Assembly (NCBI GenBank): GCA_020055645.1
Contig: CM034546.1
Location: 89,280,001-89,344,000 of the forward strand
Direction: 5' to 3'
From: Tomocerus qinae
Lineage: Eukaryota > Arthropoda > Collembola > Entomobryomorpha > Tomoceridae
Length of the DNA stretch: 64,000 nucleotides
A program made the position numbers and the translations under genes. This document shows, piece by piece, positions 1 to 64,000 of the stretch; position 1 is the first letter of the stretch; each line of letters begins with the position of its first letter. Below the pieces are notes generated by a model. That model searched no databases, was not told the origin of the DNA, and saw nothing but the letters and a program-made list of their open reading frames with translations.

Positions 1-27
1 TGAATTATAATTAACTTTTTTATGCAG

Positions 28-3000
28 AAAAGAGAAGTGAGTCTGCAGCGATGTGATGGTAACTTTGGGCTGAGTGTTCGTGGAGGGGCCGAGCACCAAC
101 TTCCTTTGATTATCTCCAGATTGATTCCCGGAAGTCCCGCAGGTTTTTTAAATTTTATTTTAAACTGAAACTAATTGACAAACATTTTAATTTACATTAC
201 ACTTTATTTGTACATTTCAGCGCTTTCCAAGCAAATCTACATCGGAGATGCGATCATTGCAAGTAATAACATAATGATATTTTATTATATATGTATATTT
301 TGTAAAACGACCTTAATAATATTTGATTTGGTTATTCAGTAAACGGTGTAAAGATAACAAAACTCGACCACGATGAGGCTGTAGAGTTTCTGAACGAAAG
401 TGGCAATAACATCGTCTTGAAGTTGAAGTACATTCCCACGGCAAAAACATTCCTCTCCCCAACACACAACAACAGTATGAATCCCATTTCTTCATTATTT
501 TTGTTTATCTGGAATTTATTTATGGTAGTTTTCAGCAAAAATTGTATTTCTCGTTCACTATATACTTGTTGCTTATTCTCGAACAGTTGATGAGAAAGTT
601 ATACCCCACCCGGCAGGATACAGAGTTAAGCCAATTATTGTGTTTTTACTCAATAGGTATATATTCAATGGTTCTGCAGCGCTTAAATTTCATGCCCAAA
701 AATAAACAATTTTCTGGACAGATCAGTTGGTCCACAGTGTGTCCAGAAAATTGTTTATTTTTGAGCATGAGACAATAATGTGGAGCCGGAAGAAATTTCC
801 GGAGGGGCCTAACTAATTATAGCGAAAGATTTTGGATTTTCAAACAAAAATTTTTTTCTCCGATTTTGTGAGGGGCCGCTCTGGTAACTTTAAACTTTCA
901 AGATTTGCTTTTCACTGGAAGTTATTTAAACTACCCAGGTTTAATAAACATTAAAATACTGAAAAATAATTGTTTATTGCAAATACGGCCAACATATTAT
1001 TATGTACAAAATCTACGTAGTACAAAGTACATATGTGGACGCCATATTTGATTGGATAAGGGGCTCCTAAGCCCAACCCACAACCATGTGGAAGCCCAAA
1101 GCCCAACTCTCTGCTGGCTCTAGACCAATAAATATTACGGAACCGGCGTCCAGTAGACATGTTATTGACAAACGTTGGGAAAATATTTAATGTCCTAGGG
1201 TTAACGCTTTAAAGCTTTTTAGTATTTATTAATTCTGCCTAACCAAGAATATTTGTTGTGCTTTATACAGAGACTTAAATTAATAAATAATATTGAAGAC
1301 AGGGCAGTAATTTAAACGATATTTTTAATCACACTCTTTTTTCATTTTGGAAAATATTTGATTCCATTTTTTCATTTTTGTTTTGATCAGAAGTGGAAGT
1401 TGATTTGGGGACGGATTGGGGAGATGTTGCAGAGGAAGAGCAAGTATGGGAGACAGAAAAGTCACTTCCACTCCTCTTTGCGATTCTGACGAGATTTCTT
1501 GACGGAACGGACATACTTCGCTGCAACGCCTTCGAAGTCCGCGACTCCACAGGAAACTCTTCCACTGGAGTAATATTTAATTCTCACCAATTCATTACCA
1601 ATATTAACGTTATTATTTTTAATTTGTTATGCAATTTTGTGAAGGTAATCCACTGCGCTGACGCCTTCTCCCTTACCAGTTGGACAAAGAACATTTCTGA
1701 TGTCATAATTGGTCTCAATAACATTCAGGTCGGTTGTAGCTGTTTCTGAGTTCTGTACTGCATTTTACAGACGCCGAAAACTTAGACAAAGATATTTAAA
1801 AAGGTGTTTGCAATCGTCATCATGTAAATTATAATTTATTTTAATGATTGAATTTTAGATGAAGTTGTGGAGCCAAGAAACACAGAGTGAGATTTACTAC
1901 GTCAATTGGTGAGAATCGTTTTTTTAAATTCAATTATTTGATTTCTGTAGCATGTCGAAACGATATTTGTGGAAATGAATTACAGGGTATGGGAGGGGGA
2001 GACGGACAAATCAGCGACTGCACAGGAACTGTTGGACATTTCTCAGCCTGCCTGGTTGTGCTGGAAGCCGAAGATCTTAGCCATTCGCGGAGACAATCTG
2101 TACTACATGGACTACCCACCAGGGGTGTTGATGGACTGGGACTCGGAAGAAGTGGTAAAGTATTCCGTCATCACGTCTCTCCTCCGCGTGTTGACATCCG
2201 CCAGTGACCATCTTGACGAGAGACAGCACTGCTTCACGCTCCAGATCGCTGAGGAACAAAACACGTACCCACCCACGCGACAACAACCCTCCCTCTTCTA
2301 CTTGTCCACTGAAACGAGACAGGAACTCATCAAAGTGGAGTCAGGTATTTTATTCACTAATTGGGTAATCAACAATATTTTTAATCACCGTAACCGTGAA
2401 ATTAATTATTGATTCCACAGCGTGGACGAAAGCAGTGACGGCGGCAGTGAAAAGTGTAAAGGTGAGTTACAATGACTAAATCTAAATCCAGATTGTTTGA
2501 CAATGAAAGTGTAATTAGTTCTAATTTTTCGTAATGTAGCGATGTCAGTTCAATGTTTGGTGGTGCAACAAACCGTGCACTTTTGAGTTGGATTTACCCT
2601 CTTCCAGCTTTAACTTATACAAATCTTCGAGTAAGCCATCAGAGCCGCTGTGGAGCAAGCCCTTTTCCATGCTGAGGGGATCTTCGGACGACTCCCGAAC
2701 ACGCCTCACGTAAATCATTTCTCAATTCCATGTCGTTTTATTGTTTATGGAAACTATACAGCTACATTTACTGAGATAAATGCGCACTATCATGCTCTGG
2801 AAATACACGCATATAATTTATAATAATTATAAAAATGATACAAAATTAGGGATAAATTAAGGTATGGTTGGTTGTTAATGTAGGAGATTCATCCGAAAAA
2901 TCAATAAAGGAGAATAAGTACTGATTGTACTAATGTACTAATAGGAAAATGTTTGTTTTATAGGCTCAAATTCCAGTCTGAATCTTCGGAGAGTGACAAA

Positions 3001-3084
3001 GAGGTGATGGAATGCAAAGACCTGCATCTCATCTTGTTTACCATTCACAGTTTCCTTCTGTTCCAGATTGGCAAGGGTCGTTAA
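28..3084 (+). CDS. Syntrophin (gamma-like), 3' portion: PDZ plus split PH and C-terminal SU domain
   Basis: Syntrophins are cytoplasmic adaptors that tie dystrophin/dystrobrevin complexes to membrane signalling proteins. Exons fitted by phase: 28-142, 221-262, 340-474, 587-656, 1391-1569, 1645-1728, 1951-2344, 2421-2461, 2540-2709, 2964-3084 (TAA 3082-3084). The first three encode a PDZ domain, with a GLSVRGGAEH carboxylate-binding loop and an IYIGDAIIA strand. Exons from 1391 encode a PH-like segment ending in a tryptophan-rich strand, and the last two give the conserved C-terminal syntrophin-unique region (FTIHSFLLFQ). The 5' end is outside the window. Phases agree across all junctions except 656 to 1391 (2 nt carried, 1 nt needed), so a small exon is probably missed or the 587-656 exon is misplaced. 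A possible AATAAA lies near 3120. The gene converges with MetAP1. The gamma assignment is from remembered family pattern and is moderate. Confidence 0.85.
692..768. repeat. 29-bp-stem foldback in a syntrophin intron
   Basis: Positions 692-720 and 740-768 are inverted copies with a single mismatch, separated by a 19-bp loop. Nothing codes across it. It is one of many near-perfect hairpins in this window and probably a MITE relic. Confidence 0.8.
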
Positions 3085-4550
3085 CACAATCACCAAGTGC
3101 CAATCCACAATTGAAGCAATAATAAATATTTCTTTCGTGTTAACATTTTTCCATTTCTCGTGCACTCCATTTTGCATCTCTTTTTTCTTATATATATATA
3201 GTTCCTAGCAGACTTCCCATGATTTCCTACTCGTAAACTCGTGTTCTCAACTTCAAGTTTCAGAAATGTTTCCTCTATGATGGGCTTTTACCTTTGGTGG
3301 AGTCAAAAATTAGAAAGTGATAACCAAAACTGCGTACATGGAGATTAAGTAATTAGCCGAACAATAAAAATGGATGTGTTACTTGTTGGCTAGAATTAGT
3401 GCATTTCAGAGTATAGGAAACTCCATAAAGGCGTCAAAACTTTTTAAATGAGGTGCAGAAATGCAGAAAATCAATTTCCGTTGCAATTTGTGCAAAATTT
3501 TATTGAATTTGAGTAGACAGTAGACATGAATTAATTACCTCTATTTATTTCTTGACTGACGATATTTGACTTCATTTATTTATGTAATTCATTCTTTTGT
3601 ATCCATAATTGATATATTTAATGTTTCCTATGATAAAGTGTTTTAGTCAAACATCGAATTCTATCCGAAACTTTCCCTGAACCATGTGTTCAAAACGTTT
3701 TGACAGAGCTCGATTTGGATTTGAAAGATTCTAGATGTTTTAATACAAACCGAGTTAAACAAACGGTATTATATGGTAGACTGGGAGGGATATCATGGCT
3801 CTCTTAGACTAAGGAGAGGGATATCTGCGGTTATAATTACTTGGTAACATTTAGAGAGATGACACTACCAATTAAAAGTAGTCTATAAGCCTATACATTT
3901 GAAGTATTTTATGAATCAGACATTTCAAAAGTTTTGGTTTTACTGCGATATTGATCTATAAAATATTTCAAACCCATAGGCTCATTAACACGGCTTTTAA
4001 TCGATTGTGTTAGTATCATCGATATCGCTCTAACTGTTACCGTCGAGTACAGTAATATATAGTAATTAAATCATGACCACTAATCCATCCATCTGTCTAG
4101 TCTGAAAGAGTCCTCCCAGATTACCACGCCACATATACACACATTTTATGTAATGGGATCGCAAAAAATAAAGGCTACTAAAATTACTTGATCTCCCATG
4201 ATTGTCCTTAAATGGGATTTCGATTATACATAGATCGATACTTTATCTAATACCTCAGATTCGGTAAATGGGAAAAGTTAAACATAGCTATAGTTGTGAA
4301 CGAAATGTTAAAAATACTTCATAATGCTCTTCTACTTCTATTCTCTTTCTATGTGGATTTATAAAGCCGTCTTTTTAAACCTTGTGCTATGCCTAATAAG
4401 TAATTTTTGGTTTCTTGGGTTGAGTGCACATAGCCCACAATTATTATTAAGTGTCCTAAGTAAGTTAAGTATGAATTGTGATAATAAACAATAATTTGCC
4501 AATGGAAGTAAAGTATTTTTTGATAGTTAATTGTTTTTATTAAGTGATGA
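3085..4550. other. Intergenic space between convergent syntrophin and MetAP1
   Basis: No supported gene. It holds the 3' flanks of both genes, a short (TA)n run near 3190-3200 and AT-rich sequence with no long ORF. A TTTATT on the plus strand near 4536-4541 could be the minus-strand polyadenylation signal of MetAP1, but it lies very close to the stop codon. Confidence 0.5.
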
Positions 4551-7500
4551 CTAATCCATAAAATAAGGCAAATTTTTATTTCTTTTGGTAAGGACTTCGA
4601 CGCCAGTCTCTGTAACCAAAAGAGTCTCTTCGAACTGAGCCGACAACTTTCCGTCTTGTGTCACAGCCGTCCTATAATAAATGACTTTAGTTAGTTCATT
4701 GCACATGGCATAAAACTGGCCCTTAAGGCCTGCTTGTAGAGGAAGGTTTTGCATGTGTTCTACTCCTCCTGATCATGAATATAGCAAAAAACTCCCGGGA
4801 GAGTCACAAGGCTTAACTTGTTATAATATGACTTGTAAGGGTCAGTGTCCATTCTTCAAAATTACTTTTTTGGTGGGATAACTTGAGGATATTTTTTAGA
4901 AATGAGTTAAAAGACTTTTTAAATCAAACGGAGCCTTGTGAGGACCATGTACTTAATATTAAAAAATGGTTTTTATATTGTGTTGTTCTGGAGTTTTATT
5001 TGATTTCCTAGAAAAAATAAAATTTTATGTTTTTGTACTCAACTCAATGTCAGGATTCAGTCATACCAAATTCAGCTGGATACCTTCAAGGAGGGGTGGT
5101 GGTAGGGTTTGCTACTACGCCACTAGCGGAATTAGCCATGAACACATGTTTACATTGAATTGAGTACAACAAATTCAAATTTTATTTTTGTATAAAGTTT
5201 GTATACCTCAAAAACTTTGTCAACTGATTACGAGATTTTGCAAAAGGTTCATTTCATATTCAGGAGGGTTTCAATTTCAACTTAAGATGCCGACTTCCCA
5301 TAATTGGTTTTTTTATTCCCACTGCCACCCATGTCTAAAGACATCGTATCGTGCCAAAAAATAATTTTTTTTAAAATTTAAACTGATCTAGGATCTAGTG
5401 ACCTTTAGTTTAGGTTAGAGTTCAACATCTTAACACTAAAAACATGAGACCCCCCAGGATAGTATAGATCCTGTCACTCCATGGGGACTATTTTCAAATC
5501 GAGGGGGACATGAAAATCGCTTCTCATTGGCGGATGAAATTTTTTATTGACCAATCAGAACGCAGCATTTCATTTCAAAATTTTATATGATTTTCAAAAA
5601 GCAAATAAATTTGACTTCTGAGACATTATACACTTTAGCATGTAATTTTATTATCACCATTCTAAGCTATTAGTTGATTAATGACGTAAATAAGAAGAGA
5701 TCTTATTTACGTTGATGCTTCCAGCAACCGCGAGGGGATAATAGTTGCAAAAGTCATACCAAAAGGCATCTATTCGAAGTGATACACATTAATGACACTT
5801 TTAAAACGACGAATCCCCCCTCATGTAAATTTTTCTCTTCAATGTATTTGAGCCAAGTGGATAAAATCCTCCGGAGGATTTTATCCACTTGGCTCTTAAT
5901 ACATGTGTCACGCGGAAACAAACAACCGCCCATTTCAAGCTGGGCTCCTTCACTACTAAGCTATACACTTACCACATTGCGTACAACTGTACGGATGTAA
6001 CCAAGGACGTATTTAGGGGGGGGGGGTGCTTAAGCACCCCCTAAATTTCCCAAAAACACTAGAAAATTTCTCAAAAATTGATAAAAAGTAGTTTTGTTCA
6101 TATAAAAACTTGCTCTTATGTGTAAGCACCCCCTTAATTTGATTTCTGCATACGCGCCGCCCTTGGATGTAACAATACATATTTGTAAGATAATCCACTG
6201 GCTTGTATCTGTATTATTTTAGAGGGACTCAAGGAGCATGGACGTTGCCATAGTATAGTAGCGCTTTATCAGGAGAGCCGAGCAGCGAATTTTGCCATAA
6301 GCGAATTTGAAGATTTATAAGGGACGTTTTTTGGAAAACGTCCCCTACCCCTGTCTTTAATCGTTAAAACGTTAATATCTCGAAATCGGAGACAAATATC
6401 AAGAAATGCCGAGTAGCAGCCCTAGACCAGGATTTTCTACGATTTTAGAGACCAACCTTGTCTTTCTGTGACCAGTATTCTCGGAGTTATATCCGGTTTC
6501 CGAAAAAATATTTTTCAGTTTTGTCATAGAGTAAATTTCTATGACTCTACGTATTTTTAAATCGTAGCCATAGATACTTCCCCATCCCTTTTGCTTGACC
6601 TGTTGACCTTCTATTATTGAATTCCGTCGGGGACCTGCCTCTTAAGCCTAGACTATACTTCCCGTTTCATCGTAACGTTCACGTTTTGTGACGTCAAAAT
6701 GACGTCATATCATATGACGTAGTTATACAATAGGTCCCACAAATTGGGGATCATTTCTTTTGAATTCTCCATATTGCTTTTGCCCAAAATCATTTGTTTC
6801 AGTATTCGTTTAACAATGTTTATGTTAACCTCTATTGGGGGTCAACCCCTATAGTTGTACAAATAGGTCCCACAAATTGGGGATCATGTTTTTGAATTCT
6901 TCATATTGCTTTTGCCCAAATTCATTTGCTTCAGTAATTGTTTAAGAATGTTTCAGGGCTGCAAAAATGTCGGTAACCTGATAGCCAGGTTACCGTAGAC
7001 TCTTTTAACATTGCATATGGGTTTAATGGTAAACCACGCCCCCGAAGGGGGCGTGGTAGCGTAAAATAAGCGCACGTGACAGCAAAATGTAGGCGCAGCG
7101 CTCGGGGCGCCAAAAAAAGAGGGAAAAAAGAGGAAAAAAGGGGGAAAAAGAGGGAAAAAGGGAAAAAAGAGGGGAAAAAGAGGGAAAAAAGAGGGGGAAA
7201 GAGGGAAAAAAGAGGAGAAAAAGAGAAAGGAAAAATGGAAAATAGCGGATAAAAAAGAGGAAAACGAGGGGGGTTATATCAGAAAGAATGGAGATAAGAC
7301 GAAAAAAGACGGTACAATTATTTGCTATTTTAGGCCATTTTTGACTAACTGCCGTCAAAAAATGCCAAAAATTTTTCCACTCCGCGCAATTATTTGCTAT
7401 TTTTAGGCCTTTATGTGACTAATTTCCGTCAAAAAATTTTCGCGCTCCGCGCAATTATTTGCTATTTTAGACCATTTTTGACTAACTGCCGTCAAAAAAG

Positions 7501-10500
7501 GCCAAAAATTTTTGCGCTACGCGCAATTATTTGTTATTTTTAAGACATTTTTGACTATTTCCGGCAAAAAATGCCATAAATTTTCGCAGTATGCACGAAT
7601 ATATATAATTTAAACATATATTGGAAAACTTAGCCGCTCCCGAAACTCAGTTCTGTATACGTGCTTGCAAGGTACTTTAAATACCATGGCGACCTAACAA
7701 GGTATGCTGATAGTGGGGATTAAAATTCACTCAGAACCACTTATGGGGGAAACGTACAGGCGTCCCCATGCCATTGAGTAATACTCTATGGCTCCTTCTC
7801 CTTTGATCCCCATTAGTGGTTCTGAGAGATTTTTTTAAAAACTATCAGCATACCTTGTTAGGTCGTCATGGTATTTATTTAAAGTACCTTGCGTGCTTGT
7901 ATACGTAAATCAATAGAACACTAATCTAGAAATATCGGACTACAAAATAAGACATTTTATTTATCTTTTACAAGGTCCTTTTTTGTTCTTTGTTTGGTAG
8001 AGAGAAAGGAAAGATTATTTCAGGAAATACCACAAAGAAAAGAAAAAATTTAGAAGATTAAAGAGAAATATGTATAAGGTAGGTATCATAAGTAGGATTC
8101 AGTAGGTAGGATTCATTATCAGGTTACTGAGGGAATTGGAACTTTTTGCAGCCCTGGAATGTTTATGTTAACCTCTATTGGGGGTCAACCCACTATAGTT
8201 GTACAAATGGGTCCCACAACTTGGGGATCATTTCTTTTGAATTCTCCATATTTCTTTTGCCCAAAATCATTTGTTTCAGTAATTATTTAAGAATGTTTAT
8301 GTTAACCTCTATTGGGGGTCAACCCACTATAATTGTACAAATGGGTCCCACAACTAGGGAATCATTTGTTTTGAATTCTTCATATTGCTTTTGCCCAAAT
8401 TCATTTGTTTCAGTAATTGTTTAAGAATGTTTTTGTTAACCTCTATTGGGGGTCAACCCACTATAGTTGTACAAATGGGTCCCACAACTTGGGGATCATT
8501 TCTTTTGAATTCTCCATATTTCTTTTGCCCAAAATCATTTGTTTCAGTAATTATTTAAGAATGTTTATGTTAACCTCTATTGGGGGTCAACCCACTATAA
8601 TTGTACAAATGGGTCCCACAACTAGGGAATCATTTGTTTTGAATTCTTCATATTGCTTTTGCCCAAATTCATTTGTTTCAGTAATTGTTTAAGAATGTTT
8701 TTGTTAACCTCTATTGGGGGTCAACCCACTATAGTTGTACAAATGGGTCCCACAACTTGGGGATCATTTCTTTTGAATTCTCCATATTTCTTTTGCCCAA
8801 AATCATTTGTTTAGGTAAAAAGTTTAAGAATGTTTATGTTAACCTCTATTGGGGGTTAACCCCTATAGTCTATAGTTGTACAAATGGGTCCCACAACTTG
8901 GGAATTATTTGTTTTGAATTCTTCATATTGCTTTTGCCCAAAATCATTCGTCAGAGTAATAGAATTATGATCTTTGTTATACATTGATCGGACATCCTAA
9001 ATGGGGCCGTCGGGTAAGTTTTGAGTCAAAAAATGCTTTTTTTCCTCGTTTTTGAAAGTCGTTTTAAAACCAAACAAAAAATAAAACCCTTACAGATTAT
9101 TTTTAAAAGCATCACCCTCTTCCCCTCTTTCCGAATATGTAATCAAAAGTATCAAAAACCCCCGCCAAGTTTGTCCAAATGATTTTTGAAATTGTCATGT
9201 TTGCCTACTCCATCAATGTATTTCATTTTTTTCAAAAAATTCTGGCGGCCTTGGGTCGCATTTTGGGTATAGGGACTAAATACTTTGTCTAAAATAAATA
9301 TATATATTCCATACCAGTCGTCTGGCCACTGTTCATCCCTCCAAGTCCTATTTGTAATAAACATTATAAATTGATAATAAATTGATGAATTGTAACATAT
9401 TAAAATATAAAACTTTATTTTAACTAACCCTTCGGAGATCATTGGCTCGATGGTAAAACTGTGACCTGAAAATTAAAAGAAATTTGAAATTAGTTATTTA
9501 ACTATTCTTTATTCCATCTATTCACCGGGCTGACATATCAAACCAAAAAGGAAGTAAAGCTATTATATCCAACCTGGCTTCATGACTCCAACCGCCTTGT
9601 TCTCTATACAAAGCAAAAATGCATTGACGTAAAAAATTAGTCTTAAATTTTTTTTATAATAATTGTTACTATTATAAGTCAAATTTGATCTTACTGGCAT
9701 AGTGGGGAATACTGGGTGCTGTAAAAAAAACGATGAATAGTATTTATTAAGCATCAGAACTCCATCGAACCATTTAACCAAATAAATAAAATTATACAAA
9801 TGCATGACAAATACTACAAAATAGAGAATGGTTGTTATACCTGTATGAAATAATTTATGTATACCATGCCCACAGTAACTGCGAACTACAGAGAATCCGC
9901 TGGCCTGTGCGTGTTTCTGGATCACGTTCCCGACGTCTCTGTACTTAACACCCGGTTTCACTGTAATCACATTTTCAATTACTACCCTATATTCTTTGCT
10001 TAATAATAAATTTTTAGATTTATACTAACCCATTTCTATGGCCCTCTGGAGACATTCCCAAGTGGTCGTAACTAACTTTTTGGCCTCTGGAGATACGTCA
10101 CCAATGAGAAAAGTTTCGTTGAGATCGCCGTGGAAGCCGCCATGGTAGACAGTCACGTCCACTGCAATTTTTAACTATCACTTAATATCGTTTACTAAAA
10201 TGTTACCAACTACCTGGATTCTGGCTGGACTGGCTTAGAAGTAGCAAGTATACGAGAATTGAGTACTTACAACACATGACGCTTTGTTAATATTAATATT
10301 TTAATAGTTAAGAGACGAAATAACTCCTATTAGGTTCAATGGCAGAAAATTTTTGTCTTAAAAAATTTTTTGTCCTCAATATTTAGGGAGTAGACAATTG
10401 TATCATTGTATCGTATCTATTTGCCATGAAATGGTTCAATAAGGTAGCATTAAACGAAATAATTTTACGAACCGTTGCAAATGTCTCCATTTTGGAGAGG

Positions 10501-11567
10501 TCTAAGATCAGGAATTCCATGGCAAATCACCTCGTTCACCTACAGTATTTTCAAAATAGGCTCAATCCATTGTGGCAAATTTTATTATAGAAAATGAAAT
10601 TAAAAAATGGACTAAAATGGTTAGAAGAGTTATTACGGAGGTACAACAGGACTTGGGGAATCGGTAATAGTTGAGTGGGGAAGGGTAGCAGTCTCGTTCC
10701 ACACAGGCCTCGTGCACCACCCTGTCAATCTCGTCTGTCGTCACCCCTGCACCCATTGCGGCTGCCGCTTCATCCAATACTTCCCGGCCCAACTTGCAAG
10801 CCACCCGCAGAAGCTCAATATCTTCGTCAGGAAGAATTTTGATGTTCGACGTTCCCCGCAGCGCCAATTCACTGAACAATTTAATAATGAATTCATTAAT
10901 GCAATATTATGGGTAATGAGATCGATAATTTCGTTAATGCGTAGGTAGAAAATTTATTTGCTTTATTTAGCGTTAATTTATCAACCTAATAGGACGACCA
11001 TCGTCAGAGACCCCAATTCCGTAATCGGGACGACGAATATTTTCGGGTACATGTCGAGTTTTTGTCTTCTCAGAGGGTCTCAGCTTTCCAGTGAACTTAT
11101 AACCGGGCCAAGGATTGTAATTACCATTCACTGTCGTCGTCGTCACCTCTATAAACCATATGAACCAAATTAATAGTTAATAAAAAATATTAAAGTGTTG
11201 CTCGCCAGTGGCCGGAGAACCCACAACTTATCAGAACTTATCCCTGTTTCTCTCCTCTAAGAAACAAAGGATCAATATTTTAATAAAAACTTTATCATTT
11301 AATAACAAAGAGTTAGTTGACATACTCTGAGACTTGTGGAGGGCCTTGTGGGAATTCCAACTCTTCTTGAAGCATTCCTGTAGATAAAAGCAACAGTTAT
11401 TTAACAAGTTGTTTCAGAGATTGTCCTAAATAAATAATTTCACTAACTTGGGAGCAGAAGAAGGACCCTTTGTGAATTCCGAGTTTGATGCAGGTTGGAC
11501 ACTGCAATTTGGCCGGTAATTCGCAGTCTTGCGTCTCACAAATTTGAAAATCCTTTTGTTCGGACAT
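4551..11567 (-). CDS. METAP1: Methionine aminopeptidase 1 (type I, zinc-finger N-terminus)
   Basis: Removes the initiator methionine from nascent cytosolic proteins at the ribosome. Minus-strand exons, all phase-consistent: 11448-11567 (ATG), 11326-11377, 10986-11148, 10637-10871, 10473-10539, 10030-10161, 9841-9960, 9695-9718, 9574-9603, 9429-9465, 9315-9347, 4551-4671 (TAG); 377 residues against about 385 for animal orthologues. Residues 10-57 form the paired C6/MYND-like zinc finger that docks on ribosomes. The pita-bread catalytic domain keeps all five metal ligands: D214, D225 (HGDLNE), H288 (CGHGIHK), E321 (FTIEPMI) and E352 (SAQFEE). Odd points: exon 8 is only 24 nt, exons 9 to 11 are 30-37 nt, and the last intron (4672-9314) is 4.6 kb while the others are about 55-600 bp; it is filled with satellites and MITEs. 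Gene identity is secure. Confidence 0.97.
5842..5904. repeat. Near-perfect 63-bp palindrome in the MetAP1 intron
   Basis: Arms of about 30 bp meet at a CCGG centre (5871-5874) with essentially no loop. Only a few mismatches lie in the outer bases. It would extrude as a cruciform or fold as an RNA hairpin in the pre-mRNA. Confidence 0.8.
6002..6165. mobile_element. hAT-type MITE copy with 8-bp target duplication
   Basis: Begins CAAGGACGTATTTA and ends in the inverted, slightly diverged terminus CGCCCTTG. It is flanked on both sides by the same 8 bp, GATGTAAC (5994-6001 and 6166-6173). An 8-bp duplication and CAAG termini are hallmarks of hAT insertions. It contains a G10-11 run and no coding sequence. 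The same family occurs at 12156, 26027, 36106 and 39383. Confidence 0.85.
6725..6955. repeat. Diverged outlier copies of the 134-bp satellite
   Basis: Roughly two units related to the array at 8158-8960, recognisable by the AGGTCCCACAAATTGGGGAT block and the GTTAACCTCTATTGGGGGTC block. They are separated from the main array by hairpins, a polypurine tract and an inverted-repeat element, so the original array was probably split by insertions. Confidence 0.75.
6972..7056. repeat. Two adjacent short perfect hairpins
   Basis: GGTAACCTG and CAGGTTACC (6972-6994) form one stem. CCACGCCCCC and GGGGGCGTGG around a 3-nt loop (about 7034-7056) form the other. Both lie in the MetAP1 intron, next to the polypurine tract. 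Confidence 0.75.
7105..7272. repeat. Polypurine (G/A-only) tract
   Basis: About 165 bp almost entirely of G and A on the plus strand, in GGGAAAAA/GAGGGAAAAA-like units. Apparent ORFs across it are low-complexity artefacts (Phe/Ser/Pro-rich on the minus strand). Confidence 0.85.
7305..7590. repeat. About 70-bp tandem repeat, four units
   Basis: Units start near CAATTATTTGCTATTTT, pass through TTTTTGACTAACTGCCGTCA and end in CGCGCTCCGCG-like blocks. They are imperfect, with period about 65-75 bp. The 'AATTTTTCGCGC.CCGCG' flavour resembles the internal part of the hAT-type MITE copies, so this may derive from them. Confidence 0.65.
7666..7903. mobile_element. Inverted-repeat element (MITE-like), non-coding
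   Basis: Arms of about 50 bp (left around 7666-7716, right around 7846-7903) share the GTACTTTAAATACCATGGCG and AACAAGGTATGCTGATAG blocks in opposite orientation. A second inner pair (CTCAGAACCACT and AGTGGTTCTGAG) lies inside. No ORF is supported. The superfamily is not determined. Confidence 0.7.
8158..8990. repeat. 134-bp satellite with 268-bp higher-order structure
   Basis: Units start at 8158, 8292, 8426, 8560, 8694 and 8829 (period 134, last 135). Two variants alternate: one has TTGGGGATCATTTC and TATTTC, the other TAGGGAATCATTTG and TATTGC, giving a 268-bp dimeric repeat. The ORFs across it merely echo the repeat and are not genes. It lies within the last MetAP1 intron. Confidence 0.9.
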
Positions 11568-13140
11568 TTCCTATTTACAATTTACTAAATTAATATTGTT
11601 AAAATTAAATTCAACGTGCTTCTCCTTTCCAAATACACAGCAGCAAATCGCATTCGATTTTCTAATTTCCAACCAGTCAGCTGGTCTCCCTTTTTAAACA
11701 CATCATTTAGGTTCCATCCACAGAAAAGTCCGGCCCTACTACTGTGCGTGTCGCACGTATTCCGTATCAGAGGTGGGCTTTATCGTACCTGCATATCTTA
11801 TCTACCATACTCAATTCGTAAGTAAGGAACCATTTATTGTTCTCAGAATTTGACGGTTTAATTAATGTTTACAATAATGTACCCCAACGCATACCTTCAT
11901 GTGCTTAGTATAATACAAGAGGTATGCGTTGGGGGTACATTATCGAAAACATTAATTACGAAAAGTCAAAAAATAAGTTTAAAACTATAGCCATGATCTA
12001 TGAACTATCCCATAAATACTTCAAGTATCCAAAGCTTGAATAATATGCGGCTTATTGTTAATTATGTAACGACAATTTTTTGGTAGTCAATAAGTGCAAT
12101 GGAAGGCTTAAAGTTTTAATTACTAACAATCAGAAATGGAGCTGTTAGTTTTGAACAAGGACGTATAGAGGGATGGGCTTTACGGGCTGAAGCGCCCCCC
12201 CCCCCCGAAATCCAAGAAAAGGGAAATTTTTCTGAACTGCGTACTTGGGAATATAATGCAAAATTAAACACACCATACCATCCCGTACTTAGTTTGAAAG
12301 TGACTACCCTTCCCATCCCAACAATTACATAAAAGTAAGGAATGAGGACGGAAATGGGTCATATTTGGATGACTAAAGTAGGGATGGCGCCCACCTCTGT
12401 TCCGTAGGCCATCCATTTGGCTAATTCCTTTTCGTACAGCCGTGCCGATTAGTGGCGGAGGCTGACTTAACTCCACTACTTCCCCATCGGCGGAGAGCTG
12501 GCTAGCGCACAGCTTCAGCATGGATTTGGCGTACTTACATACAACTCAGAATCATGCACTGTACAAGTACAATGTATTACATATTACACCACCTCACCAC
12601 ACAACAGAAAATCATAAAAAATATACCCTAAACCTGGCCTGCTGCTTGGGAATTAGAAAGGAGAGTTGGGTTTGGGTATTAATGTTTTCAAGGCTGTATT
12701 GAGGGGGGGCAAATGCCCCCCCCCCGAAATCCAAGAAAAGGGAAAATTTTTCCTCAAAATGCCAAAAAATTTCTCGCTTCGCGCCATTTTATGTGATTTT
12801 TAGGTTGTTTTTGACTCATTTTAGACGAAATAAGCTAAAACTTTTTCGCGCGATAGTGCCTACTACATATAAGTTTATGACGTCATTGCCCCCCCCGAAA
12901 TCGACTTCTAAATACAGTACTGAATGTTTTCGATAATGTACCCCAAAGCAATTTACCCGAAGTCCACTATTAGCAAAGTGCCTGTGTCGGGTAACTTTAG
13001 AAGGCACCCGACATAGGCACATTGTGTGTGGTGGACTGCTTTGGGGCAATGTATGGAAAACATTAATGAGTAACAATAAACCATGTACAAATGGATGTAA
13101 AAAAGTAGCGGCAAAAGAGTACAACAGTGTCTATTTTTAG
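11568..13140. other. Region 5' of MetAP1, repeat-rich, no supported gene
   Basis: The MetAP1 promoter should lie just right of 11567. The rest holds a foldback at about 11868-11960 (AATGTACCCCAACGCATACC inverted), a hAT-type MITE copy (12156-12243), a related G-rich fragment (about 12700-12910) and a second foldback (about 12925-13070) whose outer stem resembles the 11.9-kb one (AATGTACCCCAA.GC). A minus-strand ORF at 12264-12521 looks somewhat gene-like but has no recognisable domain. Confidence 0.5.
12156..12243. mobile_element. hAT-type MITE copy, inverted and short
   Basis: Starts CAAGGACGTATAG, passes through the family's GGGATGGGCTTTACGGGCTG block and a C11 run, and ends CTGCGTACTTG, the inverse of the CAAG.ACG terminus. 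The flanking 8-mers do not match, so the target duplication is lost or an end is rearranged. Confidence 0.7.
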
Positions 13141-13700
13141 TTTAATAATGTTCCTTAAATCATTTTGATATCGAACGAGGTATTAAACGATTTTTTAGGA
13201 CGAGTATAACGGAAGTTACGTCAATTTTTATGATTTTACCCCCTTCCCCTGATAGGGGATAACTGTAACCTACTTAATAGTGTTCCTTAAGTCATTCTGA
13301 TATCGAACGAGGTATTAAACGATTTTTTAGGACGAATATAACAAAAGTTACGTCAATTTTTATGATTTTACCCCCTTCCCCTGTTAGGGGATGACTGTAA
13401 CCTCCTTAATGGTGTTCCTTAAATCATTCTGATATCGAACGAGGTATTAAACGATTTTTTAGGACGAGTATAACAAAAGTTACGTCAATTTTTATGATTT
13501 TACCCCCTTCCCCTATCAGGGGATGACTGTAACCTACTTAATGGTGTTTCTTAAATCATTCTGATATCGAACGAGGTATTAAACGATTTTTTAGGACGAG
13601 TATAACGGAAGTTACGTCAATTTTTATGATTTTACCCCCTTCCCCTGTTAGGGAATGACTTTAACCTACTTAATAGTGTGCCTTAAATCATTCCGATTTT
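13140..13700. repeat. 132-bp tandem satellite, four units plus a partial
   Basis: Equivalent bases fall at 13154, 13286, 13418, 13550 and 13682, an exact 132-bp period. Each unit has CTGATATCGAACGAGG, then TTACGTCAATTTTTATGATT, then CCCCCTTCCCCT followed by its inverse AGGGG, which makes a small hairpin. The array runs into a (GACA)n-bearing interspersed repeat. Confidence 0.9.
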
Positions 13701-13739
13701 GCCCATTCACGAACTTGATCTGTCTTTTGACCCCTAGAA

Positions 13740-13860
13740 TGCGTAAAAAAGTTTCAACGGATTATATCATTCCGTTCGAAAGTTATCGTGCTTACGGACA
13801 GACGGACAGACAGACAGACAGACAGATTGGTCATTCCTATAAAGCAGCTGCCGCTACTTA
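13740..13860. repeat. Interspersed repeat end with GACA microsatellite
   Basis: GTTATCGTGCTTACGGACAG followed by (GACA)n and a short tail. The same arrangement recurs near 26765, 37055 and, inverted, 38960; the (GACA)n is shared near 63789. It is non-coding. Confidence 0.75.
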
Positions 13861-13881
13861 ATAACAAACTTGCAAATAATA

Positions 13882-16119
13882 TTGTTCCATTACGCTAACA
13901 TGTCCGTACAGAAAGGATAGGAGATTTATACTTGCTATCCTTCTAATGCTAACAATGTTTCCATAGGGTTAGATTTGTCGCCAAGTCAGTCTGTGTTAAA
14001 ATTGATTTAAACCTGTGAAAGCTATGTCACAACGTCCTGCCCCGTACGAAAGTCATTTTGGATATGATCTCTAAGCTGTTTCCATAGGGCTGTAAAATAA
14101 CAGATCAAATTGGTCAATCTCCATTTAAGTTTACAAATTTGATCTGTTTTTTATTATGGTTTCACGCAAAGATTGATCGTATCTAATAGCACATAGCATA
14201 GAAAGGATACAGCAAAAAATTTGCACAGGAGGTATCTGTAACCAATACATTTCTATGGTAATTGCCATTTTTCGTCGTTTAACATGTGAAGGTTCTGTCC
14301 GCCCGAACTGGCTCGTGTAAAAGGGATTTGGATATCATCACTAGGCTGTTTTCTGCTGTGTGAAAAACAAGGAAATTTCTAATCCTCTTTCTTGACACGT
14401 TTTCGGCAATTTTGCAGATTTAATAGTTATGCAATGAGTAATGATAATTAAGACTATGAATAGAACAAAACTTGACTAACCGCCGCAGGAGTAATTTCTC
14501 ATTCTTATTATAGTTTACTGCACTACACAATGCACACCCAACACAATTGCTGAAAGTGGAAGATTTCTACAGATTCTCATGAATTCCAAGACCATGCAAA
14601 TATAATATTATTGTGATAATATTATACTATGTACTAGTATGATGATTGGCTACATTTTTATTACTAGTAGGCAAAATTGATGCGAAGGAGGGAATTTTAG
14701 TCCAAGAAATTCAACTATAATATAACTTTCCTGCATTTAATACTTACCACGGTCGACTTCTATTATGCAGTAGTATTAAGAATAAGTAGCATTTAAAACA
14801 AAATTACATTTTGCAATAATAATAATAAGTAATTTAATAGTACTAAGCAAAACCAAATAAAAAGCATGGTGCAAACTTTATCATTATATTTAAAAAATTT
14901 TGAAAACATTTGAAACCATTATTTAGATTTGTCAAAAATGAAAACCAGATTTGTCAAGATTTTTTGGATTGTTTGTAATGTTACTTCATGCTCCTCTTCA
15001 TCCAAAAATATAAAAAAGGCTATTTCTGAGAATGTTTGTCATGCCTTTTAGCAAAATCTTGATATGGTTTTTCATAATTATCAGGATTAAGCCAGTTGTT
15101 CCATGATGTAGTACTAGCTGAAAACCTGCGTGGTCTTAAAATACGCCGGGGACATGGCTGGAGATTTTGTGATGTTGATGCTACAGGATCAATGTTATTT
15201 ATAGTATTGCCTACTTCTTGGGTAGGAGCAACGTCGACTTCTCTTGTTTCATCATCCTCATGTTGGGAGTGTCCTGAACAGTTAGAGTCGGAGTCTGAAT
15301 CTTGAACCTGTATTGTTCAAAATTTTAAAATAATAATACATGCATAAATTGAGTTTCAAATGTCCTCAATTCTATAACTTACTTGAATTACAAATGGTTT
15401 TAAATTTTTCAAATCCAAGAAGCCATCCTGTTTCATGTATTCTTCTTCGTTGCTAAAATAATAGTTTATTTATTTATTCTTTAGCAGATAAAAATAATTT
15501 TTTAATCAAGGACTACCAAATATGTTGAATTAGGAGCCTGAAATGACAGAAAATTGTATAATTGTAAATCCTGCGGCGGTTAATCAAGTTTTGTTCTATT
15601 CATAGTCTTAATTATCATTACTCATTGCATAATTATTAAATCTGCAAAATTGCCGAAAACGTGTCAAGAAAGAGGATTAGAAATTTCCTTGTTTTTCACA
15701 CAGCAGAAAACAGCCTAGTGATGATATCCAAATCCCTTTTACACGAGCCAGTTCGGGCGGACAGAACCTTCACATGTTAAACGACGAAAAATGGCAATTA
15801 CCATAGAAATGTATTGGTTACAGATACCTCCTGTGCAAATTTTTTGCTGTATCCTTTCTATGTAATGTGTCTTTTAGATGGGGATCACCTTTAGATAAAA
15901 GGACAATACAACCCTATGGAAACAGCTTAGAGATCATATCCAAAATGACTTTCGTACGGGGCAGGACGTTGTGACATAGCTTTCACAGGTTTAAATCAAT
16001 TTTAACACAGACTGACTTGGCGACAAATCTAACCCTATGGAAACTTTGTTAGCATTATAAGGATAGCAAGTATAAATCTTCTATCCTTTCTGTACGGACA
16101 TGTTAGCGTAATGGAACAA
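13882..16119. mobile_element. Long-inverted-repeat DNA element (2.24 kb) with TA duplication
   Basis: The outer arms 13882-14089 and 15912-16119 are inverted copies (TTGTTCCATTACGCTAACAT at the tip), and both ends abut a TA dinucleotide (13880-13881, 16120-16121). A second inverted pair, about 14150-14500 and 15560-15905, lies inside the first, so about 550 bp of each side is palindromic. The core (14500-15560) carries two minus-strand exons. The left side has about 60 bp with no counterpart between its arms. TA duplication suggests a Tc1/mariner-like mover, but no such transposase is seen; the superfamily is open. Confidence 0.85.
15020..15452 (-). pseudogene. Two-exon coding fragment inside the long-inverted-repeat element
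   Basis: Minus-strand exons 15383-15452 and 15020-15307 (TAG) are open in one continuous frame with GT-AG borders and give about 118 residues. They comprise an acidic, Asp/Ser-rich stretch (DSDSDSNCSG), a Ser/Thr/Gln linker, a basic block (PRRILRPRRF) and a C-terminal WNNWLNPDNY motif. The first exon needs two bases from an upstream exon that I could not find. It may be the tail of the element's own lost transposase or a captured host gene; I do not recognise the family. Confidence 0.55.
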
Positions 16120-16805
16120 TACCACATAATACTATCTGCATAATATTACACTCTTGCTCATTCATGTTCACTAAAAATCGAAGGTTATGGAAAACCATTT
16201 TGGCCCCCGTGGGGTATATCTTATTAATTTATGAGAAAATCTTTCGATTTTTAGCTCCAAAACATCTATTCGTCAAAAATATACTGTTACCCCTAAAACG
16301 ATCAACATGGTCCAGGTCCAGATAGTCCAGAATCGAATCTCTGGACTGCAGATCTGGGACACTGATTTTTGAAAACCTATGTAGCTTGAAAAACTATTGG
16401 GTGGACAGCCAGCACTTATCCCTAGACATTTTTCTTCCTACTTTCATGCCATGGTCAATATAGCATGGAATCTATAGATGCCAACCCACGTGTGCGGTAC
16501 AATTACGAAACCTTTAAGCCTACTCATGTATATGCATGTTAGTATTTAATGTTTTTTGGGAATTTTTTTAAATTATTTTATATCTTACAGCTGGTGCACC
16601 ACATAACCTCATATATACATCATTAGAAAAAGCATTAAATTCTTGAGGCATAGCAAAATCCCCGAGGCTGTGTGGTAGATAGTTTCACTATGTCAGGCAT
16701 TTAAAAATCTCTCGCATACGCCTGTAGGCATCTTAAAATGGCTAGGGTTATTTCTGTTTGCATAGATATTTTTAGGACATTTGGCATATTCTAAGGATTT
16801 CTAGA

Positions 16806-17742
16806 AATAAAATTAAAAATTAAAAACTTAAAAAACTCATAGAGAGACGGGAGGAAAACCAGAAAACAAGGAAAAATAAAGTTTATGGATAATCAGAATA
16901 TGGCGTGAATTAAAAAAAAAACATGTATGCCCCAGTCTCCTGGTTGAAATGTTTTTGAATCATTTTTAGCATTGTGAAATGTGAAAATGCGAGTGGAAGA
17001 AATTGGTGTTGTAATTTGGTCGCTATCAAGATCAAGATATCTTAAATCTCAATGGTCCCACTTCCACTAGATATAGGAGGTAGAGACAAATGTAAGTCTC
17101 GAACTGTAAATAGGAGGTACTCATGAAAATGTGCTATTTCTCTGCAATCAATTAATTGATTGTAGAAGTCTAAAATTTTTGATTATCTCCATCTGGTATC
17201 TGTCAAAGCCAACCTGCGAGATTCCCAGGCACTTTGGATTTTTTGTGTTGCTTTAGGTGTTATGGGGTTTCCGTAATCATCCCCATAGGGAAATTGCCAC
17301 TATGTGGCGTCACACATAGCTAAGCAACAAAAAAATCAGACTGCCTGGAATTCCAAACCTATTTTATTTCTACTAACCTTGGGACAAACCACTATTGTCA
17401 TTTCGATTGTTTTCAGCAGACTCTAAATTTTCCGAAAGATATTCATTTTCTTTCTTATCCTGTCAGGTATTTTCATATTTTTTAATTCATTTTAGAAGAA
17501 CATTTTTGAAGGATTTTCAATATTATAATTTACAGCATTTGCTTATTAATTGTACTTTATTTATTAATTTACGTGAAAAGACGATTTTGAATTCATAATT
17601 TCAACCGGGAGACTGGGGCATATATGTTTTTTTAATTCACGCCATATTCTGATTATTCATAAACTTTATTTTTCCTTGTTTTCTAGTTTTCCTCGCGTCT
17701 CTATGAGTTTTTTAAGTTTTTACTTTTTAATTTATTTTATAG
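16806..17742. mobile_element. Non-autonomous element with about 145-bp inverted termini
   Basis: Left arm 16806-16952 and right arm 17597-17742 are inverted copies (share CTCATAGAGAGACG / CGTCTCTATGAG and CCAGTCTCCTGG / CCGGGAGACTGGGG blocks). The 640-bp interior holds no convincing coding sequence. The superfamily is not determined. Confidence 0.75.
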
Positions 17743-18146
17743 TTTTAATTGTTTATATGTAATGTAGTGCTATTGAACGTTAGGTATATGGCGTTATAAG
17801 TGATGAGAATATTTAAGGATGTTGTACACAAAACAATATTTTTTCATTCATGGAATATTTCCCCATTTCTAAAAAAAATTCTGTCCCTGGAGTTTTTTTC
17901 AAGTTTTAAGAATAATTTCCATCCCTAGAATATTTTACAATTTCGGAAATCCTTTTTCTGTCTCTGCAACCTTACCAGTGCACTGTATATCATTTGTTCG
18001 CAAAAGTATTAATGATATACTCTATCGAATGATATCAGTATTTGGCTTTATGGGGGGGGCTTTGCCCCCAACCCCCGCCAGGGGAATGAAAGGTGAGTGT
18101 TGTGGTTGTAGTTGGTGGTACCCAAGGAGTGTCAACAGTTTTAACA

Positions 18147-18266
18147 GGAGGGTTCAGCTAGGCACTTTGCGTGAATATCTATATAAGGGACAAATCCTAC
18201 CAGTTGTCATTGGACGTTTTTCGTCCCTTACAGATATTCACGCAAAGTGCCTAACTGAACCCTCCT
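18147..18266. repeat. Foldback with 35-bp arms
   Basis: Left arm about 18147-18180, right arm 18232-18266, sharing GGCACTTTGCGTGAATATCT in opposite orientation with about 50 bp of loop. A G-rich run (about 18050-18070) lies just upstream. Confidence 0.8.
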
Positions 18267-18314
18267 TATGAAAAAACAGCCAAAGAGCAACCAAGGGATA
18301 CCTAAACCAGTTAA

Positions 18315-19401
18315 CCTTTTCGCTACCACAGAAACTTTAACAAATGCACTACCAGTTCCCAACTAATAAGAGTAAATAGGGATTTCAGTGTCCAGGTAAC
18401 TCATAAGCGTTCATGCTTGACATTCTAATGATTACAGAAATGAGCTACTCATTTATGCCAAGTTTAGAACATTGAAAATTCTCCCCAGCCCGTGTTTTTT
18501 GATTACCTAATATTCCATGATTTAAAAAAATTTAACTTTACATGATTAAAACTAGTTAATTTATCATGTTAAGTTGCGTGAACTATTTAATGCAATTGAC
18601 TTTACACCGCAAATAATTTTAAATTCGTCTAATTATTATTATGACCCTATTTTAATTGAAGAATATTTAATAATGAAAACGCAGTGAAAGCTTGAACTGA
18701 TTTATAGAAACAATTTGTAATTTCCCCCTATATCATACATAAGGAAACTTTTTTCGGAGAAGGCTAGCGCATTAGCGCATGCCTTACCTCGCGCAAAATG
18801 GCACTGGCACAATATCATTATAATAATTACTAGAAAATCCCCAGTAATGCAACGACTCCCAGTAAACTGGTATTGAATTTAAAAATTAGTTATCTGATGT
18901 GCATTGGAAATCTTTCCTACTATAAGATGACAATAACTGTATTAACTAAGTGTGGGGTTATACATTTTGAGTTGTTATACTATTTTGAAATCTTTCCATC
19001 ATATGAAAATATTATAAACTTTAGAAATAGCAGAGTAGACTCGAGAATTTCGTTAGCCGCAGGTACGTATCCAGGAATTTATTCAAGGGAACGCGACGTA
19101 TTTTTTGACATTAATTATTTTTGTCACTGCATATGCGCTGCAAAATTTTGAAATTACATGACAAGCATGTAACGTGTCAGTTGGGCCAAAATTTAAATTA
19201 CATTATTGACATGTAATCGGTCAGGGAATGAAAGTTACATCACTGTCATGTAATCGGGCATGGTGGTTATTCTACAAATTACATTATTGTCATGTAATCG
19301 GTCAGTGAGTGAATTGTTATGATTACATGACAATAATGTAATGGGCCAATGAAAATCATTGCTATGATTACATTACAGTGATGTAATTGGTAGCGAAAAG
19401 G
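18315..19401. mobile_element. piggyBac-like non-autonomous element with TTAA duplication
   Basis: Perfect 13-bp termini CCTTTTCGCTACC (18315-18327) and its inverse (19389-19401) are directly flanked by TTAA on both sides (18311-18314 and 19402-19405). TTAA targets and C-rich tips are diagnostic of the piggyBac superfamily. The 1,087-bp body has no transposase. Its right 250 bp holds a periodic palindrome array (separate entry); the left end has none. Confidence 0.88.
19153..19387. repeat. Six evenly spaced 20-21-bp palindromes (ATTACAT..ATGTAAT)
   Basis: Palindromes begin at 19153, 19197, 19234, 19278, 19322 and 19367, so spacing is 44, 37, 44, 44 and 45 bp. Each is close to ATTACAT, 7 central bases, ATGTAAT; the centres differ and the arms are conserved. 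They sit in the right subterminal part of the piggyBac-like element. The spacing is about four helical turns, so sites would face the same side of the DNA. Confidence 0.88.
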
Positions 19402-19938
19402 TTAAAGCTCCTTGGTGGTACCAGCAGTAATTCAATCCTTTGGATCAAGGATAGTATAGGGGAAGGTTCGGACACTAGCTGTTATTTTTGTCGCCAAGGG
19501 TCACCCGGTGTCACCTCCGAGGAGAGTAGTACGTAATTTCCATGTAAACCCCCTAAGTATGATTTCCGGTGACGTCACTCGAAGTCTATCAATCCCATGT
19601 AAATGGGGTTATCGCACTGGGCTCCATCGCGATGAAAGATGAAAGCGTCAGGCAGAAAAAGTGATTGTATAGCACAGGCAGTTAGCTGCGGCAGCATATT
19701 TTTGTGCTGCAGCTTTTTTTCTTTTACTGCCGCTGTTTTTTGCAGAAACGCGTAAAAACGCGTGAGTGATTCTACTGCGACTGTTTCTGCTGAAGCGGCA
19801 AAAAGTTTTTACGCGCCGACAAAAAACAAGAAGCTTGTCCCGACGAAGCTGAAACTGCTTGTATGTCGCTTTTTTATGATTATCAACATATCAACTACAT
19901 ATCGTCCGTTCTTTTTTGAATTTTCCAGGAGGATCAGA

Positions 19939-21191
19939 ATGGTGAGAATTGTGTCGACACAAATTATTAACTGTTTTATTAACAACTATAATTTCTAAAT
20001 GACCAGAATATACATCTTTTTCTTTTGTATATCGCTAGACACACGAAATTGAGGACAACGACAGTCAGTTTCAAAGCCAGGTCGTCCAGGATTTTGGAAA
20101 CGAAGAGGAAGGAGACAATTCAGTTTTCGAATTAATCCGAAAGGTTGAGAGTCGTCCTTTTATTTACGACTGTCGTGATCCGAGACATAGTAAACGGGAT
20201 GTGATCAGTGACGCCTGGAATGATGTCGCTACTGGACTCAAGTTTGCAAAAAAGGAAGTGAATGGTAAGCGTAAAATATATTATTACAATATACGTAATA
20301 TACTTAATTATAAAATACTATTTGTATCCAATACTAAAATATTGTGTCGACACAGGAGACTATTGCAGAAAGAAGTGGAAGACGTTACGAGATTACTATT
20401 ATAGAGTAAAGAAGATTCTAAAGGGTAAAAGTGGAGACGGAGCTAACAAAAAAGCCATGGCCCTACTATAGCGCCATGGACAGGGTGTTGTCCTCCTGTA
20501 ATGAGGAAAATGAAAAGTGAGAGGAAGTAATATTTGCGAAATTATTATAATGATGGATTTAACCCTATGTATTTAAATTTTTGTTCCAGCACTCAATCAA
20601 ACTTTCCGGGAGACGACTCCATTGTTGACGACAATCAATCCTCAGTTCCCGAGAATTCATCTGATGGAAATTCCGGAAATGGGGTTGTCGATGGAGCAAG
20701 TTACCATGTACGAATATCACCCAATTGCATATATATTATACAAACAATAATTATGGCTACAATAGCAGATAATTTAATCATAATATTTAAATGTCGTTTA
20801 CAGGAAGACGGAGCAAGAATAGAGTCGACTCCTAAATCAACTAGGAAAGTAAGCAAACTAATCAGCAATTAACATTTATAAATTCATTGAAACTAGCATT
20901 TGTTTTACTAATATCTGTTTATTGGATGATTAGGTTGTAAAAAGAAAAGCTGATGCCAACGAAGCAGTACTAAATGAAAAGATACTGAAGGTGCTTGAAG
21001 AACCAGAAGAGGTAAAAGACCAGTTTTACCATTTCGGTATGACAATTTGTAACAGCTTGAGAAACGTACCCTTACAAACTGCTTCGTATGCAATGGTGAG
21101 AATTTCATCCTTGTTATACGAAATAATGTACCCAATGGGTACTTGGGAAAAACAACCTCTCTCCAATGAGTCGACTCAAAATAATCCATAA
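19939..21191 (+). pseudogene. MADF-BESS (Myb/SANT-like) DNA-binding protein of a Harbinger-type locus, one-base frameshift
   Basis: PIF/Harbinger elements usually encode a Myb/MADF-like protein that binds DNA and helps import the transposase. Model: ATG at 19939-19941 on the last bases of exon 1, then 20039-20264, 20356-20516, 20590-20707, 20804-20848, 20934-21191 (TAA). The MADF domain spans exons 2-3 (FELIRKVESRPFIYD; CRKKWKTLRDYYYR; then PWPYYSAM in the +1 frame). The C-terminal exon has a BESS-like helix pair. After a run of six A's near 20447-20453 the frame breaks; dropping one A restores the typical MADF ending and the phase of all later exons. So it is either a freshly broken gene or a homopolymer sequencing error. 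Convergent with the transposase. Confidence 0.8.
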
Positions 21192-21367
21192 TTCCTTAAA
21201 GCTGTACTAGATGTATGAAAATATGGTGTAAAGAATTACAATCTAATAAATAGTATAAAGGAATATACATAAATTTACGTCTTTGTTGCAATTTGTGTTA
21301 TTTACAATTTATTTTACACTCAGTATAGATTAAATGATTTCTGTACACAAATGCTTTCATCGCTATA

Positions 21368-22899
21368 CTAAGCATTTATTTTAGACAGTTGCCAATCCAC
21401 TGCACCCACATCCATAAAATAATTCATCAAATCCTCCCTCATTTTCTTGGAAGCCCTTTCCTGCGCTGCAACCGATATAGGCCTAGCATCAATAAGTCCA
21501 GAAGGAGGGTGTTCATTTCTCCATTCACCATTTGCTTCCATGGAGTCGTCTCCGTACCCAACAGGATTGTAAAACCGTTCAGCAGGTCCATGCTTCATTT
21601 CTTCCTTCTTCAGGAAATTGTGTAACGCAACACAAGCTATAAGATAAAGTAAGATTACATTCCCTTCCAAAATTCGAGAGTCGACTCAAATTGTATAGCT
21701 TACCTAAGACAATGTTTTCAACTTGCTTTGGCTCTGCGGCGATCGGTCTCCGAAAGATTCGCCAACGTGATGCTAGAATGCCAAAAGCATTTTCAATGCA
21801 TCGTCTTGCTCTGGAAAGACGATAATTAAATACTCGCTTCGGAGTATTTAACCCCCTCCCAGGGTAAGGACGCATCAACCTTGTAGATAAAGGAAACGCT
21901 TCATCACCGATAAAACAACATGGCATAGACGTTGTGGTTAAAGGAAGATATCGGGGTCCGCAAGTATTTAAAGTTCCTGCAGCTAATCTCTGTCCTAGGG
22001 TCGACCCTGAGAAAATTCCTCCGTCACTTTGTTTGCCGTAACCTCCTACGTCTATTGATGTAAAGTTGTAGTCCGCATCACACGTGGCAAGCAGAACAAT
22101 ACTAAAAGTTCCTTTGTAGTTAAAATACAGTGATCCGGAATTGGGGGGAGCTTCCATTACTACATGTTTACCATCGATAGACCCAAGACAATTAGGGAAG
22201 TTCCACTTATCGTAGAATCCATCCACGATTTTCCCCCATTCCTCTGTCGAAGGGAACTAAAATAAACATTCAAAATTATTATAAGGTCGACCTTATTTTT
22301 TATTTGATTATTACTTTCACGTAGAGATCCTTTAGCTTTTTCCAAATGACTGGAAGGCCTTCGTGAACAATTTCCCAAACGGTTGTGTAGCCCAAGCTAA
22401 AGCTGGTTGAAATAGACCTGAAGCTGTCACCGGTTGCCAGATACCTACAAATAATAGAAATTCGTATACAATAATTTTAAAATGAACAAATGAACTTAGA
22501 AATGAATTACCTCAAAATAACGTAAAGCCTAATTCGAACCGGTACAGCTTTTCTCCAGTTAGAATCTTTCTTCATTAGGGACGACCCTACTAGAGACAGC
22601 AGCTTCATAAATGTGTTTGGTGACATCCGGGTATAAGCTGCAAAGCGGTCCGGGTACTTTTTAAGCATTTCGTCCAGCTTGATGTGTTCGCCATCAACAC
22701 TTCGATTTTGGAAAATTGGATGGACCCAGTATTTGCGCTTTATGTTTTTCGTAGTTGAGCGTTTCAGCAAAAGCAACTTTAAAATTTTTCTCTTTTTATC
22801 ACTAACCTGTAACTACGTAATAATTATTATTAGGTCGACCTACTCTGTAATGTCAATTATGTTTCAAAAATACTTGTTCAACAAAAAATACATTACCAT
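21368..22899 (-). CDS. PIF/Harbinger-type DDE transposase (DDE_Tnp_4 / HARBI1-like)
   Basis: Cut-and-paste transposase of the IS5/PIF-Harbinger group, also the ancestor of HARBI1. Exons: ATG 22897-22899, 22511-22776, 22315-22444, 21704-22256, 21368-21636 (TAG); all phases fit, 406 residues. The N-terminal part holds an HTH-like region (YTRMSPNTFMKLLSLV; SISTSFSLGYTTVWEIV). The catalytic triad is visible: D161 (GSIDGKHV), D251 (IGDEAFPL) and E288 (RCIENAFGIL), with 36 residues between the last two, typical for the family. The frame is intact, so activity is possible. The first coding exon is the least certain: the only coding content assigned to it is ATG. Introns are 58-120 bp; three of four carry a GTCGAC palindrome. 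Confidence 0.9.
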
Positions 22900-23473
22900 A
22901 TTGAACCAGTTATCTTGTGATTATTAACTTCAATCCCGGTCAAAAGGTTGCAGAGACTCTATTTGCTTTTCTTTTCATCTGGTATAGGCAAAAAGTAAAA
23001 TGATTTTTGCTATAAATTTGTGGCGGATAGTATAAAATATTTCATCTAGGTTTTATCTGATGATACTATTAATGATAATATTATGTATATGATAAACAAG
23101 GCAAATATCAGATCCATGTCCATTTATAGGCTTGTAGTTTATTTTGCATAGAAATTATACTTCATATACATTTACTAATGATAAATATATTAAACACAAA
23201 TTAATCAATTTTATCGGATATCAGTAAACGCTTCCTCGGGCGAGCTAAAGAGGGTCGACCCTATTGAAATCGAGAAAATGCATCCGTAAGGCACCTTGTG
23301 ATTGCTTCGCCTACAAATCAAAAAAGCAATATTTGTTAAATGAATTATTAATTAATTTGACCATAATATATTATATGCATATAGTAATGTCTCACATATG
23401 CACTTCCAGTCTGCTTGGCAATTGGCTTGTTTGTCAGGATGATAGTGCAACAAAGATTTCAATAAATATTTTT

Positions 23474-24446
23474 TTAGGGACGACCCATTGAGCTGCTCAG
23501 CATCGAATGTGAATTTGCATTTTGGGGGTAGTTCTCGTAAACATAGCGAAGGAAGCTTACGGGATCTCTCCTATATTTACAAGGACAATAACATCATTAG
23601 ACTTTAATTATACCAACGTTAAGGGTCGACCCACATAACTGCAAAATTACCTTGCATGCATACGCGCCAAATTGCCCAGTTTTCCATTGACGAAAGACTT
23701 TACTTGCTGCACAAGTTCGTCTCTGCTTTCCTGCAGATCATTAAGTCTGGAGACAAAAATGTCTCCATCAACTATATCCTTGATGCGATTTTGAAACAAA
23801 AACTGCATGAACAACAAAAAAACATTTTGAACAACCATTATTGCTAAATTCAATAATAATCACCTTGTTGAAATATATACCCCTTTCCCATTGTTAACAA
23901 TTTCTCGGATTAGAGGCAAAAGCGAGTCCAGTTCGTTGTTGACTGCCTCCCACTCTATGGGACGACCCAAAATGTCCAAATCTTGTGAAAGATCGTACAA
24001 GGTTTGCAACATGTTGCATGTAGCTGCATTCAATAAGGAGAACTGAAATAATAAATATATAATTCAATTTGTATATCTTTGTGTCGACACAGCAGAACTT
24101 AATATACTTTTTTTATTATATATATATATATATATTTATGATTATTTTGTATGTAAATAGATTTTCTTACGGGTATAGTCTTTCCCTCCTCTTGCCACTT
24201 TCTGTTTTCTTCTTTTCTTTCACGTAATTTTCTCACTTCGTCCGGATGCTCCCGTCGGAATTGTTTCTTTGCTGCGTGCCAATGTTCCAATGAATAATTT
24301 TTAGGTTTTGGGCAATTGGATCGGAAATGGCCGTCTTGACTTCCACAGTTTCCACATTGACTCGATGCTGTAAATATTAATTAGGGATATAATGATTCGG
24401 TATCATAGCTGATTGAGTCGACTCAAATAATTATTTACTTACCCAT
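23474..24446 (-). CDS. Zinc-knuckle / coiled-coil protein, third gene of the Harbinger-type locus
   Basis: I do not recognise this family. Exons: 24443-24446 (ATGG), 24171-24367, 23881-24042, 23651-23802, 23474-23570 (TAA); every phase fits and gives 203 residues. The N-terminus has a CCHC-like knuckle (CGNCGSQDGHFRSNC, one residue longer than the retroviral spacing), then a highly charged Lys/Arg/Glu helix (KLRERKEENRKW), then helical segments (LYDLSQDLDIL; RLNDLQESRDELVQQVKSF). No membrane segment or signal. Like the other two genes, its start codon sits at the very end of a tiny first exon. Two in-frame copies of the GGTCGTCCC motif encode Gly-Arg-Pro, one directly before the stop. It is probably an accessory protein of the element; RNA or DNA binding is an inference from the knuckle. 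Confidence 0.7.
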
Positions 24447-24639
24447 TTTATTACCCTCCTCAGAATACTCTACCGATGACCAGCTTGCTGTTTACCTACA
24501 AAAAGCGGCCGATGTGCGCGTCTATTGTAATTAAAATCAGAATTACTTAATATTTAATGGCTCTTTAAAGCCGGAGAACTATATTGAGTTGGACGGCAAT
24601 GGATGGAATGATCAAAAACTAGAACAGCTGTGTCGACAC

Positions 24640-25283
24640 AATAATTTCGGTAGCAGCTTGCCGCGTTGGGTGATCCCACCTATTCGTAGACGCAGTGTGC
24701 AGCTACTATCTAGCTTTCTGCTGCTTCTTTCTGGCGCAAACTTAAATTTTATGCAATCACGCAGTTTTTTAAGTGGGATCACACAGCGACAGTTAGCGGA
24801 GAAAACGCACGATGGAAAAAGCAAGAAGCTTGCTGTAGGAAGCGAGTTATATGCGTGAAAGGCTTAATGTTCCCACAAACTCTAAAAAACTCTTTTAAAA
24901 AATCGCATTCCAAAAAACGTGAATCAGTTTTAGTTTTTATACAATGTTGATTTTTTGCACCATTTAAAGCAATAATATCAAAAGTCCATCCGCCCTCCTG
25001 TGTTCCTCGATAGTCCAGGATTCCAAAAATGTAAGTCTCATAAAAATCGGCCGTAATCTTCGGGAGGAATAAAGCTTGATGTAAAGCATTTTTTAACACG
25101 CATTTAGATAGGCCCATGCGGTTGCTATGCAGGCGTGATGAGCAACCTTAAGGACATGGTTTCTAAATCATATTCACCAATATTAAATAGCTTGCCATTC
25201 AATCCATTTTAAAAATAATGAGATTTATTTTTTGACATTTACTAAACATATATCAAACAACTGAAGATGCATGTTATTATGGT
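24640..25283. other. Flank of the Harbinger-type locus, no supported gene
   Basis: Contains the inverted pair GTGATCCCACC (24669-24680) and GTGGGATCACA (24773-24783), which could be an internal hairpin or part of the element's end. A 112-codon minus ORF (24779-25117) overlaps it but has no recognised domain, and I do not call it. Confidence 0.4.
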
Positions 25284-25624
25284 TTCACGCAAAGATTGAT
25301 CCTATCTAATAACACATTACATAGAAAGGATACAGCAGAAAATTTGCACAGCAGGTATCTGTAACCAATACATTCCTATGGTAATTGCCATTTTTCGACT
25401 TTTAACATGTGAAGGGTCTGTCCGCCCGAACTGGCTCCGTGGCTCCGTGTGATTTACACGGAGCCAGTTCGGGCGGACAGACCCTTCACATGTTAAAAGT
25501 CGAAAAATGGCAATTACCATAGGAATGTATTGGTTACAGATACCTGCTGTGCAAATTTTCTGCTGTATCCTTTCTATGTAATGTGTCTTTTAGATGGGGA
25601 TCACCTTTAGATAAAAGGACAATA
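25284..25624. mobile_element. Palindromic MITE related to the inner arms of the 13.9-16.1 kb element
   Basis: Arms about 25312-25440 and 25455-25586 are near-identical inverted copies (GGCTCCGT at the centre; CATGTGAAGGGTCTGTCCGC and inverse). The sequence matches 14155-14330 and 15735-15900 of the long-inverted-repeat element, but lacks its outer 208-bp arms and coding core. It has the same CACGCAAAGATTGATC lead-in and AGATGGGGATCACC exit. Confidence 0.85.
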
Positions 25625-25811
25625 CCTGACTGTATGTTTTTTTTAATTGAGTCTACAGAAATTAATAGTTTCTATTGTAGGAAAATGAATCAGACCGTGG
25701 GAATTTTTCGGTTTCTACAATTACTGGAAAATTTGAAAAACGTTGATTTTGACAGTCAAAATCCAAAAATCAATAAATCTCCCACGGGACTTAATTTTCC
25801 AAAAACATTAG

Positions 25812-25932
25812 TAGCAGCTTGACTAAGACCAAGGCGCCAAGACACAGCAATTGGTGGTTTTTATATCTAGGGCCTAGATATAAAAACCACCAATTATTGT
25901 GTCTTGGCGTCTTGGTCTTAGTCAAGCTGCTA
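25812..25932. repeat. 121-bp near-perfect palindrome
   Basis: TAGCAGCTTGACTAAGACCA at the left tip and its inverse at the right tip; the whole stretch folds on a centre near GGGCCTAG with only a few mismatches. No coding content. Confidence 0.88.
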
Positions 25933-26026
25933 AATCTAGGCATCTCTATAGATATTTAATATAGATAATAATTTCTTACACTTAGTGCCGAATTGAAAAA
26001 TTATACGAGTAACGTGACCAACTAAC

Positions 26027-26263
26027 CAAGCACGTATGCAGAACTGAGTTTCGGAGGGGGCTAGATTTCCAATAGATATTTGAAGTATATATATTCGCGC
26101 TAAGCGCGAAAATTTTTGGCATTTTTTGAAGGAAATGAGTCAAAAATGGGAAATAATCGCGCGGAGCGCGAAATTTTTTGCTATTTTGAGAAAAAAATTC
26201 CCTTTTTCTTGGATTTCGGGGGGGGGCTTCAGCCCGTAAAGCCCATCCCTAAATACGTCCTTG
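26027..26263. mobile_element. hAT-type MITE copy with 8-bp target duplication
   Basis: Starts CAAGCACGTATGCA, ends AAATACGTCCTTG; flanked by CAACTAAC on both sides (26019-26026 and 26264-26271). Contains paired GCGCGAA blocks and a G10 run, as in the copies at 36106 and 39383. Confidence 0.93.
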
Positions 26264-26499
26264 CAACTAACCTAACTATAACTTATAATATTATTATAGT
26301 AATTGACTAACTAACTAACGCAACGACGATTGGACTACAATAGAATAGAAATCATTTTATATTTTTAGGAAATCAAAAATCATTTTATATTTTCAGGTAA
26401 TCAAAAATAGAAAAATTAGTTTGGAATACATTATATTATCGTAAAAAAATGGTGTGAAATAGCATAGAAAGTTTGAACTGATTATCTGACGTTACATGT

Positions 26500-26860
26500 C
26501 ATTTTTAGTGAATTTTTTCAATGACCTTTGACCTTTTGACACGTGTGACTTGACCTTGACATGCCTTAACGAATAAACTTTTCGATTCAGCTATCTCATG
26601 ACGTTCTACAATGTCAATAATTAAAGTTACATATGTACACCAATTTTTAATTTTTGGACCACGCCTACAGGCAGGGGGTGTGTCCGATTTTGTCCATTTT
26701 CGAACTCGACCTCGTTTTTTATCCCTACATCACGTACAGTAAGTTTAAGTTGATTATCTCAAAACGTTTTTGAGTTATCGTGCTAACAGACAGACAGACA
26801 GACAGATCAGGCATTGCTATAAAGCGGTGTTGCACACCACTTAATAATGGATAGAGAAAA
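26500..26860. repeat. Interspersed repeat with CAGACAGACAGA microsatellite
   Basis: GAGTTATCGTGCTAACAGAC followed by (AGAC)n at about 26770-26802, preceded by GACCTTTGACC-type tracts. Same family as 13740-13860 and 36900-37120. It lies just downstream of the Sec24 stop codon. Confidence 0.65.
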
Positions 26861-26909
26861 CCAAGTTTGACTAATTGCTGTTTATTATAATTAATTGGCA
26901 CTGTACAAA

Positions 26910-29900
26910 TCATTTGACCATATTTTTGAGTTGTTGAAGAAATTCGTAATAACTAACGGACGACTCTCCTCTGTCCTCCACCAAACTGTTCACAAACAAC
27001 ATTCGCTCCCGACTGTCCTCCCTATATTTAACATGACACCAGTTAATTCCTTATACATAATCGACAGAATCTTCAAGGTTACTTTTACAGTTAGGAAATA
27101 CTGGAAAACATACATATATTATTCACGATTTGAATTTGAGAGTTGGAGAAAGATGTCTGAAGGTTTACCTGATAATCCTGGTATGAACGCAGAAAGGCTT
27201 GAGGCTCTGAAGGGCACCAATGAAATTCCGAATTCTCACCGACGACTCCGTTTCCAGTTCCGGCAAATCGTTCTACAGATTCCAATCATGTCAGAAACTA
27301 CTCTTGTACTAATTATTTAAGATAACTGTCACTATAAGATTAAAAAAACATTACCATTTCGCTAAGGCCACCGAAGGCTTGTACGCCAAAGACATCTTGA
27401 CAGAATTGTTGGGAGACATTTCTGCAAACGTAGATAAGGATGAGGTCAGGTCTGTCTAGGAGGTACACTCCATTTGCGTCGATTCGATCCGAACACAAAT
27501 GTAACAACGGAAATTCGGGAATCTCTTCCTCCAATCCCTTTTTCAGTGGCTGAAATTTTTATATTGAATGAATTATTTATTTCCTTATTATGATGATATC
27601 GATACAGTAATGTAGACTATATTTAAAGGGAATGCTACTTACGAGGCTGGCGACGTTATGTAGCGGAAATAAATCAGGATAGACCGACTGTATAAGAAGA
27701 TACAATGGCAGACTTTTCATTTGGTTCATAAAATGCACTCGTTCGTCCAACTTTACTTTTAAGTCCGAACGGAATCCCGGCTAAAGGAAATTGATTATTA
27801 TTAACCACGGACTACATATTAATTAATCAAAATGCAAGGTGATTTTAATTAGTAAATATTTACGCTTCTGAGAATGGCGTGTGTGTAGGCGGGGAGCATG
27901 TTGAGGACCGGCGGGGCGAGGAGGGCAAGTTGGGGTAGCGAATTCTGTGTCGTAAGGTAGGCACTCAGTACATCTACCACAGCATTAATAAAAGCCTCCC
28001 GAGCATCCGCCAGCGAGGACGTCACACTCCGATCCACCGCTGATTGAACAAGTATATAAAGTTAAATGAGATCTAAATTATTCTTTTCTTTGCCTTAATT
28101 AAAATAACTTCTGGTCGATATTCAATTTCACTAAGTTATTTTAATCAGTTTACTGGGAATAGAGAGTGAGGGTTACCCATTTTGGCGAGAAGTCCAACGA
28201 TGGTTTGTTGGTCAGCGGAGAGGAGAACGTCGTTGACGTTACCGACGACAGGTAGACAGAGGGTGTGGACACGAATGCGGCGTTCGCCCTTGCTGGAGGT
28301 GTAGAGGAGGGCGGCTTGGAAGCAAACGTGGTTGAATTCGTTCAAACTCTCATCGATGGACACCTGCATCCCAAATCCAGCGTCCGGGTTACAGTTAGGC
28401 AGACTCAGCAAATCCGTCGACCGTACGAACAAGTTACCGTGAAAAGTGTGGATGCTCATTCCCCTAATTCATATTTATTTTATCTTTTTTAATGACTGAG
28501 CATAAACATGTACTATGACTTATGACAAAAGAAATGTGAAATGACTATTCGTGTTCAAAATGGACGTTACAAATTAAGCTCCAGAAAGGTTAACTAGGTA
28601 ATAACGGCTAATATTTCACTACCAAAAATATCCCAGGATAGAGCCAACAAATAAATATACTTTTGATTTTGATAGTCGATCGAAAGAAGCAAAAAGCTTG
28701 TGTTGTGGCAAACAATGGGATATTTAGTACTTAAAGTTAATAGATTTTGATTTTAAGCAGTTCTTCTAAATCGTCTTTGGCAAAATTGCATATCCATAAA
28801 ATGAGAGTTAGGTTGTAGAAGTAAGTGGTAGGATATAGGACAGCAATAAAAAGGAAGGGACAGTAATAGTTCCCGTAACTTAAATTAATATTATTACACA
28901 AAATTGTAAAATATAAAAAATATTTCAAGTGACTTACCGACTACACCTGACGCGCATGACGGCCTCGAATCCGATTTTGCGCGTCAGGTATCTGAGGAAG
29001 GCCTGTTCGAAGTTAAAGCTGGTCCAGGTGTCTTGCGGGGTGAGGTTGGGGAAGTGGTATACACATCCCCCGGAGTATTTGGAGATGCACGAAATGCTGG
29101 CAATATCGACGTAGTTGTGATTCACGAAGAACAAATCCACCGCAACGTATTGTGTGCTGCAGTCTAGAGCTAACTTTTTGTAGAAATCCGTCCCTGGGTT
29201 TAGAGCCTCCCGCAACTCTTTCACGTTCTTCACATCCCTCACAGGCAGACTACCTGGACCAACACTCGGCAGTCCGCAAACAAACGCTGTCATTCGACCT
29301 CCAATCGGCGCCTACAGTCCAAATGTATATTTCAATTCACAATAATAAAATCCTATAATTAATTAACCATTTTAATCCGTAATCGTCAATATTACACAAA
29401 TAAAAGAAAATTCTTTGTATGAATGCCATCATACTCTTACCAAAAGTTTGTGAGCGGCTTGGAGGGCGGCACCAAGGGCCGATCGGGTTTCACAAGTGGA
29501 CAGAAATTTAGTAGGCAGTTGCTGAAGAAGTTGACGGATGATGTCCCGGTTCTCTGTCAGACTCACCAACAGATTGTCCGGGCACGGGATAAACACATCT
29601 AGACGTATAGTAGTAAAAGTTTTTAGAAAATTGTAATTGCAGTGCCATAAGTGACGTTTAACGCAGTCATTCAATTACTAACCATCGATATCACAGACGA
29701 CGAGCTGCTGCGGCTGACTGAGGCCCTCGGCCAAATTGTAAAAATGGACTGCGGAGTCGACGGTGATGAATCCGATCTGTATGGATTACATTACATAGTA
29801 TTATGTTACAAAAAATAACTGCAATAATAATATAGCTTAATTTTATTCTAGTTCATTTCTGACCTGACTGCGACTGTCTCCCGGAATTTGGTCCATCTGC

Positions 29901-31516
29901 TCCAACAAAACATCGCACACCGTCTTGAGGTAGCCCGACTCCACGGCCGCCGCCGTCACGTCCAACACGTACAGATACACCGCCGCCTGTTCAAATACTC
30001 GTTTTTTACTTAATACTAAAGGAAAATGAAAGGAGGTCTTATTCTATAGCAATAATAATAATATTCAGAGATGTTTTTTACCTGCGGAGGGCGAACCATG
30101 TAGTCGGCAGGTGCAAGAAACTCGATTGTCGCGGAACGGACTTCAGGGCGCCGGGAAGGGTCTCCATACGTCTTTGTGATTGGGTCATACTGAAACTCCT
30201 CTGGTACTACACGAATTATAAAAACCATCATTACAAATTGTTTAAAATAAATTGGATGTTGGAATAAGGGTGGGCTTACGGTCGTTGACTCTGTAGCAAA
30301 GATTGCACTTCCAGCGTCGCTGGTCCACAAAATAGACGAATGGGTTGATGTATGTTCGACACGATCGACATCGGACGATCGTCGAACATTGGATCACCGG
30401 TAATTGCTATAAACAAAATATTTTATGACTTTATCTAGAGACACGACACAGTTTTTTAATTTAATAATATTTAGTAATTGTGTTACAGTCAAGTCCTTAA
30501 AGGGATGGATGAGGATACCCAGCGGGAGTCGCGATTTCTGCAACAGCGTCTTTGACTCTGGAATTTTGGTCAGCGTACACCGGAAGAGGCTAATATCAAA
30601 TCATCATGGGATTTAAATAAGCCTTTAAAAAAATTAATGGAATTCGACGAATATTAATAACTGCATGGGAATTTATACTCTGGACTGCAGTTGATGGAAT
30701 TCATGTACTCGTGCTGGAACCGAATCTCGGGAGGTTTGACTCCATTTGCGGGCAGCACCTGACGACACTTTAACAAGTCCACACACTCATTCCCCTAAAT
30801 CACATTATACATACATAACACAAAATAGTAAAAGATTAAAATATTTAATATTGATTTTAACGACAATGATAAAGAGATGAGCTACCCATAATTTGTTAAA
30901 TCCTTGTTGAGTGACAGAGAGACCCTGCATTTGACTGGACAGATTTCCGTAGTCACCGCCGTGGCCATTAACCGGATACCCACTCTGTAAAAATGAATAG
31001 TAGTTGCCATTCAGATATTTTTACACAAATACGAGTTGTATTTTAATTTTTGTTTTATGAATCCACTAAAAAGTAACTGACCTTGTTTTGATTATTGTAA
31101 TTTACGGAGGGGTAAAGGTTGTTCGTTTGGTTGGGGGTGAAGTTCGGTTGTCCATTATTGTAAGAAGGCGGGTACTGGTTGGCTGTGGGTTGCTGCTGGA
31201 TGGAGGGGTAAAGTGACGACGGGTAGTTGTTGTGGGGAGGCTGAGGAACGGGAGGAGTGAATGTCGGTTGGCCATTGTTTTGAGGGGGAGGAGGAGGCTG
31301 GTTGCTGTAGGTTGGCTGTGGGGGATAGGAGGAGGTTGTGGGTGTATTGGTTACATAGTTATTGTACTGCGGAGGGATCAGATGACCAGCGGAAGGAACT
31401 GGGGCACTTTGTTGTCCACTATTTGGGTAATTAGGATTGTAGGGTGGTTGAAGAAGTTCACTATCATAAAGGTTCTCCTTCCTCATAGCTGGTTGACCGT
31501 TCGCGTTAGGGAGCAT
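26910..31516 (-). CDS. Sec24 (Sec24A/B type), COPII coat cargo-binding subunit
   Basis: Binds cargo export signals at ER exit sites as the Sec23/Sec24 half of the COPII inner coat. Exons: 31082-31516, 30886-30984, 30679-30794, 30487-30589, 30280-30406, 30082-30206, 29864-29986, 29683-29776, 29441-29598, 28938-29311, 28177-28463, 27864-28039, 27643-27780, 27355-27549, 27169-27272, 26910-27021 (TGA). All sixteen junctions keep phase; 921 residues from the ATG at 31516. The N-terminal 145 residues are Pro/Asn/Gln-rich and disordered. The zinc finger is C264-x2-C267-x17-C285-x2-C288. Trunk (FYKKLALDCS), beta-sandwich, helical (SLADAREAFINAVVD) and gelsolin-like modules follow in order. The frame is open upstream to 31555, and a 5' exon near 31740-31806 is possible, so the start is uncertain. 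Confidence 0.96.
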
Positions 31517-31559
31517 CTTCTCAGAATTATCACATTCTCCTCCGCCCTCGAACACTAAT

Positions 31560-32950
31560 TAATGTTGTGACTTGGAATTGGGCAACATTGAAATCCAGAA
31601 GAAATTAGCTGCAGATGAATTGAGTAAATTGAGGAAATGATGACAGGGAAATTGAATTGTAAGATGTGAGTGTTATTATCACATTGACGTGACGTGGCTT
31701 TCCAACGCGGGTAATACAAACCAAGGACCGTCCATTCACTTCTCACCTCCAAACTGCACCTCTCTGCCCCCATCATTTCTATCTTTCCTTGATTTATAGG
31801 GTACATGCATTTTGCATTTTTGCAAACTATTATGTGTTTTCATACTACTTTGCTAAAAATGACTCAAAATACAAAAACAGGCTTTAAAATTCAAAATACA
31901 TTCATGACTCATGACTATCACAAATATCTTATTATCTAAAAATTACATTCTCCGTGAAAATTGAAAAATTAAATACAAATCAATATGCAAAATACTTTTA
32001 TGACCCATAATGTAATATGACCATACAAGTAAAATAGTTTTTCATGCGCCCACCAGATCTATACCAAGTGGGGGAAAAGGAAATGTATTTTTGAAACTGC
32101 AAAAAATAGAATAAAAACTTTCCTCCGAACTTCAAAATACTAAATTTATATATAAATAAATAAACATGCATTTCAAAAATGGTTTTGCCCAATTCTGGAA
32201 GTATATATATGTGAGTTGTTGACTTGGATGTTTATTTACGGGAAACTTGTAACTTTTGATAGTATTGATAAAATGCTGTTTTTGAGTATTTCCAACCGTT
32301 CATTCCATATGCATTCCAGTTTCAGTACATCACCATGTACTTTTGCACTTTATACGTCTACCTGTCTATATAGTATACATACATAACAACGTAACCGTAT
32401 AATATATAATACTTCTAATTTCTATGATATGGTGTCAACCAAATAAACAAAGTCTATGCCCTCATCAATACTGGCTAACTGTAAGCAATTATCTGCCAGG
32501 ACCCGGCGTCTATATAGCGCCTGAAAGGTCCCGTGCAGACTTATGTTGAATGGTTGGATTTGTAATTACTGTTTTCAACCTTGCAGTTATAAATCACGAC
32601 AGGTGTGAATATTTGTATTACAAAGGGTAGTAGTAATGTATACGAAGTCGTAATAATAATAAAATATTACAGATTCAGTCATTCGAGTTCACACCCCAAA
32701 GTCGTTAGGCAATGCCATGAATAGTCAATTAATTAGTTATTATGTCCCTAACCATATGTTCAAACCAATTTACTCGATATTTTTTCAGAGCCAAATTAAA
32801 TATTATTATTGACATAATATCTCACAGTATCGCACCTTTTGAATATAGTGTAAATATGTATATCTATTCTTTCCTTGGTGTAAATATTTTGTCTCATTAA
32901 AATGCTTTTTATTTTTAAAAAATGATCATAGTTTTAAAAAAAATGCAACT
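31560..32950. other. Sec24 upstream region and intergenic space
   Basis: No supported gene. A minus-strand stretch with ATG near 31806 and a GTGAGA donor near 31746 could be a 5' Sec24 exon, but its phase does not match the next exon as I model it. The rest is AT-rich without recognisable repeats. Confidence 0.4.
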
Positions 32951-32958
32951 ATTTGGGA

Positions 32959-33629
32959 TTAAATTTTAGAATCTGCGTCTGAATCTGTCGCTCCCTCCTT
33001 CATTGCATTCGTCTTTTGACCTCCGTTGGCACCGCCAAGCAAACCGCCTTAAATATGTGAAGATTTTATTAGCCCAATAATCGCTATACTTATATACGCC
33101 CATGGATGTGATGTCTTATAGAAAAAAATTGTAATTGCCAGATTGTCACACACCTATCACCAGAGTTAAGATTCCTTGAGCCAATTTGACGCCTTCGTTA
33201 TCAGTTACAATTCCACTTCCACTACTGCCTCCGTCATCACCGTCGTCACCGTCTTGTCTTGCGATGTTTACCTTTTCACAAATAGAATGACCCTATTAAT
33301 TATTGACGATTTGAACAATACGGATAATGCATACTTTTTTCCCTGTTTTTTTTGCGTATACATGAAACCAATTGAGAAGGGGTTATGCTCAAAAACATTT
33401 ATAAAAGGAGTTTTAAATTTTTCATTGAAATCAATTTTAGCCACTGGCAATTATATTTGCTTCCTTGGACTATTTCACATTTCCAACAAAATTATCTTGC
33501 ATTAAAATAAAAAGCAAAATAAAAAGATGATACCGTTTGGTTGGAAGCCAGTACTGGTTGGTTGGTGGTTGAACTGTCCGTGAGAACAATGAAGGGAAAT
33601 GAAATGAGGAGGATGAAGACGAAAAACAT
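32959..33629 (-). CDS. Small secreted protein, diverged member of the RQDGD family
   Basis: No known family recognised. Exons 33534-33629 (ATG), 33154-33271, 32959-33047 (TAA), phases 0 and 1, 100 residues. Residues 1-17 are a hydrophobic signal peptide (MFFVFILLISFPFIVL). Then a short Asn/Thr linker, an acidic segment ARQDGDDGDDGG, a VKLAQGILTLVIGGLLGG hydrophobic/Gly stretch and an acidic tail. The intron positions and phases and the RQDGD motif match the two genes at 33931 and 35191, so I infer a shared ancestor, although this copy is on the opposite strand and lacks the Gly/Ala-rich tail. Confidence 0.7.
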
Positions 33630-33930
33630 GTTGCACTAGTGAATTGTCTTGCCCGAATGACATTTATAATTAGATGGCTCACTGTCTGCATGATTTAATC
33701 TGGGGACACTGCACATTGTCATTTTGCCTGATCATGTACTCGATTTGAGGTTCAAGGCTACATAGGTGTACGTGGATGGAACAAAACAAAAGGTGCACCT
33801 GTCAGGCATTTACATAATTAATTAGCGGCCAGAGAGTAATTAAGATTTCAGCTCAAACCTCTCATTTCTTATATAGTTACTTTCCTTGAAGCTGAAATCT
33901 ATTTGGTGTCTGAAAACATATTTTTACAAA

Positions 33931-34735
33931 ATGCTGGCCATTTTCTTAATGTTTGCTGCTGCAGTTGCCTTTCCAGCTGAAAATGTCACACAGGAGTTAA
34001 AAAACGTTCAAACATTACAAATCAACGTCACTGTTGAGGTAATCATTATGACTGAAAATTGACACAGTAATTATTAGTTATATTGTGACTGTGACATTAG
34101 ATTGTCTTTATTTCATTATTATGCAGCATTTATGCTGCTATAATAAACGATATTTATAAATAAATACAATTTCATTTTAGCAATAAAAATTAACTAGTAA
34201 TTTCTTCCAATCACAACTGTTACTATTTTTTGTACGTAGGATGTAAAAGTTGGAAGACAAGATGGAGACGTTGAAGATGCGGTGGACTTGGCAGCAGAAA
34301 ATGGAGGTCTTCAATTGGCCACTCACAGTCAGTTGAAAAATAATCACATTTAAAAAATTTAAAATGTGTCTTTCATAAATAGCGTACGTATATTTATTTG
34401 ATATAATTATCTTGCAGTTGTCAATCTTTTACTGGGAGGATTTAGGTAAATGCGTTTTTGACTTAAAAATTGTGGAAAAGTTAATAAACTTATCCAAATG
34501 AATGAATTGTAAATATTTGTTTATTATATTATATACATCATACATAATTAAAAATGTTTCCTGATGAATAAGATTCTCTGATTTATACTTTAGTGGAATA
34601 GGACAAGCAATTGCTGGTGCAGGAGGAGGCGGCGCTAATGCAAATGGCGGTGCAGCCGGTACAGCTGGAAGTGCCACAGGAGCTGCCGGAGGGGCAACTC
34701 CTCCGAAAAACAAGATACCTAAAATATTTATATAA
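33931..34735 (+). CDS. Small secreted Gly/Ala-rich protein, tandem paralogue 1
   Basis: Exons 33931-34038, 34240-34327, 34418-34445, 34594-34735 (TAA), phases 0, 1, 2; 121 residues. Signal peptide MLAIFLMFAAAVAFPA, then an Asn/Thr segment with possible N-glycosylation sites (NVT), then VGRQDGDVEDAVDLAAENGG, a hydrophobic VNLLLGGF, and a Gly/Ala/Asn-rich tail ending TPPKNKIPKIFI. Exon 3 is only 28 nt. The layout (signal, acidic pro-segment, Gly-rich basic C-terminus) is like some arthropod antimicrobial peptides or cuticle components, but no homology is claimed. Confidence 0.8.
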
Positions 34736-35190
34736 CATTTAAAAAGTTTAAGTGGAACAAAAGGCAGAAATGTGTAGTGTAAAATAAAACAAAAAATGCT
34801 TAAAACACTATCTTGCTGTAGACTCATTCTCAGCCACTGACTACTGTTTAGTCTTGAAATATAACATTATCCTATTTTTGCATAACTAAGTCAAAATAAT
34901 GTACCTGGTAAATCAATGTCTCATCGATTAAATAAATAATGTTGTGAAGGAAAAAATCGTCAGTATAAAGACCATTTGCCAGATAAAAGAAAAAAGAGGT
35001 TCAAGGCTATAATTATGTAAATCGAAGAAACAAAAGCGACACCTGTTTATGGATTATGAATAATTAATTAGTTATTTATTTCTTTTTTGTACGGTAACCA
35101 ATATTCTATAGTTTTCATAAATGTATCCAATTTTCTTAGTCTTATACTTCACTTCCCCGAAGTTTAACTCTGGAAAACAGTCCACAAAAA

Positions 35191-35936
35191 ATGTTGGTTA
35201 TTTTTCTAATGTTATCTGCCGCAGTAGCCTTTCCAGCTGAAAATATTACTCAGCAGGAGTCTAAAAATATTACGACACTGCAATTCAAAATCACTGTTAC
35301 TGTCGAGGTAAGCATTTATTTGTCATTTGACTATATACCTGCCGTTCTGTCTAAAATAGTTTCATTCTATTTCACCCAAGAATGGAACGAATATGAATAC
35401 AAAATTATTGTACTTATGACTTAAAGGATATCAAAGCTGGAAGACAAGATGGCGACGTCGAAGATGCTGTGGATGTAGCCGCAGAAAACGGTGGACTCCA
35501 GTTAGCCTCTCGGAGTCAGTTTTAATTCTGCATTAATTTAAGCCTCTTTCCATTTTATTGTATTAATATAACGCAATGTCCAGGGCTTTGTCCTTTTCGC
35601 AGGGCTGCGAAAAGGCTTTTAGTGATTTCTGTTTAATTGAACCATATATTGTTTTTGATATTTCAGTAGTCAATATTTTGCTCAGAGAGTTTAGGTATGT
35701 TAATTTTTGAACTATTTCTCCCTCTTGAAAGAATCCCTTTACACATTCATATGCTCAAAATCGTAATTTGTAATTGTAGTAGAATTAGCCAAGCATTAGC
35801 GGGAACTGGCGGAGGGGGCGCTAATGCAAATGCAAATGGAGGGACAGCCGGTGGTACAGGCACTGGAACTGGAAGCACCGGAACTGCAGGAGGAGCAACA
35901 CCTCCAAGACGGAGGCAACCTAAAATAATTTCGTGA
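35191..35936 (+). CDS. Small secreted Gly/Ala-rich protein, tandem paralogue 2
   Basis: Exons 35191-35307, 35427-35514, 35667-35694, 35780-35936 (TGA), phases 0, 1, 2; 129 residues. Exons 2 and 3 have exactly the same lengths (88 and 28 nt) as in the 33931 gene. Signal peptide MLVIFLMLSAAVAFPA, possible glycosylation sites NIT (twice), AGRQDGDVEDAVDVAAENGG core, longer Gly/Thr tail, and a basic end (TPPRRRQPKIIS). Intron 2 contains a CCTTTTCGCAG hairpin at about 35594-35616. Clearly a recent tandem duplicate of the 33931 gene. Confidence 0.82.
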
Positions 35937-36105
35937 TATTATCCATATTATCATACAGCTAGATTATGAGATAAAAATAAACCATTCTTTTGAAAAACAT
36001 TTTTTCGTCAATATATTTTGATATTTATTTTATTCCCTCATGTACATTTAGAAAAACCTACAGCAAGCCGTAACAGAAGCTCGCCTGAGTAAAGGGGACC
36101 GTGTG

Positions 36106-36261
36106 CAAGCACGTATGCAGAACTGAGTTTCGGAGGGGGCTAGATTTTCAATAGATATTTCAAGTTTATATATTCGCGCGTAGCGCGAAACTTTTTGGCA
36201 TTTTTTAAAGGAAGGGGGGGGGAGCTTCAGCCCGTAAAGCCCATCCCTAAATACGTCCTTG
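36106..36261. mobile_element. hAT-type MITE copy with 8-bp target duplication
   Basis: CAAGCACGTATGCA to AAATACGTCCTTG, flanked on both sides by ACCGTGTG. It is shorter than the 26027 and 39383 copies because the central block between GAAGG and the G run is deleted. Confidence 0.92.
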
Positions 36262-36360
36262 ACCGTGTGCACATTTTGGTTGTAATGATAACAGAAATAA
36301 ATTTATTTTGATTATTAAAGTAAGCACTAATTCAAACCAGATTAATATAATTCTTAATTC

Positions 36361-36690
36361 AATATAAAAATCAACAGCAAATCAAAATAGATTGATGTTG
36401 ACTATGAAAATCAACAGAAAATCAAAATAGATTAATGTTGACTGTAAAAATCAACAGAAAATCAAAATAGATTAATGTTGACTGTAAAAATCAACAGAAA
36501 ATCAAAATTGATTAATGTTGACTATGAAAATCAACAGAAAATAAAATTTGATTAATGTTGACTATGAAAATCAACAGAAAATCAAAATTGATTAATGTTG
36601 ACTATGAACATCAACAGAAAATCAGAATAGATTAATATTGAGTATAAAATCAAATCAAAATCAAAATTGGTTAATATTGACTATCAAAAT
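36361..36690. repeat. 40-bp tandem repeat, about eight units
   Basis: The block TCAACAGAAAATCAAAAT recurs at 36371, 36411, 36451, 36491, 36531, 36571 and 36611, an exact 40-bp period; flanks decay. Each unit includes GATTAATGTTGACTATGAAA. No coding. Confidence 0.93.
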
Positions 36691-36899
36691 GAAAAGATGT
36701 TAGAAAATGTAAAGCTGATTATAAATTTGAATATAAATCCAAAATAGATTTATTTCCATCGTTAAATAGTTATTTTCCGGTTTAATTTGCTTTATTATAA
36801 AATCTCAAATTTGGTAAAAGCGGATTGAAATAGTTTATACTATCACGCTAACAATTTATAGGAAACGCCATTGAACTTTTTAATGTCCATTTAATGCCG

Positions 36900-37122
36900 A
36901 ATTTTCACTTTGACTATCAAAATGAAGACAAAGTGAGCGCGCGGTATCTCAGCAACCAATGAACCGATTTACCCCCAATTCAATAGGGATCGTCAGTGGT
37001 CCATAGGCATTATTTTTGGCAAGTTTGGTCATTGTCCATCATTGCTTTCGAAAGTTATCGTGGGGACGGACGGACGGACAGACTGTGAGGTTCTATAAGC
37101 TCGCTTCCTCAGGCGAGCTAAA
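36900..37122. repeat. Interspersed repeat ending in GACGGACGGACAGAC and a hairpin
   Basis: GAAAGTTATCGTGGGGACGG, a (GGAC)n run, then the hairpin AGCTCGC / GCGAGCT (about 37099-37120). The same end, inverted, is at about 38908-39000. The terminal hairpin followed by a short A-rich tail is faintly reminiscent of Helitron 3' ends, but I see no CTRR end. Confidence 0.7.
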
Positions 37123-37571
37123 AATGAAGTGATAACCTACACTACCCTGCTCCTCCCATCTGTCTTTATCACCCACTACGTGGTGCACTTCATTTCTAAG
37201 GATGAACAAAAACAGATGCTTTTTTAACAATTTGCTTTATAGTAGCCCAGCCCACGGCACCATCTGCCCTCGAAAAATATGAAATTGTTCTCGGAAAGAA
37301 AAGGAGTGAATGTTTCGGAAGAAGGTTTTTTCTCATTCGACTGCCAGGAATATTCGTAAATCCGGTTTTGGAAAGTCTAGAACATTAGTTAATTTATTGC
37401 TTCCCTGGAATCACGAATAATTTTTTCCTCCCGGGAATAAAACATATTTTGACGGCCCTGACCAACATTTTGCAAAATAATATTACCTATATTGAGCAAA
37501 TGATTTCCGTGAACGGTGTTTTGAAGCAAAAATAACTCTTAAACAATGGTGTTATAAACGATTTTTTAATT

Positions 37572-38138
37572 TCACAGAAATGACAGCAGCTTCTGTAATT
37601 CGTCTTCTGTAGCGAATTGGGAGAGACATTGGATGTATTTAACGAGCGCAATGAAGCACTTGAAGTACTGAAATGCTCGAGTCTTTCGCTTCTTGAAGTG
37701 AATGTTCATTTGCCGACGCAATTTTGTGTACTCAAAGAGAACGACGAGGAAGATTTCGGAGCTGTAGCAATCTGCCCGACATCCCAGAGGCTCACACTGC
37801 ATGCACTTCTGCTCTGCACTTCCTTTGGCGCTCTTCTGCGACCCTCTGGAACGACCGCTTGAACGTCCTTTAGAGAGTGGAAGTCCAAGTAATTCAGTCG
37901 GTTCTCTTCCCTCTTCATCCTCTTGAAATTCACTTTCTTCCTTACTAGACAGACCGGGTATCGAGAATGTCCAGTTGCTGTCTGCCGGGGCTTCCGACAC
38001 TTCTGATTCGGAGTAGTCATCGTAGTTTAATTCCTGACCCTGCAGAGAACTAGGAGAAGTGAGAACAATTGAACCGACCATTAGAACGAAGGGGAATGAA
38101 AATACCGAGGCCATTCTATGCAAACCATCCTCTAGCAT
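37572..38138 (-). CDS. Single-exon secreted cysteine-containing protein, possible peptide precursor
   Basis: Not recognised. 188 residues from the first ATG (a second at residue 9 starts a better signal peptide, MASVFSFPFVLMVGSIVL). Then an acidic Tyr/Glu/Ser-rich segment (NYDDYSESEVSEAP), a basic Arg/Lys/Ser/Gly stretch (GRSSGRSRGSQKSAKGS) where processing could occur, then a C-terminal module with six cysteines (CMQC, GC, DC, and later KC and QC) and amphipathic helical sequence ending in DELQKLLSFL. No intron, unlike its neighbours. Candidate prohormone, cytokine-like or venom/defence-type secreted protein; the choice is open. Confidence 0.65.
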   Translation of the reverse strand: MLEDGLHRMASVFSFPFVLMVGSIVLTSPSSLQGQELNYDDYSESEVSEAPADSNWTFSIPGLSSKEESEFQEDEEGREPTELLGLPLSKGRSSGRSRGSQKSAKGSAEQKCMQCEPLGCRADCYSSEIFLVVLFEYTKLRRQMNIHFKKRKTRAFQYFKCFIALVKYIQCLSQFATEDELQKLLSFL

Positions 38139-38139
38139 T

Positions 38140-40108
38140 AGTTGGTTAACATTCAGTCAAAATATGCTTAACAATGCCCTATTTATCTAGAAATTAGAAA
38201 TGGTCAATGAACTCTAAGAAAAAGACTAACTTATAACTATGAAACGTGTACCAGATATTATAATGAGCATTAACGTTTTAATAGGTACTAGAAGAATATT
38301 TTTATAGTTATGATTGATTCTGTTATTAATTTAGAACCAACAATTCATTTATAATTACCCGTAATAAACTACATGCAGCATAATTTTTAAAGCTAATTAA
38401 AACAAAACAATCAAACTCCTAGTGTGAATACATTGCAAAATTATCGTTTTATATTTTTACTACACCTGCAAACAACCAACTTGAAATACTTAATTATTAA
38501 TTACCCACGACTTAACACGGTTTCCTCATGCCTCATACATACAATCAATATCAATATGATTTTCAATCAAATCTTGTCAAACCAGAATATCACTAAGCCC
38601 CTCGTCGGCAGTTGAGTTTATCATGGACAATGTGACAAAGTCAAAATTAACAACCTTTTTTAGGAAGTTTTTATCTAGTCTGAGACTACCAAACCTACAA
38701 AAAAGTGTAAATCCAAAAAAGACACCCCGAAATCTCATCTAAAATCCTACCGTGGAATATTTGACATCTCTACCTTGGCCCCATCTTATTTTATTAAGGC
38801 CCCACCCTGATAGATCTTGGCCCATCCTATTTTTTAAAGCCCTGGTAGATTTTTTCTTATCCTTTTTGCTAAGGCCTCACCCTGTTAAACATTAGCCCCA
38901 TCCTATTTTTAGCTCGGCTGACGAGCTATATAAAATCGCACAGTCTGTCCTTCTGCGCGATGACACTCTTTCCAAGTCCGTCCCCACGATAACTCCCTCC
39001 TTAAAGAATTGACGGAAGTTGACCAAACTTAGCAAAAACATCGTCTATGCGTTTGTGACGATTCCTATTAATTCTTGACGAAATATTATGTCCAACAGCC
39101 CAAAAAATATGTTATTTAATCTTTGGTGTTACTGTTGATTAGAATAATGCTGCTTTTATTGAAAAAGCGTTGAAATAATAGAATTGGTTGTAAAACACAG
39201 ACCAAAATAAATCTGTACGCTTTTTAACATGAATTTCTGCTCTTATATAACTATAACATGGATTAATATAGTATTAATTGCCAAATTATTGGTAAAGATA
39301 TTCTACCTACAAATTGTACATTTTATTCTGCTTTTAATAGGTAATTTTATAGTCGCAATAAACTTTTCCACTTAAAACTAGTCAAGCACGTATGCAGAAC
39401 TGAGTTTCGGAGGGGGCTAGATTTTCAATAGATTATATATTCGCGCGTAGCGCGAAACTTTTTGGCATTTTTTGAAGGAAATGAGTAAAAAATGGCCTAA
39501 AAATGGCAAATAATTTTTGCTATTTTGAGAAAAAAATTCCCTTTTTCTTGGATTTCGGGGGGGGGGGGGCTTCAGCCCGTAAAGCCCATCCCTAAATACG
39601 TCCTTGAAACTAGTAACATTTGAGGGTTTCTAAAATAGCCCTTTTTCAATAGTAAGGACAATAATACAATTTTTATTTATTAAAACTGCTTTCAGTTACC
39701 GAAAAACGAGGATACTAAAGATTAATTTGAATATTTCAATGTGTGTTTGTTTAACAAAAAATGAAGATTTCGTTTTGTATACAATATTAATCTGTTTTAT
39801 TGTACATAGTGGTTTTAACTTTTAATCTATTAATCTGCATTCCATTTCTGTTCATTATGATAGCCAAATATAAACTATTTTTTAATTAATTTTGATTTTG
39901 ATCAAACTCGCACAAAAAACGAGGGAGTTTGTCGAAGCAAATCGCATTTATACGAAAATGTCGTTTTTTGTGCGAGTTTTTCGAAGCGAAGCAAATCGCT
40001 TTGATAATTTTTAAGACTGCTGATTTAAAAATTAACTTTTTTAAATTTTTGAGTGTTTTGTGTTTTATTTATTTGTGTGCTACTTTACAATGTTTAATTC
40101 ATGCTCTT
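38140..40108. other. Intergenic, repeats only
   Basis: Holds the inverted copy of the GGACGGAC interspersed repeat (about 38908-39070), a hAT-type MITE (39383-39606) and a foldback near 39904-39990 (CTCGCACAAAAAACGA and its inverse TCGTTTTTTGTGCGAG). No gene is supported. Confidence 0.5.
39383..39606. mobile_element. hAT-type MITE copy with 8-bp target duplication
   Basis: CAAGCACGTATGCA to AAATACGTCCTTG, flanked by AAACTAGT at 39375-39382 and 39607-39614. G run of 12. Confidence 0.93.
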
Positions 40109-40299
40109 CCCAGCAAACCACATCTGATCCCTTGATGATCAAAATGATGACAATCACGATGTCAGAATGTTGTCTGAAGATGATATCTGCAGATTAACAG
40201 TCTGGGCATCCTGGTGCACGTTTTGAAAGCCTCGACTGAGCATTCAGTATGATGACATATGGATGTCCTAAAGATGCCGCATATGATGGTCTTAGGATA

Positions 40300-40412
40300 C
40301 ATTATGGATGCATTTAGGATGATCCTCGGATATCTTATGGATGTATTTATGATGATCCTCGGATATCTCATGGATGCATTTAGGATGATCATCGGATATC
40401 TTATGGATGCCA
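40300..40412. repeat. 33-bp tandem repeat at the left end of the EnSpm-like element
   Basis: ATGGATGCATTTAGGATGAT followed by CCTCGGATATCTT recurs three times with period 33, with decayed flanking units. The minus-strand ORF across it is an 11-residue repeat artefact. Confidence 0.85.
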
Positions 40413-40769
40413 TTTTGAGGATATTATAGGATGTCATGTGATGCTATTAAAATAAGGCGGCAATCAAACAATTTTGATATTATTGGCAGTTTATTTCACT
40501 TTTAAAGCACAAATTTTATTTACGTTTTAAAACAATTTATAAAAAACTACTTTTACAACGTTCATCAGTTTATACAATATAAAAATGGATTCCAATATAT
40601 AATTAATTTCCATTAATCCACATTTAGTTATACATTTGTTCTAACATTGTTTAAATTCACTTAAAAAATAATAATTGCTAGTTTCTATAAAAATAAGCAG
40701 ATTCTACTATACTATAAGAATATAAAATATTGCAAGAACTATTTTAGTACACACTTATATATTGTAATT

Positions 40770-42374
40770 TTATTGATTTTCTGTAGCATTAACTTTGACC
40801 CTTTTATTTTCTTGTTTCCTGTCTGTTTTATGCTGCAGCCAGTTTTGAATGCATGATCTGATGTCCGATGATTCAGCCGTAGGAAAACTTGCCTTCACAG
40901 AATCTGAAAAAAATGTAGAAAATTATTTTGTAACCCTTTATAATAACCTTTGACTTAATTTACAAAAAGAAACACAATATGAAATAATAATAGGCTTCAC
41001 ACACACCTTTTATCAACAAGTAAGACTTCGTACTTTCAAATTTCATCAGCGGTGATTTTGCCTTTTCGCTAAATGTGAACTTTTGCTGCATCTCCACACT
41101 CAGCATTTTGGTTAGTATGCCTCTAGCCATTTGTCCGAATTTTTTTTCAGTAAATGTTTGAACCATCCAAGATATCTATTAAATGAAAATTAAATTAATG
41201 ACGTTTAGTCAGTTTAAAGTAAATTTAATGATTTAGCAGTCAATTATTCCACTACCTTACTTACCGATGTTTGGTGGAGGTTATTGTCAAGAAGTAATTT
41301 CTCTTGAGCTTGAAACATCTCTGATTCATGAAGTGGCCATTCTTTTGTAAAATCTGGCGCTTCAAATTGCTCAGTCACTGGATTTCGTTCATCTTTAAAA
41401 GAAGAGATGTCCTTTCGCAAATTAGCTACCTCAGCTTTGAGACTTTTCATTTCTGAGAGCAGCTTAAGACCTAAAATACATTATTTTAAATACCCATTAG
41501 CAATATTATTTTGAGAATGTCTGCATTGAAATTAATATATATTATGGATTCAAATCTGTACACAAAAAGGTTTTGTAAAGAAAAATACTCACAATACTTT
41601 CGGAAAACTCCCTCAGGAACAGGATTGTTTCGAAATAATTTTGCAGCTGTGGGAGAATTGTTAACTTCGCCATCCAATATAATTTCATATTCTGTTTCAT
41701 TTAAAATTTCTCCAGGAGTAAGAACGGGAGTTTGAGCGGCTAAATTTTGAGGAATAGTAGGAGCGTTTCCTGGAGGAACTTCTGTTATTTCCTGTTAACG
41801 TATGCCACAATTTCCTGCACTGGGACAATTTTGGGTTGACTAGGAGAGGGTTGAATCGTTTTAGTTTTTGTTAACTGACTTCTTTGAGAGGAGCAGGGCG
41901 AGTCGACGAACATTTTTCTTTTTCTTGTGGCACGTGAACGTTTTGACGTTTCATCGTCCGTTGTAGCCACGGCATCTTCAAAATTATCAGACTTGGCATT
42001 GACAATTTTCTCTACTTTTCTGTTGGCCAGCATAAGTGTATCTGGTAATTATAATAATACATTATATTATTTTGATAAGCTGAGTGATATGACATAACTT
42101 AAATTAAAATGATTTATGACTTAATTTTAATGAATAGCCCCAGAATGTCAGTACCTTTTGTAGCATGGATTACGCAGTTGAAAAGAGTCCAACTCTTATT
42201 GTCTGGCGCCACACGTTTGTTGTACAATTTATTTAACTGGTCGGAGTTCGTTACTCCATTTGGCCACCAGCACAGGTATTCGCCATTTATTTTTTCAATC
42301 CACGTGTCCAGTGCAACAGCCACTGTACTGGTTTCATCAGTTTCTCCACTAGTGAATTCCACAGCATGAAACAT
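40770..42374 (-). pseudogene. DUF4806-type protein of the EnSpm-like element, one frame break
   Basis: Exons: 42155-42374 (ATG), 41593-42041, 41265-41470, 41007-41175, 40770-40903 (TAA). The N-terminus (MFHAVEF; WIEKINGEYLCWW; NKLYNKRV) and the C-terminal region (LPL-like EWPLHESEMF; SWMVQTFTEKKFGQMARGIL; FSEKAKSPLMKFE) resemble DUF4806 proteins, which I recall as common in arthropod and cnidarian transposon neighbourhoods. The middle is Ser/Arg/Lys-rich and may hold a nuclear signal (RATRKRKMF), followed by a coiled-coil (LKAEVANLRKDISSF). Within exon 2 the frame stops at about 41799; shifting by -1 restores a long open frame to the exon end. So the gene carries a one-base deletion, or the assembly does. 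Confidence 0.65.
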
Positions 42375-42439
42375 TGTTCTAATACGATAAAAAATAGATA
42401 ATAAGAATATAAATTTAGCAGTTTTTTAAGGGCACCATT

Positions 42440-44571
42440 TTAAATACAGTGAACTAATGGGATCACTATATATTTTTCATTTCCTTCTGGTACGACGCAC
42501 ATTTTGCACTTAATGTCAACCAAGTTATATTTTGCGATTTTGTCTTTTAACTCTGAAACAGAGTAAATATCTAACTCACTAGATTTAATCGGGCTTTTGT
42601 AACAATCCTTTTTTGTTCCAAACTTTTTTGCCAACAATATAAAATCTGAATTGATCTGCAGAATGTTCACAACTAAAATTATATCTTGTTTTGTAGTTAT
42701 ATAGATGTTGTCTCCATTTTTGCATATAATAGAAAAAAATGGTCCTTCCAACTTATGGTATTGCATTGCGTCACTAATATCTGCCAGTGGACCAGTTACA
42801 TGAAGTTTAGAAGGCTCCCAACTCTCTGTTTGTTTTTTGATTTTGACAATGTCCGTTTTGTTGTCAAAACATGCAAGAATACTTAGTACTACTTGGGATA
42901 AGGGATGATTTGGCTTCCTTAACATGGACTTTAACTTCCCCAAAAACGATTCAAAGGGGTACGCGCTAAAGTTGGAAAGAACACCCCAGTTTCGTACATC
43001 TGTACCTAAGTGTAGCAAGCTGTGTGTGTTGTATACCATGTATTCTAATCCGTAAATCAACCTACCGTCATTGACAAACTTTAACAAAAACTGTTCTGCT
43101 AAATTGAGTTTATTCAGCAACCCGTTGCATGACAAGATGTATATTGCTGTGTGAAGTAATAAAAAATGCTCATAATGTGAACTTGAAATTACATCTTTAA
43201 AGACAACAATACCATAGTAAAGCACCACGTGTTGCCATTCGTGTCCTTTAAATAACTTAAATAATTGGAAACTTCTTGGAGCTCGGTTAAATTCTAATGG
43301 TTTATATTTTGCCGCATGAACCATTTTGTTTGAAGCAATTGTAGCTAACGAACCTTTAACTCGATAGTGTCCTTTTGCTTCATTAAACCACATTTTCACT
43401 AAACGTTTGCATACTCCAAGACAGATTAAATGTAATGAGTCGTGAACAAAGTGGTAAACCATATCAACAAACAATAGTTTTTCAAAAGGCGATTTTCCTT
43501 TGTGATGACTTTCCTGACGTCGTTCCCGAAAATTTTCGTCAGTTCGTAAAATAGACTCTGTATCAGGAAACACTACACTTTTAACGTAGTCTCCTTTTTG
43601 ACAGCAGTAATCGCAGCCATAATAACCACTAAACTGCACAATGTTTTTAACGTAGGCTTTGGCAGGAGCGTCGCACATAATTGGTCCCATCTTTATTTTT
43701 ATATTTTGTCCTCTAAATTCCAACCCACTATTTTTGATGTTATTTAATTCTAATATAAACGGATTGAGAAAACTATCTAAATTGGGTTTCTTATATCCTT
43801 GAAATATAGCTACTGGAAACACTACTGATCGTTGAATATTTGTAGAGCCAAGGATGCACCAAAATTGAGTTTGGTCACTTTTAAATAACGGCAGTCCGTC
43901 AATGTTGAAACGGAGTTCCATTTCTACCGGTAAGACAACCATATCCCGCAACAGGTGTCTTATATTTATTTCCATTCCGAAATAATAATACTGCCCATCA
44001 GAAAATTCCCCTAATTTGACGTCTCTTCTAATTTGAAGTAAAGTTCTTCCATCGGACGGTAAATTCTTCACTCCTCCTTCACGAAGTTTTTTAGCAGTAA
44101 TGTTAACTTGTTTCCTCGAATACCCGTCTCCAAAGCCCATTCCTTAATTTTTTGCGGTATTAGTGAATCAGTATTATCACTATTATCTTCGGTATTTAGA
44201 TTATCATCTTCATTCACTGACTCATTTCCGATGGAGGGTTCAGCATCTGATATGTTATTTGCAAAATTGAAGTCACTTTCACTGCTAAAGTCAGTTAATT
44301 CTTCATCAACGGTAGAAGAGTTTGTTTCAGTTTCAATTCCGGAAAACTGATCTAGTTCACTTTCACTGTATATGGTGGTGTTTGTACAAAAATTTAATTT
44401 TCTGGGCACAAAATTATCATTTCGTGGTTTTGATGGTGTACACTGTATCAATGAGCTGCTTTCTGCCTGAATAGTGTCCATAATGCATTTTACTTCTTTT
44501 GCAATTTTCCTCCGTTTATGGGCTGGAGTTACTGAACAGGGATCATAAAACCGACCGACTCTCTTTCCCAT
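42440..44571 (-). pseudogene. EnSpm/CACTA-like transposase, two overlapping frames
   Basis: Upstream frame 44068-44571 (167 residues: MGKRVGRFYD start, acidic Ser/Asp/Glu domain, then IKEWALETGIRGN). Downstream frame 42440-44140 (566 residues: LPSDGRTLLQIRR; FNIDGLPLFKSDQTQFW; VFPVAIFQGYKKPNL; a zinc-binding CDYCCQKGDY; FVHDSLHLICLGVCKR; TDVRNWGVLSNFSAYPFES). The continuous homology runs from the end of the first frame into the second in the -1 frame at CTAAAAAAC (about 44085-44094), so one protein of about 700 residues is expected. There are no introns. Family assignment rests on the D..PLF and HD.HL signatures typical of CACTA-type proteins; moderate. Confidence 0.7.
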
Positions 44572-45315
44572 TTTATCGAGGGGGACTATTTTAAAATTGA
44601 AAATTACATTTTATTATCATACCAATTATTATTATATATTTGGCGCACTAAATGGAAAATGTACCAATATTCACATCAAATTAATAGATCCTTTTGAACT
44701 TGAGGTTAATTACCAAAAATGTTGTTGCTTAAAAATTAGAAAACCTGAAAACAAACTATTAAAGTGGCGAAAATATCAGGTGACATTAGTTTTCAATTGA
44801 TCACAGACTTGACAGTAAAATTATATTTAAATTAAAGGTAGATAAAATCACAGTACCTTTGAAGTCAACCTAAACCAACCTATCAAAATAAAATAATCAA
44901 ACCTGAAAAAGTTTTCAGTTGTCAAAATTGATAACGTAAATTAACAGCATGCACGATTCAGAAACAACTTGAAATGGCCGATAAATTATGCAAACCGCCA
45001 ACCACAAGGTTGGCTTGCCAGAATCGCATGCGCAACGAAGAATGTTGAGACGTCCGCTACTTAGGATGTAATCTGGATCGTACTTTGATGATGCATAGCG
45101 CAGACTCGCATGAATGATGAGGTGTCCGCTGCGTATGATATAGTTTGGAGGGTACTTGGATGATACACAGCGCAGCATCGCGTCTTGCAATCATTGCTGA
45201 ACATTCAAATGATGTTCCGCTCCCCATCATTGTATGATACAGATGAGGTTCTGATGACACTGATTGTCAAATGATGATCTAATGAACATTATTTGAAGGG
45301 ACGTGGTTTGCTGGG

Positions 45316-45646
45316 TTCAACCATCTCCTAGTCCTTACTCATTACTCAATACATTGCGCCATTATGTCCACTAGCCCACTTGATTAGACACACTGTGCAC
45401 TGCACTCCTTCAGGTACGCATACCTCGGTGAGCCCAGTCGAGCGACAGTTTTCATTGTCTTCTTATCTTTCAATGTTTTGGTTTTCGAGGTCTATTCAGA
45501 AAATTAACGTGCATACTATAATAACTGCAATCACTGCAATGGGTTTCAGAAATATAATGAAACGAGTAAGGTTACCCGTCCTACGGACGGGGTTAATAAC
45601 AGGGCGCTTGAATATTCAAAAAAAAATTTTATTCAAAATTTCAAAA
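45316..45646. other. Short gap between the EnSpm-like element and the zinc-binding gene
   Basis: No ORF of interest. It includes the short GTTACCCGTCCTACGGACGG hairpin near 45570-45590. Confidence 0.4.
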
Positions 45647-46262
45647 CTAATTGGAAATGAAATCACTCCATTGCATCTTCCACAGCAACAGGGACCACCT
45701 TTTTTTCGACATAAGTAAAGATTCTCGAAGCTTTTCATCTTCCTTTTTCAACTTTTCACGCAAGTCATCTACCTGCTTTTTATGCTCAGCATGAGCTGCA
45801 AGAAGTGTCAATCCAGCGTCGGTGGGTGTATTGCAGATCATGCAACACATAAAATTAGTTCTCACAGGGGCGACATGACACCCTTCACACCATGACCATT
45901 CTTCATCATCTTTTCCAACCAATTCTGGCATTTCGTGTTCAATCACATAGTTACATCTTGCACACTTCTCTGAAATTATAAAAATACATTTGTTTCCCGA
46001 AGTCTTAATGCTTTATTCAAATTTAAACGATTTAAATATATCCAAATCATAAACTGCATTTACCTACGGTGTAGTAGTCTTGAATGCAGAGCCGACATTT
46101 TGGGCAAAACCTTTTGAATTTTGAAACAGGCAGTTTCCCCATATCGGTTTGAGGTGAATTTACACATGGACTGCATTGGGTGGACGCTTGGCTTTGACTG
46201 CTACACGATGAACTACTTCCATTCATTGATTTATCACTTTTGAATTTCCTTTTCGAACTCAT
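45647..46262 (-). CDS. CxxC zinc-binding / coiled-coil protein, unidentified
   Basis: Two exons, 46064-46262 (ATG) and 45647-45969 (TAG), phase-consistent; 173 residues. Low-complexity Ser/Gln start (NGSSSSCSSQSQ), then CPKCRLC, CARC, CEGC and CCMIC motifs that could bind two zinc ions, then a charged coiled-coil (EHKKQVDDLREKLKKEDEKL) and a Trp-rich end (WSLLLWKMQW). It lies just outside the right terminus of the EnSpm-like element. It could be a host gene or part of another element's gene set; the RING/FYVE-like spacing is not a clear match to any family I know. Confidence 0.65.
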
Positions 46263-46363
46263 TATCTGTCAGAAAATATTGGCTATCAAAATCAAAATGA
46301 AATTAAAATCGTTTACTATTGGTTACTAATTCAATTAGCATGGGGCCTTTTCCCTCATAAGAA

Positions 46364-46788
46364 CGATTCCGTAATTGTACCTTGCAAAGCTATAATCTTT
46401 GTGTGCATCCTGTGTATAATATAATATTCATATAGTGTATTGTATTTTGTAGTAAATTGCAAAGTGTTGCTAAAATTCCCCCATCTGGGGAATCTATAAA
46501 ATATTCGAAGTACTACAAAATACAATACATGAATATAATACACAGAATGCACACAAAAAAATTAATGTTGCAAGGTACAACAACGGAATCATATTCATTC
46601 TACTTTTAATAATTTTAAAACAGATTCAAACATTCACAAATGACTCCGTTGTTGTACCTTGCCAAGCTATAATCTTTGTCTGCATCCTGTGTATAATATT
46701 CATATGGTGCATTGTATTTTGTAGTAAATTGCAAAGTGTTGCTAAAATTCCCCCATCTGGGGAATCTATAAAATATTTGAAGTACTAC
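46364..46788. repeat. Foldback-repeat array, left part (split by the BEL/Pao insertion)
   Basis: Unit about 230 bp: an about-88-bp arm from TTGTACCTTGCAAAGCTATA through GTATTGTATTTTGTAG, a loop with the CCCCCATCTGGGG hairpin, and the inverted arm CTACAAAATACAATACATGA to TGCAAGGTACAACAACGGAA. One full unit lies at about 46364-46590. The second starts at about 46645 and is cut at 46788 by the retrotransposon. Confidence 0.85.
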
Positions 46789-47310
46789 TGAGAAAAGCTA
46801 TGCTAGCTACGTGTTCTCAACACAAAGTTCATGAAAAATCGTTAGGAAAATCCAAGTTTCTAAAATAAAATTATGACAAAAGTGTAAGATGAGCCTAGGT
46901 GAGATGTGGGGAATTTGAGACTGGTACTACAAGAACGTGTAAGTCGGTAGAGTTTTATTTACACTAAGAGATGTGTAGACAGCTACAGGCTAAAGGTAAG
47001 TGCACAGTAAGTACAGGTAGATGTTTAGTTTTTATAAAGTAACATTGATCATTACCTACACATTTAAATTAGGGTTGACCTCGGCTTCATACATCAAAAA
47101 TAGTAGTCCGCTTCCAGAGACCAATTATTCAATCTTGGTGTCTGGAAGTGGACTTTAGTTCATACAAACTTAGAAAAAGTAGGGCATTAGTTCATGCTAT
47201 CTCTAAGTTCTAGGACACAGGAACATCATACGATCTTAGATTTAGGACAATTTTAAATATTAACTATTTTATGCTGATACTATAATAATTGTATGCTGGA
47301 GATTTCCACA
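46789..47310 (-). repeat. 3' LTR of the BEL/Pao element
   Basis: Same sequence as 52948-53470 apart from a few bases. Includes an internal hairpin (AGTCCGCTTCCAGAGACC and GGTGTCTGGAAGTGGACT, 47104-47155) and TATAA-like stretches. Confidence 0.95.
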
Positions 47311-47482
47311 TACTCCCACAGAATTAAGTTACAAAAACAATTACTTAATTCTAAAGATACAGCATATGTTATGAAAATAATTTCATGAAACAATAACAAG
47401 AAATTCATAATTTTTTACAAAAAAAATAGGAATAAGTTTTACCAATGCCTCCTTATCAATAATGTCACCACACAACACTAGC
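47311..47482. other. BEL/Pao 3' untranslated segment
   Basis: Between the stop codon of gag-pol (47483) and the 3' LTR. A purine-rich CTGTGGGAGTA on the minus strand just before the LTR may be the polypurine tract priming plus-strand synthesis. Confidence 0.5.
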
Positions 47483-50400
47483 TTAATGATGGTGGTAGTT
47501 GAGGCGATCTGGTAATTTGACGTGACGTCCACTTCGGGTGACTGCATTTTGTTTTGGGTTGCTGGTAGGGTTCTGGTCGTGTGATTCAGGATGAATTTCT
47601 TGTTGAGGTGGTTGAATTGTAGGTCGCTCTTCAGAAGAGACCTCCAAAGGAAAGAGTCGCTGAATCGGACGAACTAACTCTCCTTTGGCGGTCTTCAGTC
47701 TCACAACCCTAACTTTGTCATCTTTTCCCGGATACACGGCGATCACCTTCCCCAAAATCCAGTCGATCCTCTTACGGATGTCGTCACCGATGAGGACGAT
47801 ATTCCCCGGAGAAACGATGTCAACCTTTCTTTGAGATTTCGGCTGAATCAACATGCCAAGGTACTCACGGCGAAATCTGCTCCGCAAATCTTCCCTCAGC
47901 TTTTGGCAATACACGAGGCGTCGGTTGAGTCCTTGGGAATCCAGTAAGTCCATGTCAGCTACTCCTGATCCTCTCACTTCCTGAAGAAACATTGCAGGAG
48001 TCAGCGGAGTCAGATCCTCTGGATCCTCAGAAAGGTAAGTCAGGGGCCTTCCATTCAAAATGGCTTCTACATCGCAGAGGATGGTCAGGAGCTCTTCGTA
48101 GTTTAGTGAGACGTTCCCGAGCACAGGCCGTAATATTTTCTTGACCATCTGGATCAGTCGCTCCCACCAGCCTCCGTGCCACGCCCCAGTGGCTGCTATG
48201 AATCGCCACTGAATCTTCTGAATTGCGGCCTTCTCCGCAACAATATCCCAGTTAACGCTGGTGAAAAGATTATTTGCTCCGACGAAGTTTGTGCCATTGT
48301 CGCTGTAGACTGTTGTGGGGCGGCCTCTTCTAGCGACGAATCTCCGGAGAGTCTGCAGGAATGCTTCAGTGGAGAGGGACCCCGTCAGTTCTAGATGTAC
48401 CGCCCTGTAGACAGCACACGTGTAGAGGACAATCCAGACTTTCTTTCCTCCCTTCAAATAAAGTGGGCCGGTCAGATCAACTCCTGTGATTTCGAAGACA
48501 GAAGCATCTCGGACGCGGTCAGGAGGAAGGGCTGTAGGCTCCGCCACCAGAGGTTTTGCTGTGAATCGGCGACACCGAACGCAAGCACGAACAACCTCCT
48601 TTATTGTCTTCCTAGAACGGAGGATCCAGAATCTCTCTCTCAGCGCTGACTGGACAAATTGGACCCCAGCATGGCTCATCTCCAAATGTTTTGCTCGGAT
48701 GAGCAATTTCACAAGAGGATGTTGTGACGGGAGTACAGCCGGGCTTCTGAAATCGTGAAGGTCTTCCCTCCGTAGAATTTTGGTTTGGACTCCTTTCTTA
48801 TCTTCAGATAACCGCACGCAATTGAAAATATCTTTATTTTCTGCCAGAGATTCTTGCTGTATCAGCCAGACTAAGGACGTCTCAGCATCTTCCAATTCTT
48901 TGACCGTCAAGATGCCTGTGGGTTTGTCAACAGCATCATTTCTTTTCCTTCCAAAACGACGGATATACGCCACGACACGGATGATGCTCCTGTACTCGGA
49001 CATGTAGTGTGTGAGAGTTTCGGAGAACTTCTCAGAGTCAGTCGTCGTGGTATGCGCCGCGACAGTTTTCCTCCGCTCCGAGTTGACAATGTCTTCGTCG
49101 GGGCAGTAGGAGAAATTTGGCCAAAGTTCTTCGGTCTCTCTCAGCCAGTCAGGTCCCTCCCACCATTTGGACCCCAGTAGCTGGTCAGCAGTGCAGCCCC
49201 TTGAAGGAAGATCAGCGGGGTTGAGATGGCCAGGAACATGTCTCCAGGACTCGTAGTTGCTCAGCTCCCGGATCTCTTTCACTCGATTTGCCACAAAGGT
49301 TGCCCACTGCTCACTCTTCTGGATCCAAGAAAGGGCGTTTGACGAATCAGTCCAGAAAATAGTCCGCATGTCTAGGTAGGAAATAGCTTTCTTGATAGAG
49401 TCTGCCAGGCGTGATCCAATGCAGCAGGCCATCAACTCCAGTCTCGGGATGGAAACGGTCTTCACAGGTGCAACTCTTGTTTTGGCAGAGATTAGTTGCA
49501 CGGAGATGCCCTCCACCGATATCCCCCTTATAAATATGCAGGCGCTATAGGCAGCTTTACTGGCGTCGACGAAGACGTGAAGTTGCCAAGTATCTCGGGG
49601 GCAGTCCGTCCCAAAAAGCCAACGTGGGATTTTCGCTGTAGATAGGCGGGTAAGAGACGCAGCCCATTTCTTGTATTCTGTAGAGATATCCTCGGACAGC
49701 TCTTCGTCCCATCCAGCTTTCATTTCCCAGATCCGCTGCAGCAACAACTTAGGTAGGAGCGTGACAGGGCAGGTGAATCCGATAGGATCAAATATTTTGT
49801 GGGCTGCGGAGAGTATCCCTCTTTTCGTGACAGGTTCGCCAGGCTTCATCTCGCATTCAATTAGGAGGCAGGCTAAGGTATCTTGTTTCAAGTTCCAGGA
49901 AAGTCCCAGAACCGGCAAAGTCTCATCTTCCTCAGCTTCCTTGGAATTAGACGTCCATCCTCTCAGGTCAAATTTTGCGGAAGCCATGAGTGCCGTGGAT
50001 TCTTCCCGGAAAATCTGCATCTTTTCTTCAGTGGCGAAACTGGCGACTGAATTGTCCACATAGAACGATGACTTGAGATGCTGTCCAGTTTTCTGTAGCT
50101 GTGGCGGTGCCGTGTCTATGTGGTGGTTGATTGTGGCTCCCAACAGGAAAGGGCTGGCGGAGACACCGAAAAGAACACGCTTGTGACGAAACTCCAGGAT
50201 GCGACTGCAGTTTTCTTGTGGGTCCTCCCACCACAGGAACCGGAGGAAGTCTCGATCTTCTTTACGGATGCTCATCTGCAGGAAGGCACGTTTTATGTCG
50301 GAGACCAATCCAAAACGCTCTAGCCGAAATCTGGTCAAGACGTCAGGGATGAGCTCTAGCAGATTTGGACCCTTCTCCAGGCAGTCATTGAGGGAAGGTG

Positions 50401-52876
50401 AGAACTTCTCGTGGGCGGAGGCATCAAATACAGGCCGGACAGGCGTCGTCTGGCTGGAAGGTTTAACCACTGCTCGGTGTGGCAGGAAATGCCCGAAACT
50501 CGAAATTTCTTCAGCAGGGACCTTCTCTATCACATTGTCGGAGAGCCACTCCTCGAAGATCTGATTGTAGGCTGACATCATTTTCTCTGCTACAAGTTTC
50601 TTCGTAGAGTTCTGAAGCCTTTTCTCCGCGATTTGCCTGTTGCTTTTCAAGTGTCCGTGGTCTGAGATCCATGGTAGGGACACTTGATAACGGCCGTCGG
50701 GTTCCCGCGTGACAGTCTCCTTGAAATACTGCATTGCAGCTTGTTGGAGTTCCTCTCTAGATTTTTTCTCCGCCGGATCCGTAATGCCGATCACGTCGAG
50801 TTGCCACAAACTTTGGAGCGCAGCATCAGCGACGTGAGCGGTGGTGACAACGGTAGCAGCGGCGGATGGTTGTGGGCTGATTCCAGTTTTTCCCAGAAGT
50901 GTCCAACCCAAAAATGTTTCAAAGGCGACAGGTCCGCTGCTTAAGTCGTGCTTTTTTCCGGTGAAAAGCTTGCCGGCAACATCTCCTCCGATGAGCAGGC
51001 GGATTTCGGGTAAGTCGGCTCCCACATCAGAAAGCTGGATTCCCATCTCCTTCAACTGCTTGGTCCAGGGACCATTTCGGACGCGAGGTATGGAGCCACA
51101 GATCTTCTCCTCCTCCAGTGTAACGAAGTTGCACCGGTAGCTGCGGTCCATGTTGCTGAGCCAGACTCGGTATTTTTGATGGGTCTTCTCCTTGGTCGTC
51201 AGTCCTCCGAAAAGACTGTTTTTGATCTTCTCCTCCCCGATACTGGAGTAGCCCATCTTTTCTGCCGCGTACGAGTCAAGATACCTCTGTGAGCCGCTGT
51301 CGATGAGAGCTCGAACGATTTTCTCCTCTTTGCCGTTGTAGATGCGGACGAGTAGAGTCTGCAGACAAACATCCTCGGTGCAGGTTTGGTTGGCGAGGGT
51401 GTTGCTGCTGCTGGCGGCTGGTTCTTTCTCATTTCTTGTGGTCGTCGCTGTCTTCTTCACCTCCAGATCAGGACACATGTTGACATAGTGTTTTTTAGAA
51501 CACAATGTGCAACGGACGAAGGGTCTGCATTTGCCGGAGTGGTTTGGAGAGAGACAACAGGAACATGCGTTTTTCTCCGTCAAAATCTTCGTCTTTTCCC
51601 CAATGGACATCTTTGATGCTTGGTAGCAGTCCTTACCGTCATGGGATTTCCCACAAAAGACACAAGACGATTTTTTCTTTGGATTATTTGATTTTGACTC
51701 ACCAGTAAATAGTCCAGCAGCAGTTGGGGTGTCGTGAGAAATTTCTTCTCCTTTAGACTGCACCTTCTTCTGCTTCTCCTCCTTGTCGATGGCAAAACCT
51801 TTTCGGGCCATGGCAATTCGCTCCTCTCCTTCCACTTCGCTTCGGAGGTATGCCATGAGGAGAGTGAGTTGGTTGGGTTGTGACGTTGGAGGAGATAAAT
51901 CTGCAACAGCACCTGCATCAGGAGTGGCAACGGCGGCGTCTGCGGCGGAGGTGGCGGCTGCAACGCTAACTGGCACTTGAATGTGTGGTGTAGAGTGACA
52001 TCTCCTTCTCTCCCAAGTCCTCAAGATTTCCTCCGGTAGGCACGATTCCACCAGTGGGTAGAGCATCGCGGCGAACTTGTCGGAGGTGAGTCCCAATGTC
52101 TCCAGAGCCCGGAGAGACGTCTCCAAGCGGTCGTAGAGACTGGACAAGACGATTTTCTTTTGGTGAGCAGCCCTCTGAAGAACCAGTTGGAGGAGATCTC
52201 GGACGTACACCTCCACCAGAATATCTTCTCTCCCGAAGCGGCTTCGAAGACTCTCGATGGCTTTCGGGTAGCAGCTGGCACTAGGAGGAAAACTTGCGAC
52301 TAGTTCGCCAGCTCTAGATTTCTTTTCCACTGCTTGGAGAAGATACTGGAACTTGTCGGCAGCATTCATCTCAGTGTCCGAGTCAATTTTCTCGAACTGC
52401 CCCCAGAATCCCAACCAGTCTTTCGGATCGCCGGAGAATTTCTTCCACTCGATCTTTGGAAGTTTTAATCTTCGGTCGACACTGGCACGGTTGGTGGTGG
52501 CTGAACTTCTCCCGCTTTCGTAGACACTCTCGTCTTTAGCCAGAAGTGTCTCAACAGCTGCTCGCAATAGGCCCAAACGGTCTTGGAAGGCTTCAGCTCC
52601 CGCATGCTCGTCGGCGACTTCCTCAGCGGTGTTTGTGACTTCCGGGCAGAGGACCTTATCGCAGATTGTTGCCATTATTTGGGCGTCGAGATTGGAGATG
52701 TTGGCTCCTTTTCTTTCGATGTTTTTCCACATCCCGTCCACCAGCATCTTACAGGGTTCTGCTTTGATGAGCTCTTCTTCCAGCACCGTGATTGACTGGT
52801 TGAGCTCTTGACGAGCAGGAGTCCGCTGCATCCGTAGGAGCACGAGATGTTGATCGATTTCTGCTATGGTCGGCAT
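47483..52876 (-). CDS. BEL/Pao gag-pol polyprotein
   Basis: 1,797 residues, single frame. In order: a DUF1759-type gag region (about 130-300, WKKFSGDPKDWLGFW); CCHC-like zinc knuckles (about 400-470, CVFCGKSHDGKDC and two more); an aspartic protease with the DSG triad (about 523, LIDSGS); reverse transcriptase with SDIKRAFLQM and the active-site YVDN (about 939) where most families have YVDD; an RNase H/peptidase A17 region (FVDASKAAYSA); an integrase with an H2C2 zinc finger (about 1395) and DDE residues in GVDLTGP, YSDNGTNF (about 1528) and GGWWERL (about 1568); and a DUF5641-type C-terminus. It lacks an env-like domain. All modules are present without a break. Start at ATG 52876, shortly after the primer-binding site. 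Confidence 0.96.
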   Translation of the reverse strand: MPTIAEIDQHLVLLRMQRTPARQELNQSITVLEEELIKAEPCKMLVDGMWKNIERKGANISNLDAQIMATICDKVLCPEVTNTAEEVADEHAGAEAFQDRLGLLRAAVETLLAKDESVYESGRSSATTNRASVDRRLKLPKIEWKKFSGDPKDWLGFWGQFEKIDSDTEMNAADKFQYLLQAVEKKSRAGELVASFPPSASCYPKAIESLRSRFGREDILVEVYVRDLLQLVLQRAAHQKKIVLSSLYDRLETSLRALETLGLTSDKFAAMLYPLVESCLPEEILRTWERRRCHSTPHIQVPVSVAAATSAADAAVATPDAGAVADLSPPTSQPNQLTLLMAYLRSEVEGEERIAMARKGFAIDKEEKQKKVQSKGEEISHDTPTAAGLFTGESKSNNPKKKSSCVFCGKSHDGKDCYQASKMSIGEKTKILTEKNACSCCLSPNHSGKCRPFVRCTLCSKKHYVNMCPDLEVKKTATTTRNEKEPAASSSNTLANQTCTEDVCLQTLLVRIYNGKEEKIVRALIDSGSQRYLDSYAAEKMGYSSIGEEKIKNSLFGGLTTKEKTHQKYRVWLSNMDRSYRCNFVTLEEEKICGSIPRVRNGPWTKQLKEMGIQLSDVGADLPEIRLLIGGDVAGKLFTGKKHDLSSGPVAFETFLGWTLLGKTGISPQPSAAATVVTTAHVADAALQSLWQLDVIGITDPAEKKSREELQQAAMQYFKETVTREPDGRYQVSLPWISDHGHLKSNRQIAEKRLQNSTKKLVAEKMMSAYNQIFEEWLSDNVIEKVPAEEISSFGHFLPHRAVVKPSSQTTPVRPVFDASAHEKFSPSLNDCLEKGPNLLELIPDVLTRFRLERFGLVSDIKRAFLQMSIRKEDRDFLRFLWWEDPQENCSRILEFRHKRVLFGVSASPFLLGATINHHIDTAPPQLQKTGQHLKSSFYVDNSVASFATEEKMQIFREESTALMASAKFDLRGWTSNSKEAEEDETLPVLGLSWNLKQDTLACLLIECEMKPGEPVTKRGILSAAHKIFDPIGFTCPVTLLPKLLLQRIWEMKAGWDEELSEDISTEYKKWAASLTRLSTAKIPRWLFGTDCPRDTWQLHVFVDASKAAYSACIFIRGISVEGISVQLISAKTRVAPVKTVSIPRLELMACCIGSRLADSIKKAISYLDMRTIFWTDSSNALSWIQKSEQWATFVANRVKEIRELSNYESWRHVPGHLNPADLPSRGCTADQLLGSKWWEGPDWLRETEELWPNFSYCPDEDIVNSERRKTVAAHTTTTDSEKFSETLTHYMSEYRSIIRVVAYIRRFGRKRNDAVDKPTGILTVKELEDAETSLVWLIQQESLAENKDIFNCVRLSEDKKGVQTKILRREDLHDFRSPAVLPSQHPLVKLLIRAKHLEMSHAGVQFVQSALRERFWILRSRKTIKEVVRACVRCRRFTAKPLVAEPTALPPDRVRDASVFEITGVDLTGPLYLKGGKKVWIVLYTCAVYRAVHLELTGSLSTEAFLQTLRRFVARRGRPTTVYSDNGTNFVGANNLFTSVNWDIVAEKAAIQKIQWRFIAATGAWHGGWWERLIQMVKKILRPVLGNVSLNYEELLTILCDVEAILNGRPLTYLSEDPEDLTPLTPAMFLQEVRGSGVADMDLLDSQGLNRRLVYCQKLREDLRSRFRREYLGMLIQPKSQRKVDIVSPGNIVLIGDDIRKRIDWILGKVIAVYPGKDDKVRVVRLKTAKGELVRPIQRLFPLEVSSEERPTIQPPQQEIHPESHDQNPTSNPKQNAVTRSGRHVKLPDRLNYHHH

Positions 52877-52947
52877 CTTCTCCAGTTTGCACTTTTGTAG
52901 AAACTTTTTTAAAAAACGATTGATTCGTCCTAACCAGGGGCGCCAGA

Positions 52948-53470
52948 TGAGAAAAGCTATCCTAGCTACGTGTTCTCAACACAAAGTTCATGAAAAATCG
53001 TTAGGAAAAATCTAAGTTTCTAAAATAAAATTATGACAAAAGTGTAAGATGAGCCTAGGTGAGATGTGGGGAATTTGAGACTGGTACTACAAGAACGTGT
53101 AAGTCGGTAGAGTTTTATTTACACTAAGAGATGTGTAGACAGCTACAGGCTAAAGGTAAGTGCACAGTAAGTACAGGTAGATGTTTAGTTTTTATAAAGT
53201 AACATTGATCATTACCTACACATTTAAATTAGGGTTGACCTCGGCTTCATACATCAAAAATAGTAGTCCGCTTCCAGAGACCAATTATTCAATCTTGGTG
53301 TCTGGAAGTGGACTTTAGTTCATACAAACTTAGAAAAAGTAGGGCATTAGTTCATGCTATCTCTAAGTTCTAGGACACAGGAACATCATACGATCTTAGA
53401 TTTAGGACAATTTTAAATATTAACTATTTTATGCTGATACTATAATAATTGTATGCTGGAGATTTCCACA
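52948..53470 (-). repeat. 5' LTR of the BEL/Pao element
   Basis: Drives transcription leftward (minus strand). It matches the 3' LTR closely. The difference of one base in length comes from an A-run (GAAAAATC against GAAAATC). Confidence 0.95.
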
Positions 53471-54500
53471 ACTACAAAATACAATACATGAATATAATAC
53501 ACAGAATGCACACAAAAAATTAATGTTGCAAGGTACAACAACGGAATCATATTCATTCTACTTTTAATAATTTTAAACCGATTCAAACATTAACAAATGA
53601 CTCCGTTGTTGTACCTCCTTGCAAAGTTATAATCTTTGTGTGCATCCTGTGTATAATAATATTCATATAGTGTATTGTATTTTGTAGTAAATTGCAAAGT
53701 GTTGCTAAAATTCCCCCATCTGGGGAATCTATAAAATATTCGAAGTACTACAAAATACAATACATGAATATAATACACAGAATGCACACAAAAAATTAAT
53801 GTTGCAAGGTACAACAACGGAATCATATTCATTCTACTTTTAATAATTTTAAAACAGATTCAAACATTCACAAATGACTCCGTTGTTGTACCTTGCCAAG
53901 CTATAATCTTTGTCTGCATCCTGTGTATAATATTCATATGGTGTATTGTATTTTGTAGTAAATTGCAAAGTGTTGCTAAAATTCCCCCATCTGGGGAATC
54001 TATAAAATTTTCGATGTAGCAATAGTTAATCAGCAGACTGGATTTCAAAAAATTACGCCCAATCAGAATGCATATCCAAGTGCAAATCCGCAATGGGCAA
54101 TACCATTTCAGCTGGGACTAACAGTAGTACAAATTACAATACATTAATATAATACACAGAATGCACACAAAAAATGAATGTTGCAAGGTACAACAACGGA
54201 ATCATATTCATTCTACCATGAATAATAACTTTAAAACCGATTCAAACATTCACAAATGACTCCGTTGTTGTACCTTGCAAAGTTATAATCTTTGTGTGCA
54301 TCATGTGTATAATATTGATATCGTGTATTGTATTTTGTAGGAAATTGCAAAGTGTTGCTAAAGTTCCCCCATCTGGGGAATCTATAAAATATTCGATGTA
54401 GCAATAGTCAATCAGCAGACTGGATTTCAAAAAAAATTACGCCCAATCAGAATGCATATCCAAGAGCAACTCCACATTGGCAATACCACTCTTTGCTAGG
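53471..54500. repeat. Foldback-repeat array, right part
   Basis: Starts with the second half of the unit broken by the retrotransposon (TACAAAATACAATACATGAA). More units follow at about 53598-53823, 53876-54200 and 54250-54500, each with the CCCCCATCTGGGG mini-hairpin. The last two carry an extra about-100-bp segment (CAATCAGCAGACTGGATTTC). Short ORFs across it are shadows. Confidence 0.85.
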
Positions 54501-54539
54501 ACTATAACAGTACTACATAATACAATACATGAAGATTAG

Positions 54540-55321
54540 ACACAAAATGCTCAATGCATTTAAAATGAATAATAATTTTAACAACTAATTCAAACAATTA
54601 CAAATGACACATTCCGTTTATTGTACTCGGTTTTCTTGCCCGAGTACAATAAACGGAATGTGTCATTTGTTATTGTTTGAATCGGAATTACCAATGACAA
54701 CTGGGATGAAAATCACCTTAGTTATGACGTTTTTTAATTTGAAATCCGGCAAATGGTCCAACGGCAGCACTTGGTCAACAAAGAATAGTTGACAGCAGAT
54801 AGGAGAAGATACCAAAAAATTTCAGTCAATCAGCATGCGACAACAGACTGGAGCAGAGACAGAGATAGATCAAGCCAAACTCTACTATGAATAATAATTT
54901 TAAAACCGATTCAAACATTCACAAATGACTCCGTTGTTGTCCCTTGCAAATCAAATAAATTACGCCCAATCAGAATGCATACAAAATGCTCAATGCATTT
55001 AAAATGAATAATAATTTTAACAACCAATTCAAACAATTACAAATGACACATTCCGTTTATTGTACTCGGTTTTCTTGCCCGAGTACAATAAACGGAATGT
55101 GTCATTTGTTATTGTTTGAATCGGAATTACCAATGACAACTGGGATGAAAATCACCTTAGTTATGACGTTTTTTAATTTGAAATCCGGCAAATGGTCCAA
55201 CGGCAGCACTTGGTCAACAGAGAATAGTTGACAGCAGATAGGAGAAGATACCAAAAAATTTCAGTCAATCAGCATGCGACAACAGACTGGAGCAGAGACA
55301 GAGATAGATCAAGCCAAACTA
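54540..55321. repeat. 439-bp direct duplication, each copy with a 31-bp perfect hairpin
   Basis: Copy 1 about 54545-54883, copy 2 about 54985-55321, nearly identical, offset 439 bp. Each contains ACAAATGACACATTCCG... and its inverse around an 8-nt loop (54600-54670 and 55039-55109). It has no coding potential beyond identical chance ORFs. Confidence 0.88.
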
Positions 55322-58300
55322 CGCTTGATTTAAATCTGGCTCTGCCAGGTTGAAAATTGTTGTTCGCTCAAAATCCGTTTGATGCCACTCCATTGCTGCT
55401 TCGAGAGAGAAGAGCAGCAAAGAAGTGAGCTGAGATTTGTTTTGTGTGATTTGTGTGTGTTGAGAGCCTGGATTTGTTTGTAACATTCCAACGCCACTGA
55501 GCCAAATCCAGGCTCTCAAATAATAACACACGGACGGAAACACTTTACAAAGATCTTATATTAATGAGATTCTCGTTCCCTCTTGTCCTCGGCCATATTC
55601 AACTCCACTCACTCCAACGCGAACCTCACTGAGCAGCGGGGCAGGTACTATATTATTTTTATAATCCACAGTACCACTTGACTCATTGGCCCCATAACCC
55701 ACAGGCAAATTCCTGAGGAATTTCATTTTGAAATCGACGGCATTAATCTACATTTCAACCGGCCGGCCATTTTAGTCACTGGTTATATCAAAGATTTTCA
55801 CCAGAGTCCATACTCCAGCCTAAGCTCCGGGGCAATGGGAAGTTGCTTAATGTTCATTAATGATCCTCAGTCTCATTCTCAGTTCCTCCAAACTCATTGA
55901 CCTGACCCATGTGCACCTCTAAAAAAAGCGCTGTTTATAGACCGATTTCTAATGCCGCCCCACATGACTCATCAGTCTGCCCCTCGTTGTTATAATATTA
56001 TTTATACCTATACTTTATATTATAGCATTTATACCTACTTCCACACTGAAATCAACACAAGAGGTTATAAGTTACAACCTGAACGACAGACTCGGTGCAT
56101 TCTGCTAAGCATTCAGCAAACCCATGTCTGGACAGGACTTACGAGCGATAACTTAACATTAACCACAGTGAGAAGGTATGGAAGCATAGCGCCTTTTTTC
56201 TTATCGGGGCCTTTGACTATACTGATACCGTTTCATTAGAATGTTCACCTCTATCAGAGATTACTTCTTGAGGAAGTTCAATCTGAAATCGGCACTTTTA
56301 AATTATAAATGCGACACCTAAATAAGTACTCAAAGAAACCATTAACTAAAAAGCCTAGGATATATTTGACTGAGGAAGTTCCACGAAAAAATTGATTTTT
56401 TTAGCCTGGAGCCATCGCAAACTCGGAATAATAAAATCATGTAAAGATAAATGCAATTTACAGACGCCAAAATTATCGGAGTTCTCTTTAAAAACTCGGC
56501 AACAAAGCACAAAATCCAACCATATATTCTTCGTGTACGCTTGGAAAATGAAATACTGTAGCAGAACTGCTACCTTTTATATTTGTGCAACACTTGACCA
56601 CACGACCTAATCATCGCTAATTCCAGCAATAGACGCCTGTTAAGGTACGCGTCCGATGGCAACCGGCAAATTAATCTGACTATCATATTGCCTCTTAATT
56701 TTTTTTTGCGCCAAAAGAATCAACTCAAAAACCAAATGAGCTACAAGAAAGTTTAAATAGGGAAAAAGTTACTCCATAACCCACAGCATTCGGCTCCGAA
56801 AGAATATTTTAAACTTTTCTCTGTAGTTGCGATTAATTGCAAATTCCGCACGAAAACGTTTATATTTCCAGATTGGACCAATATGTTTGAAATATTCTTT
56901 TGGAGCCGAATGCAGGGGATTGTGGACTATCTGTTTGCCTATTTAAACTATTTTGTAGGTCTATTGGTTTTTGAGTTGATTTGGTTGCTGTAAAGGAAGT
57001 CGGATGTAATCTGTATTATATGTTCTTCATGATCTAAAAAACTGTAACTGGGGCTCAGTGAATAAACTGTCTGTACTTGTCACCTTGTCAGTCAGTCAAA
57101 TATGCTGAAGCGCTAGAATATAATTATATAATCAAATTTATGATATTCTCCTGGTATTTGTTTTGACAGTGTCTACAGATCTAGATGACCAGATAGATTA
57201 AGCCTAAATCCTTTAGATAGGGCCAAACTCTCAGTCAAAGTGGGGCTGCGAATGAAGCATGACTTTTCTCTCTTCCCTACTTTATTGATGTAAAACTGAT
57301 TTTTCAAAAATCGATTTCAATCTTACACAAACTACTTTGCAAAAAAACATCTTGAAAACATGACAGTTGTGTTGGATTGAGTTTCTATTATTACTTCTAT
57401 TATCCTTGATCCTTGCCTGTCTATAAGCAAAACAAGCGTCACTATAGAAATTTAGCCCACCTTGGGTATAGGACTTTCAATGCATTCTATTACGGTTATT
57501 ACCAAGGATAATAGAAGTATATAGGGATAAAGATTCGGACAAAAGAGTATACTTTTACATGTATTTCAAAAATGACGGCAGCCGACGTCACTGTCAACAC
57601 GTATCTAGTGGGACGGTGGGACGGAAATCACGGTCATTGTCATGGATATTTTGACTTAGTTTTGAGGACACTGAAAATGCCTATCAAAATACATGGTCAA
57701 CCCCCCGACCCCCTAAGTGTGACGGCAGCTTACGTCATCAAAATTGACCCAAAATCCCACTTTTTTAGTTGACATTGTCCCCAGGTTGAGGTTATAACTA
57801 GATTTTTGCATTCAATCTGCGACGCTGCTGCCGGAGATAAAGGAAAGTGTTCAGTCTGTCAAAAAATGTAATCGTGGATATCAAAAGTAACTAAAGTCGT
57901 TCATTTGGTCTCTGCATTTAACTAAATTTACTAAAATTTAGTAAAATAAATTTAACTAAATTGTGCTATTTAACTTTTGTGTAGTACCTATAGCTTCACA
58001 GACACAGTTGATAGTCAGATCGAGCGCTTGAGATTTTGAAGAAATGTCAGTGACCTGCCCGTGTCTATGTCAATGGTCAACAACTTCTAAATGAACAGCC
58101 TATATTATAATCTGGAAGAAAATTAGGATATGAATTTGCATTCCCCAGGAATTCCCCTGTAGCTAAGCCTACTACAAAGAAGATGTAATTTTTGGTGGGT
58201 TGTCGCTAGCAGTCTTATTGTACAAAGACATGTTTTAGTCTATGAGCCTACTAAATTAGCATGCAAAAATGGAAGCCCCCTGGAAACCACCGATGTCACT

Positions 58301-58513
58301 GCCAATTTGATGTCGTCATCATTCCCACCCACTCGACCCACTTTTTCATTTCCCCATAGAGATAATATACCACGGGTGAAACACTTCATTTTTTAATTTA
58401 TGAAAATCGTCGAACATTTTGTCTTACTTCGTGAGGTGTTCCGATCTTGCGTTCCATATTTTTCACCTGCAAAAAATTGGATTGCAGTGCTCACGACGCT
58501 TTATTTTGGAGTC
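55322..58513. other. Intergenic, no supported gene
   Basis: Contains a 16-bp perfect hairpin (TGAGAGCCTGGATTTG at 55461-55476, inverse at 55503-55518). An imperfect inverted-repeat element lies at about 56690-57010 (CATTCGGCTCCGAAAGAATA and inverse). Two short inverted segments near 57390 and 57505 share ATTATCCTTG / CAAGGATAAT. Otherwise AT-rich, without recognisable genes. Confidence 0.45.
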
Positions 58514-59304
58514 ATGAAGTGGATTACTATATTCTTATTAATTTTGAATCTTTCTTCATCTTTGGGTATTTATTTAGTTAGTTATTTTAAACATAACCAT
58601 TTTAAGCATGCATGTATTATTATTGTGTTTCATCTAATAATTTGTTGGCTATCTGGCTGGTTTAATAATCAACATTTACTTAGTAACTTGAGAACAAAGT
58701 ATAACCCAATAACCAGATATCTTAATGACCTTCCAAGGGCGATATTATAACGAATAAAAATAATAATTTTTTTAATGAATTACGCCTCCTTTCCGTTTAC
58801 CTCCTATTATCATCATCTTGCACCAAGTCATAATAATAATTATTATTTTAATCTTGGTTAATAGGGTTGAAATGTTTTGTCTGTGAATATCCGAACAACA
58901 GTGACGGTGAAGCTGCAGAAGGTTGTAAAAACGGCATAGGTCTTTCTACGGAATGTACTGGAGTGTGTAAGTCGACAGTCGTAGTCGAAGTTAACAATGA
59001 CGACAAAATCGTGTCCGCAAAGAGGGAATGTGGTACTGAATCTAAACCACCCGAATGCACTACCACAGGTGAAGGTGTCAAAACAGAAACTTGTTACTGC
59101 AATTCAAACGATTGTAATCACAGCCAGGGATATCAATCACCAACAACGACGGCAAAGACAACGTCTGCCGGACCAACCGAGCCAGACTGCACTGATCCTG
59201 ACGGCGTAGGACCCGGATGCGAAAAGTCTTTGGCAATTAGAGTTCTCTCTCCATTCAGCTTGGTGGTTCCATTATGCGTGTTCGAATTCCTATTACACTT
59301 ATAA
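58514..59304 (+). CDS. Ly6/uPAR-type three-finger protein, probably GPI-anchored
   Basis: Exons 58514-58565 and 58865-59304 (stop), phase 1; about 163 residues. Signal peptide MKWITIFLLILNLSSSLG, directly followed by the LKCFVC start typical of mature Ly6 domains. Ten cysteines follow in three-finger order and end with the canonical CYCNSNDCN box. A Thr/Ser/Pro linker then carries an extra CTDPDGVGPGC pair, and the C-terminus is hydrophobic (LSPFSLVVPLCVFEFLLHL) with no cytoplasmic tail, as expected for GPI attachment. Arthropod Ly6 proteins act in septate junctions, channel regulation and cuticle barriers; which one applies here is unknown. An upstream ATG frame at 58400 is probably untranslated. 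Confidence 0.88.
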
Positions 59305-59733
59305 CTCTACCACTCACTCCAGTTCTTTGGCAATCCTTTGGAAGCCCTTATAAATTCAGCCTTACAAGTACTAATAAATAATGAAAACTAAATAAGAAAT
59401 ATAATGATTGTGATTGTGAGACTGGAAAAACAACTTATTTAATTAAGAGAGATAACCATTAAATATGGAACGTAATTCTTTGCGAGTCATCTAAAAGAAA
59501 AATGATAATAGTGGCAAAGATGAAAATTATGAAGCCAAAAGTGTATGTAATAAAATAATTTATTGATCAAATGGAGAGTTGTACATCTGCGTAAAGTAGT
59601 AGAATAAATATTAAGTAGTAGGTAATGTAAAAGATGTGGAGGAAATCAGATGAATCTATACAGAGAGCAGAAGAGTCGGAATTCCCATCCCCAGTAAATA
59701 ATTACGCCCCATTAATTAAAACATAAAACCCTA

Positions 59734-61866
59734 TTAGAAGACAGGTCCCAATTTCTGGAGGTCCCTGACTGGGAGGGGCCCTTTGTCGACAATAGCATTG
59801 AAGCCATGTACAGGGTCAGCTTGATAGTACACAGTCCTGACACTTCCGTCTGTCTCCACCAATTGGTACTGACCCTTCACTACAGCTCCATCCTATATAA
59901 ATCCGTCCTATGTATTAAAGAATAGCTTAATAATATTAGTATATAGTACCTACCCTCTCTTCGTGTTGGCTGTGGTAGTCTCCTCGATAAGGGTCGTTCA
60001 CAGCGTAGCCAAAGTTGTATCTAGGGTGGGGATCCGCATACGCCACTGCAAAATTAATAATAATAAGAGAGATATAGCATTTCTTCATTTACAGAGTGAT
60101 CTCAATTGTAAACAAACTCGCCGGTAATTAGTTGCGGAAAGGAAATAAAAAAATGCTTAAAGGCAATGATTAGCATGAGAAATAATATAAATGCAAGTTC
60201 CTGTAGAAATGTACATATTTTATGTATGTAGTCTTCATAAACGCATACAGGATAATTAATTATGTCCTCGATATCTGTATACAAATTTCTAAAACATTAG
60301 TCATTGTACTTTGTTCGATCTTGGCAAGTGGTAAGACAAGAACGTGGACTTGAAAAATAGAATTTTTACCAATTGTCAGAAAAAATGAACATGCCATTAA
60401 ACTCAAAGAAAAGCAAACGAGTTGATCTAGCTGCTTATGCTTTATATGTCTATAAAGTACCTATATTAGTATTCGTACATACATTATTGATATATATATT
60501 GATAGTAATGTTTATTATGCATAAGTATATACGAATGTGGACTTTAACTAGTTCTGTAGGTAGGTAAGCAGAGCAGAATTCCTTACAGACAAACATGCAA
60601 TACAACTAAAAATACAGAGAGAAGTGCAGTGGGGTACTATTTATGCGTTACAATTAGATTACAGAGGTATGTAAATACACAAGGGCTGTGTGGGTTGCAT
60701 GTTAACAAGAGTCATAAATGCAGCAGTGAGATCAGATCGTCGATGGGCTGTAGCAATAAGAATAGGCAAGGGGAGATAAAAGGATTGCGACAGTAAACGT
60801 TTGTATAAAGGCAACTTTCATTGCATGTAAATTGTAAAAGATATCAATTATTAATCTGCAAGAAACGTGGCCAGTGCCAAGTGGCCAATAAACAAAACAG
60901 CCACGATTGATCTGAGACAGAGGCAACTAACTCTAAATAATTAATTCAAGGCAGTTAACTTTCCCTCTGTCTCATTAATCAACTCTTGGTAACGTCTCAT
61001 TGAACTGAACACACTTTTTCATGTATTTACCTCAATCTACCCGCACACGGCCACCCATTTCTCCTTTTATGACCTTTACACGCATCTCATCTGATCATAA
61101 CAACCGAAGCAAGGAACTATTCTTGTACTACTAATTACTAATAGCATGTTAATATTTAATAGCCTTCATAGGGTCATTACACTAGTTAAACTTAATTATA
61201 ACTAAAGTTGCTTAATTTTTATGGAAAAATAAACTCTAAACGAAAGAAATTAATCACTAAGGTTTGTTATAATGGTTATAATAATGCATGGCTAAGGTTT
61301 ATAATATTATTACTAAAACTGCTTAATTTTGGATAGAAAAATAATTACAAACGAAAGAAATAAAATAAAATTGTTACCTAAAAGTTCCTTAACGCTGTTC
61401 GTGTGTATTTACAGACACAAAGATTTAAAAGAATTGCAAAGAAGGAGAAAGAATGTTTTACCTTTATGGACACGGCCGTGTGGAATGTATTGACATTGGA
61501 CGACGGCAGCAGCTAACACAACTACAAAAGCGATCTACACAAAACAAAAAAGATGTCTTTATAATAATTTCCTCGTCAAGATTCGTGCATGAACTTTTTC
61601 TTGCATCCCCTTGAAGAAATAAAATCTCAAGTTTCATGCAACTCACAATTGGGCTTTTGTGGAGACAAATTGTTACAAATCATGCCAAATTCCTCCATTA
61701 CCCCACAATTGTAATTCTATTCCGAGTTGGTTAGTATTAATTGAACCCAAAATGTTTTCTTCGTTAATGTGTAATAGTATAATAATAAGTCGAGTGTTGT
61801 GTAAGGAAATATTAAAAGAGAATGAATTTGGAGTGGCAAATGAGTTGTTCTTACCTTGGCGAACAT
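59734..61866 (-). CDS. Cuticular protein with chitin-binding RR-2-like (Rebers-Riddiford) domain
   Basis: Exons 61855-61866 (MFAK), 61462-61534, 59954-60045, 59734-59892 (TAA); phases 0, 1, 0; 111 residues. The signal peptide is split by intron 1 after four residues (MFAK then [14 protein letters not shown]), as in many arthropod cuticular genes. The mature protein has [20 protein letters not shown] and [20 protein letters not shown], the aromatic-spaced chitin-binding Chitin_bind_4 signature closing with HGFNAIV. It is secreted by epidermis into cuticle. It is the strongest arthropod marker in the window. Intron 2 is 1.4 kb, with no gene seen in it. Confidence 0.95.
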
Positions 61867-61869
61867 GTT

Positions 61870-64000
61870 GACTGTTACTCCTCGAGTCTCGACTTCAACT
61901 AATTCCTTAACTTTCAATTTCTTCGCAATATGTAATATCTAAGTCAAATTGCTTCGCATTGGTACGAGGAGATTGATCAGATGAGATCACGTAATCGTAA
62001 TAAGAGAGTGAGTTGAATAGAATTCAGACAAAAGCGATCTGCATGACATGACCCACTTACTGCTATTACTCGCCTTCACTCATGCCCCGTGGTTAAATGG
62101 GCGTTCTTGCTATATCCACATCGACTCATTTATTCCAACCAACCCCTCCTGGTCAACTTTATTAAAATTACTCTTATCATATCGTCAGTGACGAATAAAA
62201 ATCCCTATCTATATAGAACACTTTGATACTATACTACATTTAAATCTCTAGACCATTTCTTGTATTCCTTTGTAACGAGCACCAACATTTTATGGCATCT
62301 TGCAAATCTCACTCTAGTTTTAATCAGCCCTATGCAAACCCAACTTACAAATATTATATGCTGTTGTACTGTTGTACTAAGCTATATATATGAATATGAA
62401 TGGTTTTAAAATGATCATTATTACAGGTATCAGGTAGCAATAAGTTGGTAGGTGAGATTTGTCAAAACTTGGGAAAATGATCTTTGTTTGCAAGATCGAC
62501 CTATTGACGTTTTTAATATAAAATAAAATAATACAATTGATAAAACAAATACTTATATACTTACTACTCTATATAGTTTGTATATGGAGGAATCACTGAT
62601 TTTAAGCTTATTTATTTATTTTATGTAGCTGTACAAATGAAAAATAACTGTAAATAAACATTTACATTATTTAGGTTCTATTTATGCGTACACTAAAGTA
62701 GTAGCAATCAATTCACAGTATCACACTTTTCTAGGTAATCACCATATTCACATTCTTTACAAACCTACCTAAGCACTAAGCACCTATGCGTATTACAACA
62801 GCATAAAATTATCTTAATTGAGATTTTACTTTGAAAAAGAACCTACATGAGTTTTCGAAATTGTATATTAATTTGTATCTATGGGAAATAGCCAGGGTTT
62901 CCCCCGGGGGAGTTTCCCCTATATTTCCCAGTAAAATTAGAAACCAAAATATTATAAATATTGTTCAAACGGATGTAAAAAAGTAGCGGAAGTTAAGTCA
63001 TTAGATCGCAAACATCTTTAGATGTAACATCTCTAGTCCTTTAGATACATGATCTAAAAGTGTACTTTCAATCAAATCAGGCTCTAGCTCACGATTTTCA
63101 AAAATGTTACTATGACAGTGACAGCTCCTGTTACTTCAAGTCGTTCAAGTGACGAGCTCCTGTTTTACTCTTTGTCTGCAGCCTGGTTCAACGTAACTTA
63201 GAAAAACTGTGTAGACCCTGGCAGTTAACAGTACGACAGTAGCCTGTTTTGCTTTCTGTCTGCCGGAAAAGGACTAAGACCCTATTTAAAGTGTCACTTC
63301 CTTTTCACTTCCTCCTGAAAAGAGGACTATTCAGTTACTAATTTTGCATAAAATTCAAAATCTCTTCACCTGGGGCAACGCATTTGTTTTATTTATGCAT
63401 GATCCTTTGCGGAGGAAGTGAAAAGGAAGTGACACTTTATCTGGGGTTTAAAGCTAAAATTAATAAAGTATGCAGCCGCCCTATTCTATGGTTAGGTTAT
63501 ATTGTGATAAACTAAATTAGGTTTGTGGGGTATCCAGTTTGAACCTCACTGGGAAAGGAAACCTGCTCGGTACAGGGTTACATTTACAATCTACATCTAT
63601 TTTGATCTTCTAATCCTCCCTAGACAAAAGACAAGGCATAGGGAGGATGTCTGATTTCGCTGATTTTCAAACTAAACAGTGCTTTTGACCACCAGACACC
63701 AGATTTGAAATACTTTGGATGCTTATCTTAATCTTTTCTCAATCAAAATAATACTATTCTTAGTAAGCATTGTTTACAGAAAAATGGACAGACAGACAGA
63801 TTGTAAACTCCCACATAGTAGTCTTAATCCCAACTTATCCCCTATTCTTTTAATTTCGAAACACTGAAATTTTACAAAATAGCCATGGTGACAGGCTATT
63901 TAATCATAATGTTAATTCGAACACTCATATAGGTTCCTTTTCAAAGTAAAATGACAATTATTATCCGTAAACATACATAAATATAGGCACTTAGATCAGA
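61870..64000. other. Upstream of the cuticular gene; no supported gene
   Basis: Promoter of the cuticular gene at its left edge. It also holds a CCCCCGGGGG palindrome near 62898, a 28-bp perfect hairpin (63288-63315 with 63411-63438: AAAGTGTCACTTCCTTTTCA and inverse) and a GGACAGACAGACAGA microsatellite near 63788. Otherwise no recognisable feature. Confidence 0.5.

Follow-up and report, generated by a model that had tools for sequence, protein, structure and literature searches.

Symmetric GTCGAC-centred sites through the body of a putative three-gene PIF/Harbinger-type transposon in Tomocerus qinae

Why should a short palindrome recur through the exons and introns of a transposon-like locus, and what might read it? 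The question is raised by a locus at 19939–24639 of a 64-kb stretch of Tomocerus qinae DNA, referred to here as the window. Judged by the protein matches of its products, the locus is a PIF/Harbinger-type DNA transposon with three genes, in agreement with an earlier note on this DNA: one for a DDE_Tnp_4 transposase, one for a MADF protein and a third.

Gene A, on the plus strand (19939–21191), is modelled with six exons (19939–19941, 20039–20264, 20356–20516, 20590–20707, 20804–20848 and 20934–21191), and its product matches the Pfam MADF family PF10545 (E=8.6e-14; 52.1 bits, cut-off 22). The earlier note had labelled it MADF-BESS; the second half of that label fell away, as the C-terminal 160 residues gave no Pfam match up to E=1, leaving a BESS likeness by eye only. 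A frame shift lies in an A run near 20446–20454, so that the copy or the assembly is broken at that point. Gene B, on the minus strand (21368–22899; exons 22899–22897, 22806–22511, 22444–22315, 22256–21704 and 21636–21368), encodes a PIF/Harbinger HARBI1-type DDE transposase of 416 amino acids, with the frame intact and no internal stop, which matches PF13359 (DDE_Tnp_4; E=1.4e-29; 103.2 bits, cut-off 24.8) and also the Pfam family PF04827 (E=1.4e-9).

Gene C, on the minus strand (23261–24446; exons 24446–24443, 24367–24171, 24042–23881, 23802–23651, 23570–23396 and 23310–23261), encodes a third protein with weak resemblances. Its N-terminal start holds a CCHC-like CX2CX5HX4C, which exceeds the usual zinc knuckle by one residue, and its C-terminal end a J-domain-like HPDK (DnaJ, E=0.003, below the Pfam cut-off); zf-CCHC_2 (E=0.5) and CorA (E=0.0022) were likewise matched below the cut-off. 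The predicted structure of the J-like piece, with a mean pLDDT of 49, was left out of interpretation. A single frame shift near 23526–23535 brings the genes shifted in the copy analysed to two of three (A and C). Within the window, blastn detected no further copy of the coding region, and Rfam gave no match at gathering scores. Pattern searches for transposase relatives returned two matches in viral contigs and 20 in prokaryote contigs, none of them confirmed, the phage records gave no match, and the single match among solved structures (E=0.51) was not credible.

The hexamer GTCGAC occurs 13 times in 19900–24700, against a mean of 0.39 and a maximum of 5 in 5000 dinucleotide shuffles. This bears out the earlier count of 13 perfect palindromes and the expected figure of about 0.4 in 4.7 kb, and gives the excess its significance against shuffled sequence. 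All 13 are flanked on both sides by two or more symmetric arm bases; shuffles of the same interval yield perfect symmetric 10-mers at a mean of 0.024 (maximum 2, n=5000). The remaining 59,199 bases contain nine GTCGAC, where about eight without matching arms had been reported; eight of the nine indeed have no symmetric arms, the exception being TTGTCGACAA at 59785. Outside the element, bare GTCGAC is somewhat over-represented (9 versus 4.7 expected, maximum 10 in 200 shuffles), and the perfect symmetric 10-mer occurs once in 59 kb, with 0.4 expected.

One-base core variants with both two-base arms symmetric were also present, as previously described, and number six (five GACGAC, one GTCGTC) in the single element copy analysed, the class having been defined after inspection of the data. 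Five had been listed; the addition is the site at 20627, 15 bp from 20612. The other 16 one-base cores gave no symmetric site in the element, and the remaining 59 kb shows ten variant types. Symmetric arms accompany all five GACGAC of the element and none of the 11 elsewhere in the window; for GTCGTC the figures are one of three and two of 13, the element's copies at 20081 and 20151 being left out of the count for one arm mismatch each. All 19 symmetric sites thus stand against a shuffle expectation of 0.12 (maximum 2), and the rest of the window holds three symmetric sites with a GTCGAC, GACGAC or GTCGTC core.

The sites ignore gene structure, as had been claimed: nine of the 19 lie in coding exons and eight in introns, one overlaps the gene C stop codon and one lies upstream of gene C, all of them inside or at most 200 bp from a gene model. 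In gene A, the perfect site GTGTCGACAC is found in intron 1 (19951–19960, core 19953) and at the end of intron 2 (20344–20353, core 20346), just before the splice acceptor GTGTCGACACAG/GAG. The coding part of the gene holds the GACGAC variants GAGACGACTC (20610–20619, core 20612) and TTGACGACAA (20625–20634, core 20627), and the perfect site GAGTCGACTC at 20822–20831 (core 20824) and, close to the stop codon, at 21168–21177 (core 21170). The coding sites of gene B are the GTCGTC variant GAGTCGTCTC (21543–21552, core 21545), the perfect site GGGTCGACCC (21998–22007, core 22000) and the GACGAC variant GGGACGACCC (22578–22587, core 22580). Perfect sites occupy its fourth and last intron, of 67 bp (GAGTCGACTC, 21678–21687, core 21680), its third, of 58 bp (AGGTCGACCT, 22284–22293, core 22286), and its first (AGGTCGACCT, 22832–22841, core 22834); the two short introns match the 58–67 bp given in the earlier note. 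At gene C, a perfect site GGGTCGACCC at 23252–23261 (core 23254) shares the last base of the stop codon, and the GACGAC variant GGGACGACCC is coding at 23477–23486 (core 23479) and 23959–23968 (core 23961). Further perfect sites lie in the fourth intron (GGGTCGACCC, 23623–23632, core 23625), the second (GTGTCGACAC, 24081–24090, core 24083) and the first (GAGTCGACTC, 24415–24424, core 24417), and upstream of the gene (GTGTCGACAC, 24630–24639, core 24632). No site lies upstream of gene A, in 22842–23251 upstream of gene B, or beyond 24639.

The spacing of 122–420 bp given before for 18 sites was reproduced when 20627 was left out, with a coefficient of variation (CV) of 0.33, and the 13 perfect sites alone have a CV of 0.25; for neither set was any of 20,000 random placements as even. 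Adding 20627, which this test excluded, would make the spacing less even; with it the inter-site distances run from 15 to 420 bp, at a density of about one site per 260 bp. A repeat search found no tandem repeat unit around the sites. Helical phasing was considered and rejected, the score of 0.53 lying below the random 95th percentile of 0.58.

Symmetry extends beyond the core. Among the 13 GTCGAC hexamers, which were picked without regard to their arms, arm position 1 pairs in 13 of 13 (4.4 by permutation, reached in 0 of 50,000), position 2 in 13 of 13 (p=0.013) and position 3 in 10 of 13 (p=0.02), falling to only three of 13 at position 4. Since pairing fades after position 3, the site measures 12 bp. 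The base adjacent to the core is T, A or G depending on the site, yet it is paired within every site, and C was never seen there; at arm position 2, 16 of the 19 sites have G.

All six variant cores are coding, and the ten non-coding sites are all perfect (Fisher test, p=0.003, or p=0.0065 if five variants are counted). The nine coding sites compare with a mean of 0.5 and a maximum of 3 in synonymous-codon shuffles (n=5000), and the three perfect coding sites alone exceed the maximum of 2 in 2000 such shuffles. Arm symmetry, the restriction of variants to coding sequence and this synonymous-shuffle excess show that selection acts on the nucleic-acid sequence of the sites, beyond the protein. 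The earlier attribution to selection on DNA is upheld as far as nucleic acid is concerned; the paired, varying arms fit RNA stem-loops too, and the roles suggested in the note (binding of the MADF protein or transposase, insulation, silencing) stand as proposals. Chance is ruled out as the source of the array by the excess, the symmetry and the synonymous-codon shuffles. Synthetic linkers or insertions at the sites are unlikely, as reading frames continue through the nine coding sites. Codon usage at the sites was set aside as circular evidence, since a site dictates its own codons.

Flanking the coding region are GCNGC words and none of the 19 palindromes. A left cluster of seven GCNGC words (19685–19799) is the densest 220-bp stretch of the window (7 versus a mean of 0.51). 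The right cluster, of four words (24653–24724), is unremarkable alone, because stretches of a BEL/Pao element at 50.7–52 kb are equally dense. Weak candidate limits of the element lie at 19727 and 24792, with TTA on both sides and an inverted-repeat match of 10/12. This pair is the best 10-mer match in the narrower area searched for ends; the wider area searched held 20 inverted-repeat matches of at least 10/12 with a shared 3-mer, three of them 11/12, and the left GCNGC cluster falls mostly outside the candidate limits. Clusters beside the coding region would be the more usual kind of binding place for a Harbinger accessory protein; the available account of Harbinger3_DR describes a subterminal 9-bp motif (PMC9710019).

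Together, these results make it likely that the palindromes are DNA-binding sites of some kind. More tentatively, and at somewhat less than an even chance, we propose by analogy with VANC that a protein encoded by the element binds the array in a body-wide role. Each symmetric 12-bp site would be bound on DNA by a dimer of such a protein. The favoured candidate, though the exact binder is less certain than the general role, is the MADF product of gene A, with the gene C protein and the transposase as alternatives. Protein bound all along the element would let it stay open to transcription and transposition, much as VANDAL elements do under VANC. The presence of a MADF domain in gene A supports an element-encoded binder. 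A homodimer with independent halves would be insufficient, because the core-adjacent base varies between sites yet pairs within each; the varying but paired arms call for several binders or a structure. The frame shifts in genes A and C count against the body-wide binder, as do the lack of a Pfam match to the BESS dimerisation domain and the symmetric arms of only one in three GTCGTC of the element, and the VANC21 analogy predicts sites in terminal and intergenic stretches, whereas the element has none upstream of genes A and B or beyond 24639. Rather unlikely is a further idea, in which the symmetric sites form a self-recognition code read by the element's own proteins, perhaps that of the third gene; the code would use three or more arm types, each with its own zone of the element. 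It would label the element as self and protect it from silencing by the host, while the coding exons would evolve under two constraints, one from the protein and one from the sites. The element would then be the animal equivalent of plant VANDAL/VANC, with a separate origin.

The main rival to the DNA-site reading, ranked so because the arms co-vary, is an array of RNA or single-stranded DNA stem-loops, each with a stem closed by G-C and a WCGW tetraloop, in the transcripts of the three genes. An RNA-binding protein, possibly the CCHC-like gene C product, would use them to control splicing, export or silencing; we regard this as unlikely. Arm bases that differ among sites and pair within each are the usual mark of a stem, but the co-variation (13/13 at position 1, three pair types) is given equally by DNA dyad symmetry with several arm types. 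The variant changes are confined to loop positions, with the stem kept; on the sense strand, however, they comprise three ACGA and three UCGU loops, a strand-symmetric tolerance that suits DNA and leaves the loop without orientation specificity. RNAfold predicts a hairpin at the site for all 19 sense-strand 22-mers, at −1.0 to −7.0 kcal/mol without a shuffled control, and the loop is exactly WCGW in 17 of 19 (20627 and 21680 fold otherwise), but the stems are short and weak. The location of every site in or near a gene model would also suit transcripts. Against stems, the 13 GTCGAC sites have no G-U pair at either of the first two arm positions (the six variants were preselected for matching arms), and G predominates at position 2, which is not a free stem base.

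Distinctly unlikely, in our view, is that the sites serve a host factor that binds DNA, whether of insulator, architectural or activating type, and were gathered to borrow host chromatin machinery. Clusters of host sites do exist in mobile elements of the gypsy type, and a spread through the body would fit, but beyond the element the symmetric site shows no clear enrichment (1 versus 0.4 in 59 kb of this one window). A Drosophila MADF-BESS protein, CP60, is part of the Su(Hw) insulator complex, which, in the cited account, it joins by way of CP190, DNA binding playing no part in its recruitment (PMC10573801). We give little credence to a role mainly in transposition, with transposase or MADF protein along the body folding the element and joining its ends. 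In Harbinger elements, Myb-like accessory proteins do bind DNA and act as partners of the transposase, but the sites described in the accounts cited are terminal or subterminal (PMC9710019, PMC9179366), where the present element has GCNGC words beside its coding region and no palindromes. A functionless origin by chance, mutation bias or short local duplication is hardly credible given the excess, symmetry and even spacing. Arm types nevertheless come in clusters along the body (runs test, p=0.0007 with 18 sites and p=0.007 with all 19), 19 of 20 bases are identical between sites 22286 and 22834, and mean flank identity between sites is 7.1/24 against 6.4 at random (99th percentile 6.9), partly from arm position 3. 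Some sites may therefore derive by copying from one another; as the flank likeness is small and the symmetry stops at position 3, copying accounts for a part at most.

To our knowledge, the resistance of animal DNA transposons to silencing is poorly understood. Should other copies prove to keep the sites, the element would be a case of selection maintaining cis sites throughout a transposon, exons included. The array supplies a defined 12-bp probe, three candidate binders and a clean test, and its paired, varying arms, a puzzle for any simple dimer model, would be informative on recognition either way.

Among known systems, the gypsy Su(Hw) insulator is a cluster of protein-binding sites in a mobile element, as the present array would be; the gypsy sites form one local cluster for a host zinc-finger protein and are not spread over the body. 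VANDAL elements belong to the Mu-like superfamily. The likeness to the Arabidopsis VANDAL/VANC system lies in a short motif repeated inside the element, introns included: in the accounts cited, VANDAL21 carries VANA, VANB and VANC, and VANC21 binds a 9-base motif in VANDAL21 in vivo and in vitro, covering terminal and intergenic non-coding regions too, with loss of methylation over the whole element (PMC5735166, PMC10398659). The VANC motifs are described as lying in tandem repeats of non-coding DNA, in an account that makes no mention of palindromes (PMC5735166), whereas the present sites are symmetric, rather evenly placed, coding in nine of 19 and without a tandem unit. Sireviruses (plant Ty1/copia) offer palindromic boxes with a constant core, CGG-CCG, in which extra sequence joins the symmetry, but these are retrotransposons, and the boxes are described as clustered upstream of the promoter or near the envelope gene (PMC2829016). 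A body-wide palindrome array, of which the earlier note knew no described case, was not found among the papers listed in searches of the Harbinger literature, an absence left unproven with most subscription papers outside the search. PIF/Harbinger elements, as far as the cited descriptions extend, have two open reading frames, or a single one in the case of Spy, and carry their sites terminally or close to the termini (PMC9179366, PMC9710019). They share with the present element a DDE_Tnp_4 transposase and a separate Myb/SANT/MADF-type protein; the third gene and the symmetric sites through the whole body set the present element apart.

The hexamer GTCGAC occurs 13 times from 19953 to 24632, within the Harbinger-like element, each time with symmetric arms. 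In 5000 dinucleotide-preserving shuffles of 19900-24700, GTCGAC appeared 0.39 times on average (maximum 5), and symmetric 10-mers with this core 0.024 times (maximum 2), against 13 of each observed. The earlier note's count of thirteen perfect palindromes against about 0.4 chance hexamers is thereby borne out, as is the excess over shuffled sequence that it proposed to assess. Outside the array region, nine GTCGAC were found in 59,199 bases (4.7 expected, maximum 10 in 200 shuffles); the note had given about eight, all without matching arms, which holds for eight of the nine, the other being symmetric. Among all one-base changes of the core, those with both arms symmetric within the element were GACGAC (five) and GTCGTC (one), a class chosen after inspection of the element, and none of the remaining 16 types; ten one-base variant types occur in the rest of the window. 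The five variants reported earlier are thus six, the addition at 20627 bringing the total from 18 to 19 sites. GTCGTC at 20081 and 20151, each with one arm mismatch, was left out.

Arm pairing, i.e., complementarity of left and right flanking bases numbered outwards, was measured on the 13 GTCGAC hexamers selected blind to their arms. The first base pairs in 13/13 (4.4 by permutation), the second in 13/13, the third in 10/13 and the fourth in 3/13, so the site unit is 12 bp. Five of the 19 sites have T as first arm base, six have A and eight have G; none has C. These types are zoned along the element (T T; an A stretch with one T; eight consecutive G; T A T; runs test p=0.0007 for 18 sites, 0.007 for 19). 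A base that varies yet remains paired is the strangest feature of the array, because agreement between the two halves should not matter to a single homodimer that tolerates variation at that position. Spacing of the 18 originally reported sites is far more even than random placement; the added site at 20627, 15 bp from an adjacent one, breaks this regularity.

The main rival explanation, an array of RNA stem-loops, would accommodate arms paired within a site yet variable between sites, and a WCGW loop fits it: 17 of the 19 sense-strand 22-mers adopt this fold, in folding without a shuffled control. However, the stems are weak, G-U pairs are absent from arm positions 1 and 2 in the 13 unfiltered sites, and the loop variants are equal in both senses (ACGA and UCGU, three times each), and we consider stem-loops unlikely.

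Gene models were drawn from splice signals and reading frames. In gene A (MADF, 19939-21191, plus strand), gene B (transposase, 21368-22899, minus strand) and gene C (third protein, 23261-24446, minus strand), the first exon contributes only ATG or ATGG to the coding sequence, and the intron after it bears a site. As previously claimed, coding exons and introns both carry sites (9/19 and 8/19); one more shares a base with the gene C stop codon and one lies upstream of gene C. Although coding sequence makes up about 60% of the array span, just 3 of the 13 perfect sites fall within it; each of the six non-perfect cores lies in coding sequence, and the ten sites outside it all have the perfect core (Fisher p=0.003; p=0.0065 with the five variants first reported). 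In 5000 synonymous-codon shuffles with proteins fixed, coding sites averaged 0.5 (maximum 3) against nine observed. The array is under selection; the sites seem to be favoured as nucleic acid, the core yielding where protein is encoded.

The three-gene Harbinger-type locus was recovered, with gene B encoding a DDE_Tnp_4 transposase in an intact frame (Pfam, E=1.4e-29) beside the MADF gene and the third gene. The MADF-BESS label of gene A was half right: Pfam found MADF (E=8.6e-14) and detected no BESS domain. The founding MADF protein is Adf-1. At its start the gene C product is CCHC-like (CX2CX5HX4C, a residue more than the usual knuckle) and at its end J-like, with HPDK, its Pfam matches all lying below cut-off (DnaJ 0.003, CorA 0.0022, zf-CCHC_2 0.5); we know of no Harbinger element whose third gene joins two such parts, both weak here. 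Genes A and C are each frame-shifted once, at a homopolymer run, through either decay or sequencing error. The best-placed terminus candidate, 19727/24792, has TTA on both sides and an inverted match of 10/12, and is among 20 equal or better in the area searched.

The array analysis covers one element copy in one 64-kb window (37% G+C). On one side of the array is a Sec23/Sec24-trunk gene, on the other are Peptidase_M24 exons; with a BEL/Pao retroelement (Peptidase_A17, DUF1759, DUF5641) also present, the window has the appearance of an animal genome (all Pfam). Immediately left of the element, 19144-19402 holds related repeats of ~20-40 nt around ATTACAT..ATGTAAT in both orientations. A 56-bp stretch in the gene B/gene C interval (22990-23044), within the largest gap between sites, recurs inverted at 36826-36881 (80% identical), perhaps a small mobile-element remnant. 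A perfect foldback at 25312-25586, with 15 nt separating two arms of 130 nt that are 100% complementary, has a diverged relative, recognised by eye, at ~14150-14315, and 25274-25300 matches 14151-14177 exactly over 27 bp; a second foldback occupies 25812-25932 (60-nt arms, 95% complementary, 1 nt between). Two long overlapping minus-strand frames at 42443-44610 (567 and 180 aa), for which Pfam gave nothing at E up to 0.01, are possibly another mobile element.

GCNGC words occur in the stretches flanking the element's coding region. No other 220-bp stretch of the window is as dense in them as the left cluster, and the density of the right one is equalled by parts of the BEL/Pao element. Since Adf-1 is described as recognising repeated trinucleotide motifs (PMC11893794), these stretches are a candidate place for the MADF protein, and its binding there is plausible. 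In that case the palindromes in the body would fall to a different protein, or to the MADF protein binding in a second mode.

For the palindromes themselves, we tentatively favour, at a little under even chances, a predicted dimer encoded by the element that would bind the sites as DNA along the entire body and thereby maintain the element's activity. The closest functional parallel would be the Arabidopsis transposon VANDAL21, in which VANC21 is reported to bind a 9-base motif inside the element, introns included, with methylation dropping across the whole element (PMC5735166, PMC10398659). In contrast to VANDAL21 as described there, the sites of the present array are also coding, are palindromic and lack tandem repeats, and for these reasons we claim no membership in the VANDAL/VANC class.
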